Shown here: in pieces, positions 1 through 64,000 of the stretch
How positions within the stretch are numbered: the first letter of the stretch is position 1
Layout: every line of letters starts with the position of its first letter
Assembly (NCBI GenBank): GCA_028821605.1
Contig: JAPPFM010000010.1
Span: 1 to 64,000 of the forward strand
Direction of reading: 5' to 3'
DNA: 64,000 nt
Source: Candidatus Poribacteria bacterium
GTDB taxonomy: Bacteria > Poribacteria > WGA-4E > WGA-3G
Translations under genes and position numbers: made by a program
The notes under the pieces: generated by a model
Told to the model about the DNA's origin: nothing
What the model saw: the letters and a program-made list of their open reading frames with translations, nothing else
Database searches by the model: none

Positions 1-223
1 CCTTGCTCAAGATGCCTTCGCCGAACATATCGCGTAGAAAGTTCGGTATACGGAAAGCAAGATAGAACGGGTCGGCACTGGTTTTTGAAGGGAAGTAATA
101 ACCTATCGCCGTTTCGCGGGCGAGACCCAATAATCGGGACACCATCACAGCAATGCTGACGACTCCGACTGCGCGGGTGACGTTCTGATTCTGTTGCGCT
201 GTGGATTTTATTTCATTTTCCAT
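1..223 (-). CDS. murJ: MurJ/MviN-type lipid II flippase, N-terminal part
   Basis: The gene starts at ATG 223-221 on the minus strand and runs off the left edge of the window, so only about 74 codons are visible. The translation contains VSRLLGLARE, then a stretch rich in D, F and small residues, then FRIPNFLRDMFGEG. This is the hallmark N-terminus of MurJ (MVF family), the inner-membrane flippase that carries lipid II across the cytoplasmic membrane for peptidoglycan synthesis. The first 15 residues are polar and precede the first membrane helix, as is common in the family. It is divergent from the DUF2203 gene at 407. The family call is firm; the rest of the protein cannot be checked here. 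Confidence 0.88.
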   Translation of the reverse strand, partial: MENEIKSTAQQNQNVTRAVGVVSIAVMVSRLLGLARETAIGYYFPSKTSADPFYLAFRIPNFLRDMFGEGILSK

Positions 224-345
224 CTTTTTAAACTAACGCTAAGCGAAGAAGAACGTTGTTTATTGAACAAAATGTGCTGTGTCAGATCCGCATTGCAGCC
301 GCTGTTGCAATACTACGTGTTTTTTTATCTGTTTATTAAACTTGC

Positions 346-374
346 TTGACATTTCGCATAAATTTGTGTAAATT
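346..374 (+). promoter_or_regulatory. Sigma70-like promoter of the DUF2203 gene
   Basis: A perfect TTGACA box (346-351) is followed after 17 bases by TAAATT (369-374). It lies about 33 bases upstream of the ATG at 407, which has a strong ribosome site AGGAGGA at 394-400. Spacing and orientation fit a housekeeping promoter. Confidence 0.6.
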
Positions 375-406
375 TAGAGGAACGATAGCAGAAAGGAGGA
401 CTTAAG

Positions 407-787
407 ATGCAAGAAAAACGATATTTTACGCTTGAAGAAGCCAACCAATGTATCCCTGAATTAGTTGATGAGATTTCACAGTTAAGAGCCATAAGAAACC
501 TGCTCGCAGGACTACACGCAGAACTTACGCCACTCTTGGAGGTGGTCTCCTCTAACGGCGGCAGTAAGCACACTCCTGCGCTCCTTAAAGCAACTGCCGA
601 CTTTGAAGAAATTTTGGAACGGATTGCGGCGCGCGGCTGCCATCTGAAAGGACTTGACCCCGGATTAGTCGATTTTCCACACCTCCGTGACGGTAGGGAG
701 GTCTATCTCTGTTGGCGGATCAATGAAAATAAGATCCGCTACTGGCATGAAATTGAGGACGGATTTGAGGGACGACAACCGTTGTAA
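407..787 (+). CDS. DUF2203 family protein
   Basis: The 126-residue protein begins with YFTLEEANQCIPEL and ends with the family signature LKGLDPGLVDFPHLRDGREV, then LCWR and a closing RYWHEIEDGF. These blocks define the DUF2203 family, whose biochemical role is unknown. The protein has no signal peptide or membrane segment and is predicted to be cytosolic and mostly helical in its first 80 residues. The start is supported by AGGAGGA six bases upstream and by a promoter at 346-374. It stands alone between divergent murJ and convergent thiD. Confidence 0.82.
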   Translation: MQEKRYFTLEEANQCIPELVDEISQLRAIRNLLAGLHAELTPLLEVVSSNGGSKHTPALLKATADFEEILERIAARGCHLKGLDPGLVDFPHLRDGREVYLCWRINENKIRYWHEIEDGFEGRQPL

Positions 788-817
788 TCCTGTGGGAGGG
801 TTTCCAACCCCGATTCC

Positions 818-1600
818 TTACATTCTAAAAAAATGGTTCGTCGGTCCGTGTCCATGTCCTATATCCAAGGCGTGCTGAATAGCACCGGTAATATATACCT
901 TTGCGGTCCTAACAGCATCAATTAAATCCTTACCGTGCGCCAGTTGAGTTGCCATCGCTGCCGAGTAGGTGCAGCCCGTGCCGTGCGTGTTTTCTGTCTC
1001 GACGCGTTCCGCCTGAAAAAAAGACCACTCGCCGTTGCAATAAAGCACATCGGTTGCGTTGTCTCCGATAAGATGTCCACCTTTGACGAGAACGGCGTGA
1101 CAGCCGAGTCCAGCAATTGTTTCTGCGGCACTTTTTGCGTCATCTATGTTTCGGATATCCTGCTGTGCGAGTAACTCCGCCTCATAGACGTTAGGTGTAA
1201 TGACCGTCGCAAGTGGAATTAACGACGTTTTGAGGCTATCAATTGCCTCGTCTTTCAACAGTGGGAATTTGCTCTTGGAGATCATCACTGGGTCGACGAC
1301 AATGGTAGGCGGTGTATATTCTCTCAATTTTCCAGAGACCGCTTCAACAATCGCCGACGAGGAGAGCATTCCTGTTTTGACGCTGGCTACATCGAAATCT
1401 GTGAAGACCGCATCCAACTGTGCTTCAACCAGCGAAATAGGTAAATCGAACGCGTCGGTTACTGCCACCGTGTTCTGTGCTGTAACGGAGGTAATCGCTG
1501 ACATAGCAAAGCCGCCATTTGCGGAAATCGCCTTGATATCTGCTTGTATGCCGGCACCCCCACCTGAATCTGAACCTGCAATCGTTAAAATCTGTTTCAT
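818..1600 (-). CDS. thiD: Hydroxymethylpyrimidine/phosphomethylpyrimidine kinase
   Basis: The product phosphorylates HMP and HMP-phosphate to HMP-pyrophosphate in thiamine synthesis. The protein begins MKQILTIAGSDSGGGAGIQAD, the glycine-rich ribokinase-fold N-terminus of ThiD. It carries the C-terminal anion-hole and catalytic block NTHGTGCT near residue 210. An upstream in-frame ATG at 1702 lies inside thiE and is rejected; the start at 1600 gives the family's usual 260 residues and leaves 22 bases after thiE. It is the last gene of a thiE-thiD pair that follows rsmB on the minus strand. The ribosome site is weak, which suggests translation helped by thiE. Confidence 0.93.
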   Translation of the reverse strand: MKQILTIAGSDSGGGAGIQADIKAISANGGFAMSAITSVTAQNTVAVTDAFDLPISLVEAQLDAVFTDFDVASVKTGMLSSSAIVEAVSGKLREYTPPTIVVDPVMISKSKFPLLKDEAIDSLKTSLIPLATVITPNVYEAELLAQQDIRNIDDAKSAAETIAGLGCHAVLVKGGHLIGDNATDVLYCNGEWSFFQAERVETENTHGTGCTYSAAMATQLAHGKDLIDAVRTAKVYITGAIQHALDIGHGHGPTNHFFRM

Positions 1601-1622
1601 GTTTTTTACTATGTAAGTGTGC

Positions 1623-2240
1623 TTAACGCAAAGTATCGAGATAGCGTCTCGCCTGTTCTTTAGCGTTTGTGGAAACCATAACGCCTGACATGACAGCGAC
1701 ACCGAAAGCTCCGACAGTTAAACACTCCGTAACCCGTGCTGGTGTAACCCCACCTAACGCGAAGACGGGTAATCTAACATTTTCTACCATCTTCGCGAGT
1801 CCCTCTACACCGACCGCGGGACCGTATCCGGGTTTGCTCGCTGTGGGGTAGATTGGACTATAGGTGACGAAATCCGCACCTTCCGCTTCCCGTTTTTGTG
1901 CTGCATCAAGGTTATGCACCGAGCATCCGATATAGAAATCATCTGTGGTTTGTGCTTTTATTTTCCCTACAGGTGCTGCGTTCGCTGATAGATGAACCCC
2001 TGCCGCACCTACATGGTGTGCAATCTGTGCGTTCGTGTTTATGAAAAGTTTCGCCTCGTAATTTCGACACACCTCGGCGATCGGTTGTGCCAATTGAAGT
2101 AACTCGGGATCGTCTAAATCCTTTTCGCGCAATTGAATAGCGGTAACACCGGCATCTAACAATTCAGAAACGACATCCACTAACGGAGTAGGTACACATT
2201 GGTGTTTGTCTGTGATGGCGTACAACCTGAAGTCAATCAT
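1623..2240 (-). CDS. thiE: Thiamine-phosphate synthase
   Basis: The 205-residue protein joins HMP-pyrophosphate and thiazole phosphate to give thiamine monophosphate. Visible TIM-barrel blocks are AITDKHQC, TAIQLREKDLDD (pyrophosphate and substrate binding), LFINTNAQIAHHVGAAGVHL, and the C-terminal phosphate loop FALGGVTPARV. It overlaps rsmB by four bases (ATGA), so translation is probably coupled. The neighbour thiD supplies its substrate. TenI, a close homologue, is the main alternative; the lysine in the QLREKD motif and the thiD neighbour favour ThiE. Confidence 0.88.
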   Translation of the reverse strand: MIDFRLYAITDKHQCVPTPLVDVVSELLDAGVTAIQLREKDLDDPELLQLAQPIAEVCRNYEAKLFINTNAQIAHHVGAAGVHLSANAAPVGKIKAQTTDDFYIGCSVHNLDAAQKREAEGADFVTYSPIYPTASKPGYGPAVGVEGLAKMVENVRLPVFALGGVTPARVTECLTVGAFGVAVMSGVMVSTNAKEQARRYLDTLR

Positions 2241-3622
2241 TTTGCCGAGATCCGTCGGAGGCGTGCCGCGAACGCACCATCAACGCCGTGTTCATGTGGA
2301 AATGTCTGAACGAAGCCTTGTGGTGTTATTGCGTTTGGTGGAACGTCGGGCAAAAAACTTCGGGCATTTTCTATCCGATACATCGGGAATTCTGCCAAAA
2401 ACCGCTGGATGAGGTTCTCATTTTCCATCGGTTCTATGCTACAGGTACTGTAGACGAGGATGCCTCCCGGTTTAATGTGTTGTGCTGCATTCTTCAACAG
2501 GCTATATTGCATATCACTGAGAGCCTGGACCTGCTTGGCGGTCTTGTTCCACCGGATATCAGGATGTCGCCGAAGGGTTCCGAACCCTGAGCACGGCGCG
2601 TCGATAAGCACGGCATCTGCGGTTTCGACAAAACCGAGATCGGCTTTTGTCGCGTCCGTCATTCGGGTTTCGACATTACGCGCATTGACCCGTTGACAGT
2701 TCTTTTGCAAGCGTGCTATTTTTTTCTCCGATACATCCACGGCGATAATTTTTCCTGCATTACGCATGAGATGCGCGAGGTGTGTCGTTTTGCCACCCGG
2801 TGCAGCACATAAATCCACTATGAATTCCGATGTCTCCGGTGAGAGCAGCGGTGCCACTAACATCGCACTCTCATCTTGGACATAGATGTCCTCTCGGTTG
2901 AGAATATCCTTTAGCGTCTGTTCGTTGGTAGTATCAAAGGTGGTGATGGCACGGTTTTCGAGCGTTATTCCGTCGGGTGCGATTTTGGAGGCGGTTGCGG
3001 CAATACCGCTCATCTCTAACGATTGACAAACTTCTTCACGTTGTGTCAGGTGGGTATTCACGCGGAGTGAAAGCGGTGCGATCTGATTGCTCGCGCGACA
3101 GAATGCCAACGTCCACGAAACGCCACGCGTCTGAAGCCATCGCTCTACCACCCACGTCGGGTAGGACAACGAAAGTGCAATGTGTTCGGTCGGGTTTTCA
3201 TCGAGCGATGGATAGGTTAATGTTGTGCCGTTGCGTTGCACAGAACGGAGTACTGCGTTGATGAATCCCGCTGCCTTCCGTCTATTGGAGGATTTGCGTG
3301 GATGGGGAGTAGCGAGTTGGACGGTTTCAAAGATCGCTGCGTGTGCTGGTATTCCATCGAGATGTAACAGTTGAAACGCGCCGAGTCGCAAGATATTGCG
3401 ATGCCGCGCGTCTAATTGAAATTTGGGATTAATAAACTGATCCAGCACCCAATCCAGCTGCTTCTGCCATCGGATAACGCCGTAGACAAGTCCATTTACC
3501 AATCGACGTTCACGTCCGTCGATTGTGTGCCTTCCAAATGCTCTGTCAACAACAGATGCTATGGGTGTGCTGCTGTGCGAGAGTGTTAACAGGCATTCTA
3601 AGGCGACTTTACGTGCGTTCAT
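2237..3622 (-). CDS. rsmB: 16S rRNA m5C967 methyltransferase
   Basis: The 461-residue protein methylates a cytosine of 16S rRNA. An N-terminal NusB-like helical RNA-binding domain spans about residues 1-135. The SAM-dependent Rossmann domain follows: DLCAAPGGKT at 270-279, DAPCSGFGTLRRHPDIRW from 341 and YSTCSIEPMENE around 391-402. The two cysteines needed by this class are visible at 344 (DAPC) and 394 (STC). It lies between rpsT and thiE on the same strand and overlaps thiE by four bases. Family length and motifs are normal. Confidence 0.93.
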   Translation of the reverse strand: MNARKVALECLLTLSHSSTPIASVVDRAFGRHTIDGRERRLVNGLVYGVIRWQKQLDWVLDQFINPKFQLDARHRNILRLGAFQLLHLDGIPAHAAIFETVQLATPHPRKSSNRRKAAGFINAVLRSVQRNGTTLTYPSLDENPTEHIALSLSYPTWVVERWLQTRGVSWTLAFCRASNQIAPLSLRVNTHLTQREEVCQSLEMSGIAATASKIAPDGITLENRAITTFDTTNEQTLKDILNREDIYVQDESAMLVAPLLSPETSEFIVDLCAAPGGKTTHLAHLMRNAGKIIAVDVSEKKIARLQKNCQRVNARNVETRMTDATKADLGFVETADAVLIDAPCSGFGTLRRHPDIRWNKTAKQVQALSDMQYSLLKNAAQHIKPGGILVYSTCSIEPMENENLIQRFLAEFPMYRIENARSFLPDVPPNAITPQGFVQTFPHEHGVDGAFAARLRRISAK

Positions 3623-3714
3623 AATTCACGACAACGCGAGGTTTCGCCGTTCACGGTTCCGGTCCCTCGCGAATTCCCTTTGTTAGCACCAAGTCATCCG
3701 ATAAAGGGTCAAAA

Positions 3715-3987
3715 TTACGCTGCTTCTGCAGTGAGAGCATTCAGTTTGCGGGTGAGTCGGGACTTTTGGCGATTCGCTGTCCCTTTTTTGATAACACCTT
3801 TACCGGCAGCTCTGTCCAAGAGGCTTGTAATGGTCTGGCACAATTCTTGTGCTGTCTCAACATTGCCTTCCGCAAGCGCAGTTTCTGTTTGTTTTAGCAC
3901 TGTCCGCAATGTTGCCTTGCGGTGGCGGTTGCGTATCTGTTTCGCTTTATCCGCACGTGCGTGTTTTTTTGCAGATTGTCGATGCAA
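3715..3987 (-). CDS. rpsT: 30S ribosomal protein S20, TTG start
   Basis: The 90-residue protein is lysine- and arginine-rich and begins with QSAKKHARADKAKQIRN, the bS20 signature that binds 16S rRNA. The reading frame has no ATG near its start. The codon at 3987-3985 is TTG, and AAGGAG lies at 3996-4001, eight bases upstream. A nearby ATG in a different frame leads out of the S20 frame. E. coli rpsT also uses a UUG start and is translationally autoregulated, so the rare start may matter here too. A promoter is at 4061-4089, and rsmB follows downstream. Confidence 0.93.
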   Translation of the reverse strand: MHRQSAKKHARADKAKQIRNRHRKATLRTVLKQTETALAEGNVETAQELCQTITSLLDRAAGKGVIKKGTANRQKSRLTRKLNALTAEAA

Positions 3988-4060
3988 AACTCATACTCCT
4001 TGTTAAAAATATGTCCCCGAGAATTGAGGTTTTGCGTATCTTTTACGATATGCGTACTTA

Positions 4061-4089
4061 ATGATACCACAAAATATCACGTTTGTCCA
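4061..4089 (-). promoter_or_regulatory. Sigma70-like promoter of rpsT
   Basis: On the minus strand TGGACA (4084-4089) is followed by a 17-base spacer and TATCAT (4061-4066). Each box differs from consensus at one position. It lies about 75 bases upstream of the TTG start. Confidence 0.65.
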
Positions 4090-4131
4090 TTTTTTTTGGA
4101 ACAGGTCTAAGGTCGTCCCTGTTATGATCCC

Positions 4132-4170
4132 AAAAAAGAGAGTCGCCAGTTATAGAAATTGGTGACTCTT
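4132..4170 (-). terminator. Rho-independent terminator of hicAB
   Basis: A 12-base-pair stem joins 4139-4150 with 4158-4169 (two G-U pairs). In the minus-strand transcript it is followed by six U residues (4132-4137). It lies 57 bases after hicB and faces the right way to end the hicA-hicB transcript. Confidence 0.75.
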
Positions 4171-4226
4171 TGATGTCATAAACTTTTCGGATTGGGGTGG
4201 TCGTATTCCTATAAATTATGAATAAT

Positions 4227-4469
4227 CTAAACTTGTACCGCGATCAATGCGGACGACATCCCTGGATTGTCTTGAACTGGCAGACTTGACGATGGTAGTG
4301 GAACAGAGTCTCCATCTTCCCGTAGTCCTTCAATATGAAATTCGATGGCTTCAGTAATCAATTCCCTAACTTCTTCCATTGTCTCGGCAACAGCGATGCA
4401 TCCGGGAAGATCTGGGACAGAAGCACCATAGCTGTTTTCACCTTTTTCAAAAATAACAACGTATTCCAT
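4227..4469 (-). CDS. hicB: HicB-family antitoxin
   Basis: The product is an 80-residue protein with the HicB fold: EYVVIFEKGENSYGASVPDLPG is followed by a region rich in E and V (ETMEEVRELITEAIEFHIEG). This partial RNase-H-like domain binds and blocks HicA. I place the start at ATG 4469 because GAGGTGG lies eight bases upstream; a longer GTG reading at 4481 would bury that ribosome site. There is no added C-terminal DNA-binding domain, so autoregulation may be weak or depend on the complex. It follows hicA by 16 bases and shares its promoter and terminator. Confidence 0.85.
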   Translation of the reverse strand: MEYVVIFEKGENSYGASVPDLPGCIAVAETMEEVRELITEAIEFHIEGLREDGDSVPLPSSSLPVQDNPGMSSALIAVQV

Positions 4470-4485
4470 AAGTTTATCCACCTCA

Positions 4486-4671
4486 TTACTTGAGACCGGC
4501 TTGCTTTAGGACACTATTGAGTCTGCCCTTTGGGACATCTAAACCTGTGTTTCCGGAAACTGTCACAGTTCCGGGTTTTGTTGGATGTTTGAACTGTCGA
4601 TGGCTGCCTCGCGTCCTGACGAGATACCACCCATCGTCTTGAATCAATTTAATAAGTTGTCTGACCTTCAT
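4486..4671 (-). CDS. hicA: HicA-family mRNA interferase toxin
   Basis: The 61-residue protein has the HicA double-stranded RNA-binding-like fold: MKVRQLIKLIQDDGW, then RTRGSHRQFKHPTKPGTVTV, then a C-terminal helix KGRLNSVLKQAGLK. The histidine in GSHRQF is the catalytic residue of the family, which cleaves mRNA. Toxin-first order is usual for hicAB. A near-consensus promoter at 4712-4740 sits about 40 bases upstream. The family call is firm; activity is not shown. Confidence 0.9.
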   Translation of the reverse strand: MKVRQLIKLIQDDGWYLVRTRGSHRQFKHPTKPGTVTVSGNTGLDVPKGRLNSVLKQAGLK

Positions 4672-4711
4672 AATGGGCTTTTATTGCCTTGGGGTTCGTC
4701 TTTTCACTCTA

Positions 4712-4740
4712 ATTATATATCTGTTTGAAACTCATTGCAA
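4712..4740 (-). promoter_or_regulatory. Promoter of hicAB
   Basis: On the minus strand TTGCAA (4735-4740), a 17-base spacer, and a perfect TATAAT (4712-4717). It lies about 40 bases before hicA. Confidence 0.65.
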
Positions 4741-4814
4741 GGAAAAGCGTAAGGCTTTGGGAGTGTTCAGTTCTCTTGTAGACAGATATCCAAATTCCAA
4801 TGCTCTCTTCTATA

Positions 4815-4837
4815 GGAGCGATCTCCTGATCGCGACC
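4815..4837. repeat. 23-base dispersed repeat, copy 1
   Basis: A 23-base sequence starting GGAGCGATCTCCTGATCGCG is found again, identical, at 27319-27341. It holds a small palindrome (CGATC, four bases, GATCG). Both copies are in gaps between genes. The function is unknown. Confidence 0.8.
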
Positions 4838-4874
4838 CTCAATTTCCAAAAATGAGTCGCTAATGCTTTTCTAT

Positions 4875-4903
4875 TTGATTTCTCTCCGAAAAAGCGATAA
4901 AAT
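4875..4903 (+). promoter_or_regulatory. Promoter of the secreted protein gene at 4927
   Basis: TTGATT (4875-4880), 17-base spacer, TAAAAT (4898-4903). The ribosome site AAGGAG at 4912-4917 lies nine bases from the ATG at 4927, so the leader is short. Confidence 0.5.
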
Positions 4904-4926
4904 ATATATCAAAGGAGAATGCTTCA

Positions 4927-6687
4927 ATGAAATTACGACCTCTTCTGCTGATTTTTGCACTTGGCATCGGACTTTCCACCGCTGCGGCAGCACCTGAAAC
5001 TCCCCCTTGGCAACCTGTAGGACAATATACGCATCCCGATATCCGGGAGAGTTCCGGCATTGTCACGAGTCGGCAGTTTGAAGGTGTCTATTGGACCCTC
5101 AACGACTCCGGCAATCCTGCTACACTCTACGCCACAAAGCTCAATGGTGAATTAATCCAAGAGGTCGCAATAAAGGGATCTGGGAATTTCGACTGGGAGG
5201 CACTCGGTATTGACGACAAAAATCAACTCTGGATCGGCGAAATCGGGAATAACAGTAGGCTTCGATTCGATCTGAAAGTAGTTGTCATCGCAGAACCGAA
5301 CCCTTTCACCGAAACGGAGGCGAAGGTTATCGCGAGTTATCCGTATCGGTATCCGAACGAAAATGTGGATGCGGAAGGACTTTTTATCGTTGAAGACATT
5401 CCTTATATCGTTTCTAAAGAAGGAGAACGCGCAGTGCTCTACCGGTTCCCAACCCTGAAAGCTGATACGAAGCAGACATTAGAACAGGTTGGCGAATTCG
5501 TTGACGCAAGGTTCATTACAGGCGCGGGAGTCTCAGAAGATGGGACGCGGCTTGCTGTTTGCACCTACGACGCGCTCTGGGTATATCACGGCGCAGCGGG
5601 TAATTTAGCAGAAATGATTCAAAGCACACCGTGGTCCTTACCTCACAGTTTCTACGGAGAAGCCGTCTGTTTTGATGGCTACGATCTTGTCCTTACGAAC
5701 GAGGCGCGCGACCTCTATTATCTCCCACAATTTTGGTATGAGAAGGAATGGACATTACCGCCAAAGGACACCCAATCGGCGATTGATTTACTACCTAAGA
5801 CGGCAGTGCACGGGGCAACGACTCAAGTAGAAGATTACCGCTCGGCGGGCATTGGTATAGGCGGCAGTTATGTTGCTTTCGCACCGGAAATTGTTGGAGA
5901 AACGGGGGCATTAACTATGCCACTTACGGTGCCTTACCGAGATATTTATGAAATTCGTGCTGTTTTAACGCGTGGGCAAGAATATGGACAGGTCCAATTA
6001 TCTGCCAGCGGCACCGCGGTCGGTACACCCTACGATTGCTATTCTTCTGAACCGATAGCTGGGACATTGGTTTCGTTTGGAATTGCTCCGTTGAATGCTG
6101 GTGGGAACCAGATAACACTCAGTGCTGTCGGGAAAGCATCCGAAGCGACAGGCTATAAAATTGGTGTTGATTCCTATCAGGTGTTAAATGCCTCCCCTTA
6201 TGTCAAGCGTTACATGGTTTTAGGTCCGTTTCCTAAGACAGATGTTAGCACAGTTAAAGAACTGCTGCGCACCGAAGGTCAATTAGATCTGAAAAAGACT
6301 TACACCGGTATTGATGGCAAAGCCGTCCACTGGCAGGAGGCGACTGTAAGGGGAGATAGCTATCTTGATTTACGCAGAGATCTCACTCTCAACCCAATGA
6401 CTGTCGGATACACGTTGGTGTATATTCACGCGTCGAAACCCACCGATTCTGTGATGTTGATCGGGAGTGATGACGAGATCGCTGTTTGGTTAAACGGTAC
6501 TGAGATTCACCGGAAAAGTATCAACGCTGGCGCGACAGCAGATGCCGATGCGGTTCCATGTCAGCTGAAAGCGGGATGGAACACGGTTTTGTGCCAGAAA
6601 ATTGATAATGGTTGGTCGTGGGGACTCTATTTACGATTCACAGATGCAGATAGAATACTCAGATATGCCACCCAACCGGAAGAATAG
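4927..6687 (+). CDS. Secreted propeller-like protein with C-terminal sugar-binding-like domain
   Basis: This 586-residue protein starts with a clear Sec signal peptide (MKLRPLLLIFALGIGLSTAA, cleavage near AAAAP). Residues about 30-290 look like a secreted beta-propeller, with blocks such as SSGIVTSRQFEGVYWTLNDSG and LWIGEIGNNS that recur in phytase-like or esterase-like propellers. The C-terminal third has a Planctomycete-style module: YMVLGPFPKTD, then VGYTLVYIHASK, then SDDEIAVWLNGTEIHR and AGWNTVLCQKIDNGW. In other proteins that module is a jelly-roll thought to bind carbohydrate. No catalytic residues can be assigned. It appears to be a single-gene unit with its own promoter. Function unknown; a role in polymer binding or breakdown outside the cell is inferred. 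Confidence 0.6.
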   Translation: MKLRPLLLIFALGIGLSTAAAAPETPPWQPVGQYTHPDIRESSGIVTSRQFEGVYWTLNDSGNPATLYATKLNGELIQEVAIKGSGNFDWEALGIDDKNQLWIGEIGNNSRLRFDLKVVVIAEPNPFTETEAKVIASYPYRYPNENVDAEGLFIVEDIPYIVSKEGERAVLYRFPTLKADTKQTLEQVGEFVDARFITGAGVSEDGTRLAVCTYDALWVYHGAAGNLAEMIQSTPWSLPHSFYGEAVCFDGYDLVLTNEARDLYYLPQFWYEKEWTLPPKDTQSAIDLLPKTAVHGATTQVEDYRSAGIGIGGSYVAFAPEIVGETGALTMPLTVPYRDIYEIRAVLTRGQEYGQVQLSASGTAVGTPYDCYSSEPIAGTLVSFGIAPLNAGGNQITLSAVGKASEATGYKIGVDSYQVLNASPYVKRYMVLGPFPKTDVSTVKELLRTEGQLDLKKTYTGIDGKAVHWQEATVRGDSYLDLRRDLTLNPMTVGYTLVYIHASKPTDSVMLIGSDDEIAVWLNGTEIHRKSINAGATADADAVPCQLKAGWNTVLCQKIDNGWSWGLYLRFTDADRILRYATQPEE

Positions 6688-6843
6688 AGAAGAGCCTCAA
6701 AGTCGCTTTTTCCAACCGCTCCCTGCATCTTCTGTTCTTTAGGTTCACCAAACCTCCACGTCTATAGAAGAAGATCTTCCCTCTCCACTTGTACCCATTT
6801 TCATCAATTCAACGTTAAGCACCTTAGATAACTATATTTATTC

Positions 6844-6946
6844 AGCTTAGGATTTACGCAGCATCCCTTGCTGGCGAGGTTTAAAACCTCGCCAGCAGCG
6901 TGCGGGTCGTAGGTACTTATCAGCAAATTCCGTAAGTCCTAAAGCT
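6844..6946. repeat. Miniature inverted-repeat element, about 103 bp
   Basis: The ends are inverted copies, AGCTTAGGATTTACG at 6844-6858 and its partner at 6931-6946 (AGCTTTAGGACTTACG read on the minus strand). The middle is a perfect 13-bp palindromic arm pair (6870-6882 and 6884-6896, GCTGGCGAGGTTT). No gene fits inside. The same end sequence TAGGACTTACG bounds a larger element at 21138-21374, and both carry a GCGAGG/CCTCGC palindrome. It lies just upstream of the gene at 6972. The remaining bases from 6688 to 6843 show only a 15-base repeat TAAGCACCTTAGATA (6816-6830), shared with 36407-36421. Confidence 0.7.
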
Positions 6947-6971
6947 TAAAAACGGCAATGGGGTGTATCCG

Positions 6972-8906
6972 ATGCAATTTAATTTTATTCGACAGAGTAG
7001 ACAGTGCTTGCTGCTGCGAATTGTCCAAAAAATCTGTATTTTCGGAATGATGCTGGCAGTTGTATCCTTTTCGGCTGCAGATTCCGGTATAAGCCAGCGG
7101 GATATTTTTGTCGGTGCGAGTGCCCGCGCAGTTGGCATGGGAAGTGCTTTCACTGCCGGTCCGTCGGCGACCAACGGTTTTTTGTGGAACCCATCTTCAT
7201 TAGGATTTATGAATGGCGTGGAAGTCAATATGGGCGGGATGCCGCTTCCCGGAAATGTATCGAGCCGCGATCAGGCGTTTTCAGTCGCAGCGAATCCGCA
7301 CACGTTCGGTTTGACGAACAGAAATCTGGGAAATATCTCCTTCGCGACGTGGCTTGATGGTTGGAAAAATAACACGAGGGAGTCTACACAGATCGTCCTT
7401 TTAGGATACGGACTGGCACTCGGACAGAGGGCATCAGCGGGGACAAACCTCCGCTACTATCAGAATAACACACCCATCAGAACGAATTTCTTATGGAGTG
7501 TGGATTTGGGAATGCAATTCGCCTACCCATTGGAAAGATGGGGTGATGAACTGACGGTCGGCGTGAATTTCTCCGAATTGAGCAGCGGTATTCGAGAAAA
7601 CGGCGTACTCCTTGAGAGCGCGCCTTTAGCCGCACGTTTCGGCACAACTTATGAGTTGGGCAGTGAGACCCTTTTTTCTGCTGACCTTGCTGTTCGAGGA
7701 TCGAACGACGCGGTTGGTGGGGAACGGTTCCGATTGCATATCGGTGCTGAACGTTGGCTCATTGATGGACACGTCGGATTACGCCTCGGTTATACCGCTT
7801 TGACTGCTTCTGAAAGGTTCTGGAATGGTGAGTTAGCACGAGGCTTCAGTTTCCGAAACTCGGCAGGACAGCTTGATTATGCGTACGTCACTGGTAGTGA
7901 ATTGGCACGGGGCATTCATTGGATCTCTGCAACATTGCGCTGGGGTGGGAACGGCACAGCCCCCGTATCGGTAGCGACGCGCACTGAGGCATCGGATGCC
8001 GATGATGCTGCGCCGATTTTAATGCCGGAAGCACTCATCGTGGACCCTGAAACCATTAGTGGAGAATTAAATCTCTCCGAGCAAGCGATTTCACCGAATG
8101 GCGATGGTGTTTCGGATAGCACCACATTTCGCCTAAGTTTTGAAGATAGCATCGCACCCCTACGGTGGCAGTTGAACATCACCGATGAATACACCGAAAG
8201 CGTCTGGAGGAAATCTGGAACGGATATTCCTTCAACGGGTGTTGTCTGGGATGGGATTGCGGATACTGGCAATTTAGTCCCTGATGGTGACTATGAGGTG
8301 CAACTCCACATTGTTGACGCACAAGGCACACCGTACCTGAAAGATATTAAGGATCTCACGATTGACCTCATTCCAACGACATTAGAGATTTCTGGGAGTG
8401 CACCCGCGACCGTCGCTGTGAAAGCGTGGGATATTAATCCGCTTACGCATTGGAAACTTGAACTTTTCGATACGGAAAATGTGCTTGTCGAACAGATGGA
8501 AGGAAACGGTTCGCCGCCCGCCGAAGTCTTTTTGAGCAAGGTTCAGACACAGCCAGCTACTACATACATTTGCAAGCTGCAGGTTCAGGACATCGCGGGG
8601 AATCGGAGCACAGAACAAACGCAGCTGCAACTCGGTGCTGGCAGTCAATCGGCGACAGTATCTGCAGCACGGCTCACATTGATGGTTGGCTCTTTTGCAC
8701 AACCCTACAATGCCGAACTGATGGCTGCGAATCTGCAGCGTATGAATCCGGACGAGAAGGTACAAATCTATACAGCTGTGGTTGACGCGAGAACAGTGCA
8801 TCGGGTAACGATTGGAGAATTTGCAGCACGGGAGGAGGCAACCGGTCTCAAACAACACATTCAAGAGACACAGGGGATTGAACCGGTATTGATTACGCTC
8901 CAATAA
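6972..8906 (+). CDS. PorV/UPF0164-like outer-membrane protein with FlgD-like and SPOR domains
   Basis: This 644-residue protein has a signal peptide (about residues 1-36). A beta-barrel of the PorV/UPF0164 type follows, recognised by DIFVGASARAVGMGSAFTA and FLWNPSSLGFMNG. Near residue 373 a FlgD-like Ig domain begins (AISPNGDGVSDSTTFRLSF, later VVWDGIADTGNLVPDGDYEV). The last 75 residues form a SPOR domain (LTLMVGSFAQPYNAELMAAN to VTIGEFAAREEA), which normally binds denuded peptidoglycan. The fusion would tie an outer-membrane barrel to the cell wall. I use ATG 6972; an in-frame GTG at 6963 is possible, and both have weak ribosome sites. Domain calls are from motif recognition. Confidence 0.7.
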   Translation: MQFNFIRQSRQCLLLRIVQKICIFGMMLAVVSFSAADSGISQRDIFVGASARAVGMGSAFTAGPSATNGFLWNPSSLGFMNGVEVNMGGMPLPGNVSSRDQAFSVAANPHTFGLTNRNLGNISFATWLDGWKNNTRESTQIVLLGYGLALGQRASAGTNLRYYQNNTPIRTNFLWSVDLGMQFAYPLERWGDELTVGVNFSELSSGIRENGVLLESAPLAARFGTTYELGSETLFSADLAVRGSNDAVGGERFRLHIGAERWLIDGHVGLRLGYTALTASERFWNGELARGFSFRNSAGQLDYAYVTGSELARGIHWISATLRWGGNGTAPVSVATRTEASDADDAAPILMPEALIVDPETISGELNLSEQAISPNGDGVSDSTTFRLSFEDSIAPLRWQLNITDEYTESVWRKSGTDIPSTGVVWDGIADTGNLVPDGDYEVQLHIVDAQGTPYLKDIKDLTIDLIPTTLEISGSAPATVAVKAWDINPLTHWKLELFDTENVLVEQMEGNGSPPAEVFLSKVQTQPATTYICKLQVQDIAGNRSTEQTQLQLGAGSQSATVSAARLTLMVGSFAQPYNAELMAANLQRMNPDEKVQIYTAVVDARTVHRVTIGEFAAREEATGLKQHIQETQGIEPVLITLQ

Positions 8907-8957
8907 TATGGCTGTCGGTGTATGGCATGCAAAACGAATATAACTGTCACAGGGTGT

Positions 8958-10235
8958 TTATCGGTTAGCCTCATGACACATAGGACTTTTAGGGGTCGGT
9001 GTTGTTGCTAAGGTAGAAGCAGGATGATTTCCCGCCTGAGATAGATTCCGTAGTCCCTCATTAATAACCGGTCCGCCTAAGCAGGATTTTAGTGATTTTC
9101 CAACGCTTTGAATATTACTCAGTTCCAACGCTTGGGTCAGGTCCAGCTGCGCCTGCATAAGCCAGTCAGTAAAACACGTTTTTCGGATAGGATGCTCCTG
9201 CCATTCCCCTGCGAAGTTTTCAAGCGGGTTTACCGGATTAGGTATAAGAGCCATACCATTGCTATCATACTTAATATGACAAGACATTTCTCCTACAATT
9301 TTCAACAGAGTTCGTTGGAGATCTGCCTCGTTGTCATAGACCTGAGCCGCAAGTGTCGTAATGATGATAGAGAGGGGCTTAGCCTTTTCGTCGTAGGCAG
9401 ATTGATTTTCGTTAAACCAGATGTCGCGGTGCCGTTTCAATATCTGGATAGTTCGTTGAAGTGGCGTTTTGACCTTATATCCCGGAACCTCCTCAACTCG
9501 CCGTTGGATTGATTCAGCAAAAGACTTTCGGATCACGTCGAACTGGACTTGCATGCAACTTCGGAACCATTCTGTATACCCCTTGGGATTGCTATGAGGC
9601 CAGTCAGGACTGACTTTGGAGTAACTGGAGAGGGTATTATCCGTAATTGCAACCGTGGAATCTGCCCCATTAGGCAGCACGTAACGGTATGATTCAATAA
9701 GTTGTTTGAAAGACTCCGCGTCTGGAATTGTGGGCAAGATATTGATATGAAATTGAGCACCATCGGCGTAATTCAGCGTCCAGCAATGCTTACTTTCTTC
9801 TGGTCGAGAGTACATGTCGTTAGCACGGGCATAAGACTTGATTTCGTCCCCAACTAAACACTTTAGTTTCTCTTGACTTATCTCGGTTTTCTGAAGGCTC
9901 AACTCACTGACAAGGTCTATGTCGTACTCTTCAGCACCAGAAACAGGTTTTATAACTGTGCCAAGCAGAAAAGAGCCTTGTGGATAAATTTCAGGCTTGT
10001 AGCAAGCAACTACAGATTCGTCTCGTTCTAGCCATGCTCCGATAGATTTGTAGCGTTTTGTCGCTTGTTCGTAATAACTTTCAGGAATGTCCAATGCGTT
10101 GGCTATGGCCTCAAGCGGTGAACTGGATTCTCGCTCAAGCCTTTCATAGACGACTTTGTCTACGGCTCGTTGAATCTGTCTTTTTGTAAACTTCCCTCGT
10201 TTGGGTGGATATTTAATAGTTCTTTGTCTTGCCAT
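8958..10235 (-). CDS. CD-NTase-like nucleotidyltransferase with a changed catalytic residue
   Basis: This 425-residue protein is a cGAS/DncV-like nucleotidyltransferase of CBASS anti-phage systems. The motif YPQGSFLLGT (Gly87-Ser88) and EYDIDLV (Asp105, Asp107) are intact. The third metal-binding acid, expected about 58 residues on, is Asn165 (QFHINILP). The paralogue at 12868-14784 has Asp at that place (QFHMDILP). This predicts loss or change of synthase activity. The protein stops right after the nucleotidyltransferase core and lacks the E2-like tail of its paralogue. The start is ATG 10235, with GAGGTG six bases upstream. It lies 33 bases after a candidate effector gene, so the two form a pair. 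Confidence 0.8.
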   Translation of the reverse strand: MARQRTIKYPPKRGKFTKRQIQRAVDKVVYERLERESSSPLEAIANALDIPESYYEQATKRYKSIGAWLERDESVVACYKPEIYPQGSFLLGTVIKPVSGAEEYDIDLVSELSLQKTEISQEKLKCLVGDEIKSYARANDMYSRPEESKHCWTLNYADGAQFHINILPTIPDAESFKQLIESYRYVLPNGADSTVAITDNTLSSYSKVSPDWPHSNPKGYTEWFRSCMQVQFDVIRKSFAESIQRRVEEVPGYKVKTPLQRTIQILKRHRDIWFNENQSAYDEKAKPLSIIITTLAAQVYDNEADLQRTLLKIVGEMSCHIKYDSNGMALIPNPVNPLENFAGEWQEHPIRKTCFTDWLMQAQLDLTQALELSNIQSVGKSLKSCLGGPVINEGLRNLSQAGNHPASTLATTPTPKSPMCHEANR

Positions 10236-10268
10236 GTGAATCACCTCTCTGAATCACATTTCGATAGG

Positions 10269-10889
10269 TTACTCGCTATTTCTTTCCAGCCATCTTGCAA
10301 TCACCAAAGCATAATCATTAAAAATCAAATCCTCAGCATCCAATCGAAGTTCTTCAGCTGTTTGAGGTAGATCCCTCAGAAAAGTCTGATAACGTTCCCA
10401 AATGATACTTCCACCAGGGATCGTCTGCCTCTCGGAAGCGTTGCGGAGCCAGTTACGAACGGCTTTAACGATTGTCTCAGCATCGTTTTTATGCGCATGA
10501 ATGTCCTGTCCAGCGATATCCGAAATAAACTGTTGATACCGATACGATTCTTTATCCAAGACAAGACATTTTTTCCTTTTTTGTTCGGCCATTCCAAATT
10601 TCTTTGCACCCAGAAAAACACCTAATTCCAGAGGCATGTTAAACCGAGGGAATCCCGAATTCTTATCTAATTCCGTTCTGGATATATCGTGAATGCCGTA
10701 ACGACAGACCTCAATAATGTTATAAATTTTATCGATTCGTACCTGGCTCGCGTCTTCTTCCTCAAGAGCACACCGAGCAACGAAACCACAATCATGTATC
10801 GTGAACACTATCGCATCAAACAACGGCTTATAATCTGAATCAAAGGGACAATTGATAAATACATTGTCATTGTAGTAAGGACGGTTCAT
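10269..10889 (-). CDS. Candidate CBASS effector, Rossmann/TIR-like nucleotide-binding fold
   Basis: This 206-residue protein begins NDNVFINCPFDSDYKPLFDA, followed by VFTIHDCGFVARCALEEEDA, RIDKIYNIIEVCRYGIHDIS and FNMPLELGVFLGAKKFG. The pattern of a beta strand with a small polar loop, a charged helix and a late acidic residue before a helix resembles TIR domains and nucleoside 2-deoxyribosyltransferases. No membrane segment or signal peptide is seen. It is immediately upstream of the CD-NTase-like gene in the same direction, with its own promoter at 11038-11067, which is the position of a CBASS effector. An NAD- or nucleotide-cleaving role is inferred only. The family itself I recognise but cannot name with certainty. 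Confidence 0.55.
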   Translation of the reverse strand: MNRPYYNDNVFINCPFDSDYKPLFDAIVFTIHDCGFVARCALEEEDASQVRIDKIYNIIEVCRYGIHDISRTELDKNSGFPRFNMPLELGVFLGAKKFGMAEQKRKKCLVLDKESYRYQQFISDIAGQDIHAHKNDAETIVKAVRNWLRNASERQTIPGGSIIWERYQTFLRDLPQTAEELRLDAEDLIFNDYALVIARWLERNSE

Positions 10890-10946
10890 AGCACTTCCTG
10901 TCTGAACTTCAGGTTTTCACAGATTTACATCTGACGAGGACTGTGT

Positions 10947-10965
10947 AGCAGTTTTTAATTCTGCT
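10947..10965. repeat. Small hairpin in the leader of the effector gene
   Basis: AGCAG (10947-10951) and CTGCT (10961-10965) form a five-base-pair stem. On the plus strand it is followed by five T residues. It lies in the predicted 140-base leader between the promoter at 11038-11067 and the gene start at 10889. It is weak and may be chance. Confidence 0.25.
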
Positions 10966-11037
10966 TTTTCCCGACTCCCGTCTTATATAGATAATCCGTG
11001 ATTCAGATGCCAGCTATGCACAACCCTGATACCATTA

Positions 11038-11067
11038 ATAATACCATATCTATTAGAAAAATATCAA
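11038..11067 (-). promoter_or_regulatory. Promoter of the second CBASS-like pair
   Basis: On the minus strand TTGATA (11062-11067), an 18-base spacer and TATTAT (11038-11043). The bases ATGGTATTAT around the -10 box are identical to those at the operon promoter 15259-15287, which suggests a common regulator or common origin. The gap 10890-11517 otherwise holds a gene remnant at 11157-11285 and no other clear feature. Confidence 0.55.
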
Positions 11068-11156
11068 GGTGAAATGCAATTTAAAGCCCAGATGTTTGTT
11101 GTCAAACTCCGAGAGAGCCTGAAGACCAACTATGCTTGGATGTTCCGTTCACTACC

Positions 11157-11285
11157 TATCTACTCATCAACATACCTACTTGGAAAAGGAATGCCTTCAA
11201 CTTAGGTCTTGCCAACTCTGTCGTGGGTCGCAGTTGGCTTTTTTCTACCGTGGATCTCGGCTCAGCGTAGAGCGTCTCATGCAGT
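11157..11285 (-). pseudogene. Decayed 3' end of a gene like the 16875-19838 nuclease-methyltransferase
   Basis: Read on the minus strand, 11285-11160 encodes LHETLYAEPRSTVEKSQL, then TELARPKLKAF. The intact gene ends with LREILCAEPSIHGGKVEKC, then AELAKMKLKGIP. At DNA level the stretch GGCATTCCTTTTCC and the bases after it are shared with 16890-16920. The fragment has no start, and an in-frame stop lies just upstream. It is a relic of about 40 codons lying between the two CD-NTase modules, evidence that an island rearrangement or duplication left it behind. Confidence 0.65.
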
Positions 11286-11517
11286 CCGGTCTACTTCATG
11301 GAGAGAAAAATCAGATAGTTTTCTTTCCATCTAGTGGAGCCGTATGCGCTTTGATGAGCACACTCTATAAAGATTACTCCGCTCGAATGCTAGGTCATAT
11401 GGACATGCGATGAGTCGCCCTACTGCAAACATTTATATTTTCCGATGCCATAGTAAAGAGGTATTTTCCAACCTTCATGTGTATTGAGGACTGAAAAAAT
11501 GAACTCGTTTGTGGATT

Positions 11518-12693
11518 TCATAAGCGTGAATTGATCTTAAGGACTGTCCTTAATCCATTCTGATCATCATATTCACATGCGAAAATTTCAGGATCTGATT
11601 TTGGTAGAAGGACCCGACCACATTCAACGGCAATTGGTGCTGGAGCTGCTGGGATAATAGAGATTTGGCAAGAGTCTCCATGCGTAGATTGAATCTCGTT
11701 CAGCAATTTCCTGTATTCACGACTGAACTCTTCTAACTGTTTACGAGACTTTAAAAAATGTGGAAAAGGATTTTCAATGGTTATCTCATAAACACTGAAA
11801 TTCTCCGAAACCAACGGTTCATGCCGATCACTATCAATTTTTCCACTTAGAGACAATACGATTGCAACGCTTGTACTATCCTTGTTAACATGAAGAGGAT
11901 TCACGATGTAGTGCGTTTCTGTGTCCTGTTCCTCCTTGGGCCAGGACCAGGTATGGTTTGTGTCATCAATATTTCTGTGTGACTGGTACAAATCCGCTGG
12001 AACAGTATCACCAATGCACTTTCCCAAGAACATTAATAGTGGCATAGGGCCAATAGCAAATACCGAGAGATGCTTAATCTCTTTTCCATCTACTCCTGCG
12101 TCAAAGCACCACTTGATTTTTCGCTGAATATCTCCAGCAAAAGCCTGCCAGTACTCTATATCGCTGTGACCGTCAAAATCGTCTCTTTCAATCCTAATTC
12201 CTTTTTCATCAGCAGGGAATTTGGGAAACATTGCATTGCGATAGGCCTCGGGGTTAATTGGAACAATCCTTTCGCCTATATTAACGGAGAACAATAGTAC
12301 CGTAGATTTATGGATCTCCTCTGGATACCTCGTTTGAATCTCGATTCTTTCCTCATGCTTTTTTTTCCACTCCCGCAGTAACTCCACCGGATATTTCTCA
12401 TAATTAGCGTCAATCTCTATATGACACCTTTGACACAATAGCATAAGGTTAGAAAATTCGATTTGCAGATTTGCAGATTCCTCGCTGCCTCTTGGACCGT
12501 CTTCACTAGCAGCTATAATATGAGCTACCTCCCCAAAATTTCCATCGGTTAACGTCAGGTCATTACGCCAAACGAGTTTGTTACAGCCACTAAATTCACA
12601 ACGCCCTGCTGACTTACCGAACAATTTCAACTTAGTATGCAAGGGCACATTTTTGCGAGTAATCTTGGGTTTTGGTTTCCTATTCTTAGTCAT
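11518..12693 (-). CDS. cap5: Cap5-type HNH-SAVED effector nuclease
   Basis: This 391-residue protein has an N-terminal HNH nuclease (about residues 20-110): zinc-type cysteines 32, 37, 87 and 90, then His58, Asn82 and His91 (EVAHII, SNLMLLCQRCH). The C-terminal half is a SAVED domain, the cyclic-nucleotide sensor of CBASS, with YWQAFAGDIQ, HLSVFAIGPMPLLMFLGKCI and IIPAAPAPIAVECGR followed by PKSDP. In the Cap5 family, binding of a cyclic nucleotide made by the partner CD-NTase triggers the HNH domain to degrade DNA. A good ribosome site AAGGAG precedes ATG 12693. It lies downstream of the CD-NTase-E2 gene in the same direction (gap 174 bases). The exact signal molecule cannot be read from sequence. 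Confidence 0.88.
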   Translation of the reverse strand: MTKNRKPKPKITRKNVPLHTKLKLFGKSAGRCEFSGCNKLVWRNDLTLTDGNFGEVAHIIAASEDGPRGSEESANLQIEFSNLMLLCQRCHIEIDANYEKYPVELLREWKKKHEERIEIQTRYPEEIHKSTVLLFSVNIGERIVPINPEAYRNAMFPKFPADEKGIRIERDDFDGHSDIEYWQAFAGDIQRKIKWCFDAGVDGKEIKHLSVFAIGPMPLLMFLGKCIGDTVPADLYQSHRNIDDTNHTWSWPKEEQDTETHYIVNPLHVNKDSTSVAIVLSLSGKIDSDRHEPLVSENFSVYEITIENPFPHFLKSRKQLEEFSREYRKLLNEIQSTHGDSCQISIIPAAPAPIAVECGRVLLPKSDPEIFACEYDDQNGLRTVLKINSRL

Positions 12694-12867
12694 ATGTTTA
12701 ATCTCCTTATTTTTTTATGATAGGTCTGAACTCTGATTATCTACTTCAGGACTCACCTATAATCCTAGTGATTGAAATTAAGGCCGGATTCAGCTCTCCT
12801 ACCCTTCTAATATCAAATGAATTGTGGTCCGCAATCGCGATCCGTTCTACTAAGTCAGTTATCATTA

Positions 12868-14784
12868 TCAACGCATTCTTTCACCAGATAAAATATGTTC
12901 TGCTAGCCCCACCGGCGGTTTTGTCACGTAATGTGTCTGACGAATTGCAACATCAGATGCTGCTTTCCTTCTACTACGTTTTACGGATTCAACTTGATCC
13001 ATGTGGCATTTTTTATACTTTTTACCACTTCCGCATGGGCACAAATCGTTTCTGCTAGGGTGAAGTTTTGCTAGATTTAACATCTCCGCTTCATATTCCA
13101 CCAACCCTTTTTTTCCATGTGAGTATTCGCCCCAAAGATCCTTGCGATTAGCGACAATCCCGAATTTCGCTGTGTAAGCAAGTTGATAAAAAAATGGAAT
13201 TACCTGTTCAGGAAGGAACTCTTTGATGCAAAGATTCCTGTTACCTCCGTATTTGATGCCTAAGCAACAACTGTCATCTTCAGGGTAAAAATGCAGATCA
13301 ATGATTGGAACATTGTATTTTTTTGAGATTCGATGGTGTCTGCCTCCAATCTCAAACACTTTTGGCCACCCATTCGCGTCTGGACTATCCAAGCGTATTT
13401 CAATCTCGAAAATGTCCTTAATGAAGCGGTCTATTCCTCTGGCATGCTCGCCAATTACCAATTTTCCCACCCTGTTGTCGTAGGCAGCACAAAAATGGAG
13501 TTCTCCGATTATTTTTGAAGAACTTGGCTCGTATTGTAAAGTGGGAAAGTATGATTCTAACCATTTGATTTCATCGTCTGTTATCTTCATGGTCGAAATC
13601 ACTGCATCTATAGTTTTCTGCTGTGCATAGAGTTTTCCGGGCTTTATTGATGCTGACAGAGTAGACACATAAACACTTTTCGACTCAGGAAGGTTCCTTA
13701 CTCCTTCATTGATAACTCGTTCGCCCAAGCACGATTTTAACGATTTTCCAACGCTCTGGATATCACTCATTTCTAACGCGTGGGTCAGATCTGACTGTGC
13801 CTGTTTAAGCCAATCTATGAAACACTCTTTTCGGATAGGATGTTCCTGCCATTTGTCGGCAAAATTTTCAAGTGGATTTACTGGATTGGGTATGAGAGTT
13901 ATACCGTTATCATCACGTTTAATATGCTTATGCATGTTACTTACCACATTCGACAACGCTTCTTGAAGGTCTGCTTCGTTGTTGTAAGCAAAAGCGGCGA
14001 GCGTTGTAATAATGATGGAAATCGGTTTAGCCTCTTCATCGTAATCGGATTTGTTCACTTCAAACCAGATGTCGCGGTGTCGTTTTAATATCTGAATTGT
14101 TCGCTGAAGTGGCGTTTTGACTTTATACTCTGGCACATCTTCAACTCGCAGTTGAATTGACTCAGCAAGAGACTTTCGGATCGCGTTGAACTGAATTTCC
14201 ATGCGACTTCTGAACCACTCTGCATATCCCCTTGGATTACTACAAGGCCAGTCCGGATGGATTCGCGTATAATTAGGGTGAGTCCTATCAGTAATGGCAA
14301 TCGCGGAATCTGACCAGTTAGACGGTGAGTAACCTTTTGACTCAAGGAGTTGTCTAAACGGCTCTGCATCTGGAATCGCTGGCAAGATGTCCATGTGAAA
14401 TTGAACATCATCCGCATAATGAAGCGTCCAACAACGTTTCCCTTCTTCTACTGGAGAATTTATGTCATTTTCACGGATGTAGGACTTAATTTCGTCCCCG
14501 ACTAAATTCTTTAGATATGCTTGGCTGATTTTATTTTTCTGAAGACTCAACTCGCTGACAAGGTCTATGTCATACTCTTCGACATCGGAAATAGGTTTCG
14601 TAACTGTGCCAATCAGAAAAGAACCTTGTGGGTAAATATCAGGACTGTAGCCAGCAACTATAGATTCATCCCGTTCGAGCCATGCACCAATAGATTCATA
14701 GCGTTTTACGGCTTGTTCGTAGTAGTTTTCAGGGATATCTAATGCTTCAGATATGGTCTCGAGCAGTGAACTAAAATTATACAT
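12868..14784 (-). CDS. CD-NTase fused to an E2-like domain and SEC-C motif
   Basis: This 638-residue protein has three parts. Residues 1-370 are a CD-NTase with YPQGSFLIGT (Gly54-Ser55), YDIDLV (Asp72, Asp74) and a third acid Asp132 (QFHMDILP), so the synthase looks active. Residues about 405-565 resemble the E2-like domain of type II CBASS: VFEIGGRHHRI, then HFYPEDDSCCLG (His498, Cys506, Cys507), then VIPFFYQLAYTAKFG and a GEYSHGKKG block. Residues 578-594 are a SEC-C zinc motif (NDLCPCGSGKKYKKCH). E2-like proteins in short type II CBASS act on the CD-NTase, so a fusion is mechanistically sensible. I choose ATG 14784, which has AAGGAGG eight bases upstream; the ATG at 14802 overlaps that site. 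A long paralogue lies at 8958-10235. Confidence 0.82.
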   Translation of the reverse strand: MYNFSSLLETISEALDIPENYYEQAVKRYESIGAWLERDESIVAGYSPDIYPQGSFLIGTVTKPISDVEEYDIDLVSELSLQKNKISQAYLKNLVGDEIKSYIRENDINSPVEEGKRCWTLHYADDVQFHMDILPAIPDAEPFRQLLESKGYSPSNWSDSAIAITDRTHPNYTRIHPDWPCSNPRGYAEWFRSRMEIQFNAIRKSLAESIQLRVEDVPEYKVKTPLQRTIQILKRHRDIWFEVNKSDYDEEAKPISIIITTLAAFAYNNEADLQEALSNVVSNMHKHIKRDDNGITLIPNPVNPLENFADKWQEHPIRKECFIDWLKQAQSDLTHALEMSDIQSVGKSLKSCLGERVINEGVRNLPESKSVYVSTLSASIKPGKLYAQQKTIDAVISTMKITDDEIKWLESYFPTLQYEPSSSKIIGELHFCAAYDNRVGKLVIGEHARGIDRFIKDIFEIEIRLDSPDANGWPKVFEIGGRHHRISKKYNVPIIDLHFYPEDDSCCLGIKYGGNRNLCIKEFLPEQVIPFFYQLAYTAKFGIVANRKDLWGEYSHGKKGLVEYEAEMLNLAKLHPSRNDLCPCGSGKKYKKCHMDQVESVKRSRRKAASDVAIRQTHYVTKPPVGLAEHILSGERMR

Positions 14785-14822
14785 GGGAGAATCCTCCTTC
14801 ATTTTTGGAAAGTTTTGACTGA

Positions 14823-14843
14823 TTCTGTTGATTGCTAACAGAA
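14823..14843. repeat. Small inverted repeat before the CD-NTase gene
   Basis: TTCTGTT (14823-14829) and AACAGAA (14837-14843) form a perfect seven-base-pair stem with a seven-base loop in the 110-base gap between the 14895 gene and the CD-NTase-E2 gene. It has no U-tract, so it is not a standard terminator; a processing or regulator site is possible. Confidence 0.35.
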
Positions 14844-14894
14844 CCGTTTGAAGTTAGAAAAACAATTGAAAATTCCATATTAGTCCCTCCGTTA

Positions 14895-15209
14895 TCAATG
14901 GTTAGATTTCCTTGGTTTTGTGACAACTAATTCAAATTCCCCATTCTTTCGCTGAGCAGCACTATGTCTGAACGTGGAATGTTGTTCTTGATGAGCATCA
15001 ACGGTACTGGGAGTTTCAACCTCAACAATTTTGGTTCGACTCCTCCGTGTTGCCAGAATGTCAGGAATTCTCCCATCGTCACCGATTGGATCCGGCTGAT
15101 CGAAATTCGGTAGATCAGCCTGAACTTTCCACCCTTTGTCTTTAAGCTCATTCGCGAGAGCACGAACACAACGATCATGGGTGGATTGGTTTTTGCTTTG
15201 CCTACTCAT
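14895..15209 (-). CDS. Small PD-(D/E)xK-like protein of the CBASS operon
   Basis: This 104-residue protein is the first gene of the leftward island operon. It carries GRIPDILATRRS followed by TKIVEVETPSTVDAHQEQHS. The spacing of Asp50 and Glu63-x-Glu65 resembles a PD-(D/E)xK nuclease core in which the usual Lys is Glu. The protein is short for a nuclease and lacks other domains, so it could be an accessory, a regulator or a nuclease that acts as a multimer. The strong ribosome site AAAGGAGG and a near-consensus promoter (15259-15287) show it is a real gene. I do not recognise a named family. Confidence 0.55.
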   Translation of the reverse strand: MSRQSKNQSTHDRCVRALANELKDKGWKVQADLPNFDQPDPIGDDGRIPDILATRRSRTKIVEVETPSTVDAHQEQHSTFRHSAAQRKNGEFELVVTKPRKSNH

Positions 15210-15258
15210 TGTAAGTTCCTCCTTTGTATTAAGACATAGGCTAAATCATATATTGTAT

Positions 15259-15287
15259 ATAATACCATTAAAAACCCTACATGTCAA
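15259..15287 (-). promoter_or_regulatory. Near-consensus promoter of the CBASS operon
   Basis: On the minus strand a perfect TTGACA (15282-15287), a 17-base spacer and TATTAT (15259-15264). The -10 region ATGGTATTAT also occurs at the promoter 11038-11067. A promoter this strong in a defence operon is likely held down by a repressor, and the divergent regulator at 15529 is the obvious candidate. Confidence 0.75.
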
Positions 15288-15459
15288 GGGAATTTTTTAC
15301 GTTTTATATTTTCTTTTTTTTGAACTTATTATTTTTTAAATTTTAAAATATAAATTAAATTTAAACTAAAAACTAATTTTTATATATTAATTACAACCAA
15401 TAACGAATAAAAAGCCAAAAAATTAGGAAAATCCCGTAAAAACCGAATATGTTTTAGCC
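15288..15459. other. Very AT-rich divergent intergenic region
   Basis: This 172-base stretch is far richer in A and T than the genes around it. It contains the perfect palindrome ATTTTAAAAT at 15340-15349 and several other A/T palindromes. It separates the CBASS promoter (minus strand) from the regulator promoter (plus strand), so it probably holds the operator or a DNA-bending site. Confidence 0.6.
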
Positions 15460-15488
15460 TTTACTTAAAATTTGTTTCCTGATATAAT
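15460..15488 (+). promoter_or_regulatory. Promoter of the HTH-metallopeptidase gene
   Basis: TTTACT (15460-15465), a 17-base spacer and a perfect TATAAT (15483-15488). The start codon is at 15529, with GGGAGG at 15512-15517. Confidence 0.6.
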
Positions 15489-15528
15489 ATATTTGCTTGT
15501 GCATTATCATTGGGAGGGAATAACTGTC

Positions 15529-16767
15529 ATGAAATTAGGAGAGCGCCTTCGTCTCATTCGTAAAGAAAAAAAGTTAACCTTAAAGGATTTGAGTCAACGC
15601 GCGGATCTCTCTGTGCCGTATCTTTCAGATATGGAACGCGATGTTGTGAATCCATCTGTGGAAACCTTGCAAAAAATTGCCAAAGCGTATAGTATGACAG
15701 TCAAAGATCTTTTTAGTGGTGTAGAAGAGTTAGGAGAATCGACGCGTACTACGTACCCTACAGGATTTGAAGCGTTCTTAATGGACTTCGAGTCCAGCTA
15801 TGGAACTATTAATGATGACTGGAAAGAGTTACTGCTGAAAATCAACTTTCGTGGTAGACGACCGTCTTCTCAAACGGAGTGGCTTGAATTGTATCTTTCT
15901 CTCAAGCGGATTCTTTCAACCAGGGAGGAAAAGGTGGACGACCCAAAAAAATATATTATCAACTTGGTTCAGAATACTGTCAGAGAATATAGTTCAACGC
16001 AGATTCCTACTTTCGACGAGATATGCACTGGCTTGGAGTTAGATGTGCAGGAAGTCCCATTACCCCTTGGAATAGACGGGATACATAGAGGAAAGACAAT
16101 TTTCATTAATTCCCAGATTCAGAATGAAGAACGTAAGCGATTTACGCAATTTCATGAAGTCACACATTATTTGATTGAAAAGGACGGGGATTTAATCTCT
16201 GAACTGCACGATGCTACTTGGAATCAAGATGATGGATATGAAAGGCTCTTAGAACAACTTTGTAACATTGGTGCAGCTGAGTTTTTAATGCCGAGAAAGA
16301 TATTTGCCAGACTCTATAAAGAAAGGGAGTTTAATGTTGAACTGATACCATATGCTGCGCGTTACTTTGGGAGTTCAACAGTAGCGACAACTATACAACT
16401 GGCTCAAGTTGCCCCAAATTCGTGCATTACTGCTGTTTGCGAATTAATGCATAGCGATCCAAAATCGTCGCAAACTCATTTTTCTACTGCAAAGGATAAT
16501 TCCACCAAGCAAAAATTGCATATAGTCTATTCCGCCTCGTCACCCGCAACTAAATATGTGTTGGCAAGATACACAGTTATTCCCGATGATCACTTAATCA
16601 GCGAAGCATCTTTGCAAACTCAGCCTGTTGAAGGGGAGAGTTACGTCCCCTTTCGGAGTGGCAAGAAGATGCCTTGTCACTGCGAGGCATTGACAGATGG
16701 CGACAGGATTTATGCATTATTCCATTTGACCCCTCCATCGAATCCTGACCAATTACCACTTATTTGA
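15529..16767 (+). CDS. XRE-type HTH regulator fused to an ImmA/IrrE metallopeptidase
   Basis: This 412-residue protein begins with a helix-turn-helix of the XRE type (GERLRLIRKEKKLTLKDLSQ, DLSVPYLSDMERD; residues 3-60). The middle holds an ImmA/IrrE (COG2856) zinc-peptidase motif, HEVTH at 209-213, with QLCNIGAAEFLMP beyond it. A C-terminal region of about 120 residues has no clear identity. CBASS operons are often controlled by a repressor (CapH) and a metallopeptidase (CapP) that cuts it after DNA damage; this protein joins both functions. It is transcribed away from the CBASS operon across an AT-rich gap. The start is ATG 15529 with GGGAGG upstream; an earlier in-frame ATG at 15472 lies before the -10 box and is rejected. 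Confidence 0.85.
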   Translation: MKLGERLRLIRKEKKLTLKDLSQRADLSVPYLSDMERDVVNPSVETLQKIAKAYSMTVKDLFSGVEELGESTRTTYPTGFEAFLMDFESSYGTINDDWKELLLKINFRGRRPSSQTEWLELYLSLKRILSTREEKVDDPKKYIINLVQNTVREYSSTQIPTFDEICTGLELDVQEVPLPLGIDGIHRGKTIFINSQIQNEERKRFTQFHEVTHYLIEKDGDLISELHDATWNQDDGYERLLEQLCNIGAAEFLMPRKIFARLYKEREFNVELIPYAARYFGSSTVATTIQLAQVAPNSCITAVCELMHSDPKSSQTHFSTAKDNSTKQKLHIVYSASSPATKYVLARYTVIPDDHLISEASLQTQPVEGESYVPFRSGKKMPCHCEALTDGDRIYALFHLTPPSNPDQLPLI

Positions 16768-16874
16768 GATTTTTCCCGTTGATGAGATTAACTTTGAAGC
16801 ACTTGAGGCATTACGTGTGGAGATGGAGTTTCAACTGCTCTCTATGTATGGGATCATAGATTGTTCCTGCTGGA

Positions 16875-19838
16875 TTAATCAAGATACCAACTCGGAAAAG
16901 GAATGCCCTTCAGTTTCATCTTCGCCAACTCGGCATCAAGATTACATTTTTCCACTTTTCCTCCGTGTATACTCGGTTCAGCACAGAGTATCTCACGCAA
17001 AGTTTGCATTGAATCAAGCACGTTGTCGCTTGTAATTCCCAATACCTCAGTCAATAGATAACGATCTAATTCCTCGCGGACAGGGTCATGATCGCACTCG
17101 TTGAAAGGCAGCATTCGCTCATACTTCAATCGCTCAAAGACCTTATAAGCGTTTTCCAATGCTTCTTTAGAAAGCGATCGGACATCCAGTGTGGGTAGAG
17201 TTCTTAATGTTGTTAGCCTTAATTTTCCGCGTCCAGCAGTTTGTTTACCACTGTGCAACCAGTGACAAAAAAATCCCAATGTTGAGTTACACCAGAGTGT
17301 CCATGGAATTTCATGTTGAGGATTTTCAAATGCTACGTTGGTTACTGAGGTTGGACCTATCGTCGGCTCATGAGTAAAAAGTGCTATTACTGAGTTAGAA
17401 GTAAATCGCATAAACATGTTGTAATGCGTTCTACTGTTACGATCTATCCGTTTTTGTACTTTAGCTTCTGCATTCGGAATAGGTATTGCACGCGAATCTG
17501 GGAGCACAAGCATTGACCGCTGAACTTTGCTCTTTGCATTCCACAAGCAAGCGTACCCATCTTCGTTGGGTCGAAAACCTTCCACTTTACGAAACACACC
17601 TCTAACCTCAGCCAATCCCAAAGTCGCGATGTCTCCGACTTGACAAATTGGAAGTTCAGTAACCGTTTCTTGTAACGCTTGTAGTGGTAATTCCAATCTG
17701 CCTATTCTCAGTCGCTGTGCAGATTGAAGCACTACCATAGATTTCACACGCACAGCAATCCACCCTTCACCACGAGGTAACGGACAATCAAGCATATAAC
17801 CGAGAATTTCCTCTCCGACTTTTATTTCATTGCCGCCACTTTGCATATCTTCTAATCGGTAAGTGCCATTACTTCGGATGATTCTGTTTGTAATCTCTAA
17901 CGCCTCAAGTAAACTTTTTGGACGTTGGTTCAGGCAGACAAACTTGCCGCGACCTGTATTATCACCTTTTCCCTTTGTTGCTACAATGATACACTCTGCC
18001 ATCTCTGTATCGGCAGAAAAAGCACAATCACAATCTTTAGCCTCAGTTATAGTTATTACAATCACATCGCGATATTCTGTTGCCCACATGTCACGCAGTT
18101 TTTGGGAGGTTGGTGAAGCGAGCACCGTTGCCGGAAGGATAAAACCCATTGTACCTTTAGACTTAAGCATTCTGTGTGCAAGTTCTACAAAATAGGAGCT
18201 GAGTCCTGCTTGTCCATCCGCAAATCGCGTTTCTTTCTTATTGAGGGCTGCTTGCATTGCTTTAGTATATTCTTTAGGTCGGTCGTTTCCTTGAAATGGC
18301 GATTTAGCTCCATCTATTCCGGCTGGATCTGCTCCTGGTTTTGTGAAAGGAGGGTTCTGGATGAGGATGTCAAATTGTCCATAAGGAAAGGACCTCTGAA
18401 GGTCAACTATTACGTTTTCTTTGCCGCCCACCTGTTCTGCTTCTGCTTCCATTGTTGGTAGAAAAAGCTTGCGGCGCAGCAGTTCAAGTGAACCGACGGC
18501 GTAATCACCGCTTTCTAGTTTACCATAAGGTGCGGTAAGGATGCGCGTGTCACTTAGTTTTATATCAGGATACCTGCTTGCAAGAGCAGACCCTGTTAAG
18601 TGTGTGGCATTTGGCATGACATCTGCACCAGCGATATTTTCCTCAAGCATCTTTTGGTGAATGTCTCTACCGTTTCCGCCTTGCTGTTCATATAAAGACA
18701 AAATCCGTTGATAAACACCGTTGAGCAGCGCGCCTGTTCCGCAAGCGAAGTCTGCTACTTTCGGGAGTTTACCTTCCTGCAATTCAGGCAGTACAAGCGT
18801 TGATAACAATACTGCACTTTCGGGCAATGTGTAATTCGCCTTGACGTATTTTCTATCGGTGATTAACTTTTGGAAGACTATGCCCGCGAGTTCATGAATT
18901 TGCGCGATGTCGGTGTCAACGAGGTCTTTAGCTGCTTCACACAGCAGTTTTAAGACATGTTTAACCAGTTTGTCGTCCGTTGCGAGTGCCTTAACGAGCT
19001 CACGGGCATCTTCAAAGATGGGACGGTAGTTGACTTTAAGGATAGTGCTCCAATCCGCTATAACATCGGCGTAGTCAATTATAGGCAGGAGTTGACTAAG
19101 TGAACGGACGGATTTCATTTCTGCGCCTGCAAGCGAACTCTGGAAGACGAAGGCATCGGTGATAATCAATGCCGCCATGCGAAGGGTTTGTAGGTTGAGT
19201 TTTTCTTCTTCGTCTGTTTCATCTTTAGAGAAGACCTCTTGATGTAGGATTGCCTCAATTTTCGTCCCGATAGCACGGTGGTCAGTAATAGCATTTTCAA
19301 GTAGATGGGCTGCCCTATTGATGCTAAGTTCCATCTTTTCTGCTGCCTGTTCCAAATGGGAGTTGGGTATTGCTCCAACGTGTAACGCATTGGCGATGTC
19401 TGCAACTGTTCCTATCGCCCACCCGTCTTTTGGAAAGTGTCCAACAGTATCTCCGAGGGTACTGACGAGTTTGTACTGCAGATCGTTCGCCTCACGGAGT
19501 TGTGGATTGATGTTTTGTCCCGACATCGTTTTAAAACGGTCAGGGTAGAGAATTGCCATAACGTTATTAAGGGTTTTCTTGGAGGTAGAGTATTCTGCTT
19601 CAAGCTCGTGGACGAGTCTTGTCTCGGCTTGGGTAATGAGGGTTTTGGCGTTGGTCGTGGTAGCGAACTTGGCTTCGATACCGATCGGTTCTCTACCGCG
19701 TTCAATCACGAGTGCATCGAGTTCGCTGTTACCTCGGATGAAGGCGTTAACTTCGGTTTCGAGTTCCCATCCGTGGCGCATGTTTCGCAGGATGTTCACT
19801 AATTCGTTCGTGATTGTTGTTTCGCGTCGGTTCGGCAT
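16875..19838 (-). CDS. Nuclease-adenine methyltransferase fusion (type IIG-like)
   Basis: This 987-residue protein starts with a PD-(D/E)xK-like nuclease: SELDALVIERGREPIGIEAK has Asp41 and Glu55-x-Lys57. The centre is an N6-adenine methyltransferase with the SAM motif FACGTGALL near residue 365 and the catalytic motif QNPPFTKPG near residue 493. The last 300 residues look like a target-recognition region. A single polypeptide with nuclease, methylase and recognition parts fits a type IIG restriction-modification enzyme; a BREX-like methylase is the alternative. AAGGAGAC stands just upstream of the ATG. It converges with the HTH-metallopeptidase gene. A decayed copy of its 3' end lies at 11157-11285. 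No separate specificity or ATPase gene is next to it. Confidence 0.8.
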   Translation of the reverse strand: MPNRRETTITNELVNILRNMRHGWELETEVNAFIRGNSELDALVIERGREPIGIEAKFATTTNAKTLITQAETRLVHELEAEYSTSKKTLNNVMAILYPDRFKTMSGQNINPQLREANDLQYKLVSTLGDTVGHFPKDGWAIGTVADIANALHVGAIPNSHLEQAAEKMELSINRAAHLLENAITDHRAIGTKIEAILHQEVFSKDETDEEEKLNLQTLRMAALIITDAFVFQSSLAGAEMKSVRSLSQLLPIIDYADVIADWSTILKVNYRPIFEDARELVKALATDDKLVKHVLKLLCEAAKDLVDTDIAQIHELAGIVFQKLITDRKYVKANYTLPESAVLLSTLVLPELQEGKLPKVADFACGTGALLNGVYQRILSLYEQQGGNGRDIHQKMLEENIAGADVMPNATHLTGSALASRYPDIKLSDTRILTAPYGKLESGDYAVGSLELLRRKLFLPTMEAEAEQVGGKENVIVDLQRSFPYGQFDILIQNPPFTKPGADPAGIDGAKSPFQGNDRPKEYTKAMQAALNKKETRFADGQAGLSSYFVELAHRMLKSKGTMGFILPATVLASPTSQKLRDMWATEYRDVIVITITEAKDCDCAFSADTEMAECIIVATKGKGDNTGRGKFVCLNQRPKSLLEALEITNRIIRSNGTYRLEDMQSGGNEIKVGEEILGYMLDCPLPRGEGWIAVRVKSMVVLQSAQRLRIGRLELPLQALQETVTELPICQVGDIATLGLAEVRGVFRKVEGFRPNEDGYACLWNAKSKVQRSMLVLPDSRAIPIPNAEAKVQKRIDRNSRTHYNMFMRFTSNSVIALFTHEPTIGPTSVTNVAFENPQHEIPWTLWCNSTLGFFCHWLHSGKQTAGRGKLRLTTLRTLPTLDVRSLSKEALENAYKVFERLKYERMLPFNECDHDPVREELDRYLLTEVLGITSDNVLDSMQTLREILCAEPSIHGGKVEKCNLDAELAKMKLKGIPFPSWYLD

Positions 19839-19894
19839 AATGTCTCCTTAGGATTGTTTTCGACGGCTTGTGAATAGGGCTGAAGCACCATAGG

Positions 19895-20149
19895 TGTCAA
19901 TTTAGGGTTTTTGATGGCGTCCTAACAACGATAGATATAAAGATTGACCACTCCTGAAAATCCTTGAATCTTGTAAATCCTGCTTCAGACATGGATATAA
20001 ACATGCTGAAGAAACACCCAAGCAAATAAACCCTACGGGATTCAAGAGGTTTTTGAAGTTTTCAAGGTTTTTGTGTAAAACTCGGTTCGGTTAGGAAACC
20101 GAACCTACCGGACCTTGGACTCAAGCGGTTATTTGCTCTAAAATTGACA
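19895..20149. repeat. Intergenic repeat block with short terminal inverted ends
   Basis: TGTCAATTTAGGG at 19895-19907 is the approximate inverse of the end at 20136-20149. Inside is a perfect nine-base-pair hairpin at 20084-20105 (GGTTCGGTT, four-base loop, AACCGAACC) and an ACCCAAGCAAATAA motif, part of which recurs at 24660-24680 and near 56055. Nothing in the 361-base gap 19839-20199 codes for protein. I read it as a small non-autonomous element; the ends are imperfect, so this is tentative. Confidence 0.4.
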
Positions 20150-20199
20150 GTTATAATGCGGTTGGGTGAAAGACCCTACCGAGTCGTGGTGTGTCATTA

Positions 20200-21039
20200 C
20201 TATATCGAATAGAATTCCGCGGCGTTTTCATAAAAGAGTTTGTTCTTCTCGGTATCCGATGCATCCTCAACAGCCCATGAGAGTGCCGCGACCCACTCCT
20301 GATATGTCGCCGCCAAGGTACACACGGGCCAATCACTTCCAAACATCAATCGCTCATAACCGAATACCTCTATTAGATGCTGGATATACGGCTTCAGTTC
20401 CTCACGCGTCCAATTCTCGCTCGCTGTCGTCACAATCCCTGATATCTTGCAGTGGACGTTCTCAAAGGCAGCGAGTTCACGGACATGCGTTGCCCACGGT
20501 TCAAATCGCCCGCCTTTTATGTCCGGTCCTCCGCAGTGATTGAGGGCATGCCGTACATCCGGTGTTGCCTTAACGAGTTCAATCGCCGCAGGAAGCTGCG
20601 CGTGATTCGCACAGAGTTCAAAAGAGAGGTCAAACTTCGTAAGCAATTTCACGCCATTAATCAATTCAGGACTTGCGTAGAACTGTGGATCGGGATGATG
20701 CCACGCCATCCGACGCACACCCACGACAAGCCCGAACCCTGTGAGCTGCTCAAGAATAGCCTCGGCGTTCGGTTTTTCAAGCGGTGCCGCCGCTGCGATT
20801 GCACCTATCATACCATCTTCTTCCGATATCTGTGTTAACCACTCAACCTCCTTAACCACATCCGCTTCAGCTGGATCCCCTTCAACATGGACGGATCTGA
20901 GGACGTTAAGGTCTCCGATCGCCTCACGATAATCTTCCGCTGTATATCGTTTTCGCAATAGATCGAATCCTTCTAACCAAGGGTATTCCAAATTAGAGGT
21001 ATCCCAGAGGTGTTGGTGGGTATCAATTATTTTAAGCAT
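20200..21039 (-). CDS. Amidohydrolase-2 family (L-fuconolactonase-like)
   Basis: The 279-residue protein is a TIM-barrel metal hydrolase of PF04909. The metal-binding HxH is at residues 8 and 10 (IDTHQHLWD), and the C-terminal ligand block is RLMFGSDWPV. The N-terminal stretch YPWLEGFDLLRKRYTAEDY is typical of the fuconolactonase/BDLF subgroup, which opens sugar lactones. A ribosome site GAGGAG precedes the ATG. It has no obvious operon partner. The precise substrate is unknown; a role in breakdown of deoxy-sugars is plausible. Confidence 0.8.
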   Translation of the reverse strand: MLKIIDTHQHLWDTSNLEYPWLEGFDLLRKRYTAEDYREAIGDLNVLRSVHVEGDPAEADVVKEVEWLTQISEEDGMIGAIAAAAPLEKPNAEAILEQLTGFGLVVGVRRMAWHHPDPQFYASPELINGVKLLTKFDLSFELCANHAQLPAAIELVKATPDVRHALNHCGGPDIKGGRFEPWATHVRELAAFENVHCKISGIVTTASENWTREELKPYIQHLIEVFGYERLMFGSDWPVCTLAATYQEWVAALSWAVEDASDTEKNKLFYENAAEFYSI

Positions 21040-21137
21040 CCGTTTCTCCTCACCTGAAAATGATTTGAATTTCGTGGAGATATCCTGTATAATTTCTTAA
21101 CCTAATAGATATAAATTGTTTTAGTAATAAAAATACA

Positions 21138-21374
21138 TAGGACTTACGTAAATTGAGCAAATATCGGACGTTTAGACGCAAAAAGCGGTAATTTGTGTTC
21201 TTTATAGTAAAGCCCATAATTACTTGGACATTGCGAAGAGGCGAGGATACAATCCTCGCCAGCAGCAGTGAGGGTTAGTTCGCTCACCAACTATCTACAT
21301 ATTTTCGGGCTTTACTATAAACCCCCTAAATCCCCCTTATCAGGGGGACTTTAAGAGGGAGTGCGTGAGTCCTA
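21138..21374. repeat. Miniature inverted-repeat element, 237 bp, with a nested element
   Basis: The ends are TAGGACTTACG (21138-21148) and its near-perfect inverse (21364-21374). Nested inside is a second pair of perfect 15-base inverted ends, TTTATAGTAAAGCCC at 21201-21215 and 21307-21321, with a palindrome GCGAGGAT/ATCCTCGC at 21241-21259. The first end sequence also bounds the element at 6844-6946, and the second pair also occurs at 24592-24780. The arrangement looks like one mobile element inserted inside another. No coding frame is inside. The right end abuts the ribosome site of the gene at 21401. The rest of the gap 21040-21400 shows nothing else. Confidence 0.7.
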
Positions 21375-21400
21375 AATACATTAACTCGGAGGTGTCAATC

Positions 21401-22096
21401 ATGTTTTTCGGTTTCTTTGATCCGCTCTACTTCGTATTTCTCGCACCTGGATTTGCCCTGTCTCTCTACGCGACGTTTCGCACGAAATCGACGTTCTCAA
21501 AATATTCGAAAGTCGGGTCACGTAGCGGTCTGACGGGGGCACAAGCCGCCGATCTGATGCTCAGGAGGCACGGTGTTAGCGGTGTGCGGATTGAACGTTC
21601 AAGTGGATGGTTAAGTGACCACTATGATCCAGGTCAGAAGGCGCTGCGGTTGTCCGACGATGTTTATTCAAGTCAATCGCTCTCCGCAATAGGAGTTGCC
21701 TGCCATGAAGCAGGACATGCGATGCAGGACGCACACGGCTATGCCATGCTAAATCTGCGTACCGCCCTCGTCCCTGCGACGAATTTTAGTTCGATGTTCT
21801 CTTATATCCTGATAATGGTAGGTTTCTTTATTCAACCCTTTCTCCTACTCGGTGTCGGGCTTTTTGCGGTAGGCGTTGTTTTTTCCTTGATAACGCTTCC
21901 TGTTGAATGGGATGCAAGCAAACGTGCCAAGGTCGCGATGGATGAAGCCGGGATGCTCTCACCGGAAGAGAATCGCCATGCCAGCAAGGTACTTAACGCT
22001 GCGTTTTTGACGTATCTCGCTGCAGCGGTAACGGCTCTGCTCACACTGCTCTACTATCTGTTCCGATTGGGACTATTGGGCGGTGGCGATGAATAA
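21401..22096 (+). CDS. YugP-type membrane zinc metallopeptidase
   Basis: The 231-residue protein has an N-terminal hydrophobic segment (FFDPLYFVFLAPGFALSLY), a short loop with TGAQAADLMLRRHG, and the zinc motif HEAGH at residues 102-106. Two more hydrophobic segments follow (MFSYILIMVGFFIQPFLLLG and about 190-220), typical of the YugP membrane metallopeptidase family. The start is ATG 21401, seven bases after GGAGGT; an in-frame ATG-like start upstream lies inside the repeat and is rejected. It sits alone between an inverted-repeat element and a convergent VOC gene. The substrate is unknown. Confidence 0.85.
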   Translation: MFFGFFDPLYFVFLAPGFALSLYATFRTKSTFSKYSKVGSRSGLTGAQAADLMLRRHGVSGVRIERSSGWLSDHYDPGQKALRLSDDVYSSQSLSAIGVACHEAGHAMQDAHGYAMLNLRTALVPATNFSSMFSYILIMVGFFIQPFLLLGVGLFAVGVVFSLITLPVEWDASKRAKVAMDEAGMLSPEENRHASKVLNAAFLTYLAAAVTALLTLLYYLFRLGLLGGGDE

Positions 22097-22153
22097 GTAT
22101 GTCGGTGGCGCGGCACGGAACCGCGCCTCCTGATGTCGCTGCAAATTACCGAC

Positions 22154-22582
22154 TCAATTTTTGCTGTCAATGTCTACACCGGGCCACTGATCGTCTTGCT
22201 CGGTGATGTCAACGACGATGCCATCCGGGTCTTCCACTTTGAAAGCGACTGAGGGTAGTTCGTCCGAATTCGGATCGTAGGGTTTACTTCCATCTAAGCC
22301 TTCCCAGGTGATTTCAAAGCCGAGGTCCTCACACCGTTGTGCTGCCTCTCGTAAGTTTGGGACACGAACACCGATGTGGAGGTAGTCTAACATTCCGCCG
22401 ACGTGTTCGGGACGGTCGGGGCCGCGATGCTGAAATACACGGAAGTTGTGATAGCCATCGGTGAGATCATAGCAGCCGTTCATGGTCGAGAAAACACGCA
22501 ATCCAAGCGCGTCGCGCCAGAAACGGATGCTTTTTTCTAAATCGGTCGTGCGAACGCCGATGTGTACAAGTGTTGTTGACAT
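22154..22582 (-). CDS. VOC-family (glyoxalase-like) protein
   Basis: The 142-residue protein has the paired beta-alpha-beta-beta-beta modules of vicinal-oxygen-chelate enzymes. Visible blocks are LVHIGVRTTDLEKSIRFWRD, LGLRVFSTM, then YLHIGVRVPNLREA and VAFKVEDPDGIVVDITEQ. Metal ligands His (VHIG) and Glu (ITEQ) are in place. AAAAGGAAA precedes ATG 22582; an earlier start at 22609 lacks such a site. It follows PhyH and SCP2 genes on the same strand after a 143-base gap. The substrate is unknown. Confidence 0.83.
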   Translation of the reverse strand: MSTTLVHIGVRTTDLEKSIRFWRDALGLRVFSTMNGCYDLTDGYHNFRVFQHRGPDRPEHVGGMLDYLHIGVRVPNLREAAQRCEDLGFEITWEGLDGSKPYDPNSDELPSVAFKVEDPDGIVVDITEQDDQWPGVDIDSKN

Positions 22583-22725
22583 GGGATGTTTCCTTTTGTT
22601 ACGGCACATGGCGTGTGCCTACTTCTATAAACATGCCGCCCCTACGGTGCTAAAGAAGTTTGCCTCTGACACAGTTTCAGGACAGACTTTATCAGAATCA
22701 GGTTTCGGCGTGGTTGAGTGAAGTT

Positions 22726-23517
22726 TTAGATCCAGACGGTTGCCTCTCGGTTTTCTGCGCGGTGCTCATAGAGCAATTTGACATCGTCCGGTAACTTATC
22801 AAATGTCTCTCCGGGAATTGTAGCGGTATTGACACCAAAGAGTTCTAAATTCAGCCACCAGGGTGCATATCTGACAACGACCGCAGTCCGTTTGTCATCG
22901 CTCGGATTTTCTGCGTTGGAATGCCAAATCCGGCTGTCCATAATGAGTACGCTGCCTGCGCTTCCAATGGCTTGCATTTCCCCATCAATTGGGTTTCGGT
23001 CTCCAATGTTATCTTCTTTGCCTCTGGGGTTTCGGAGATCTACATGACTTTTGGGAACGATCCAGGTGCCGCCGTTTTCTGTCGTAAACTCCGAAAGCAT
23101 CCAGAGGGTGGTAATGCCGATGACAGCGGTCGGAAACGGTTGTGTGATGTGCCACTTCTGGTTCAGATCGTAGGGAAAATCGGAGTGATATGCACGCACC
23201 AATTCGTAGTGCGGGGGACGGATCTTATACTCGGTTTGTGAAATACGCACTTGCGGTCCCAGTAGCTGCTGGATCGTAGCGAGGAGTCGTTCATTTGCGA
23301 GATGCGCGGCGAATTTCGGCATGAAACTGATAACGTTGCGCTCCCAGGCCCCGTGCTCTTTTCGGAATTCATTGTAATCTGTTTCTGAAGTTTCGACCTC
23401 TTCACGAACCTCGTTGACCACATCGGCGGGGATAGCGTTCTCTAAGACGCACCATCCTTCTTCTCGCAACTGTGTAACGTAAGGTTTGACCGTTTCTAAT
23501 AGCTTGTCGGTTTCCAT
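22726..23517 (-). CDS. Phytanoyl-CoA dioxygenase-like enzyme (PhyH)
   Basis: The 263-residue protein is a 2-oxoglutarate- and iron(II)-dependent oxygenase. The iron ligands are His111-x-Asp113 (YHSDFPYD) and His199 (SRIWHSN); Arg216 (VVVRYAPWW) would bind 2-oxoglutarate. The N-terminus, LREEGWCVLENAIPADVV, is the usual opening of the PhyH family, which includes many secondary-metabolite hydroxylases. It is 17 bases from the SCP2 gene and probably shares a transcript. The product hydroxylates a small lipid or metabolite; the substrate cannot be read. Confidence 0.85.
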   Translation of the reverse strand: METDKLLETVKPYVTQLREEGWCVLENAIPADVVNEVREEVETSETDYNEFRKEHGAWERNVISFMPKFAAHLANERLLATIQQLLGPQVRISQTEYKIRPPHYELVRAYHSDFPYDLNQKWHITQPFPTAVIGITTLWMLSEFTTENGGTWIVPKSHVDLRNPRGKEDNIGDRNPIDGEMQAIGSAGSVLIMDSRIWHSNAENPSDDKRTAVVVRYAPWWLNLELFGVNTATIPGETFDKLPDDVKLLYEHRAENREATVWI

Positions 23518-23534
23518 TGAAGCCTCCTTGGATC

Positions 23535-23933
23535 TTAGGAATCGGGACCTGTTTCTCGCTTGCGGTTGTAACGGACTGCTGTCTTGATGAGCGGGGCGAG
23601 CCGCATCACTTTGCCAAGAGAACCAACAACACCGATCTCGCGTGTCGTTATCGCTCCCATAACGTTGAGTTCGCCTGTCCAGAATTTGTAGGCGGTGTCG
23701 CCTGTCATCGTCAGTTCAACGTCAGGGGTGGTGTCCTCACAGGTGCCGCGGGCGATAGAATATTCGCCATCTGCTGCCGTTAGGGTCATCTCACAATCGG
23801 GCGCACTGTAGTTGAATTGAACGTTCAGCGTCAACGATTTCAGTGCTTCTTTCGCTTCCGGTAGCGTAGCGATTTCTTCAAATAGTTCACTAATGTAACT
23901 ATAAAGTTGATCGGATGTTTCAAATATAGCCAT
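23535..23933 (-). CDS. SCP2 sterol-binding-domain protein
   Basis: The 132-residue protein matches the SCP2 (sterol carrier) fold: residues 1-30 helical, then TLNVQFNYSAPDCEMTLTAA, PDVELTMTGDTAYKFWTGEL and a C-terminal KVMRLAPLIKTAVR. SCP2 domains bind fatty acyl or sterol ligands in a hydrophobic tunnel. It is the first gene of a leftward group with PhyH (gap 17 bases), so it may present a lipid to that oxygenase. No signal peptide is seen. No strong ribosome site is visible. Confidence 0.8.
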   Translation of the reverse strand: MAIFETSDQLYSYISELFEEIATLPEAKEALKSLTLNVQFNYSAPDCEMTLTAADGEYSIARGTCEDTTPDVELTMTGDTAYKFWTGELNVMGAITTREIGVVGSLGKVMRLAPLIKTAVRYNRKRETGPDS

Positions 23934-24007
23934 GGTTTGCGGTATAGCATACTGTGTAACACTTGTGAAGTCAAGTAACTTTTTAAGAAAATTTTAGGAG
24001 TCGTAAA

Positions 24008-24577
24008 ATGAAAAAATCAAGTTCTTTAGAACGTCTCTCCGAGGCATTAGGTGGTGAGCAGGGTATGAGGCAGTTAAGAAATGCCTTCGGCATCCCCAGT
24101 TTCTGCTATGAATCTCCTATAGGATGGATAGACATTATCGCGGAGGGTAACCAAATTTTGCGGGTGTCTTTTAGTGAAGAAGCACCTTTGTCTGGACCTA
24201 CCTTCCCCCCAAATCTCCCTGTTCTCACCAGAACGATTAAATTGTTGGACCTCTATTTTGCTGGCGGACCGATTAATTTTATCGAGATATCCGTACAGTT
24301 AGCATATACTACAGAGTTCCAGCAGCAAGTCTGGAACGTTATTCGGCAGATTCCTTATGGAGAAGTACGGACGTATCAATGGATCGCCGATCAGATCGGG
24401 AGGCCGAAATCCGCGCGTTCCATTGGAAATGCAGTTGGGGCGAATCCGGTATCAGTTCTCATTCCGTGCCATCGTGTTGTTAGGAGTAATGGTGGCTTAG
24501 GGGGCTACGGTGGTGGATTGGAACGGAAACGTCGATTGTTAGCACTTGAAGGTTACCCCGTTGAGGACTTGAAGTAA
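24008..24577 (+). CDS. ogt: Methylated-DNA-protein-cysteine methyltransferase
   Basis: The 189-residue protein removes alkyl groups from O6-guanine onto its own cysteine. The active-site motif PCHRV has its Cys at 154 (IPCHRVVRSNG). Upstream are the helix-turn-helix-like block FQQQVWNVIRQIPYGEVRTY and NAVGANPVS, both standard. AGGAG lies seven bases before ATG 24008. It is divergent from the SCP2 gene. No Ada-type N-terminal domain is present, so it is the Ogt type. Confidence 0.92.
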   Translation: MKKSSSLERLSEALGGEQGMRQLRNAFGIPSFCYESPIGWIDIIAEGNQILRVSFSEEAPLSGPTFPPNLPVLTRTIKLLDLYFAGGPINFIEISVQLAYTTEFQQQVWNVIRQIPYGEVRTYQWIADQIGRPKSARSIGNAVGANPVSVLIPCHRVVRSNGGLGGYGGGLERKRRLLALEGYPVEDLK

Positions 24578-24591
24578 GTCCGCAGCATCTC

Positions 24592-24780
24592 TTATAGTAA
24601 AGCTCGTGATTATCTATACATCAACCAAAGGGCGAGGATGCTATGAAGAAATCCGCAGAAATACCCAAGCAATCCGCAGAAATACCCAGGCAAAAACACC
24701 CCAAGCAAAAACTCCCTCGCCAGCGGTGGTGGGGTGTCTTTGTTTGACAAATGTCAACTTATTTCCAGGCTTTACCATAA
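24592..24780. repeat. Miniature inverted-repeat element, about 189 bp
   Basis: Ends TTATAGTAAAGC (24592-24603) and the inverse of TTATGGTAAAGC (24769-24780) match the nested element at 21201-21321. Inside, GGCGAGG (24631-24637) and CCTCGCC (24715-24721) are inverted, and two direct copies of AATCCGCAGAAATACCCA lie at about 24650-24690. It fills the gap between ogt and the PLP gene, which has no other content. The half-site TAGTAAAG at 38898 is related. Confidence 0.6.
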
Positions 24781-24821
24781 AAACGCTCCAGCGAAATACC
24801 GATAGGAGTTTTTAAACGAAC

Positions 24822-26012
24822 ATGACATCTCAGAGAAATTTAGGTAAAAATACCCAAGCCATTCATGCAGGCGAAGCACGAACGTCCACAACCGAAAAGA
24901 GTGGGATCCCGCTGCTGCCGCCTATCTATCAGAACAGTACGTTCCGTTTCACAACAGCTGCCGAATGTGCCGAAGCCTTCCGGGACGAAGAGAGCGGCTA
25001 TGTCTATACCCGTTGGGGCAACCCGACCCAAGAGGTATTGGAAAAGAAGCTTGCCGTGCTTGAGGCTGGCGAGGCTGCACTTGCAACCGCGTCAGGGATG
25101 GGAGCCGTCAGTACTGCACTGCTCACTGCTTTAGCTGAGGGTGGACACGTCGTCGCGATGGAGAATCTCTATTCCGCTACGTTCCAAACCCTCAATGAGG
25201 AACTTCCGCGATTCGGAATTGAGACAACGTTCGTTGATGCCACGGACACCACACAAATTGAACGTGCGATCAGAGATGATACGAAGGTGCTCTACCTTGA
25301 AAGCCCGACGAATCCGCTCCTAAAACTGATAGATTTGCGGGCAGCTGCCGAAATTGCAAAGGTACACGGATTAACTTCGATTATTGACAATACGTTCGCG
25401 ACACCGTGTGGTCAGCAACCGATTGCCTTGGGCATTGATGTCGTTGTTCACAGTATGACAAAATATTTGAGTGGGACCGGTGCGGTCATCGCTGGTGCGA
25501 TTATTGGGGAGAAGGAATTCATCACGCGTGCTAAGGAAGGAGCGTTGCGTAATTTCGGTGCGGTCATCAGTCCGTTCAATGCATGGTTGACGCTGCATGG
25601 ACTCACCACGCTGCCGCTGCGGTTCGCACGACACTGTGAAAACGCGGTACACATCGCAGCCTTTCTCGAAGCGCATCCTTCGGTAGCGTGGGTTCGCTAT
25701 CCGGGTCTACCGAGCCACCCGCAACATGAACTCGCCGAACACCAGATGGAAGCGTTCGGCGGTATGATAACGCTGGAATTGAAGGGTGGACGCACAGCTG
25801 GTGAACACCTCGTGGATCGTCTTCGGCTCTGTTCGCTCGCTGTCAGTTTGGGGGATGTGCGTACCCTTATCTGCCATCCTGCGTCAACAACGCATTCACA
25901 CGTTCCGGCAGAAATCCGTCAGCAGATCGGCGTTACAGATGGTTTGGTTAGAATCTCTGTCGGGTTAGAGGATGCCGACGATATTATCGCAGACCTTGAA
26001 CAGGCGTTATAG
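24822..26012 (+). CDS. Cys/Met metabolism PLP enzyme (cystathionine synthase/lyase or methionine lyase type)
   Basis: The 396-residue protein belongs to the PF01053 transsulfuration family. Visible motifs are YTRWGNPTQEVLEKKLAVLE, ASGMGAVSTAL, the PLP-contacting Asp189 (IIDNTF) and the Schiff-base Lys214 (SMTKYLSG), then a C-terminal RISVGLED. This family makes or breaks cystathionine, homocysteine or methionine thioethers. Members of different specificity are not separable by motif alone; methionine gamma-lyase, cystathionine gamma-lyase and O-acetylhomoserine sulfhydrylase are options. It overlaps the convergent TPR gene by six bases. No ribosome site of strength is visible at the ATG. Confidence 0.85.
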   Translation: MTSQRNLGKNTQAIHAGEARTSTTEKSGIPLLPPIYQNSTFRFTTAAECAEAFRDEESGYVYTRWGNPTQEVLEKKLAVLEAGEAALATASGMGAVSTALLTALAEGGHVVAMENLYSATFQTLNEELPRFGIETTFVDATDTTQIERAIRDDTKVLYLESPTNPLLKLIDLRAAAEIAKVHGLTSIIDNTFATPCGQQPIALGIDVVVHSMTKYLSGTGAVIAGAIIGEKEFITRAKEGALRNFGAVISPFNAWLTLHGLTTLPLRFARHCENAVHIAAFLEAHPSVAWVRYPGLPSHPQHELAEHQMEAFGGMITLELKGGRTAGEHLVDRLRLCSLAVSLGDVRTLICHPASTTHSHVPAEIRQQIGVTDGLVRISVGLEDADDIIADLEQAL

Positions 26013-27245
26013 CCCCATACCTCTTAGGTTTTGAATGTAATTCTCGTTGATATTGTTTGACTGATGGGTCGCCTCTTTATGCGGTTCTGGGAATTCTGTG
26101 ATCAGTTTCTGATACGCCCCTACCGCGAGATCCGTATCGCCACTGTCCTCATGGATTTTGCCAACCGAATATTGTGCTGCTCGTCGAGTGTCATAATCGT
26201 AGGTGGCGTTGTCTGCAACCTTCTGGTATGCGTCAACTGCGCTCGCCATATCGTTATTGGCATAAGCAATTTGCCCAATATAGACTTGCGAGTTCGCTGC
26301 GTTTTCGTTGCGCGGATATAGATCGATACCTTCCTCAAGTCGGGCGATAGCTTCATCATACTTGCCGAGTCTTTCATACGCCCATCCCATGTAGAAGTAG
26401 GCATCCTGTCCGACTTTGGTGTCTGGGTAGAGATCCATGACTTTTTGATACTCATCGATTGCTTCCTGAAATTTCCCCTCTGCGAAATAAGCCTGCGCGA
26501 TGCCAAAATTTGCTAATGGCGAGAGGTCTGGATCTCCCGAATCAACGACGTTTGTGAATTCCACTCGTGCGTTTTCATACTCTTGCTTTTTGAGGTAAAT
26601 TTCACCGGTAACGTATAGAATCTGATAGAGCAGCGGACTATCGCTGAATGGTTCTCTGAGCGTATCAAACTGTGTAAGTGCGTAGTTCAATTCACCCTTC
26701 CCGTAGTAGCACATTCCCTTGTTAAACTCTGCTTGGTCTGTCAATTGACTGCCGGGATATGTCGCGGTTAATTGATTGTAAAGTGCAAGTGCGCGGTCAT
26801 AATAGGCATCTATGGATTCAAGCGTATTCGTCTTTTTCAGCTGCTCTGCGATCTGATAAGACGCGAAGGCGATGGCGTACATTGAATCATCCGCCCACTC
26901 ACTGTCTGGATAATTGCTGATGAGCCGACGAAAGAGCGCGAAAGCCTCCTCATCAGTGCGTGGGATGCGTGAGGCGAGTTGGTAGAGCGCATCGTCTGCC
27001 CATAGACTCTCGGGATATTTGTCGAAAACTTTACGGTATGCGGCTCGGACTTTGCGTAAACGACTTTTTTCGGGTTCATCAAGCGTTATGGGTGGATTGT
27101 CAATTGCTTGTGCTGCCGCCCATGCCTTGTCGGCGTTGTCATAATAACTTTCGTAACTCGTGTCGTTACCTGTAATGCGCCCTAACCAAAATCCAACAAT
27201 GAGGGCAACCACAACGCAAATTTCCGCGATTATGAACTTCTTCAT
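26007..27245 (-). CDS. Membrane-anchored TPR protein, YbgF/BamD-like
   Basis: The 412-residue protein has an N-terminal signal anchor (KKFIIAEICVVVALIVGFWLG) and about eight tetratricopeptide repeats. Examples are KVRAAYRKVFDKYPESLWAD, ALALYNQLTATYPGSQLTD and EAIDEYQKVMDLYPDTKVGQ. Such proteins act in outer-membrane or periplasmic assembly. The start is ATG 27245 with AAGGAG eight bases upstream; a TTG frame at 27263 includes that site and is rejected. It ends the leftward gene run 32026-26007, after the SNF2 gene. The role is unknown beyond scaffold-like repeats. Confidence 0.75.
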   Translation of the reverse strand: MKKFIIAEICVVVALIVGFWLGRITGNDTSYESYYDNADKAWAAAQAIDNPPITLDEPEKSRLRKVRAAYRKVFDKYPESLWADDALYQLASRIPRTDEEAFALFRRLISNYPDSEWADDSMYAIAFASYQIAEQLKKTNTLESIDAYYDRALALYNQLTATYPGSQLTDQAEFNKGMCYYGKGELNYALTQFDTLREPFSDSPLLYQILYVTGEIYLKKQEYENARVEFTNVVDSGDPDLSPLANFGIAQAYFAEGKFQEAIDEYQKVMDLYPDTKVGQDAYFYMGWAYERLGKYDEAIARLEEGIDLYPRNENAANSQVYIGQIAYANNDMASAVDAYQKVADNATYDYDTRRAAQYSVGKIHEDSGDTDLAVGAYQKLITEFPEPHKEATHQSNNINENYIQNLRGMGL

Positions 27246-27318
27246 CTTTTCTCTCCTTGGCAAGTATTAATTCTAAATATGCTAACAGGGTTTCCAAAAT
27301 ATGTCAAGTGCTCATGTG

Positions 27319-27341
27319 GGAGCGATCTCCTGATCGCGACC
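27319..27341. repeat. 23-base dispersed repeat, copy 2
   Basis: Identical to 4815-4837. It lies in the 282-base gap between the TPR and SNF2 genes. Confidence 0.8.
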
Positions 27342-27386
27342 TTGTTTTGAAAACATAGCAAATTTCGTGCCTATCTAAATAATCCC

Positions 27387-27475
27387 CAACCCATCGGATT
27401 TCCGCAAAATATCCAAAAAGTACTGCACGAGATAGGGCATACCTTATGCGCAATTGCACGAAATCGGGCAGATAG
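27387..27475. repeat. Repeat block with GCACGAAATCGGGCA pair
   Basis: Two copies of the 15-base motif GCACGAAATCGGGCA, one imperfect (27425-27439) and one perfect (27456-27470), are 31 bases apart. The same pair with the same spacing is at 36351-36395, and the bases before the first copy are also alike. The block is a dispersed repeat in gene-free DNA. Confidence 0.55.
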
Positions 27476-27527
27476 TAGGGCATCCCTTGTGGGTGCACGC
27501 GGATCTATCTGGGGAAACAAAGTACCT

Positions 27528-29357
27528 CTACTCATCTGACGAAACTTTCTTATATCCTTTCGGCAACGGTTTTTCTGAGGCGAGGGCGGATTTCAGGGGA
27601 CGGACGTGTCGGCAGCTGCCGCGGTGCGTGAAGCCCGGACAATCGCACGTTACATCGACACCGACGACCTCCAGTGTGTAGAATTTGCCCTTCTGTGATG
27701 AACTCTCAGCGTGATAGACTGCCCGCTCAGGACCGGTGAGAACTTGCGCTAAGGTGCGGATGGCTTCTTCGGAATATGGACGCAGCTGCGCCCGGGTCGC
27801 TTCTCGGAGGTGTGAGGCATTCTCTTCAAGGTATGCATCCCCTGCTTTCTGAAGTACATCATGCACTTCGGATTCTTTCAGTTCACTGGTTTGGACAGAC
27901 AAAGCATTCATCATCCGCTTGAGTTCGCTGAGGACATCTATTTGGAGAGCAGCCTCTCCATCCGGTATCAAAATTGATCCCTCAACGATCGAATCCATCA
28001 ATGCTGCTTTTGTTTCTAATACTGTCTTGACAAACGAATCAACAGTTCCAGTCGCAATCATATAGGTGACATTGACGGTTCCTGTCTGACCGATGCGATA
28101 AGCGCGATCTTCTGCCTGCCAGTGATTAGTAGGCACCCAATCTAAGTCGTTAAAGACGATCTGTCGCGCTGCAGTGAGATTTATACCAACGCCTGCTATG
28201 TGCATGTTGGCTATAAAAAGTTTGATATCGTCATCGTTTTGAAAGCGATCAACCCTGTTCTGTCTCTCATGTACAGGAACTTCACCGGACACATAAACCG
28301 CTCGGTCCTTGAAGTGCGTTTGGAAACGTTGCATCGTATTGAGGAAGGATGTAAAAATAATTACCTTTTCACCTTGTTCCAGGGCATTCTCCACAAATTT
28401 GATGGTGTGACGACATTTGACAAATGCAATTGCTCGGCGCACTTGGGTTATTCTACCCATTCCACTCCCTAAATCCGAAGTGTCTATTGAGTTATCTAAT
28501 TCTTCGCGGTGTTTTGATGATAAACCAAAGGATTCTGGGATTCCATCAATCGCTTCAGGTGTGTCAAATTTTGATATGAATTCTTGTACTAATCGATTAA
28601 AGTGCTGGATTGCATAAGGGTGGAGTTCAACGTCCATCCATGTTCGGACCTTAGGCGGAAGGTCTAACACTTCATCTTTTGTGCGGCGCAGCATGACACC
28701 GTGTAGTTGCACAGTCAATTCCTCGAGATTGCTTGCACCATCTGCCACCAATCCGAAATCTCCTTGATACGCCTCACAATAACGCTTGGCAAAACTGAGG
28801 AAACTCTTCCCGAGAGGATGGTCCAAAATCTGCAACAGCGGAAAAAGGTCGCGGGGCCGGCTTGTCATTGGGGTACCAGTTAACGCATGGACTACAGGGG
28901 CCCGTTTGATCTGCTTAACCAGTTTTGATGCGTTTTGACTCCGCTGACTCTGATAATTTTTTAGGTAATGTGCTTCGTCAAAAACAACACCTTTCCAGTC
29001 AAACGCAAGTAGTTTGTCAAGATTTTTACCGAGGATTTCATAGTTGACAATAATCCAACCACGGTAATCTATAGGTGGGAGCGGCGTGGGCCCAACGATG
29101 GCAGGTTCGGCATCTGGGAAAACGATTTCGATTTCACGCGCCCAGTTGCGTTTGATAGAGGCAGGACAGATCACGAGGTAGGGACCTTCCGTTTCCGCCT
29201 CAACCATCGCGATGACGGATTGTCGGGTCTTACCGAGTCCCATATCGTCAGCAAGGAGTGCCCGACGACGACCAAGCAGAAAGGCGATACCCTCTATTTG
29301 GTGTGGATAGAGACCTTCGGCTATCTCTTCTGCACGCGTGAGGTTGGGTTGCTGCAT
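27528..29357 (-). CDS. SNF2-family DNA translocase with C-terminal SWIM zinc finger
   Basis: The 609-residue protein has SNF2 helicase motifs: ADDMGLGKT (Walker A, Lys43-Thr44), FDEAHYLKN near residue 125, LTGTPM, ATP-motif blocks VGINLTAARQIVFNDLDW and RAYRIGQTGTV (motif VI). The last 60 residues carry VTCDCPGFTHRGSCRHV, a SWIM zinc finger near residue 580. The arrangement resembles SMARCAL1-like or repair translocases. It lies between the VWA and TPR genes, only 12 bases from the VWA gene. It is a DNA remodeller; whether it acts in repair or in defence is open. Confidence 0.82.
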   Translation of the reverse strand: MQQPNLTRAEEIAEGLYPHQIEGIAFLLGRRRALLADDMGLGKTRQSVIAMVEAETEGPYLVICPASIKRNWAREIEIVFPDAEPAIVGPTPLPPIDYRGWIIVNYEILGKNLDKLLAFDWKGVVFDEAHYLKNYQSQRSQNASKLVKQIKRAPVVHALTGTPMTSRPRDLFPLLQILDHPLGKSFLSFAKRYCEAYQGDFGLVADGASNLEELTVQLHGVMLRRTKDEVLDLPPKVRTWMDVELHPYAIQHFNRLVQEFISKFDTPEAIDGIPESFGLSSKHREELDNSIDTSDLGSGMGRITQVRRAIAFVKCRHTIKFVENALEQGEKVIIFTSFLNTMQRFQTHFKDRAVYVSGEVPVHERQNRVDRFQNDDDIKLFIANMHIAGVGINLTAARQIVFNDLDWVPTNHWQAEDRAYRIGQTGTVNVTYMIATGTVDSFVKTVLETKAALMDSIVEGSILIPDGEAALQIDVLSELKRMMNALSVQTSELKESEVHDVLQKAGDAYLEENASHLREATRAQLRPYSEEAIRTLAQVLTGPERAVYHAESSSQKGKFYTLEVVGVDVTCDCPGFTHRGSCRHVRPLKSALASEKPLPKGYKKVSSDE

Positions 29358-29369
29358 GCAGTTTTCCCC

Positions 29370-30353
29370 TTATCTAATTCTGGCTCTATCAACGAGCCAC
29401 AAGTCTCCCTCACTGACGGTGGCGAGGCGTTTCAACATCACGGCACCGGGAAAATTGGGTGCCATCCCGGTTCCCATAGCGAAGATGCGTCCGTTGCCTG
29501 CAGCGTGTTCGCCAACACGTGTGAGATCCGGTCCCTCAATTGAGGTCGGGATGCCGTCGCTAAAGAGGACAACGATGGTGGGTCCGGTTTTGGAAGTTTC
29601 CGTCAACGCCGTTAGCATATCGTGGTCGGTCCCGTCTGCGTGGATTTGGGATTGGATGTCGGCGAGATAGTTTGACGATGCAGCAACTGTCTGCTCGGTT
29701 ACAGGAACAAAGTCTTCTTGATAGACGATGAGTTCCGCACTGAACGCCACGATGTTAAAACTATCGTGCGGTTCGAGGAAGGTGAGTGAGTCCCGCATAA
29801 GATCTATAATCCGCTTAAGTTTGCGCGGTGGAAGATTTTGCATGCTGGTAGACAGATCAACACAGTAGACGATACGTTGTGGTCCCTCTTGTGCTTCAAT
29901 GAATTTCACTAACCGACTCTTGGGACGCGTTTCGGTTTTCTTCTCTTTTCTGAAAGGGCGGTCAATGACTTTTCGTTGTACCTGTGGAATGTCATCGAAT
30001 TCAACATTTGTCGTCGTGGGTCCAACCGGTTCACCCAGATCATCGGTGTCGAAGGGTTGGAAGGGCGCAGGCTCCGCTGCAGAAACGACACCCCGAGTGC
30101 TGGCAGGTTGGTTGCTCGTGAGGATCTTCAGTCGCGGTTGACTGACATCGCGGGTCCTTTTCTGCGTGGGTTGTACGCGTTTCCGTCGTGGTATGCGTCT
30201 GACCTTCGGTTTTTCTTCCGTAATGAACATGGCGTTGATACTGGCGGCATCTCGCTGCGGGTTCGTACCGAACCAATAAAAAAGTCCGAGCACGCCAATA
30301 CCGACGTGTAGTAGGACTGAAATGAGAAAGGCTTTACTGGATTTTGATTTCAT
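29370..30353 (-). CDS. VWA-domain protein with an N-terminal membrane anchor
   Basis: The 327-residue protein begins KSSKAFLISVLLHVGIGVLG, a signal-anchor like TonB. A long proline- and arginine-rich stretch follows (about 30-150). The von Willebrand A domain has its MIDAS motif DLSTS at residues 166-170 (VDLSTSMQNLPP) and later IVVLFSDGIPT and MGTGMAPNFPG. The start is ATG 30353; upstream in-frame ATG codons fall inside the HigA-like gene. It is one of the last genes in the leftward run and lies 18 bases after that antitoxin gene. A binding role at the cell envelope is inferred. Confidence 0.75.
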   Translation of the reverse strand: MKSKSSKAFLISVLLHVGIGVLGLFYWFGTNPQRDAASINAMFITEEKPKVRRIPRRKRVQPTQKRTRDVSQPRLKILTSNQPASTRGVVSAAEPAPFQPFDTDDLGEPVGPTTTNVEFDDIPQVQRKVIDRPFRKEKKTETRPKSRLVKFIEAQEGPQRIVYCVDLSTSMQNLPPRKLKRIIDLMRDSLTFLEPHDSFNIVAFSAELIVYQEDFVPVTEQTVAASSNYLADIQSQIHADGTDHDMLTALTETSKTGPTIVVLFSDGIPTSIEGPDLTRVGEHAAGNGRIFAMGTGMAPNFPGAVMLKRLATVSEGDLWLVDRARIR

Positions 30354-30370
30354 TGTATTAATATCTCTGA

Positions 30371-30700
30371 TTACGGAGCAGCTGATGCCCTTAGTTCCTC
30401 TTCTTTTTCTGATGTTGGTTCCTGTTCCTCTACATAGCACTTCAACCGATCCCGGAAATGGGAAAGGCGTTCTATGCTGAAATCATCAAAGTCACCGTTT
30501 TTGAGTTTCAAGATGTCCTGCTCTTCAACCGCCAGAAGTTTCGCCGCCTTCACGCGTCTGAGCCGAGATTTTTTAAGAAGTGTAAATATCTCAAAAGTCA
30601 ACTTTGTTCGAGATAACAAAACCTCGGCCTCTGCTTCAGAAAAGCCAATATCCTTAAACACGTTTCCACTACTTTTCTCGAATTTCAGGTCATTACACAT
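30371..30700 (-). CDS. HigA-like HTH antitoxin
   Basis: The 109-residue protein has a helix-turn-helix of the XRE/HigA kind: FKDIGFSEAEAEVLLSRTKL, then LLKKSRLRRVKAAKLLAVEE, and LKNGDFDDFSIERLSHFRDRL. In the HigBA class the antitoxin binds both the toxin and the operon DNA. It overlaps the toxin gene by eight bases, which couples translation. Its C-terminus is acidic and low in complexity. The pair is the usual toxin-first HigBA order. Confidence 0.72.
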   Translation of the reverse strand: MCNDLKFEKSSGNVFKDIGFSEAEAEVLLSRTKLTFEIFTLLKKSRLRRVKAAKLLAVEEQDILKLKNGDFDDFSIERLSHFRDRLKCYVEEQEPTSEKEEELRASAAP

Positions 30701-31043
30701 GGGCTGCCTCCATTTCTTTTGCCTGCTTTAAGCGATGCTTAATAAGGTCTATTTCTCTTTTTGGGGTTTTTATGCCTCGAGTTGCTTTCTTTTGGAAAAC
30801 ATGCAGCACATAAATCTGCCTCCCAAGATTTACGACATAAACTGCTCGGTAAGTATCACGGGACTGTCGAGCAACAATCTCCATCACTCCTGTTCCAATG
30901 CCTCGCATCGGTTTGGCAGTCGGGTGCTTTTCTCCAAACTGAGCGTATGTCAGAGCTTCACCGATTGTTTTTCTTGCACCCTTAGGTAATCGTCGCAGCT
31001 TCTCACGGGAATCACCGACCCATGTAACCTCTTTCATAAGCAC
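30693..31043 (-). CDS. HigB/RelE-type toxin
   Basis: The 116-residue protein matches the phage-derived Gp49/HigB branch of the RelE family: WVGDSREKLRRLPKGARKTI, then YRAVYVVNLGRQIYVLHVFQ and KKATRGIKTPKREIDLIKHR. Members cleave mRNA at the ribosome. The start may be GTG 31043 or ATG 31037, as both share the frame; AGGAG lies about 15-21 bases away. The toxin follows a cytosine methyltransferase gene (gap 35 bases) and precedes the antitoxin. Confidence 0.78.
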   Translation of the reverse strand: MLMKEVTWVGDSREKLRRLPKGARKTIGEALTYAQFGEKHPTAKPMRGIGTGVMEIVARQSRDTYRAVYVVNLGRQIYVLHVFQKKATRGIKTPKREIDLIKHRLKQAKEMEAAHV

Positions 31044-31078
31044 TTTTCAAAAGTCTTACTCCTCATAGAATAGATGAT

Positions 31079-32026
31079 TTATGCTGCATCTTTAAAGAGA
31101 AGCAATTGTTCCTCAAGTCGTATCATCGGTTTACGTTGTTCTAATGCCTTCAACATTTTCTCCGCAATGGCGTGGACAACACGGATAGCAACACTATTTC
31201 CAGTCTGTTTTCTGACCTGCATCATATTCCCTACAATTTTAAAGACTTCAGGAAATCCTTGTAGGCGTAGCAGTTCTCTATTGGAAAGATGCCGAACGCC
31301 GTTCACCAAAAGATAGTTGTAGGAGGCACCAGCTCTTAGCGCACACGAAAAGGGTAAAACTGAAATGTTACCTCCTTTGTTTTCATGCCAAACGGATGGG
31401 AAAAAGGGTGTGCCTTTACACTTTTCACGTCGCGATTTTTGGATACGCTCCGATGCGAACAGATTTGGGTCAATATCTTCGTCAGACTCCAGTATCTCTG
31501 AGAGAGGTTTGTACATGCCGATAGGCTTCGGGAAATCAAACGCTATCGGTTCGCGAAACCCTACAATAAAAATCCGTTCCCGTTTCTGTGGTAGCCCGAA
31601 GTCAAGCGCGTTCAACACCCTGTGATAGGTAGTATAACCCAATCGGGACAATTGTTCTTGTATAACTGCAAAGGTGAGCAGCTGCTTGACATTTTCAAGG
31701 AGAAATGCACTCGGCTGCTTTTCTTTCAAAATCCGAGCGATGTCGAAAAACAGTGTGCCACGTGTATCTTCAAAACCTTGTTTGTCTCCAATAATACTGA
31801 AGGGTTGGCACGGAAAACCTGCCAGTAAAATATCGTGGTCCGGGATATCAGTTTCGTTAATCTTAGTGATGTCACCAGCGGGTGTTTCTCCAAAATTGTG
31901 AGCGTAGGTCTGTTGGGCATATTTATCCCATTCAGAACTAAACACGCATGTTCCACCTAACTTTTCATAAGGAATACGCATGCCACCGATACCAGCAAAG
32001 AGGTCAATAAAGTTAAATCTGCTCAT
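31079..32026 (-). CDS. DNA cytosine-C5 methyltransferase
   Basis: The 315-residue protein has the C5 methylase motifs in order: I (FIDLFAGIGGM), IV with the catalytic Cys73 (FPCQPFS), VI (ENVKQLL), VIII (QKRERIFIVGF) and a C-terminal X (QTGNSVAIRVV). It methylates cytosine in a short DNA sequence. The start is ATG 32026; an earlier in-frame ATG at 32149 lies in the upstream gene. No partner restriction enzyme is adjacent, so it may be an orphan methylase or part of an unseen system. It is followed by HigBA. Confidence 0.88.
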   Translation of the reverse strand: MSRFNFIDLFAGIGGMRIPYEKLGGTCVFSSEWDKYAQQTYAHNFGETPAGDITKINETDIPDHDILLAGFPCQPFSIIGDKQGFEDTRGTLFFDIARILKEKQPSAFLLENVKQLLTFAVIQEQLSRLGYTTYHRVLNALDFGLPQKRERIFIVGFREPIAFDFPKPIGMYKPLSEILESDEDIDPNLFASERIQKSRREKCKGTPFFPSVWHENKGGNISVLPFSCALRAGASYNYLLVNGVRHLSNRELLRLQGFPEVFKIVGNMMQVRKQTGNSVAIRVVHAIAEKMLKALEQRKPMIRLEEQLLLFKDAA

Positions 32027-32076
32027 TATACATGAAGCATAGCATATTTGTTGTGATCTGTCAAGTTTCGCTAATT

Positions 32077-35000
32077 TTACCGCATTGACATTCGCACGGG
32101 GGTTTCCAATTTCCGACGCAGCACGACACCCCACTGTCCAACAACCCACAAGGCTTTGCCGTCTTTGGAACGGGTGATAACGTAAAGGTTGTTGTCAATG
32201 TCGGTATGTTCCTGTTCCCAAGTTTCGCCGCCATCAGTTGAGCGAACAATTGTTCCCTCTTCACCGACCGCGTAGACCTCCTGTTCGGAGATTGCAACGA
32301 TGCCGTGAAGTTCCTTGGGGACACCGGTCAATGTAGGTTCCCATGTAAAACCACCATCGGTTGTCCGCAGGACGATGCCTGCCTCGCCAGCTGCCCATCC
32401 CTTCCGTTTAGTGATAAACGAAACCGAGTTAAGATCATAGTTTGTCTTGGTTTCGTGCATCCGCCAATACTCACCGCCGTTGATAGTCCGTTGGGTGACA
32501 CCACTTTGTCCGACTGCCCAACCGAGGGGCGCGAATTTCATATCTATACTCGTGAGTCTGTCGTTCGCGGTGGTGCGCTGGGGTGTCCATGTGGGACCGC
32601 CGTCTTTGTTGTGGATGATGTCTCCGAATTGACCGACTGCCCAGCCTTCAGAAAACTTGCCAAAAGCAACGTCGTTCAGCGAGAATGTACCCGGCGCATC
32701 GCCTTCCATGAACGGCGGACGTTCCGGTGTATCCCCGGCTGTCCAAGTGCTACCGTCTGTGGTATAGAGGACGGTTCCATCGCGTTGCATTGCCCACCCC
32801 CATTTTTCGGGTTCGAGGCTGGCGAAGTGGACACCGATAAGGCGTTGACGCGTTTGACTTGCGAGTGTCTCCCATGTCTGTCCACCATCTTGAGTTTCCA
32901 ATAGGACACCACCGTCACCGCCTATCCAACCGTTTTTATCATCATAGAAGAGCACCTCTCGGAAGTCATTGCGTTGCTGTTCACCGAGTTGACGTTCCCA
33001 CGTCTCTCCGCCATCCGCAGTATGGTAGATACTACCAGCACTCCCAACAGCCCATGCGTGTTCTGCGTCTAAGAAGTACACACTGGCGATCCGGCGTGCC
33101 CCGCGTCTACGGCGTTGGGGTTCCGGTGGCGGTGGCGGTCGTTGCTGTCTTGGTGGCGTTGCTGTCCGTTCAGCGTTAGGTGGGAGTTCACCCTCTGGCG
33201 CGAAACGTCCGGAACGTTGAAACTGTTCTCGAAGCCGATTTTGAATTTCTTCCGGTGTTTCGTCGTATGTTAATGTCGGTGCTTCCGCTACTTCTTCCTC
33301 TTTGTCTGCTTCTTCTGACTCTAACTCGGATTCTTCGAGCATCTCCGGGTCGGTTTCTCGCATGGCAAACATGTTGGCGAACATGTTATCGTCATCATCT
33401 CCTGTAGCGACAGAGACTGACTTCCAAGTCAACCCCTGATCCTCGGTAATATACACACCACCGCCCCCGAGTCCCCAGGCGTTGGTATGAGAACGGAAGG
33501 TGATGCGCTGTAAATCGCGTGTGCTTTGTGCTGTGGTTTGCAATTTCCATGTTTCGCCGCCATCTTCAGTCAATAAGGAATTCCCATTGCCGAGAACCAC
33601 CCAACCTCGGTTTTCGTCAGCAAAATGGACGGCAATCCCGGGTTGATTGGTTTTCGCCTGAATCTTCCAGTAATCGCCACCGTCAACGGTGTGGAGAATA
33701 AATCCACCATCTCGACGTTGGGGCGTTACCGCCCATCCCTTCTGACTATTGACAAAGTGGAGATCGGTGATGTTCGCTGTTGTCGTTCCGGTTTTCTGAA
33801 CTTTCCACGTCTTACCGCCATCGGTTGTGTGTAAGGTTTGCCCGATCCTTGCACCGAGCCATCCCTCTTGTGCATTTAGGAAATGCATTGTACTGACGCG
33901 TGGTAGGTTCTGTTTGGTTGCTTGAAGAATCGGCTGCCACGTTTCACCACCGTTTTCAGTCTGCAGTAGGACACCAGAACCAAGGACTCGTCCATGTTTC
34001 TCGTCAGAAAATTCTACTTGGCGCAAGTCTTCATCAACCCCACTGTGTTGTGGGAGCCATGTTTTGCCACCATCTGTGGTGTGTGCGATTACGCCGCCTG
34101 AACCGACTGCCCATCCGTTTTCCGCATCCACGAAGTGCGTATCCGAAAAGTTAGTCCGCCATGTTGCTTGACGGATAATATCCCAATGATAGGCAACAGG
34201 TTCAACAGAGGTCTCCTCTTCGGCTGTGACAATTGTCGGCTCCTCAGCGACAGGCGGTAATTTCGCTGGCAATTCTGCCTCTTCGATGGAGTAACGCATC
34301 GCAATTCCGCCCTTGCCAACAGCGACGACACCGTCGGGAGAGAGTGCCAATCCATAAAGGTCGTTGTCGGTGCCGCTCTCCTGCATTTCCCATTTTTTCC
34401 CACCGTTGACGGTGGTAAGCATCACACCGTCATCACCGACAATTAATCCGTGCTGTGTGTCGGCAAAATAGAGTTTATTCAAGTTTGCTTGTGTGCCGCT
34501 CCGCTGGAAATTCCATTTTTTTCCACCGTTTTTGGTATATAAAATCTCGCCAAACTGCCCTACGATCCATCCGGTGTTTTCATCTGCGAAATAAACAGCG
34601 TAGAGTTCATTAAAGGTGCCCGTAGACTGTTGGTTCCATGTCAAACCGCCATCTTCTGTTGCGAGGCAAACGCCGGGCCATCCGATCGCCCAACCTTTCT
34701 TTTCATCGAGAAAAAATACACCCTTTAGCATGAGCGAGAGGAAATCACCGGTTGCGGTTTGTGGGAGCCATGTTGTGCCACCGTCAATCGTGTGTAGAAT
34801 GCTGCCGAGATCGCCAACAATCCAGCCGACTTCAGGACTAACAAAGTGCACAGCACGGAGTGTAAAGGAGGAAGGTCCGCGCTGACGTTCCCAATTCGCT
34901 CCGCCATCGTTGGTATGGACGATCAACCCGCGATCACCAACCGCCCAGCCGTGCTTGTCTGTCGCGAAGTAGATGTTCCAGATGCCGTCCCAGATATCTG

Positions 35001-36195
35001 TGTCGATTTCGTTCCAAGTTTGCCCACCGTCATTGCTCATTGCCATCGTGCCTCGCCTACCGACAGCGATTGCGCGATTGGCATCGGTGAACTGAACGTT
35101 TTGCAGGTCATTCGCGGTAACGCCGCTGGTCATCTTCCATGTCGCACCGGCATCTGTTGTGTGTAAAATTGTGCCATACCATCCGACTGCCCACGCCTCT
35201 GTGGGTGTCGTAAATTGGATACCCGTCAAATTGTTCTCGGTGCCGCTGTCCATCAATTGCCAATTATCCCCACCGTCTTGGGTACGGGTGATAAAACCGA
35301 CATCCGCCACGGCAATCCCGTAGTTTTCATCTGTGAAATGGATATTATTGATGGTATCTCGGACGTGTCCATTAATCAGAGGAATACGGCTATCTTGACG
35401 CTGCCAGTTGATACCGCTGTTCATTGTGTGGAAAATAGAGCCGTCACTGCCGACAATCCAACCTTCATTCTCGTTGACAAAAAAGACTTTTTTATTGTCG
35501 TTAATCATCCGATCGCGTTCACCTGCAAAGCGATTGCTCTGCTCTCGCCACGATTCACCACCGCTCTGGGTATGAAAAATCCTATCGTGTGTGCCGACAA
35601 CCCATCCTTTTGAATTGTTAACAAACCAGACCCCGTTGAGTGGGAATTCACTGACATATTCGTAACGTTTCCACTCTTTTCCGCCGTTCTTGGTGTAGAG
35701 AACATCGGAGTCTTCCCCAACAATCCAACCTTGTTTTGAATTGGCAAAAAAGACATCAACAAGCATCGCGGAGGTGCCGCTCTTTTGCAGTGTCCAGTGT
35801 CTACCGCCATCGTCGGTTGCTGCGACTAATCCTTCATCGCCGACTGCCCATCCGTAATTCGTGTTGGTAAAGTAGACCGCTTTGAAGTCTAAGGAGGCGT
35901 CAGGCAGACGAAATCCTGGGCTTGTTGTATCGACTTCTTGCTGCTTCCACGTCTTTCCACCGTCTGCTGTATGGATAATCAGAGCTTGATCTCCGACAAT
36001 CCAACCCTGTTTGTGGTTGACAAAGTGGAGATCTGTGAAGTGTGTCTCCCAATCCGCTTTCCGGGTTGCCTCCATCTTGACGCAGCCGTTAATAAAAAGG
36101 AACGGGATGCCAAGCAAGAACGCTATGACAAAACTTTTTACAACGAGTTTTGGCGTGCGACGGACACCAAAATCCAGATTACGTAGCAAACTCAT
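32077..36195 (-). CDS. Giant YCF48-like beta-propeller lipoprotein with about 28 repeats
   Basis: This 1372-residue protein has a signal peptide ending FINGC, the lipobox of a lipoprotein (Cys at about 38). It holds about 28 copies of a 45-residue unit with the core GW.VG..G.I.HT.DGG.TW, as in YCF48 and BNR-type propellers. I count about 20 before a low-complexity acidic then proline/arginine-rich linker (about residues 932-1028) and eight after it. The count of 28 would fill four seven-bladed propellers. Some units are degenerate, for example one with a missing GW. It is alone on its strand behind the cytosine methylase. Such proteins sit outside the cell and act as scaffolds or binders. The ligand is unknown. 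Confidence 0.78.
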   Translation of the reverse strand: MSLLRNLDFGVRRTPKLVVKSFVIAFLLGIPFLFINGCVKMEATRKADWETHFTDLHFVNHKQGWIVGDQALIIHTADGGKTWKQQEVDTTSPGFRLPDASLDFKAVYFTNTNYGWAVGDEGLVAATDDGGRHWTLQKSGTSAMLVDVFFANSKQGWIVGEDSDVLYTKNGGKEWKRYEYVSEFPLNGVWFVNNSKGWVVGTHDRIFHTQSGGESWREQSNRFAGERDRMINDNKKVFFVNENEGWIVGSDGSIFHTMNSGINWQRQDSRIPLINGHVRDTINNIHFTDENYGIAVADVGFITRTQDGGDNWQLMDSGTENNLTGIQFTTPTEAWAVGWYGTILHTTDAGATWKMTSGVTANDLQNVQFTDANRAIAVGRRGTMAMSNDGGQTWNEIDTDIWDGIWNIYFATDKHGWAVGDRGLIVHTNDGGANWERQRGPSSFTLRAVHFVSPEVGWIVGDLGSILHTIDGGTTWLPQTATGDFLSLMLKGVFFLDEKKGWAIGWPGVCLATEDGGLTWNQQSTGTFNELYAVYFADENTGWIVGQFGEILYTKNGGKKWNFQRSGTQANLNKLYFADTQHGLIVGDDGVMLTTVNGGKKWEMQESGTDNDLYGLALSPDGVVAVGKGGIAMRYSIEEAELPAKLPPVAEEPTIVTAEEETSVEPVAYHWDIIRQATWRTNFSDTHFVDAENGWAVGSGGVIAHTTDGGKTWLPQHSGVDEDLRQVEFSDEKHGRVLGSGVLLQTENGGETWQPILQATKQNLPRVSTMHFLNAQEGWLGARIGQTLHTTDGGKTWKVQKTGTTTANITDLHFVNSQKGWAVTPQRRDGGFILHTVDGGDYWKIQAKTNQPGIAVHFADENRGWVVLGNGNSLLTEDGGETWKLQTTAQSTRDLQRITFRSHTNAWGLGGGGVYITEDQGLTWKSVSVATGDDDDNMFANMFAMRETDPEMLEESELESEEADKEEEVAEAPTLTYDETPEEIQNRLREQFQRSGRFAPEGELPPNAERTATPPRQQRPPPPPEPQRRRRGARRIASVYFLDAEHAWAVGSAGSIYHTADGGETWERQLGEQQRNDFREVLFYDDKNGWIGGDGGVLLETQDGGQTWETLASQTRQRLIGVHFASLEPEKWGWAMQRDGTVLYTTDGSTWTAGDTPERPPFMEGDAPGTFSLNDVAFGKFSEGWAVGQFGDIIHNKDGGPTWTPQRTTANDRLTSIDMKFAPLGWAVGQSGVTQRTINGGEYWRMHETKTNYDLNSVSFITKRKGWAAGEAGIVLRTTDGGFTWEPTLTGVPKELHGIVAISEQEVYAVGEEGTIVRSTDGGETWEQEHTDIDNNLYVITRSKDGKALWVVGQWGVVLRRKLETPVRMSMR

Positions 36196-36315
36196 TTTTC
36201 CCTCCGATTGTTTGTCCTCTTCTAAAAGTTGTTAAATCCTTACGAATCCCTTTCCCGCGAGGTGTTTCTATACGACTGTTCAGCAAATTCTGTGCCATCC
36301 TGAGAAATTCAGCCC

Positions 36316-36421
36316 AGTAGGGATTATTGCGAAATATTTCATAAAGAATCGCACAAAATCGGGCATACGCTGTCCACAGTGCACGAAATGGGGCAATTTT
36401 GATAAGTAAGCACCTTAGATA
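36316..36421. repeat. Repeat block with GCAC..GGGCA pair and TAAGCACCTTAGATA
   Basis: Copies of GCACGAAATCGGGCA-like sequence lie at 36351-36365 and 36381-36395, 30 bases apart, as at 27425-27470. TAAGCACCTTAGATA at 36407-36421 is identical to 6816-6830. No gene fits in 36196-36455. Confidence 0.55.
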
Positions 36422-36455
36422 TTTAGACAACACTTCCGGTCATTATGTTCGTATT

Positions 36456-37361
36456 TTAATATCCGCTGCTTTCACCGAAAAGACCGGAACGTGCGACAGC
36501 AATACCGATTGCGATAACAACTGGCAACGCTATGGCTGCTATCTGGACAATTTTAGAGTGCCGCGCGCCAAGTCTCTGAATCGCCTCTATTCGTCCAACC
36601 GGTGCTAAGAACAGTGAGATTGCTAACAAAACAGCAATCACTGCTGGTACTTCCGCGAAAAAATAACCGTTCATCCAGATACCAACAAGAAGAAGTGTTA
36701 TGACTGCCGATGCGCTGGGCGAAAAAGTGAACGGCTTGTCGTTGCGATGTAAAACAAGCGCAATGATCCAACTCGTGGCGAAAAGTGCTACTAAGATCCC
36801 GGCGTGTTGTGCCAATCGTAAACTCCCCAAAAGTGCCAAAACCAAGGCTGTCCCGCCGGAGAGCCCGAAATAGACGAACGGACCGGACGCACCAGACGGT
36901 AGCGCGATAAAACTCTGTTGCACGAGATACCAAAAGATAAAAATCGCGGCGGCGATGCACACCCACCAGATAATTCCTTCAGTTTGTCCCCACGTATACT
37001 TGAATGTTGAAGTTAGGAGGAGGCGTGGTATAATAAGGGCGAGAGCGACCTGTGTTATCAAACGTCCCCACAAAGCAAAATGCCAAAAACCGGCAACGAT
37101 CAACCCGATAATAGCGAGATAGAAAAGCCAATGTACCCCCAATTTGGGTGGAAATGCGGGCAACCCTTCCAAACCGAGATAGCCAACTATATAACCGATG
37201 CCGAGTGCAGCGGCGATAAGCCAACCCGAGAATCCACTGTGTCCTTTTTGGTTTTCAATTGTGTTTTCTTTGGAAGAAAGAGACCTCGCGAAGAGAAGAA
37301 TCCCACCACCGATGATAGCTGGTAGGAGTAAACCAAAAAAAAGTTGTTTGATTGTCAACAT
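36456..37361 (-). CDS. Polytopic membrane protein of unknown function
   Basis: The 301-residue protein has about eight hydrophobic segments, for example LFFGLLLPAIIGGGILLFA, WLIAAALGIGYIVGYLGLEG, LFYLAIIGLIVAGFWHFAL and AVITLLLVGIWMNGYFF. There is a short charged loop near residue 30. The start is ATG 37361 with AAGGAG seven bases upstream; a longer reading from 37406 is rejected for lack of a site. I recognise no family motif. It lies between the propeller lipoprotein and YceI genes on the same strand, without tight spacing. Function unknown. Confidence 0.7.
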   Translation of the reverse strand: MLTIKQLFFGLLLPAIIGGGILLFARSLSSKENTIENQKGHSGFSGWLIAAALGIGYIVGYLGLEGLPAFPPKLGVHWLFYLAIIGLIVAGFWHFALWGRLITQVALALIIPRLLLTSTFKYTWGQTEGIIWWVCIAAAIFIFWYLVQQSFIALPSGASGPFVYFGLSGGTALVLALLGSLRLAQHAGILVALFATSWIIALVLHRNDKPFTFSPSASAVITLLLVGIWMNGYFFAEVPAVIAVLLAISLFLAPVGRIEAIQRLGARHSKIVQIAAIALPVVIAIGIAVARSGLFGESSGY

Positions 37362-37529
37362 CGCTGATCTCCTTCCACGTGTTTTATAGGGATGGCACGC
37401 TTTCATGATATTTCAGAATTTAATTCGGTAATTTCTGAACGTGCGATAAATCGCACTACTACGAACCAATCTGTTTGTAGTATTGAAACTTCATTTAAGC
37501 GCGCCAACAGCAAATCGGAACGGATATGT

Positions 37530-38147
37530 CTATTCGTGTTTCGCTTCAATAGTGACAGTAAGACGGATATCGTCACTGACGGCTCCCGCGCCGTAGGTCA
37601 TTCCGAATTCGCTCCGCTTAATTGTAAAGATGCTCTCAAATCCAATCAGAGATTCACCTTGTCTTCCTTTGCCTTTTCCCGTGATTTCAACGTCTACTGT
37701 AATGGATTTCTTAACGCCGAGCAGCTCAATATCTCCTGTGATCTCTAACATATTTTCTTCCCCTTCCTTCATACTAACTTTTGTGCTTTTGAAGGTAATG
37801 ATGGGAAACTGCTTTGCGCTAAAAAAGTCGGGGCTTCTGAGGTGTTGATCGCGTTTTTCGTTAGCAGTATCAACGCTTGCTGTTTTTACCTCAAATTCTA
37901 TCGTGCTTTTGGATATATCGGTCTCATCTATTGAGAGTTTACCGCTGAATTCATTAAATCTGCCGTAGTTGTAGGTGATTCCCATGTGTTTTGCTCGGAA
38001 AAGTATCATTGAATGCGCTGTGTCAATTTCATACGCATCCGCTGCCTCTACCACTTGTACAGTTCCAGTAAAACCGATGACAAGCAGTGCTGAAACAAAA
38101 ATTCCAATATGGGAAAACCACAAATTTCGTCCTAAGTCCATTTTCAT
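37530..38147 (-). CDS. YceI-family lipid-binding periplasmic protein
   Basis: The 205-residue protein has a signal peptide (cleavage near VVEAADA) and the YceI lipocalin-like barrel: YEIDTAHSMILFRAKHMG, FNEFSGKLSIDETD, VKTASVDTANEKRDQHLRSP and FPIITFKSTKVS, then GFESIFTIKRSEFGMTYGAG. Family members bind polyisoprenoid chains in the periplasm. It is a single gene whose upstream region abuts the IS605-like element. No operon partner is evident. Confidence 0.9.
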   Translation of the reverse strand: MKMDLGRNLWFSHIGIFVSALLVIGFTGTVQVVEAADAYEIDTAHSMILFRAKHMGITYNYGRFNEFSGKLSIDETDISKSTIEFEVKTASVDTANEKRDQHLRSPDFFSAKQFPIITFKSTKVSMKEGEENMLEITGDIELLGVKKSITVDVEITGKGKGRQGESLIGFESIFTIKRSEFGMTYGAGAVSDDIRLTVTIEAKHE

Positions 38148-38260
38148 TGAAGAAAGATCTCCTTATCAGAATGGTTAAATTTTTCCAATCTTCCGTCAAG
38201 ACCCTGCCTTTAGCTAGGGGATGTAGACGGAAACTGAAACGGTGATAGTATCAAAAAAAC

Positions 38261-38289
38261 TTGACATTCACCGAAAAATGTGTTTTAAT
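38261..38289 (+). promoter_or_regulatory. Strong promoter inside the IS605-like element
   Basis: A perfect TTGACA (38261-38266), a 17-base spacer and TTTAAT (38284-38289). There is no gene within 790 bases downstream, so the likely product is a non-coding transcript. Confidence 0.7.
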
Positions 38290-38295
38290 ATTGCC

Positions 38296-38838
38296 ACTAC
38301 CGTGTGAGAGATAACAACCGCTATCAACCTTGGTAGCGTCTCTCACAACCCTGTTGTTAGGGGCTGGTATTCGGTAGCATTAAACCGTAAACAATCTATC
38401 AATCTCGTAAGTCACCGTGTCAGGTCTATTAGATAGAAAGTGCGAGCTCTATTGAACGAAGCAGCACAACTGAAAGGATTGGTAACCGCGCTTTGGACTG
38501 GCATCAAACTATGCACCATAGAGTGTATATCGCCTTTCTGATTGTATCGCGAAGGTTAAGAAAACGCACTTGGCGACTTAACGTATCTGTGGAAGTTGCG
38601 AGTTGAGACTTCCGCCGTAGTGGGGAAAGGGTAACCAATCCCTTAAATGACTGCCCGCTTTCCAAGTTGTTTTGGAGTGTTGCTCAGGCTTAGCCCCTGA
38701 GAAAGACGCTATAAGCGTAACCAAGAGATACCCTATACCCCAACACCCGCATGTGGTGTGAGGAGTAAAGTGCTAAAAACTCGCAGAGGATTCTTAAGAA
38801 TCCCTATGCTTTAGCATGTGGGAGCAGTCAATAGGCAA
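38296..38838 (+). ncRNA. Candidate structured non-coding RNA, omega-RNA-like 3' end
   Basis: The RNA would start just after the promoter 38261-38289. It opens with a hairpin (TGTGAGAGA and TCTCTCACA with an inner CGCTA/TAGCG stem). It ends with a hairpin similar to the right end of IS605/IS1341 elements, which in TnpB systems is the scaffold end of the omega RNA. No protein frame is present. tmRNA and RNase P were considered and do not fit. The extent of the transcript is inferred. Confidence 0.4.
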
Positions 38839-38961
38839 GAGAAGTATATCCTATTTTTCAAAACCTGTCAACGGAAAATGGCGTGTTGGCGTGTTTGTAG
38901 TAAAGTCTATGATTATATTTCCAAGTTTTCCTAATAAATACCTTGTGCTGACGCAATTTTC

Positions 38962-38991
38962 TTGAATTCTACTGTGAAATTATAGTATAAT
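38962..38991 (+). promoter_or_regulatory. Promoter of the cytochrome-WD40-HMA gene
   Basis: TTGAAT (38962-38967), 18-base spacer and a perfect TATAAT (38986-38991). It lies 93 bases before the ATG at 39085. GGGAGG lies at 39065-39070. Confidence 0.55.
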
Positions 38992-39084
38992 TACTCAAAG
39001 ATATGTGTCAACTGGGACATTTTTGGCGTAACTTAGGACAGCCATAGAAAAATGGTCTCGTGAAAGGGAGGATTTTCAACGAAC

Positions 39085-40683
39085 ATGAAAATATCGCGAT
39101 CAAAGTTTATGATTCATTTCGGGGTGTATCTGCTCTGTCTTATCGCGTGGGTCCCGCTTGTAACGGCAGACAATCACGGCGGAGACGCAGCAGTCAGTTA
39201 TCACTCACAGATCGTCCCGATTCTCAAACGGAGTTGTCAAGGATGTCATCACCCTGGCGATCCGAACGGCGGTCTGATTGTAACAACCTACGCTGATCTG
39301 ACGCGCGGCGGAATGGCAGGTGAGTCAATCATTCCTGGGAAACCGGATGACAGTCTCGTTATTGAACTCATCTCTGGTGATGAACCGGCGATGCCACAGA
39401 ACATGGAACCGCTCTCAGCCGAAGATGTCGAATTATTCCGACGCTGGATTCTCGAAGGTGCGCGGGATGATACCCCCGCTGAAGTCGATGATATGGGTGA
39501 GGAGAACTATCCGGTCTACACCGTGCCTCCGGTGGTTACTGCAGTGGCGTACTCACCCGATGGCAATACGCTTGCGGTATCAGGTGTCAACGAAGTTTTA
39601 TTGTATGACACAGTAAATTTCAAACTTAAAGCGCGATTGGTCGGTAAAGCGCGTCGAATAGAATCGCTGACATACACGACAGATGGCAAAGTCTTAGGGG
39701 TCGCAGGTGGCTCTCCAGCGCAATTCGGCGAGGTGCAACTCTGGGACACTGAAACGAATACACTCATCAAGGCGATGCGTTCCAGTTACGATACAATTTA
39801 CGGATTCTCTTTCTCGCCAGACGCAAGTCGCGTCGCTTTCGGATGCTCAGATCAGACGGTACGTGTATTGTCTATTGAAGATGAGAAAGAACTGATTAAA
39901 TTCGACAATCACAGCGACTGGGTGTTTGGAACCGTCTTTTCTACGGATGGCTCCCATTTCGTGAGTGCAGGACGGGATACTGCCCTCAAATTGGTTGAGG
40001 TAGATACAGGCTCTTTTGTTGACGACATCAACTCCAGTAACAAGGGATACGGCGAGATCAACACGATCGCACGGCATCCGACGGCAGACCAGGTTTTAAG
40101 TGGTGGTGAAGATCGGATACCGCGGCTCTACAAAATCTTCCGCGAAATACGAAGAGATGTTGGTAACACGGACTTTAACCTCATTCAAGCTTACGAAGCA
40201 CAGTCGGGTACGATTGAAGGTGTCGCGTTTTCAGCGGACGGTAGTCGGTTTGCTACTGGCAGCGCAGGTGGTGAAGCACGTATCTATAACGTGGAAGACG
40301 GAAAGCGTTTAGCAAGCATGCAAGGCGATGCAGTTGGTGTTTTCGCTGTCTCGTTCCATCCTAATGGCACGCAGCTCGCTACAGGCGGCTTTGATGGAAA
40401 AATTCGTATATTTGACCCCTCTTCTGGTAAGTTATTGAACGCCTTTATGTCTGTCCCGATTGAGCCTGCGGGAAGTGAGGATGTCGCTTTGGTAGTGACA
40501 GGTATGACGTGAGGTGCGTGTGTCGCAAGAGTGCAGGATGCACTTACACAACATCAAAACGTTATCAGCGTGGAGGTTTCTCTGCCTGATCAAGCTGTCA
40601 TTAAAGTTCGGAAAAACACCACTTCTGCAACTGACCTCGCAGACCTCGTTAAAGAGACTGGGTTTAGCGCGAAGGTTAAATAG
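39085..40683 (+). CDS. Secreted cytochrome c/WD40 protein with a selenocysteine-type HMA domain
   Basis: The frame is open from ATG 39085 to TGA 40510-40512 and continues, still in frame, to TAG 40681-40683 (532 residues if the TGA is read). It has a signal peptide (about 1-28), a Planctomycete-type cytochrome domain with Cys51-x-x-Cys54-His55 (SCQGCHHPGD), then WD40-like repeats (YSPDGNTLAVSG, FSPDASRVAFG, FSADGSRFATGS). After the TGA the frame encodes GACVARVQDALTQHQNVIS and a full HMA domain. Read as one, TGMT-TGA-GAC is the HMA metal motif GMTCxxC with TGA at the first Cys. The natural reading is selenocysteine at residue 476. TGA is used as a stop elsewhere (thiE/rsmB overlap), so it is not simply reassigned. 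A nonsense mutation or sequencing error is the alternative. Confidence 0.75.
40513..40550 (+). promoter_or_regulatory. Bacterial SECIS-like hairpin after the TGA codon
   Basis: A perfect six-base-pair stem AGTGCA (40530-40535) and TGCACT (40539-40544) with loop GGA (40536-40538), extended by a G-U pair and a GTGT/ACAC lower stem. The loop starts 23 bases after the TGA and begins with GG, as bacterial SECIS loops do. The loop region GCAGGA resembles the fdhF element of E. coli. Confidence 0.6.
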
Positions 40684-40706
40684 CACGCGTGAAGAGGCTA
40701 TAACGT

Positions 40707-42155
40707 ATGGCTGTTAAGGCTCCCAATATCCTCTGGGTTTGCACGGACCAACAGCGTTACGACACAATCGGTGCCTTGGGCAATCCGTATGTGTCCACAC
40801 CCCATGTTGATGGCTTAGTCACCGAGGGGGTAGCGTTCACGCACGCCTACTGTCAAAGCCCTATCTGTACGCCGAGTCGAGCGAGTTTTCTTACGGGTAT
40901 GTATCCGAGCGCGACACACGCAATCCGCAACGGAAATGATTTCTTCCCAGAAGCGTACCCGCTTGTGACACGCACCCTCGCAGATAGCGGCTACGATTGT
41001 GGACTGATTGGCAAGCTCCATCTGGCGAGTGCCTACCGCCGAGTGGAGCCGCGCACAGACGATGGCTACCGCTATTGGCAATACAGCCATGCACCACGCG
41101 ATGATTGGCAAGAGGGACACGACTACGCTGATTGGGTTCGTTCAAAAGGATACATACTTGGCGAACTGAATCGGGATCCAAAAGGTGTGCCAGCCGAGCT
41201 GCATCAGACGACGTGGTGTGCGGAAAAGACGATCGAGTTCATTCGTGAAGAGCGAGACTGTCCCTGGCTTGCGAGTGTCAATATCTATGATCCGCATCCG
41301 CCATTCAATCCACCACAGACACATCGAGAGCAGTTTGACCCAACGGAGATGCCAGCACCACTCTTCCGGGACAGTGATGTAGAACAACAGACCCGATTAC
41401 AAGCGGTTGATTTTCAATCCAAGGTGCGCACACCGGATGAACTGGATATTCGGAGCCCAATCTTGCCACAAACGCCGCGCCAAGAAGCGGACGCAGCCGG
41501 GTTAAGGGATGCCAAGACGCTCAAAGCTGCCTATTACGCGATGATTCAACTGATTGACGAGCAGTTTGGCAGGATCCTTGAAACGCTTGATGAAACAGGC
41601 CAACGCGAAAACACCGTTATTATTTTCACCAGTGACCACGGGGAAACGCTTGGCGACCACGGGCTAATCCAGAAGGGTTGCAGATTTTACGAAGGCTTGG
41701 TCAGAGTGCCACTGATCTTCTCGTGGCAAGGACAGTTTGCGAGTGGTCTCAAAAGCGACGCGCTCGTTGAACTTGTTGATAAAACACCTACGCTCTTGGA
41801 ATTGGCAGGTTTAGCAGTGCCTGAAGGGATGCACGGCAAATCACTTCTGCCTATCCTCCGAGGTGAAGTAGATGCAAACCATCATCGTGATTTTGTCCGG
41901 TGTGAATACTATGACGCTGTTGATCTACCAGACCATTCTTTCGCAACAATGTACCGGGATAAACGTTACAAATTGGTAGTCTATCACGGACATCAGGAGG
42001 GTGAACTCTACGACTTAATTGATGATCCGGACGAATTTGACAATCTCTGGCATGTTCCTGCGAAACAGGACATCAAGTTGGAATTGCTGAAACGGAGTTT
42101 TGATGCATCTATGTTCGCGATGGACAGAGGACCGCGGCGAGTGGGACCGATGTAA
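40707..42155 (+). CDS. Sulfatase (formylglycine type)
   Basis: The 482-residue protein is an alkaline-phosphatase-fold sulfatase. The N-terminus PNILWVCTDQQRYDTIG carries metal-binding acids, and SPICTPSRASFLTG has Cys54 in the CxPSR motif that is oxidised to formylglycine. The metal block FTSDHGETLGDH is at about residue 310. No signal peptide is seen, so it may act in the cytoplasm. It lies 23 bases after the HMA-containing gene. The substrate (sulfated sugar, sterol or other ester) cannot be inferred from sequence. Confidence 0.88.
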   Translation: MAVKAPNILWVCTDQQRYDTIGALGNPYVSTPHVDGLVTEGVAFTHAYCQSPICTPSRASFLTGMYPSATHAIRNGNDFFPEAYPLVTRTLADSGYDCGLIGKLHLASAYRRVEPRTDDGYRYWQYSHAPRDDWQEGHDYADWVRSKGYILGELNRDPKGVPAELHQTTWCAEKTIEFIREERDCPWLASVNIYDPHPPFNPPQTHREQFDPTEMPAPLFRDSDVEQQTRLQAVDFQSKVRTPDELDIRSPILPQTPRQEADAAGLRDAKTLKAAYYAMIQLIDEQFGRILETLDETGQRENTVIIFTSDHGETLGDHGLIQKGCRFYEGLVRVPLIFSWQGQFASGLKSDALVELVDKTPTLLELAGLAVPEGMHGKSLLPILRGEVDANHHRDFVRCEYYDAVDLPDHSFATMYRDKRYKLVVYHGHQEGELYDLIDDPDEFDNLWHVPAKQDIKLELLKRSFDASMFAMDRGPRRVGPM

Positions 42156-42220
42156 AACCTTCGTAATTTGTGAAATTATAAGCAGGTCACGGATACGTAT
42201 CAAAATTTAAGGGGGAGATA

Positions 42221-42457
42221 ATGAAAACAGTAACATATACTCAAGTAGAGCAACTCGTGAAGAAACTCCCAAAAGCCAAGTTACCGATCGCCTATCATTT
42301 GTTAGCTGATTTGATTAACAGAGAAGTGGATGAACAGTCGCCCCAAGCAGCTTTCATGCGCCTTTCGTTGGAGGAGCGCCGTCAACTCCTAGCACAGCAA
42401 GCCAAACAAATGAAAGGGCATTATGAACAAATGTCTGGCGAACAATCAGACTTATAG
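42221..42457 (+). CDS. Small antitoxin-like protein paired with a MazF/PemK toxin
   Basis: The 78-residue protein (MKTVTYTQVEQLVKKLPKAK to EEHRRQL-like C-terminus) is helical and charged, with a hydrophobic middle (LPIAYHLLADLI). It overlaps a MazF-type gene by 35 bases and has a good ribosome site (GGGGGAG). This position is that of the antitoxin, but the sequence has no recognised DNA-binding fold, so the call rests on context. Confidence 0.55.
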   Translation: MKTVTYTQVEQLVKKLPKAKLPIAYHLLADLINREVDEQSPQAAFMRLSLEERRQLLAQQAKQMKGHYEQMSGEQSDL

Positions 42458-42854
42458 ATTCGGAATTTCATTGATGAATGTGAGAGATAATGAGGTTACA
42501 CCTGTTTATGTGAGTCGCGGGGAAATCTGGCAGGCGGACCTTCATGGAAGCATTGGTAACGAAATCAAATACGAGCGTCCTGTTGTCGTGGTGAGCCCGG
42601 ATGAAGTAGGCATGTTACCCATTGCTATTGTTTGCCCAATAACGGAATGGAAAGATTACTTCGCGAATAATATTTGGCATGTGAAGTTAGAACCAGATGA
42701 CACAAATGGACTCACAAAGTTATCCGCAGTTGATACGCTCCAATTGCGCAGTCTTTCTACTGACACCCGGCGGTTTCTTTGGAGGCGAGGAAGGATATCG
42801 TCGCCTGGAATCATGGATTTGATTTCTATAGCAATTGCGGCGGTAACGCAATAA
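42423..42854 (+). CDS. MazF/PemK-type endoribonuclease toxin
   Basis: The C-terminal 110 residues match MazF: VSRGEIWQADLHGSIGNE, RPVVVVSPDEVG, then AIVCPITEWK and LSAVDTLQLRSLSTDTRR. MazF toxins cut mRNA at short sequences. The longest frame starts at ATG 42423, but the family usually begins near MxRGEIW, so a later start (ATG 42474 or GTG 42510) may be real. The upstream gene overlaps and would be the antitoxin. The pair precedes a methyltransferase gene. Confidence 0.78.
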   Translation: MNKCLANNQTYRFGISLMNVRDNEVTPVYVSRGEIWQADLHGSIGNEIKYERPVVVVSPDEVGMLPIAIVCPITEWKDYFANNIWHVKLEPDDTNGLTKLSAVDTLQLRSLSTDTRRFLWRRGRISSPGIMDLISIAIAAVTQ

Positions 42855-42898
42855 TATCTTTGTCTTTATTCTTTATTTCGCAAGAATTTTACTGTAGT

Positions 42899-43690
42899 AT
42901 GATTGAATGTAACACTATCCATTGCGGCGACATGTTTACGCTGATCAAAGAAGTAGAGGATGCCTCAGTGGATCTGATTGTGTGTGATGGACCTTATGGC
43001 GTAACGGAAGAACCGTGGGACCAGATTTCCTCAATTCAGGAATTTAATCTTGCACTTATCAAAAGTTTCGCCCCGAAGTTGAAGGAGGGCGGTGCGCTCT
43101 ATCTATTTGGGAAACCGGACTGCATCGACTTTATAGACTATCGGCAATTTCTGAACCTTCGTTCAAAGATCGTATGGTATCAACCGAGCCGATTGGCACA
43201 AGGACGAATCAATTACACCAATAATTACGACATCATCTGTTATTTTATCAAGGGCAAAAAGCCACGGTGTTATAACTTAGATGCTATCAGAGTCAGTCAA
43301 CTGGTTGAATTAGAGCATCGGAATCGGTGTGAAAACGTGCCGTCCGTAACAAACGGTAAATTTGGTAAAACGAAATACAATCCGAAAGGAAAGAATCCGG
43401 GTGATGTCTGGGGAGATATAAAACAACTCACCTACAAGTCCAAAGAGTTGGTAAGCAGAAAGGCACTCAATACAATCCAAAAACCGGAGCGGTTGATTGA
43501 ACGGATCGTATTGGCAAGTTCATCACCGGGGGACCTTGTTTTGGATCCCTTTGTGGGAGTAGGCACTTGTCCTGTGGTGTGTAAACGACATCAGCGGAAT
43601 TTCATAGGATTTGAGATTGAACCGAGTTTCGTGAAAATGGGTAACGAACGACTTCAAGAATGCCACAACAGGACAGGCGTAACCTTGTAA
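42899..43690 (+). CDS. Site-specific DNA methyltransferase, adenine or cytosine-N4 type
   Basis: The 263-residue protein is a beta-class amino methyltransferase. The catalytic motif IV is DGPYG near residue 33 (VDLIVCDGPYGVTEEPWD), where most members have DPPY. The SAM motif DPFVGVGTCPV is near the C-terminus. The start is ATG 42899, which excludes a longer frame overlapping the MazF gene. It modifies adenine N6 or cytosine N4. No restriction partner is adjacent. It is followed by a promoter for the next gene at 43722-43750. Confidence 0.85.
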   Translation: MIECNTIHCGDMFTLIKEVEDASVDLIVCDGPYGVTEEPWDQISSIQEFNLALIKSFAPKLKEGGALYLFGKPDCIDFIDYRQFLNLRSKIVWYQPSRLAQGRINYTNNYDIICYFIKGKKPRCYNLDAIRVSQLVELEHRNRCENVPSVTNGKFGKTKYNPKGKNPGDVWGDIKQLTYKSKELVSRKALNTIQKPERLIERIVLASSSPGDLVLDPFVGVGTCPVVCKRHQRNFIGFEIEPSFVKMGNERLQECHNRTGVTL

Positions 43691-43721
43691 GCATAAGTTT
43701 AGCGGATTCTGTGGTGAAATT

Positions 43722-43750
43722 TTGACAAAAACGTTATTCCGTGATATTAT
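43722..43750 (+). promoter_or_regulatory. Near-consensus promoter of the 43843 gene
   Basis: A perfect TTGACA (43722-43727), a 17-base spacer and TATTAT (43745-43750). Confidence 0.7.
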
Positions 43751-43842
43751 TTAGTGAAAGAGAAGTCTAATATTGAGCTATTGAACCGAACCCTTGAATA
43801 AGCGTTTATACGCTATCCTGCTTAAAAGCATAAGGAGCGACC

Positions 43843-44697
43843 ATGGAACGGGCTTTTAAATGGCAAGATTTGGCTAATAAGTTTCGCCAAATCGTAATTT
43901 GTTTGACATTTCTTCTCTTTTTTGGTATAACTATTGGTAATGCTGTGGTAGAAGTCGGATTTATCTATCTGGGAGACAAAGGCGACTTTACTGAACCCGC
44001 ATTGGAGTTTGCTGAAAAGACGTTCAAAACCAAACAACTCGCAAAAGCGGATTTGAAGAGCGACACATTCAAGCAGTTTGGTGTTGTCTGGTGGCATGAT
44101 GGCGATGCTGATCCGGGCGGATTGTCCAACGCAGAAATTGATGCGTTCATAAACTACGCTGAAAGTGGCGGCGCAGTGCTCTTAACAGGCGCGGCTATCC
44201 GCTACGCTACACCGTTGGGATTAGAAAACGCTGAACCCCGGAAATTTGGACCCGTTCCAGACGATGGAAGCAATGTCGGTATTATCGTTCTCAAAGAGAC
44301 ACTGGAACTCGGGTTGGTAGACGGGCTCGAAAATGTTGATGGAAAGACCCCGAAAGTCGAGGATTGGATTCAAGTCAATTCAAGTGGATATCCAGTAAGT
44401 GGCGACTATTTCGATAAAATTTGGAAGAATTTTACGACGCTTGCGCATGCTTGGGAGCGGGGTACCAATTACACGGATAGGATTGCAGCTTTCGGTTATT
44501 GGGAAACTGGGGACGGTAAAATCTTCAACATGAATTGGCGGCTTCCGAATTTTCATAAAAACAACAAGAGTATTGATCAGATAGAGAAATTGACCGAAAA
44601 CGTCATCAACTGGTTAGCAAGTGAATCGGAATTTGCGGATGTTTCCCCGGGTGGTAAGTTGCCGATAGTTTGGGGGCATTTGAAAAATCAGAAGTAG
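43843..44697 (+). CDS. Secreted glutamine-amidotransferase-like (ThuA-like) protein
   Basis: The 284-residue protein has a signal peptide (about residues 1-33, IVICLTFLLFFGITIGNA). The mature part resembles class-I-glutamine-amidotransferase-like folds: VVWWHDGDADPGGLSNAEI, FINYAESGGAVLLTGAAIRY and a late AFGYWETGDGKIFNMNWR. The catalytic Cys of active GATases is not evident, so it is likely non-enzymatic. SD-like AAGGAG precedes ATG 43843, and a near-consensus promoter lies at 43722. It is not in an operon with neighbours. The role is unknown; Poribacteria-like genomes carry many such secreted proteins. Confidence 0.55.
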   Translation: MERAFKWQDLANKFRQIVICLTFLLFFGITIGNAVVEVGFIYLGDKGDFTEPALEFAEKTFKTKQLAKADLKSDTFKQFGVVWWHDGDADPGGLSNAEIDAFINYAESGGAVLLTGAAIRYATPLGLENAEPRKFGPVPDDGSNVGIIVLKETLELGLVDGLENVDGKTPKVEDWIQVNSSGYPVSGDYFDKIWKNFTTLAHAWERGTNYTDRIAAFGYWETGDGKIFNMNWRLPNFHKNNKSIDQIEKLTENVINWLASESEFADVSPGGKLPIVWGHLKNQK

Positions 44698-44795
44698 AGC
44701 GAGATGAATCCCTGCGAACCTGATGGCTCTGACTTTATAGCAACTAAGTTTCGACTTTACAAGTTACAGAAAAAAGGATATTTTCATTAGCAATC

Positions 44796-45707
44796 ATGAA
44801 CGATCAGAAAGATACACAATCGGGTTTGCCAGCAGGGGCGAGAGCACGTCTTGACCAGGGCAATTTAACTGGAGATATAGCGTTCTCATCAGATGGCACG
44901 CAACTCGCTGTCGCATGTGACATCGGTATCTGGGTCTACGATGTAGACAGTGGAATGGGGTTGAACCTCCTCGTTGAGCACACGGAATACGTCAGGTGTG
45001 TTGCTTACTCTCCTGATGATAGTGGGATCGCCAGTGGGGGTATAGATAATACAGTCGTCTTATGGGATGCAATCGGTGGGTTGCCCACAGCGACGCTTAC
45101 AGGACATACGGACGCTGTTAGGAGTGTCGCCTATTCCGCAGATGGGGCGACCGTCGCGAGTGCAAGTACTGATGGTACAGTGTGGTTGTGGGATGCCAGC
45201 ACAGGGGAGGCGAAAGACACACTCAAAGGACGCGCGGACTCTATCAGATGTGTTAGATATTCTCCTGATGGGCGCATGCTCGCTGCCGGAACCGGAGACG
45301 ATGATATAATATTGTGGGATGCCGCTACTGGAAAGCACAGAGCCACACTCAAGGGACATACGCATATCGTCGATTCAATTGCGTATTCGCCTGATGGAGA
45401 GATCCTCGCGAGTGGAAGTATTGATGGCACGGTTCGTTTGTGGAATGCAGATGAAAGAAGTTTAATAACGACACTTACAGGACATTCGGGCTATGTCTGG
45501 AGTGTCGCTTACGCACCTGACGGTAAAACCGTCGCGAGTGGTGGGAATGACAACACCATCCGTTTCTGGGATGTCGAGACGGGAGAGCCTAAAGGGACAC
45601 TCACAGGGCATACGAGCAGTGTCAGGAGTGTCGCGTATGCTGCGGATGGCAATACCTTCGCTAGCGGAAGCGATGACCACACTGTATTGCTCTGGAATCT
45701 TACCTAA
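44796..45707 (+). CDS. Seven-bladed WD40 beta-propeller protein
   Basis: The 303-residue protein is made of seven WD40 repeats ending IWVYD, VVLWD, VWLWD, IILWD, VRLWN, IRFWD and VLLWN, with GH dipeptides in most. Several blades are close to each other at DNA level, so they are recent copies. No signal peptide is present; it is probably cytoplasmic and binds partners. It lies between the GATase-like protein and the PSD1 gene. Partner unknown. Confidence 0.85.
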   Translation: MNDQKDTQSGLPAGARARLDQGNLTGDIAFSSDGTQLAVACDIGIWVYDVDSGMGLNLLVEHTEYVRCVAYSPDDSGIASGGIDNTVVLWDAIGGLPTATLTGHTDAVRSVAYSADGATVASASTDGTVWLWDASTGEAKDTLKGRADSIRCVRYSPDGRMLAAGTGDDDIILWDAATGKHRATLKGHTHIVDSIAYSPDGEILASGSIDGTVRLWNADERSLITTLTGHSGYVWSVAYAPDGKTVASGGNDNTIRFWDVETGEPKGTLTGHTSSVRSVAYAADGNTFASGSDDHTVLLWNLT

Positions 45708-45836
45708 GCCATTTGAAGAAATAGATCGTCCTATTGCAAAGTTAACTATAATATGTACGCCGAACGAATTAAGTAGAAACGTGTTTTTCAACAACGAGAA
45801 TAACTAAGCGAAAACCGAATAGTTAAAAAGGAGGAC

Positions 45837-45875
45837 GGCATTTCCTCCGTCAACGACAGTCGGAGGTTTCACGCC
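45837..45875. repeat. REP-like hairpin before the PSD1 gene
   Basis: A stem CCTCCG (45844-45849) and CGGAGG (45861-45866) is set within GGC and GCC (45837-45839 and 45873-45875). The architecture resembles extragenic palindromes derived from IS200-family ends. It lies just before the ATG at 45886 and could affect its translation. Confidence 0.5.
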
Positions 45876-45885
45876 GAGTTTTTTG

Positions 45886-48360
45886 ATGAAACCCAGGTTT
45901 AACGTTGTAACAACACTCCTTGTTGCATTTTCCATCTGTTTCGCGTTCCACCTGACAGCATCAAGTGAGATGGAGCAGCCTGCGAGTGCTGAAGTTCCGA
46001 TGGTGCAAGCACTGAAGGTTCATCCAGAGTCGCTGGCATTGGAGCACGCGCGTGACGGCAGACGGGTGCTCGTGTCAGGTAAGACAAGAGATGGTGCATG
46101 GGTAGATGTAACGCCGTGGGCTGTGCTAACACCGCTTTCGCAGCTTGTAAAGGTGCATGAAGATGGTTATATCTTCCCGGTAACAGTTGGTACAACAAAA
46201 ATTGCGGTGAGTGTTAAAGGTGTAAGCACCGAACTGCCTGTAACTGTCAAAAGTGTTGAGGCACCACCTGTCAGCTTTGTTAGGGATGTCATGCCAGTCT
46301 TGAGCCACGCTGGATGTAACAATGGCACGTGTCACGGTGCAGCAAAGGGCAAAAATGGTTTCAAACTCTCACTCCGCGGCTACGATCCTGATTTTGATTA
46401 TGAACTCTTGATTGAGGATATAGCTGGACGGCGGTTCAATCGAGCGTTCCCTGAACAGAGTTTAATGTTGCTAAAGCCAACGTCGGAAGTACCGCATAAA
46501 GGCGGACAGGTGATTGTCCCAGGAAATCGAGACTATGAAATCATCCGTCAATGGATAGCGGAAGGTGCTATTCCCGACGTTGAGACCACTAAGCGTGTGG
46601 AAAGGTTAGAGGTTTTACCCGATTCTGCTGAACTCGCGATGCCCGGTACGAAGCAGCAGCTTATAGTTATTGCTCATTATCCGGATGGAACCATGCGGGA
46701 TGTCACCCGTGAGGCGAAATTCACAAGTAGCGTCAATGAAGTCGCAAAAGTCACAGACGAGGGTGTGGTGACCGCAGAACGCCGCGGCGAAACCGCTATT
46801 CTCACCCGTTATGAAGGTGCCTATAGTACGAACGGCATCATTGTTATGGGTGACAGGAGTGGCTACAAGTGGGTTAAAACGCCTGAATACAACTACATTG
46901 ATACGCAGGTCCACAATAAACTGAAGCGGATGAAGATTCTGCCTTCTGAACTCTGTACGGATGAAGAGTTTGTGCGGCGTATCTATTTCGATTTAACAGG
47001 TATTCCACCGACTCCGGCACAGGTTCGGAGTTTTCTTGCTGATAAAACCGCATCGAAGACAAAACGGGAGCAGCTTATTGATGCCCTCGTTGAAACACCG
47101 GAATTTGTCGATCACTGGACCCATAAGTGGGGCGATCTGTTGCAGTCTAACCGTAAGTTCCTCGGCGAGCGCGGAATATGGCTCTTCCAACAGTGGATTC
47201 ATCAAGCCATCGCCCAGAATCGTCCGTATGATAAGTTTGTACAGGATTTGATTACGGCGACCGGAAGTACCTATACGAATCCGGCAGCGAACTATTTTCG
47301 TGTTTCCCGTGAGTATACAGCTGCAGTGGAAAATACAACGCAGCTTTTCTTGGGTGTCCGATTTTCGTGCAATAAATGTCACGACCATCCGTTTGAAAAA
47401 TGGACGCAGAACCAGTACTACGAACTCGGTGCGTTCTTCGCGGATGTCAAAGTCAAGCCGGGGCAGCTGCCCGGTGACGAGGTTGTCTACGCCAATTATA
47501 CTGCAGAGCCTGTGAAACATCCGCGAACCTTAGCGGTTGTTGAACCTTCAGTACCCTTCGGAGAAATTGCATCCGAAACTGAGGATAAACGTGAGATGCT
47601 GGCAGCTTGGCTCACCTCTGAAGACAATCCGATGTTTGCACGCGCAGGCGTAAACCGTGTCTGGAGTTACTTCATGGGACGCGGGATTATTGAACCTGTA
47701 GACGATATCCGTACGAGTAATCCACCCACTAATCCCGAATTACTTGATGCGTTGACAAAGGATTTCGTGGACAGCGGATTTGACCTGAAGCATATCATGA
47801 AGACAATCACCCGTTCTCGAACCTATCAGCAGAGCATCAAAACGAACAAGTGGAACAAGGCTGATAAAATTAACTTTTCGCATGCGGTTGCCAGACGCTT
47901 GACGGCGGAGCAGCTATTAGATGCTATCGGAATTGCAACGGGGAGCCGACCACGATTTGAGGAGGTCCCGAAAGACTTCCGAGCCGTGCAATTGCCGGAC
48001 AGTAAGATTAAAGATGATGGATTTTTGAAACTGTTTGGTAGACCTGAGCGCGAAACTTCGTGTGAATGTGAACGCACCACCGAGGTCAGCCTCGCACACG
48101 CAATGAATCTCATTAATGGACCGACGGTTGCAGAAGCACTCATCGATCCAGAGGGACGTATCGCACAACTCATTAAAACGAATCAAGATGACCGGGTTCT
48201 CGTTGAAGAACTGTACCTGGCAACGTTTTCTCGGTTACCGGAGAAGAACGAATATGCAGTAGCGATTGAACACCTCGCGAATGCGGAATCTAAAGAAGAG
48301 GGCGCACAAGACTTGTTGTGGGCGTTAATCAACAGTCCTGCTTTCTTATTCAATCGCTAA
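45886..48360 (+). CDS. PSD1/DUF1549-DUF1553 cytochrome-type protein with a cadherin-like N-terminus
   Basis: The 824-residue protein has a signal peptide (about 1-28). An Ig-like domain follows (VHPESLALEHARDGRRVLVSG). A Planctomycete-type cytochrome region has GCNNGTCHGAAKG. DUF1549 follows (RRIYFDLTGIPPTPAQVRSF), with a further CxxCH (FSCNKCHDHP). DUF1553 ends the protein with VNRVWSYFMGRGIIEPVDD and a C-terminal LYLATFSRLPEKNEY. Such proteins sit with a DUF1501 partner, as here (48481). The set is thought to act in extracytoplasmic degradation or redox steps, but the reaction is not known. The start is taken as ATG 45886; the nearest GGAGG is about 20 bases away, so the start is uncertain. 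Confidence 0.85.
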   Translation: MKPRFNVVTTLLVAFSICFAFHLTASSEMEQPASAEVPMVQALKVHPESLALEHARDGRRVLVSGKTRDGAWVDVTPWAVLTPLSQLVKVHEDGYIFPVTVGTTKIAVSVKGVSTELPVTVKSVEAPPVSFVRDVMPVLSHAGCNNGTCHGAAKGKNGFKLSLRGYDPDFDYELLIEDIAGRRFNRAFPEQSLMLLKPTSEVPHKGGQVIVPGNRDYEIIRQWIAEGAIPDVETTKRVERLEVLPDSAELAMPGTKQQLIVIAHYPDGTMRDVTREAKFTSSVNEVAKVTDEGVVTAERRGETAILTRYEGAYSTNGIIVMGDRSGYKWVKTPEYNYIDTQVHNKLKRMKILPSELCTDEEFVRRIYFDLTGIPPTPAQVRSFLADKTASKTKREQLIDALVETPEFVDHWTHKWGDLLQSNRKFLGERGIWLFQQWIHQAIAQNRPYDKFVQDLITATGSTYTNPAANYFRVSREYTAAVENTTQLFLGVRFSCNKCHDHPFEKWTQNQYYELGAFFADVKVKPGQLPGDEVVYANYTAEPVKHPRTLAVVEPSVPFGEIASETEDKREMLAAWLTSEDNPMFARAGVNRVWSYFMGRGIIEPVDDIRTSNPPTNPELLDALTKDFVDSGFDLKHIMKTITRSRTYQQSIKTNKWNKADKINFSHAVARRLTAEQLLDAIGIATGSRPRFEEVPKDFRAVQLPDSKIKDDGFLKLFGRPERETSCECERTTEVSLAHAMNLINGPTVAEALIDPEGRIAQLIKTNQDDRVLVEELYLATFSRLPEKNEYAVAIEHLANAESKEEGAQDLLWALINSPAFLFNR

Positions 48361-48470
48361 ATGGTTATTAGTTGTCGGTTGTCAGTTATCGGTTAAGAGA
48401 GATTTTGGTGTACCAGAGACTTTTAACTGGTAACTGAAAACCGATAACTGATGACTACCGATAAACGGAG
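48361..48470. repeat. Inverted repeat with GTCAGTTATCGGTT arms
   Basis: GTCAGTTATCGGTT near 48382-48395 is the near-inverse of AACCGATAACTGATGAC near 48439-48455. Related sequences lie near 58110-58165 (AACTGAAAACCGACAACT). It fills the gap between the PSD1 and DUF1501 genes and could form a large hairpin in the transcript. Confidence 0.6.
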
Positions 48471-48480
48471 GAAACAATAG

Positions 48481-49926
48481 ATGTTATCGTTACCACAACT
48501 ACCCGGACGCTTATGTGACGGGTTCTCACGTCGTGAATTTCTACGTGTCGGTGGTGCGGCGATGCTCGGCATTAGTTTGCCACAGGTATTGTCACTCCAA
48601 GCCAACGCGAATACAACGATTGATCCCGCGAAGCCGCTCAATGGCTGGGGGAAAGCCAACTCGGTCATCCTTCTTTTCTTGCAAGGCGGTCCTAGCCATC
48701 TTGATATTTGGGATCCGAAACCGGAAGCTCCCTCAAACATTCGTGGTGAATTTAATCCAATCCCGACCAATGTGCCGGGGATTCAGTTGTCTGAGACAAT
48801 GCCGCGTTTGGCACAACAGATGGATAAGGCTTGTCTTATCCGTTCCGTAAGTTACACGCCAGCGGGACTTTTCAACCACACCGCTGCGATGTACCAAATG
48901 GTAACCGGTGAAACGCCGGACAAGGTCGCGCCTTCGGGACAGCTTGATCCGCCGTCACCAGCCGACCATCCGAATGCCGCATCGCATATCGCAAATTACC
49001 GTCCACCTGATGAACCAATGCTCGCGGCAGTGCAACTCCCGCGTCCGATGCAGGAAAGCAATATCATCGGTAAAGGTGGAAACGCAGGCTTCCTTGGTAG
49101 GGCTTATGATCCGTATTTCCTCTTCCAAGACCCGAATCAGGAGATTAATCTCGACGATTTGAGTTTGCGTCCAGAAGTGCCACCCGTGCGTCTAAAACGG
49201 CGTAAAAATCTCCTTGAAACAATCAATGCTGGAATGCCCGAAATTGATAAGGTGGCGGACTCCTATGCCTTGAACGAGTATTATGAAAAGGCATACAATC
49301 TCATTCTGTCGCAACGGGCACGCAACGCATTCGATTTGTCTCAAGAACCAGATGAGATGAGAGATAAGTACGGTAGACACACCTTCGGGCAGAGCGCGCT
49401 TCTCGCTCGCCGTTTGGTGGAAGCAGGTACCCGTTTCGTACAGGTGAACTGGCCCTCTGTTGCGAACGGTGATCCGAATACGACAGCGTGGGATACACAC
49501 GCAACCAACTTCGGTCCGCTGAAGAACCTTCACTGTCCGAAGTTAGACAGCGCGGTCTCCTCACTATTAGAAGACTTGGATCAGCGCGGTATGTTAGAGG
49601 ACACGCTTGTATTAGCGATCGGTGAATTCGGACGCTCGCCGCGGATGGGCATTAGCACCTCCGGTAACAGCAACGCACCTGATGGACGCGATCACTGGCC
49701 CTATTGCTATACAGGCTTGATTGCCGGGGCAGGGGTCCAAGGTGGACAGGTTTACGGGAAGTCCGATGCAACAGGCTCAACACCGCTTGAGAACCCCGTA
49801 CACCCACGCGACATCCTCGCGACAGTCTATCATACACTCGGTATTGACCCGCACACTATCGTGTACAACCATTTGGATCAACCACGCGAATTGGTGAAGG
49901 GCGAACCGATTGCTGGGATATTCTAA
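48481..49926 (+). CDS. DUF1501 protein with Tat signal
   Basis: The 481-residue protein starts with a twin-arginine signal (FSRREFLRVGGAAMLGISLP), so it is exported folded. The body is the DUF1501 family, related to sulfatase/alkaline-phosphatase folds: VILLFLQGGPSHLDIWDPKP, FNPIPTNVPGIQLSETMPRL, LVLAIGEFGRSPRM and DGRDHWPYCYTGLIAGAG. It is cotranscribed with the PSD1 gene, as in many Planctomycetes. The role is in extracytoplasmic metabolism, details unknown. Confidence 0.88.
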   Translation: MLSLPQLPGRLCDGFSRREFLRVGGAAMLGISLPQVLSLQANANTTIDPAKPLNGWGKANSVILLFLQGGPSHLDIWDPKPEAPSNIRGEFNPIPTNVPGIQLSETMPRLAQQMDKACLIRSVSYTPAGLFNHTAAMYQMVTGETPDKVAPSGQLDPPSPADHPNAASHIANYRPPDEPMLAAVQLPRPMQESNIIGKGGNAGFLGRAYDPYFLFQDPNQEINLDDLSLRPEVPPVRLKRRKNLLETINAGMPEIDKVADSYALNEYYEKAYNLILSQRARNAFDLSQEPDEMRDKYGRHTFGQSALLARRLVEAGTRFVQVNWPSVANGDPNTTAWDTHATNFGPLKNLHCPKLDSAVSSLLEDLDQRGMLEDTLVLAIGEFGRSPRMGISTSGNSNAPDGRDHWPYCYTGLIAGAGVQGGQVYGKSDATGSTPLENPVHPRDILATVYHTLGIDPHTIVYNHLDQPRELVKGEPIAGIF

Positions 49927-49978
49927 ACAGTTTTACAGCGGTGTCACTGATATAGCGTAATCAACACCGATTTTCGTT

Positions 49979-50053
49979 AAGCCTGCTCAATGTGAAGCAA
50001 AAAAGTTTGATCGATTTGATCGAATTGGTAGATGCTTACTGATGAGCAGGCTT
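49979..50053. repeat. 11-bp inverted repeat around the 49980-50050 gap
   Basis: AAGCCTGCTCA (49979-49989) and its perfect inverse TGAGCAGGCTT (50043-50053) flank 53 bases that themselves contain a TCGAT/ATCGA palindrome. The right arm is followed by T residues. It lies between the DUF1501 and PPC genes and could be a terminator or a leader structure. Confidence 0.5.
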
Positions 50054-50083
50054 TTCACTACCAAAGACATAAGGTGATCGACA

Positions 50084-52620
50084 ATGCCTAACATGTTATT
50101 TCGGCAGAAGAGATGGGTTAATTCGTCGCTTTCTCGTCCCTTAATAAAACAGGACTTTCTCATAGTAGCCATCTTTTTCCTAACGATAAGTTTCGCACAT
50201 GCACAGGTACAACCTACCCTGACAGCTGTGTTTCCACAAGGTGGTCAACAAGGTCAAGAGATGGAAGTCACGCTCAAAGGGACGAATCTCGGAACGGCAA
50301 CAGCAGTGTGGTTCAGTGGGAGTGGTATCACCGGAGAAATTAAGGAGAAAACCGGACAAGCTGCTGTCCTCTTCAACGGTGCTGGTATTTCTGGGCGTAT
50401 TCCTGCTGACGCGCAATTGGTTGCCTCGTTGACGATTGCCCCTGATGCTCAATTAGGTATCCAGCAGATACGCATCGTTACTCCGTATGGTGTTTCCAAC
50501 GCAAGGAGTTTCGTCGTTGGAAACCTGCGAGAAGTCATGGAGGCGGAAGCAGAGGAATTGGGGTCGGAAATGGAAACCGACTGGCTTGCGCTGCCAGTTA
50601 CCGTGAACGGCACAATCGCGTCGATTGACGATAAAGATAGTTTCACTTTTGAGTTGAAAAAGAATGCACGGCTTATCTGCGAGGTGACGGCGCAGCGAAT
50701 AGGTTCACTACTGGATTCCTACCTTGTCCTCCAAGATGCTAACGGCACTGAAGTCGCCAATAGTGGGCTTGGCGATGGATTCGATTCGGTTCTGGATTAC
50801 ATAGCACTTGAAACTGGGAAGTACACGCTTTACATTCGCGATATTCGTTACAAAGGTGGAAATGGGTATGATTATCGGTTGAGTATCGGCGAGCTGCCAT
50901 ATCTTGAGACGATTTTCCCGCTCGGTGGGCGACGCGGCACCGAGAATACAATCACCGTCACTGGTGCGAACCTTGAAACAGTAACATCTATACAGGTTTC
51001 AATAGGTGCCGAAACACCGGCAGGTCAACAATCTCTACGAGTACAGACACCCTCTGGATTGGCAACCAATCCCCGTCCTTTCGCTATCGGAAATTGGGCG
51101 GAAATGGCAGAAACTGAACCGAACAACACAGCGGACAAAGCGAATGCTGTGACGACCCCGATAACGCTCAACGGGAAAATTGACAAATCTGGCGATGTGG
51201 ATCGGTTTTCATTTGAGATTGCGGAACCGCAACTCCTCGTTTTCGAGGTAGAGGCACGTAAACTATCGTCAAACCTTGATGCGCTGCTCACGCTTTACGG
51301 TCCTGATAAACCGATGGGAGAAGCCTCGGAAGAAATGGTGTCGAACGGTGAGAAAGAGCAAGTCTTGATGGTGAACGACGATGCGAGCAGTGCCGATGCA
51401 CGCATTGACTGGAATTTTGCGGAAGCTGGAAAGTATTCTATCACCATCCGGGATCTGAACAACCAAGGTGGTGAGACCTATCCGTACCGATTGAACATCC
51501 GTCCGTTGGAGCCAAACTGCCAACTCAGTGTAATTACCCTTGACAATAGGAACCGTCCGTCCGCTATGGATAACCCGCGCGTCAGCAGAGGTGGTAGTGT
51601 CACAATGCAGGTTAACGTTGTCCGTCTCGACCAGTTCAAGGGTCCAATTCGCCTGCTTTGTCCAGACCTACCGAAAACGTTTGATGTAAGTCCCACTATT
51701 ATTGGAGTGGGTCAAAACCAGGCACTACTCACAGTGACGGCTCCGTGGGACGCTCCGCTTGGACTGATGTCACTTTCCGTCGTCGGTGTTTGTGCTGTTG
51801 GCAATAGCCAGATAGAACGTGTTGCCAACCCCTCCCCGATCCTACTCACTGTAATGGATGCACCGGAGTTCACACTAAGGCTTGCAGAGATCGGATTAAG
51901 CGCTGTGCACAACAAAACGGTTGACCTTCACGTGACAGCTGACCGACATGGCGACTTTGTTGGTCCCATCGCGCTATCAGTATCGGGACTTCCAAATCGT
52001 GTTTCCGCGGCCGCTGTCACTATTGCTGAAGGCGAAACGGCGGCGATGATTACGGTTAAAGCGGGGACCTTCGAGCGCAGGGAGCAGTTTTCTGTCCTGC
52101 CGATACCTGGCACAAATTATATTTCAGTGAATGGAACGGCGACTGTCAGTGGTGAGACAGTGAAACAATCGACCCCTGCTATTCCGTTGACTATTGTTGA
52201 GGCACCTTTCATTGTAACGGTAGAACCACTGCGCTTCAGCATTGTCTTCCCGGCAACCTCAAAAGGTGATACAGCCACGCTATCGAATAGTGGTACCGTA
52301 GCGATCGCAGCAAATCCGACGGCAGATACTGAGGCTACAGAAAACGAGGCCCCTCTTACAAAGGAAGCGATGTTGACGTTAACGATCGTCCGACAGGGCG
52401 GCTTCACAGATGAAATCACGCTGACACCGCTTGATGTACCGAAAGGCTTCACCACGGAGGCGGCTACCATCCCGGCGAACGAGACCGAGGTCAAAATTCC
52501 ATTACAGGCGCTCAGTTCTTTAACGCCAGAGACATACCAGTTTAAATTTCGCGGTTCTGCGACGATTAACGGTAAACCCTTTGAGCAGGATAGTCCTGTT
52601 CTTCAGGTAAAGATTATTCA

Positions 52621-52624
<4 letters not shown>
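50084..52624 (+). CDS. Secreted protein with IPT/PPC-type domains
   Basis: The 846-residue protein has a signal peptide (cleavage near SFAHAQ). It contains IPT/TIG-type Ig units (LTAVFPQGGQQGQEMEVTLK, LETIFPLGGRRGTENTITVT) and PPC-type (bacterial pre-peptidase C-terminal) units (DDKDSFTFELKKNARLICEV, ETEPNNTADKANAVTTPITL, SGDVDRFSFEIAEPQLLVFE). The C-terminal 350 residues are Ig-like beta repeats. No catalytic site is visible. It follows the PSD1-DUF1501 pair, as in Planctomycete gene clusters, and may bind the same substrate. Cell-surface binding role inferred. Confidence 0.8.
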
Positions 52625-53923
<1,299 letters not shown>

Positions 53924-53924
53924 A

Positions 53925-54875
53925 CTACCCCACTAAGTATTTAAACACAGAAGAGAGATTGTCGTCGGGGGAATAGAGTTGGGAGACATTCAACTCGTTT
54001 TCGATGAGAAGTTCGGGGAGTCGAGCATAGAAAGCATCAGGCTTGTCGGTTTCGATAATAATATCGCCTGATTCTTTTGCTTCTGATTCTTCCACAGTGT
54101 CACCGTTATTGACAAAGGTAACACTCAGAATGTCCGCAAAAGGGAGACAAACTTGCGCTAAACGGCGCGGTTCATCTGTACTCAAATAGACTTTGTGTGG
54201 ATGTTCATCAATCAGTTCTCGGATGTCGGAGATAGTCCCCTCCGCGAGGATTCGCCCTTGATGGATAAGTAGAATTGTCTCTGTTAATGCCTCAATCTCG
54301 TAGAGGATATGGCTGGAAACGATGATGCTGATGCCTTTGTCAGCAAGTCCCTTCAAGAGTGAGAGGACATACCTTCTTCCATTCGGGTCTAATCCGGTGA
54401 GGGGTTCGTCTAAAAAAAGGAGTTCTGGCTCATGCACTAATGCCTGCGCGAGCTTAATCCGCTGACGCATTCCTTTGCTATAGGAGGCGATGGGTCGATC
54501 TTTTGCTGGGAGCATATCCACCGTTTCGAGGACTTGTAGGCTCCGAGATTCCACTTCTGTTTCGTCGTATCCGCTCAATGTCGCGAAGAAGGTGATAAAC
54601 TCATGACCGCTCATGAATTGATATGCCAATTCTATATCCGGACAGTAACCGACCTGCCTCGTCAGTTCGGGGTTGTTCCATACCGTTTGATTCAGCACTT
54701 TGACTTCGCCTTGGTTAGGTTTAAGTTGACCCGTCATGAGTTTGATTAGAGTCGTTTTGCCTGCGCCATTTGGACCCAACAAACCTGTGATTCCGGGGTG
54801 AATTGTAAGGGATATGTCGTTTACCCCCATGACTTCGCCGTACCATTTGGATAGATTTTCTGTTTGAACGATCAT
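53925..54875 (-). CDS. ABC transporter ATP-binding protein
   Basis: The 316-residue protein has Walker A (LLGPNGAGKTT), signature YSKGMRQRIKLAQAL and Walker B LLFLDEPLTGLD, and a C-terminal extension with regulatory repeats as in gliding/ABC-2 exporters. It powers export of an unknown molecule. No permease gene is next to it (tgt lies downstream and a PfkB gene upstream), so the partner may be elsewhere. It is separated by 182 bases from the PfkB gene on the same strand. Confidence 0.9.
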   Translation of the reverse strand: MIVQTENLSKWYGEVMGVNDISLTIHPGITGLLGPNGAGKTTLIKLMTGQLKPNQGEVKVLNQTVWNNPELTRQVGYCPDIELAYQFMSGHEFITFFATLSGYDETEVESRSLQVLETVDMLPAKDRPIASYSKGMRQRIKLAQALVHEPELLFLDEPLTGLDPNGRRYVLSLLKGLADKGISIIVSSHILYEIEALTETILLIHQGRILAEGTISDIRELIDEHPHKVYLSTDEPRRLAQVCLPFADILSVTFVNNGDTVEESEAKESGDIIIETDKPDAFYARLPELLIENELNVSQLYSPDDNLSSVFKYLVG

Positions 54876-54974
54876 TTAATTAATGTTCCTTGCGGTGTGT
54901 TCAGGTGAGTTTTTTCGTTCACCTGCCTCTGCTAGGTCCGCCTGCGCCGTTGTTGCAGGCTACTGATTCTTTTG

Positions 54975-54992
54975 CTTCAGTTAAGTTTTAGG
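54975..54992. repeat. 18-base dispersed repeat
   Basis: CTTCAGTTAAGTTTTAGG at 54975-54992 is identical to 59082-59099. Both copies are in gaps just upstream of minus-strand genes. A small stem CAGGTGA/TCACCTG also lies near 54904-54927. Confidence 0.6.
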
Positions 54993-55056
54993 CGTTTTCT
55001 TTCAGGCTTGGGGAACCTCCGGTTGTAGCACACCTATCTTGGCAGTCTACTGACTG

Positions 55057-55983
55057 TTACTGATGACTAATTTTTAAGGTCTCTTCAAGATTTTGGATGC
55101 CGGCAGTTGTACCGATAGCGGTGACACAAGCCGCGCCCGTTGCCGATGCCAATTCCGCTGTCGCCTTTAGGTCCCAATCCATGATAGTCCCTGCGAGAAA
55201 ACCAGCGACGTAAGCGTCCCCTGCTCCCGTCGCGTCAATGGCATTTACAGGATATGCTGGTGCTAAGTATTGGGTCTCTGGTGTGGAGGCGTAACTGCCG
55301 TTTTCACCCATTTTAATGACGATGGTGTGGATGCCGTAGTTGTTCCGCAAAAATTGGGTGATTTCTTGATACTCAGATAACCCCGTAAGCTGTTGTGCTT
55401 CAACGATACTCGGCATGAACATGTCTACGTAAGGCAAGCACGGTTCGAGCGTCTCCATCCACTTTCCGGTGGCATCATACGCTGTGTCAAGTGAAGTTGT
55501 TATCCCCAATTCTTTTGCCTCTCGGAGTACTTTCGCCATTGGTGCCCCATCAAAGCGTGGCATGACAAGCGCGCCGGCGATGTGCAGGATCTTGGCTCGT
55601 TTGATGATTTCCCAATTGAGGTCAACCTCACAGAGTTCACCGTTTGCGCCGATGTAATGGTAGAAAGTCCGTTCCCCATCGGAGGCAACCGCGACGAATG
55701 TAAATGAGGTGCTGCTGTTTGCATCCTGTTGCATGCCCACTGTGTCAACATCGTTATCTGTGAGCGTTTGCAAGATCAGGTCGCCGAAAGCATCACTACC
55801 AACTTTACCCATCGCGCCAGCAGAGATACCCAAGCGCGCGAGCGCAATCGCCGTGTTGTTGGCACAACCGCCGGTATGGATTTCGAGTTCCTCGAAGAGT
55901 GCTAATTTCCCTTTTTCAGGAAACTGATCTATCGGTCGTCCTAACACATCAACGACGTAAATGCCGAGTGATAGTACATCCAT
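55057..55983 (-). CDS. PfkB-family sugar or nucleoside kinase
   Basis: The 308-residue protein is a ribokinase-fold kinase. Motifs are GGCANNTAIALARLGISAG (substrate lid region), TTSLDTAYDATGKWME, and the ATP/catalytic block NAIDATGAGDAYVAGFLAG with the catalytic Asp. It phosphorylates a sugar or related molecule. The N-terminus MDVLSLGIYVVDVLGRP is typical. The precise substrate is not readable. It has no operon partner. Confidence 0.87.
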   Translation of the reverse strand: MDVLSLGIYVVDVLGRPIDQFPEKGKLALFEELEIHTGGCANNTAIALARLGISAGAMGKVGSDAFGDLILQTLTDNDVDTVGMQQDANSSTSFTFVAVASDGERTFYHYIGANGELCEVDLNWEIIKRAKILHIAGALVMPRFDGAPMAKVLREAKELGITTSLDTAYDATGKWMETLEPCLPYVDMFMPSIVEAQQLTGLSEYQEITQFLRNNYGIHTIVIKMGENGSYASTPETQYLAPAYPVNAIDATGAGDAYVAGFLAGTIMDWDLKATAELASATGAACVTAIGTTAGIQNLEETLKISHQ

Positions 55984-56135
55984 TTTCTAATTATTCCTTG
56001 CGGTTAAGACATGTGGTTTCGGACTTAACATTCTGTGCCTTAAATCTGAGAAAATACCCAAGCAAATCCTTCTACTTCGTTTCAAACTATGCTTTGAACC
56101 AATATCCTAAAAATAATTGACGGCTTCTTTGGTTT

Positions 56136-58091
56136 TCAAGGTCCAGCACCAGGTCGGAAGATTACTAAAGTTTCATCGTTTGTGCTAACGTTTCCATCTG
56201 CTACTATATCGTTAAAACCTTGAGGAGTCCATCCAATAAGGTAGGGTGGCAAGTTTGAATCTGCATTTGCTGCTAAATCCAAATATCGTAAAACATACTC
56301 CTGCCGTAGAATTTGCGCGAACCGTTCCCGCGGACCAGTCAGTTCTTCATAAGGTGGCATTTTTGGTGTCACTTGCAGATAAGGTGGCATTTTTGGTGTC
56401 ACTTGCAGCCGAAGGGCTTCTGTTGAAGATTCAGGAACCGACTTGGCATTGAGTGGGACGTTTCCTAAATAAGTCATTTCTTTGCCTGTAACATACCACG
56501 CGTTTTCAAGGATGCGCGGAAGTCTTTGTGCGTCCAAAAATGTTTCTTCCACATAGGTCGTAGGTTGCCACGACTCCACGGATAGGTTTTGTAGTTGAGA
56601 GCTTGAATCTTGAACGAATGTCCCAATCTTTTGAGAGAGCTGATGCCTGGGGTTTCCGCCCTCTTGCTGACGAACAAAGGCTCTCTTGGCAAATTCAAAA
56701 GATGTTTCGGTATGTCTTGTAGCTCTGAGAGAAACATAACTCTGTAAGTATGCGCGCTGTCGTTCAGGGTAAACTGATAGAATTGATAACCGATCTGCCG
56801 TTATGTTATTAGGAAAGATATGTCCTCCTACTCCAATCGTACTCACTGAAATCAAAACGAAAAGACACCCGCCTATCCAGTAGGTGCGTGGCTTTTGCTT
56901 CGATTTGCTAAAATAAAATACAAACCCCCCAAAACTCAGCAGACATACTGGTAAGACTATAGAGAGTAGTTTAATGAGCGGCACCTGTGTCGGCATTTTC
57001 GACAGAAATTCTTTATAAATCTTTTCCTCGTGTCGAAGCGCAAGTGCATATTGATCTGCGAGGTGCTTTGGTGATTTACCGGATCTGCTCAGTAATCCGT
57101 GCCAAAACATCTCACCTATCTGTTGTTCCGAAAATGGAGGGGCGTTGTAATCAAACGCGAGGCAGAGAATCTGCCCGTCTCCGAAGTTCCGTTTTGCGAC
57201 GTAGAGCTGCTCCGCTGTGCCGATTAGCATTTCACATCCGACTTTTGGAACAAACCGGATACGTTCAAACGGGTTTTCGTTGTTACCAGATGACTGAAAA
57301 CCGAGTTGTTCTTGCAAAACAGCCGGGGGCGTATTGATTTTCTCTACACCCTTCAATTCGACAGGGAGGTAGGGTTCTATAAAACTACCCCGCAGATAGT
57401 TAAAATTACTGCCACCGGAGATAATAAGCGTGCCACCGCGTTGGACCCAATCAAGCATTGCTGTTTGTTGTGTTTTGGAGATACGCCGTTCTGTCAAGCG
57501 GATTCCACGGATAACGAGCACATCAACGGCACTGTAGCCTATCCATGTGTTCGACAGTGATGTCAAATTCGGAAGGTACTTGACATGAACCTTCGCACCA
57601 TCGGAACCCTTTAACTGTTTTTTGTCAACAAATCGTTTTAGCTTGTCACCACTCGGTGCCAATACCAACACGAAATAGTCTTTACGCGCGAGAGGTGTGG
57701 GTAATAATATATCCTGTGTTGTTTCTGACGGTGTGTCGTCTAATGCCGTGCCTCCTGAAGATGTTGTAGGTACAACTTGGATAACGAGTTGGGTTGCATT
57801 TCTCGGACAGTAAATATAGAGTTTTTTCTGTTTCGGTTCGGCTCCGATGAGCCGCAATGAAGTCGTGTAACGCTCAATGGGCGTGTCCGAAGAAAAGTTC
57901 CGAACTTCCACAACTAAATCGCCACTGAACACGGCGCGTTCGTCCTGATTCCGCACATTAATTGTTAAGGGTGCCCATGTACCTATCTTGTAACCCTCAT
58001 CAAACCCGAACCTCACATCCTTGACCTCTACCGCGCCAAAAACAGTAGATACTGTAGAGAGAATCAGGAGTATCACGATTAAAGGATTCAT
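56136..58091 (-). CDS. Exported GATase-like membrane protein
   Basis: The 651-residue protein has a signal peptide (LIVILLILSTVSTVFGAV) and, near residue 380, two membrane segments (VCLLSFGGFVFYFSK and YWIGGCLFVLISVSTIGVGGH). The exported part (about 20-370) has beta strands and a block TAMLDWVQRGGTLIISGGSN, found in glutamine-amidotransferase-like proteins that sense or bind at the envelope. The C-terminal 240 residues would be in the cytoplasm or periplasm and have no recognised fold. A 10-residue stretch is duplicated in tandem (LQVTPKMPPY twice). Function unknown. Known relatives occur beside RNA- or envelope-stress genes. Confidence 0.6.
   Translation of the reverse strand: MNPLIVILLILSTVSTVFGAVEVKDVRFGFDEGYKIGTWAPLTINVRNQDERAVFSGDLVVEVRNFSSDTPIERYTTSLRLIGAEPKQKKLYIYCPRNATQLVIQVVPTTSSGGTALDDTPSETTQDILLPTPLARKDYFVLVLAPSGDKLKRFVDKKQLKGSDGAKVHVKYLPNLTSLSNTWIGYSAVDVLVIRGIRLTERRISKTQQTAMLDWVQRGGTLIISGGSNFNYLRGSFIEPYLPVELKGVEKINTPPAVLQEQLGFQSSGNNENPFERIRFVPKVGCEMLIGTAEQLYVAKRNFGDGQILCLAFDYNAPPFSEQQIGEMFWHGLLSRSGKSPKHLADQYALALRHEEKIYKEFLSKMPTQVPLIKLLSIVLPVCLLSFGGFVFYFSKSKQKPRTYWIGGCLFVLISVSTIGVGGHIFPNNITADRLSILSVYPERQRAYLQSYVSLRATRHTETSFEFAKRAFVRQQEGGNPRHQLSQKIGTFVQDSSSQLQNLSVESWQPTTYVEETFLDAQRLPRILENAWYVTGKEMTYLGNVPLNAKSVPESSTEALRLQVTPKMPPYLQVTPKMPPYEELTGPRERFAQILRQEYVLRYLDLAANADSNLPPYLIGWTPQGFNDIVADGNVSTNDETLVIFRPGAGP
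56349..56408. repeat. 30-bp tandem duplication, in frame
   Basis: Units 56349-56378 and 56379-56408 are identical, and the repeat length is a multiple of three. It repeats LQVTPKMPPY in the protein of 56136-58091. A recent slippage event is the simplest explanation. Confidence 0.92.
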
Positions 58092-58165
58092 AGGATTATC
58101 ACCTACATAGCTATCAGTTCTTAGTTACTAATTCTTAGTTTTAACTGAAAACTGAAAACCGACAA

Positions 58166-59011
58166 CTATTTGAGACGTGCTGGGTTATGAACGAGCTTTG
58201 TCTCAACAGCGTCCTCAAAAGGATGTGTGCTAAAAACGCCGTTCCCTAACATAATCATCGACGCAACGCCTCCCTCTGCCTCAATCTGTGCGATTGTGTC
58301 TATCACCTGTACATCACTGAGTAAGCCACTCTCGACTGAAAACCTTTTTGAGACCGTGAAGCAGGCATTAAAGAGTTCGGGGCTTGATTTGGCACTTGTG
58401 AGCGTTTGCAAAACATTCAAGGCAACATCGGCGGCACGATTGATGCGAGTTGTCTGTTCTCTGTTTCCAAGCACTTCACTTGTCTGGATCGGTCCAAAGT
58501 AGCGGTAATAGATGGGTTGCTCTGCGATCGGTAGCCTATCGGCAACTAACGGCGCACCCTCCTTCAACTTGACGAGACAACCGCCGTGGTATTGTGAACA
58601 GACATCACCCAATCCGGTGCGGTTTTCAACCTCTGCGACGTGCGCTATCATTGCGAGTTCTTCAGCATCTTTGGGCTTCTGAAGTAGTTCATTGAGCGCA
58701 TAAGCTGTTGCGAGTGCTGCGGCACCGCTGAGTCCAAAACCACAGCCGAGGGGCAGTGGAGAGGTAATATCTACTTGGATGCCTGCGATACCATTTTTTT
58801 GGATTAATCTGTTAACAACAGCACGTACCGTCGGAAAGTTGATGCGCTGTCTGTTGAATAGCACTTCTGTCTCGTGATGCTCGGCGACGGTGACCTCTAC
58901 ACCTTCTTTAACAGTGAAACCCATACCGAGCGAGTGCATACGGGCAGCATCGGCGTGCGGAATAACCTTGAAAACACACGAAATGTTGCCGGGGGCAAAA
59001 GCTCTCGCCAT
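58166..59011 (-). CDS. Pantoate-kinase-like GHMP kinase
   Basis: The 281-residue protein starts ARAFAPGNISCVFKVIPHAD, then has SPLPLGCGFGLSGAAALATA (GHMP ATP loop) and HVAEVENRTGLGDVCSQYHG. These blocks match COG1829, the archaeal-type pantoate kinase that phosphorylates pantoate for coenzyme A synthesis. Bacteria normally use the PanK route, so an archaeal-type enzyme here would be unusual. The start is ATG 59011 with AAAGGAG six bases upstream; a longer frame from 59074 is rejected. An alternative is a sugar or mevalonate-type GHMP kinase. No partner pantothenate gene is adjacent. Confidence 0.7.
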   Translation of the reverse strand: MARAFAPGNISCVFKVIPHADAARMHSLGMGFTVKEGVEVTVAEHHETEVLFNRQRINFPTVRAVVNRLIQKNGIAGIQVDITSPLPLGCGFGLSGAAALATAYALNELLQKPKDAEELAMIAHVAEVENRTGLGDVCSQYHGGCLVKLKEGAPLVADRLPIAEQPIYYRYFGPIQTSEVLGNREQTTRINRAADVALNVLQTLTSAKSSPELFNACFTVSKRFSVESGLLSDVQVIDTIAQIEAEGGVASMIMLGNGVFSTHPFEDAVETKLVHNPARLK

Positions 59012-59143
59012 TTCGCTCCTTTCAGCAATAACCATCGGGAATCTGTAAAAAACAACTTCCAAGTTGCATAGCATCTGCTACTTCAGTTAAGTTTTAGGGC
59101 CTAAAGTTAGAAATAGGGCTTACAAAGTGAGTCTACGGTAGGA

Positions 59144-59725
59144 TCAGGGCGTATCTGTAAATTTGACGCGTCTATAGATATGTCCCAAGGGCAGTTCGCA
59201 GCGAATTGAATCCAGTGGTAGAGCGTCCGCAAGTTCCTGAAATTCGATTGCTTTCCACTGCGTTTCTAAACGAAAATGGCGTTCAACGTTTACCCTGTCT
59301 TGCGAAACAAGGATATATTCCCGCAAGGACGCGATCTGCTTATAAGCCTCGAATTTCTCTCCCTTGTCATAAGCTGCAGTTGAGCGGGAAAGCACCTCTG
59401 CAACAACGGTTGGGTTAAGAAGCGTGTCAAACACATCATCTTCAAAACGGGGTTCATCACAGACCACAGCAACATCCGGATAGAAGTAAGAGGTTATTGG
59501 CCTCGCCTTCACGCGCATCTCGCCCGTAAAGGTTATACACTCCCGTTCCATCAATTGGTTGTAAAGACCATTAAATATATTTCCTATGATGAGATTATGC
59601 GCGAGGCTTGCCCCGGACATCGCGAGTATCTGTCCGCTGAGATATTCATTTTTGAAGGGTGCTTTGCGTTCCCAAGCGAGGTATTCCTCAGGTGTCAGTT
59701 GGGTTTGCACAGCAATAGCCGCCAT
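59144..59725 (-). CDS. Uma2-family (DUF820) PD-(D/E)xK-like protein
   Basis: The 193-residue protein has the Uma2 signature: QLTPEEYLAWERKAPFKNEY, then GEMRVKARPITSYFYPDVAV with the catalytic Asp, VVAEVLSRSTAAYDKGEKFE with the Glu, and KQIASLREYILVSQDRVNVE. The fold is that of a nuclease; the function of the family is unknown and it is common in cyanobacteria and Poribacteria-like genomes. ATG 59725 has GGAGGA five bases upstream; an earlier GTG is part of that site. Confidence 0.9.
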   Translation of the reverse strand: MAAIAVQTQLTPEEYLAWERKAPFKNEYLSGQILAMSGASLAHNLIIGNIFNGLYNQLMERECITFTGEMRVKARPITSYFYPDVAVVCDEPRFEDDVFDTLLNPTVVAEVLSRSTAAYDKGEKFEAYKQIASLREYILVSQDRVNVERHFRLETQWKAIEFQELADALPLDSIRCELPLGHIYRRVKFTDTP

Positions 59726-59895
59726 GATTTCCTCCACAATATACTGAAAGTCTGCGTCTTTTATAGTTTCAGTTGCTTGTTACATAGCATACACGAAGTC
59801 TGTTCTAATGTCAACGTAGAAAACTGGAAACGAAACAACTTAGAAAACTGGGCCCGCCCTTTTTATTTCCTACTGAATCGGATTAAACCGTGCTT

Positions 59896-61299
59896 TTACA
59901 CATTCTGCCGAGGTGCAGCATACCGCGGATGGAACGCTCCCTCACCACACTGACCCTCTTCAATCTTTGCTGCTTGCCCGCCACCCGTAACGGAGCATCT
60001 TGCACCATCTAATTCCGGTAGGACGTATCTTTCAAACCAAGCTCCCATCTGTTGACGCATGTCATCTATGCGAGCATTCTGAGACTTGTCATCTATCAGA
60101 TTTTTCCGTTCCCCTGGATCGTTCACGAGATCGTATAACTCATGTGGACCGTAAGGGTATCTATGGACGTATTTCCACTCTTGTGTGCGAATCATACGTA
60201 CGGGACCGTATTCGTCGAAAACGACGATTTCATCTTTCGCGTCGTTCGTTTCCCCAGAGAGCGCGGCGACAAAGCTTCTGCCGGGTGACATGTCGTCGTT
60301 TGGATCGGGTAAGCCAAGATAATCGAGAAGGGTTGGCATGAAATCGTATTGGCTGACCATTGCCTCGCTAACGCGTCCTTCGGGGATACTTCCGGGTTGG
60401 CTGACAATGAATGGAACTTTGACGGAATTTTCGTACATGTTCAGTGGGAATGTACCGTTTCCTTTATGCCAGAATCCGTGATGTCCACACGAGTACCCAT
60501 TATCGCTACTGAAGACAACGAGCGTGTTTTCACGGATACCCAGCTGCGTGAGTCGTTCCAGAATTCGTCCGACATTTAAATCAAGTGCTGTTATCGCTGC
60601 GAAATAACCTTTTAGGGATTCACGATTGCCCATGTGAACAGCTGCGCCCTGCACCGCCCACGGATGTAACGCTTCTTGTGGACAGGTCTTGAATGGGCAG
60701 TCGTCATAAGAGTCAACGATGTCTTGCGGATGTCCTGTGAACGGTGTATGCGGTGCGTTATAGTTGACGCTGAGATAGAATGGACCCTCTTGATTCGCCG
60801 AAATAAAGTTCAACGCATCATCGGTGATGACATCGGTGAGGTAACCGGGTTGCATTTCTACCTGTCCGTCTCGAATCATATCCGCATCGTTATACTGACT
60901 TCCACCTGTGAGTAGGGTGAACCAGTGACTGAACCCGTGTTGCGGTGTTAAGCTATCCCCGAGATGCCATTTGCCACTCAATCCGACGGTATAATTATTA
61001 TCGGCTAAAACGTCGGTATAACAGGTCAATCCGTCAAGGTATCGAGCGGGATCTGGGGGCATGTTTCCGTCGCGGATCCAGTCGTGTACACCGTGTGCGG
61101 ACGGAATGCGTCCGGTCATGAGGCTCGCGCGTGCTGGCGAGCAGACGGGACTTGTGCAGAAGAAATTGGGAAAGCGGGTACCTTCTGAAGCCAACTGATC
61201 GAGGTAGGGTGTCCGGACTTCGTCATTGCCACAGCACCCCGCGGCCCAGGGTCCCTGATCATCTGTTAAAATAAAAATAACATTTGGTTTGTTTTCCAT
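59896..61299 (-). CDS. Sulfatase (formylglycine type), second copy
   Basis: The 467-residue protein has FILTDDQGPWAAGCCGN (metal acids), PVCSPARASLMTGR with Cys53 in the CxPxR motif, and VVFSSDNGYSCGHHG. It cleaves sulfate esters, substrate unknown. A good ribosome site GGAGG precedes the ATG. No signal peptide is visible. It is only distantly like the sulfatase at 40707. It precedes Uma2 on the same strand. Confidence 0.9.
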   Translation of the reverse strand: MENKPNVIFILTDDQGPWAAGCCGNDEVRTPYLDQLASEGTRFPNFFCTSPVCSPARASLMTGRIPSAHGVHDWIRDGNMPPDPARYLDGLTCYTDVLADNNYTVGLSGKWHLGDSLTPQHGFSHWFTLLTGGSQYNDADMIRDGQVEMQPGYLTDVITDDALNFISANQEGPFYLSVNYNAPHTPFTGHPQDIVDSYDDCPFKTCPQEALHPWAVQGAAVHMGNRESLKGYFAAITALDLNVGRILERLTQLGIRENTLVVFSSDNGYSCGHHGFWHKGNGTFPLNMYENSVKVPFIVSQPGSIPEGRVSEAMVSQYDFMPTLLDYLGLPDPNDDMSPGRSFVAALSGETNDAKDEIVVFDEYGPVRMIRTQEWKYVHRYPYGPHELYDLVNDPGERKNLIDDKSQNARIDDMRQQMGAWFERYVLPELDGARCSVTGGGQAAKIEEGQCGEGAFHPRYAAPRQNV

Positions 61300-61422
61300 A
61301 TTACATCCTCCATGGAATAGTTATCAGTTTGCCTCGCAGTGAGAGTTGCCAGTTGTTAGTACTTGCGGAAGTGTACTTGTTGCGCCAAACAAATTTCCTG
61401 TTTCAACTCCGTCAACTGACAT

Positions 61423-62031
61423 CTATACTTCAGTTCTGTCTTGCAATTCTCCGAGAAGGCTCACAATGTCGCGATAGCACTTGTCGAACGAATCTGCGCG
61501 ACGTGCTTGTTCTATGTCAAAAAGTGCTGCAAGTGCAGGTTGGTCTTGTGTTTCAGTATACGTTCTACTGCTCTCCATTTGATGACTCAACCATTCCTTT
61601 GCCCCACGGATTCCCTCTGGATTATCTGGCGGATTAAGATCATTTCTTAATCCTCTTTGACCGCGAAGTGACTCGGCTGCTGCGAGAAACCATGCCTCAA
61701 ATTCATGTTTGGCGAGCACAACGGCAATGGGCATATTCCTAAAAACTTGTGAAACCCGATGGAGTAGTGCCGGTCCGAGTTCTGCCGGACAATCATCATC
61801 ACTGTCAAGGATGATGAATATAGCACCTTGCCTACCAATATTCTGATATGCCAAACCGACTGCTCGTTCGAGTTCACCTATCCTAAAAACCTGATTCCTG
61901 GGAATGCGGATGGGTCTTGGAATGACAGTTTCCAATTCAGGATAGTGGATGGCTGCCACACGTCGAATCAAGATTGGCACGGCTGCTACCTCACTTTTCC
62001 CCTCAACAACACATCCAATTTTAACTGTCAT
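61423..62031 (-). CDS. DUF4276 TOPRIM-like protein of an ATPase pair
   Basis: The 202-residue protein begins TVKIGCVVEGKSEVAAVPIL with Glu10 and has FIILDSDDDCPAEL with Asp76 and Asp78. These are the E and DxD of TOPRIM-like metal sites. The rest (LAKHEFEAWFLAAAESLRGQ) is DUF4276-like. The ATG overlaps the ATPase stop by four bases, so the two are cotranslated. Together they look like an ATPase-nuclease pair, similar in plan to OLD/PARIS-type phage defence. Function is inferred from context. Confidence 0.75.
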   Translation of the reverse strand: MTVKIGCVVEGKSEVAAVPILIRRVAAIHYPELETVIPRPIRIPRNQVFRIGELERAVGLAYQNIGRQGAIFIILDSDDDCPAELGPALLHRVSQVFRNMPIAVVLAKHEFEAWFLAAAESLRGQRGLRNDLNPPDNPEGIRGAKEWLSHQMESSRTYTETQDQPALAALFDIEQARRADSFDKCYRDIVSLLGELQDRTEV

Positions 62032-63281
62032 TCACACATTCCTTTGTTCTGGGTTTCAGCCGATTCATCTTGTTGGAAACCAAATAAATTAAGCTGCACT
62101 GCCTTCTTCTCATAGGCTATAGATGCCTTTGGGTCAGGTTGCAATTGATCTTGGCGTAGAAGTTCTCCTATTGTAAACAGTTTATCGCGCACGACAGACC
62201 TGCTAACTTCGTTAACAGGAGCAATTACTGTATTTCCATTATACGCTTTAACCGCGAGAATAGAATCCACATCTAAGTGTTTGTCCTCAAGGAGGTCGGG
62301 GCTATGAGTGGTGGTAATCACCTGTCTCTTGTGAGCAGCGTCCCGAAGAGCATCAAGTAAGACTCCTGCGGCTGCTGGATGAAGAGCAATCTCTGGATCT
62401 TCAATTCCTACGAGCGTCACGTTTTTTTGAGCGTCGTAATCTCCTTGGAATAGTGCTACGAGAATCCCCAAAGCGCGGAGTGTGCCATCAGACATATTGT
62501 TTGCGAGAAATCGCCCTCGGTATCCGTTATCTGTGATCTTCGGTCTAAATGATAATGTCTGCTTGGTACCAAACGTTTTGACATCCACCTCACGAACATC
62601 GAGATTGACTAATGCTAGGTACTCCTCAATGTCTTGCTTCACAGTGGATGATAACTGTTTGAAAACACTTGTCAGGTTCCGCCCATCACGAAGAAGCATA
62701 TCCCCAGGATCCGGGCCTTGGAGGTCTCGGATTCTATCCGGATTGAGGTTATAAAATCCCATCCGAGAAAATGCTTCATAGACAGGACGAAATTCGGGCA
62801 GTCCGGAAGCGTTCACCAAGTAGAGGCGATCTATTACAGCCGCCGGTGCGACTTTCACGCTTGTGGCCGTTACAGTCCCACTCTTAACACGAAAGTATTC
62901 TTCTGACGCGCCGCACGCCCCATTTTGAATGCTACACTCTTCAGTCTGCACCTCGTAACCTCCAGGGGAACGCCTTCTGATTCGGAAAGCATAGTGCCCC
63001 GTAAAACCTTCAGGCAGAGCAAATTCAAGGCGGATGCTGAAATGGTTCGGATGGCCGCGGGAGCGGCGACGAACATCATTGATCCCTCCGCGATCGCGTA
63101 TTGCGTGTTCTAGTGATGAATTCAACGCATCTGCCACGAATCGAAGGGCATCCAGAAAATTACTTTTACCAGCACCGTTGCGACCTACAAGAAACGTCAA
63201 GGGTTGTAGCTGCACATCACACGCGGCGATGCTCTTATAGTTTTTCAGAATAACTCTTGTGATAAACGTTGAATCTTTCAT
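62028..63281 (-). CDS. AAA ATPase of the OLD/SMC-like type, paired with DUF4276
   Basis: The 417-residue protein has Walker A FLVGRNGAGKSNFLDALRF near the N-terminus (about residues 30-48), a middle ABC-like insert, an LxxGxxxL-like signature (ANNMSDGTLRALGILVALFQ) and Walker B LVGIEDPEIALHP, then ITTTHSPDLL. This is the AAA_21 layout seen in OLD family and PARIS. The start is ATG 63281 (TTG 63293 is possible). It lies 18 bases after a PhyH gene and overlaps the DUF4276 gene by four bases. Confidence 0.82.
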   Translation of the reverse strand: MKDSTFITRVILKNYKSIAACDVQLQPLTFLVGRNGAGKSNFLDALRFVADALNSSLEHAIRDRGGINDVRRRSRGHPNHFSIRLEFALPEGFTGHYAFRIRRRSPGGYEVQTEECSIQNGACGASEEYFRVKSGTVTATSVKVAPAAVIDRLYLVNASGLPEFRPVYEAFSRMGFYNLNPDRIRDLQGPDPGDMLLRDGRNLTSVFKQLSSTVKQDIEEYLALVNLDVREVDVKTFGTKQTLSFRPKITDNGYRGRFLANNMSDGTLRALGILVALFQGDYDAQKNVTLVGIEDPEIALHPAAAGVLLDALRDAAHKRQVITTTHSPDLLEDKHLDVDSILAVKAYNGNTVIAPVNEVSRSVVRDKLFTIGELLRQDQLQPDPKASIAYEKKAVQLNLFGFQQDESAETQNKGMCE

Positions 63282-63299
63282 TTCAGTATTCAAACCTCG

Positions 63300-64000
63300 T
63301 TATGCCACCGGGAACCCATCACCGACGAGGGGTTTCCCGTCCGCAACTTTGATGGTTGAAACGAGGATATGCCCCGGTGCTTGCGCGTTGTTATAGCAGA
63401 CATCCTGCGCCATGAAAATCATGACAAATGCTCGACGTTGATGGTCGGTAACATTTGGTGGTGTACCGTGCCAGTTTAGGCAGTGATGGAACATACACTC
63501 GCCTGCTTTTAACTCCACAGGAACCCCATGACTTATGTCCAAACTCCCTCTTTCTGTCCATGGATTCGCGGGTGGTTCACGTTCTTCTTCGTTTGCTTTT
63601 GCGGATTCTGCATTGAATGCTGCTCTTGCTGCAACCGAGAACCGTTCATCTTTATGACTCTTCGGCATAACGTGCATGCAACCGCTATCGACTGTCGCAT
63701 CGTCGAGAGCGAGCCAGCAGCTGACAATGTTCGGCGGGCTGAGGGGCCAGAAGAAGAAATCGTGATGGAACCCGAAATGCCCGTTGTCGTGCGGTGGTTT
63801 GGAAATCACCTGATCGTGCCAGAGACGGACTTCGGGTGTATCAAGCAGTGCGCGCGCCGTTCCAGCGATAAGCGGATGGTGAATCGCTGCCTCGTAATGT
63901 GATTCCCGCTTCCACATGTTCACGTATTGATGAATCGCGCGTGGGTGCCCGCTACCCCGATTGAGTTTGTCTTCACGCCGGTCGTGTCCATACTTGAACT
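63300..64000 (-). CDS. PhyH-type dioxygenase, C-terminal part
   Basis: The frame is open to the right window edge, so the N-terminus is outside. Visible parts hold the iron motif FGFHHDFFFWP (His-x-Asp), the conserved WLALDDATVDSGCMHVMPKS and the distal histidine block CLNWHGTPPN, as in PhyH family members that hydroxylate small metabolites. It lies 18 bases upstream of the AAA ATPase gene in the same direction. It is a different family branch from 22726-23517, with an insert of charged residues (ANEEEREPPANPW). Confidence 0.85.
   Translation of the reverse strand, partial: FKYGHDRREDKLNRGSGHPRAIHQYVNMWKRESHYEAAIHHPLIAGTARALLDTPEVRLWHDQVISKPPHDNGHFGFHHDFFFWPLSPPNIVSCWLALDDATVDSGCMHVMPKSHKDERFSVAARAAFNAESAKANEEEREPPANPWTERGSLDISHGVPVELKAGECMFHHCLNWHGTPPNVTDHQRRAFVMIFMAQDVCYNNAQAPGHILVSTIKVADGKPLVGDGFPVA

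What the first reader, a model, noticed from the sequence alone, without database searches (positions are those of the whole stretch)
15210..16767. HTH-metallopeptidase fusion divergent from the CBASS operon: a one-protein CapH/CapP?
CBASS repressor CapH and its metallopeptidase CapP are normally two proteins, one cut by the other. Here one protein holds a helix-turn-helix and an HEVTH zinc-peptidase motif, and faces the CBASS promoter across an AT-rich gap. Self-cleavage or cleavage in trans after DNA damage would be a simpler switch.
Basis: partly seen in the sequence, partly recalled or inferred. Interest (0 to 1): 0.68.

Follow-up and report, generated by a model that had tools for sequence, protein, structure and literature searches.

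The report
Repressor fused to its own protease
In a Candidatus Poribacteria bacterium, a gene-silencing protein and the enzyme that normally destroys it have been joined into one protein beside an anti-phage "cell suicide" operon, probably making a one-piece DNA-damage switch for that operon.

Summary
The ORF at 15529-16767 (+, 412 aa) is a whole DdrO-type repressor (residues 1-130, ~48% identical to Deinococcus DdrO, including its C-terminal dimer/cleavage domain) fused to a whole PprI/IrrE-type M78 metallopeptidase with its GAF-like domain (139-399). It is closer to DdrO/PprI than to CapH/CapP. It faces a CBASS operon (CD-NTase-E2, HNH-SAVED, second CD-NTase) across a 319-bp AT-rich gap. In 14 Poribacteria loci of this family, 6 are fused and 8 are adjacent split genes; 10 of the 11 with a readable 5' flank face CBASS. 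Trees reject a single origin of the fused forms (AU p 0.0003-0.002). Catalytic residues and the cleavage loop (F107|R108) are intact, and all domains are under purifying selection. The host genome holds no other M78 peptidase and no other DdrO-like substrate, so self-cleavage (in cis or between copies) is the natural reading. Ordinary XRE-M78 fusions, common and long known, lack the substrate domain and the GAF domain. DNA binding, self-cleavage and the damage/ssDNA trigger are inferred, not shown.

The parts
15529..16767 (+). Fused DdrO-PprI-like repressor/metallopeptidase gene, 412 aa (ATG 15529, stop codon 16765-16767)
15529..15726 (+). XRE-type HTH DNA-binding domain, residues 1-66 (five helices, as in DdrO)
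   Evidence: Pfam HTH_3; 61% identical to DdrO NTD 6rnz over 66 aa, rmsd 0.7
15727..15918 (+). DdrO-type C-terminal dimerisation/cleavage domain, residues 67-130 (three helices)
   Evidence: full-length DdrO match, E 6e-32; HMM of this domain finds nothing in ordinary XRE-M78 fusions
15847..15852 (+). Predicted cleavage bond F107-R108 in the alpha7-alpha8 loop (INFRGRRP), equivalent to DdrO L106-R107
   Evidence: alignment to 6rnx/6jq1; loop 105-114 in model; FRG invariant in all Poribacteria copies of this family
15922..15936 (+). Fusion junction: relic Shine-Dalgarno AGGGAGG (15922-15928) and in-frame GTG (15934-15936), equivalent to the start of the separate peptidase gene in G007; possible internal translation start
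   Evidence: junction DNA of 11 loci
15943..16407 (+). M78 (ImmA/IrrE) metallopeptidase domain, residues 139-293
   Evidence: Pfam PF06114; PprI 8slm E 7e-32; AF2/Foldseek
16153..16167 (+). HEVTH zinc-binding/catalytic motif, residues 209-213
   Evidence: H, E, H and E242 invariant in all 13 family peptidases
16252..16254 (+). Probable third zinc ligand E242
   Evidence: alignment to PprI; invariant
16423..16725 (+). GAF-like domain, residues 299-399, as in PprI/IrrE
   Evidence: 8slm match runs to residue 404; beta-rich fold
15210..15528 (.). AT-rich divergent intergenic region, presumed operator region (operator itself not identified)
15259..15287 (-). Putative CBASS promoter TTGACA-17-TATTAT with TG before the -10; TTGACAT at its -35 kept in G012, G002, G052, G042, G044
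15460..15488 (+). Putative promoter of the fused gene TTTACT-17-TATAAT with TG before the -10; block conserved across split and fused loci
14895..15209 (-). 104-aa ORF, weak AHJR-like (PDDEXK) nuclease match, first gene of the divergent operon
   Evidence: E 4e-4, below cut-off
12868..14802 (-). CBASS CD-NTase fused to an E2-like/SEC-C domain (644 aa)
   Evidence: cyclase 4e-141; E2 1e-23
11518..12693 (-). CBASS effector HNH-SAVED
   Evidence: E 1.7e-117
8958..10244 (-). Second CBASS CD-NTase (428 aa)
   Evidence: E 1.5e-131

Best explanation
It is a DdrO-type repressor fused head-to-tail to its cognate PprI/IrrE-type metallopeptidase, acting as a one-piece, self-inactivating switch for the divergent CBASS operon. 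Unstressed, the DdrO half dimerises through its C-terminal domain and represses the CBASS promoter and probably its own. On DNA damage or phage-induced ssDNA, the peptidase half is activated and cuts the tethered or a neighbouring repressor loop at about F107-R108. The DNA-binding domain is thereby separated from the dimerisation domain, repression is lost, and CBASS is expressed. Supported by the evidence here: domain identity, integrity and selection, at least two fusion events from a split pair, linkage to CBASS, and absence of any other substrate or protease of these families in the genome. Inferred: DNA binding, self-cleavage, the ssDNA trigger and de-repression.
For: Residues 1-129 match whole DdrO (6jq1, 6e-32); 165-404 match PprI through its GAF domain (8slm, 7e-32). 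The AF2 model (pLDDT 85, pTM 0.75) has eight helices in the DdrO half with the cleavage loop between helices 7 and 8, as described for DdrO (PMC8072749); Foldseek tops are PprI 3e-19 and DdrO 3e-8. HEXXH and E242 are intact; FRG at the cut site is invariant in fused and split Poribacteria copies. PprI ssDNA-patch residues R85 and R267 correspond to R202 and R393 (PMC10904395). The split-gene state exists in sister genomes and one clade of fused forms is rejected (AU p 0.0019 and 0.0003). dN/dS is low in HTH, CTD, M78 and GAF alike. CBASS is divergent in 10 of 11 assessable loci. The own genome has one M78 protein and one DdrO-like CTD protein.
Against: No operator was identified: the Deinococcus RDRM is absent and no dyad is convincingly shared by both promoters. 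At the cut site E107 and L108 of D. radiodurans DdrO, both essential to its PprI (PMC4374696), are N106 and F107 here. The third ssDNA-patch arginine (R207) is not conserved (V/A/T). DdrO is thought to be cut as a monomer, with the loop buried in the dimer (PMC8072749); whether a tethered protease reaches it in cis was not modelled. No expression or cleavage data exist.
Confidence: 0.72

Rival explanations
1. Dual-product gene: the fused protein is the repressor, but a separate active peptidase is also made by internal initiation at GTG 15934 from the relic Shine-Dalgarno, so the switch still works largely as a two-protein DdrO/PprI system.
For: In the split sister G007 the peptidase starts at the equivalent GTG behind AAGGAGG. 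Clade A fused genes look like a 1-nt loss in this overlap and keep a GGAGG 5 nt before an in-frame GTG. G042 keeps ATGAATCACATGAAA in frame.
Against: The GGAGG lies in codons for K/R-E-E and could be retained by chance; ATG was replaced by CCG just downstream in clade A; no expression data.
Confidence: 0.3
2. It is simply one of the common XRE-COG2856 fusion proteins (RmrA / Rv2515c / spr1629 type), a general regulator whose peptidase acts on something else, sitting beside CBASS by island clustering.
For: Such fusions are abundant (PMC2701414), occur in other Poribacteria genomes, and PADLOC RmrA models match both domains here.
Against: None of the retrieved RmrA-type proteins shows the DdrO C-terminal domain (best E 0.17) or the GAF domain; the present protein has both at E<1e-35. 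The link to CBASS recurs in 10 of 11 loci.
Confidence: 0.08
3. The fusion freezes the switch: tethering makes a constitutive repressor whose protease is inert or cleaves non-productively, a step in decay of the system.
For: Decayed copies of the same island exist (peptidase remnant with MTase in G022/L046; solitary HTH in G036/L044).
Against: Fused copies keep all catalytic residues, the cut site and low dN/dS in every domain, and fused forms arose at least twice and persist across six genomes.
Confidence: 0.08

Closest known systems
Deinococcus DdrO-PprI (IrrE) radiation response switch
   Same: Complete homology of both halves, including the DdrO C-terminal domain, cleavage loop and PprI GAF domain; HEXXH peptidase
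   Different: One polypeptide instead of two; beside CBASS rather than controlling a DNA-repair regulon; no RDRM operator found; F for L and N for E at the cut site; one of three ssDNA-patch arginines missing
CapH-CapP CBASS regulatory module
   Same: HTH repressor plus M78 peptidase facing a CBASS promoter; PADLOC capH and capP models match
   Different: One polypeptide; sequence and fold much closer to DdrO/PprI (CapP 7t5t E 1e-3 by sequence, 18% identity by fold) than to CapH/CapP
Generic XRE-COG2856 fusions (RmrA in PADLOC, Rv2515c, spr1629) and MtPrpR
   Same: HTH at the N-terminus and an M78-like domain in one chain
   Different: The RmrA-type proteins tested lack the DdrO cleavage domain and GAF-like domain, so lack the substrate segment (Rv2515c and spr1629 themselves were not tested)
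LexA
   Same: Works like it in principle: repressor and the peptidase that cuts it in one chain
   Different: Metallopeptidase of family M78, not an S24 serine/lysine autopeptidase; no homology

Membership tests
DdrO-PprI (IrrE) | Repressor with DdrO HTH plus C-terminal dimerisation/cleavage domain | tested here: met
DdrO-PprI (IrrE) | M78 peptidase with HEXXH, third Glu ligand and GAF-like domain | tested here: met
DdrO-PprI (IrrE) | Cleavage site residues (E107 L108 | R109 G110 K111 R112 in D. radiodurans) | tested here: inconclusive
   here N106 F107 | R108 G109 R110 R111: R, G and the second R kept, E and L changed; FRG invariant in Poribacteria (PMC4374696)
DdrO-PprI (IrrE) | ssDNA patch 1 R85/R207/R267 | tested here: inconclusive
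   R202 and R393 correspond to R85 and R267; R207 position is V/A/T
DdrO-PprI (IrrE) | RDRM operator | tested here: not met
   no match better than shuffles in 14 intergenic regions
DdrO-PprI (IrrE) | Two separate proteins | tested here: not met
   single ORF; two-gene form in sister genomes
CapH-CapP | Located at the promoter side of a CBASS (or other defence) operon | tested here: met
CapH-CapP | Two separate proteins | tested here: not met
   single ORF
CapH-CapP | Nearest solved relatives are CapH 7t5u and CapP 7t5t | tested here: not met
   DdrO 6e-32 and PprI 7e-32 versus CapH 8e-5 and CapP 1e-3
CapH-CapP | Peptidase activated by ssDNA, cleaves repressor, de-represses CBASS | not testable with these tools
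   needs biochemistry
Generic XRE-COG2856 fusion (RmrA type) | HTH and M78 in one chain | tested here: met
Generic XRE-COG2856 fusion (RmrA type) | No DdrO-type C-terminal domain or GAF-like domain (as in the RmrA-type proteins tested) | tested here: not met
   both present here (E<1e-35), absent from the retrieved RmrA-type proteins

The most novel reading that the evidence does not exclude
A metalloprotease counterpart of LexA: a single-chain repressor that carries both its sensor-protease (ssDNA-activated, M78) and its own cleavage site, evolved at least twice by fusion of a DdrO-PprI pair, as the arming switch of CBASS; possibly also giving a free protease by internal initiation that amplifies cleavage in trans.
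Probability: 0.6. Interest if true: 0.72.

Novelty: new variant of a known kind. Interest (0 to 1): 0.62.

Why it matters
DNA-damage control of immune operons by a protease cutting a repressor is known as a two-protein system. A natural fusion that keeps enzyme and substrate in one chain is strong genetic evidence that the two are partners. It offers one gene in which sensing, cleavage and de-repression can be tested together, and asks whether M78 peptidases can cut in cis. The split forms in sister genomes give ready-made before-and-after comparisons. It also places close DdrO/PprI relatives outside the Deinococcus group, as probable local controllers of anti-phage immunity.

Tried and rejected
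RDRM operator scan and dyad enumeration over 14 intergenic regions gave no credible operator: RDRM scores equal shuffles, and the dyads above chance are mostly A/T runs. Direct and inverted repeats within 15180-15560 are AT-rich and uninformative. The viral-contig scan found one weak relative only, and the phages collection had no hit covering both halves, so no phage origin is indicated. Rejected: a generic RmrA-type fusion; an assembly artefact (recurs in five other genomes); a single origin of the fused forms (AU tests). PrlP of S. suis, found in the literature search, is an S24 autoprotease and not relevant. The original CapH/CapP paper (EMBO J 2022) is not held, so whether it mentions fused CapH-CapP proteins could not be checked.

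Full report
What is there. Pfam finds HTH_3 and Peptidase_M78 above their cut-offs; PADLOC finds capH over residues 1-102 and capP over 146-304.

Identity. A tblastn of plasmids returned Deinococcus DdrO over residues 1-130 at up to 48% identity. Against PDB sequences, residues 1-129 match DdrO over its full length (6jq1, 6e-32) and residues 165-404 match PprI/IrrE through its GAF-like domain (8slm, 7e-32; 3dte, 3e-28), while CapH (8e-5) and CapP (1e-3) are far weaker. The AlphaFold2 model (26-row alignment, pLDDT 85.1, pTM 0.75) shows eight helices in the DdrO half, an M78 domain at 139-293 and a beta-rich domain at 299-399. Foldseek returns PprI (3e-19) and DdrO (3e-8) before CapP (2e-7) and the M. 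tuberculosis regulator PrpR (4e-6). The poor full-length rmsd with DdrO (14 A) suggests a different placement of its two sub-domains in the model; the HTH alone superposes at 0.7 A. The protein is therefore DdrO joined to PprI.

Active parts. HEVTH (209-213) and E242 are invariant in the 13 family peptidases aligned. DdrO is cut between L and R in the loop joining helices 7 and 8 (PMC8072749; PMC4374696). The equivalent bond here is F107-R108, in the loop 105-114 between the corresponding helices of the model, and FRG is invariant in fused and split Poribacteria copies. Two of the three ssDNA-patch arginines of PprI (R85, R267; PMC10904395) are present as R202 and R393 (K in some relatives at the second); the third is not. 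Pairwise dN/dS within clade A is 0.13-0.16 overall and low in each domain.

Origin. The host is Candidatus Poribacteria, judged from the named records of the same loci in sister genomes. Among all 85 genomes held for the phylum, 14 have this peptidase family: six as a fused ORF (one cut by a contig end) and eight as a separate peptidase gene right after a separate DdrO-like gene. Trees of the peptidase, and of repressor plus peptidase, reject one clade of fused forms (p-AU 0.0019 and 0.0003). G042 nests among split pairs; clade A (the window, G012, G002, G052, G001) is sister to the split pair of G007. Junction DNA agrees: in G007 the peptidase GTG overlaps the repressor stop (GTGAATAA), and clade A looks like loss of one base there, leaving the GTG in frame behind a relic Shine-Dalgarno; G042 has a different junction that retains ATGAATCACATGAAA. 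Relatives in Chloroflexi, Ardenticatenia, Mycobacteriales and G159 genomes are separate genes, so split is the likely ancestral state. This is parsimony, not proof of polarity.

Context. All five fused loci with a readable 5' flank face CBASS genes, as do five of six such split loci (G027 counted through its patatin-type effector gene only); the exception is G007, and three loci end at a contig edge. Distant pairs with the same C-terminal repressor domain (L047, L050) also lie beside CBASS. Several split pairs head an operon with a type III restriction system. In the window the divergent operon is a 104-aa ORF, CD-NTase-E2, HNH-SAVED, a 206-aa ORF and a second CD-NTase. Near-consensus promoters with TG before the -10 point both ways from the gap, and the corresponding blocks are conserved between loci. 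No operator could be named.

Why self-cleavage. The genome (98% complete) has one M78 protein and one protein with the DdrO C-terminal domain: itself. If the peptidase cuts a DdrO-type substrate, that substrate is another copy of itself or its own chain.

Not the common fusion. HTH-COG2856 fusions are abundant and a LexA analogy was drawn in 2009 (PMC2701414). RmrA-type fusions retrieved from Poribacteria and other genomes have the HTH and, mostly weakly, the M78 domain, but no DdrO C-terminal domain (best E 0.17) and no GAF-like domain, where the present protein scores 1e-36 and 4e-58 (the present protein is among the sequences the profiles were built from, so its own scores are partly by construction, while the absence in the others is the informative part). 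The distinctive point is that enzyme and substrate segment are both retained.

How it most likely works. Repression by a DdrO-type dimer (inferred from homology); activation of the peptidase by ssDNA or metal after damage (shown for PprI in PMC10904395 and PMC7907104, and stated for CapP in PMC13373217; inferred here); cleavage at F107-R108 in cis or between chains (inferred); loss of the dimerisation domain from the DNA-binding domain, de-repression of CBASS and probably of the gene itself (inferred). After cleavage the 108-412 fragment would be an untethered protease able to cut further copies, which would sharpen the switch (speculative). Internal initiation at GTG 15934 could also supply free protease (speculative).

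Verdict. Observation confirmed, interpretation supported with the nearest kin corrected to DdrO/PprI. New variant of a known kind; interest 0.62.

Noticed in passing
window 12868-14802 (-): CD-NTase and its E2-like/SEC-C partner are one 644-aa protein here (and 620 aa in L042), but separate 407-413 and 219-220 aa genes in G002 and G012: a second gene fusion in the same operon, placing the E2 after the CD-NTase C-terminus. A CCLG motif is conserved in the E2 domain.
   Followed up: partly
window 10269-10889 (-) and 8958-10244 (-): A 206-aa ORF with no Pfam, NCBIfam or PADLOC match lies between HNH-SAVED and a second CD-NTase that is 70% identical to the first.
   Followed up: no
window 14895-15209 (-): 104-aa ORF with a sub-threshold AHJR-like nuclease match leads the CBASS operon; 76% identical copy in G052, only the first 26 residues matched in G002.
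   Followed up: no
window 8958-19838 between genes 6963-8906 and 20200-21039: The defence island occupies a conserved chromosomal site: the same flanking genes surround different cargo in G012 and G002, and the 20200-21039 flank also borders G001 and G036.
   Followed up: partly
L044 15464-15910; L046 4099-4386: Decayed versions: G036 keeps only the repressor half at the same site; G022 keeps the MTase and a C-terminal remnant of the peptidase overlapping an HNH-SAVED remnant.
   Followed up: partly
L042 1756-3005 and 6874-8183: Two different repressor/M78 pairs within 8 kb, alternating with two CBASS systems (patatin type and HNH-SAVED type).
   Followed up: no
L047 4268-9405, similar layout in L048: A distant DdrO-like/M78 pair faces a type II CBASS with SAVED-PDDEXK effector, CD-NTase and ThiF E1-E2; genes in L048 not scanned individually.
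   Followed up: partly
L040 10769-17858: Split repressor-peptidase pair heads an apparent operon with type III methyltransferase, type III restriction enzyme and an AAA ATPase.
   Followed up: partly
window 16875-19838 (-): Eco57I/PglX-like methyltransferase convergent with the fused gene, kept next to it in all clade A loci.
   Followed up: no
L064, L065, L045: PprI-like peptidases with a GAF-like region and DdrO-like genes occur in Mycobacteriales, Ardenticatenia and another phylum, next to defence-like genes such as an Hma-type helicase (L065) and PDC candidates (L064).
   Followed up: partly
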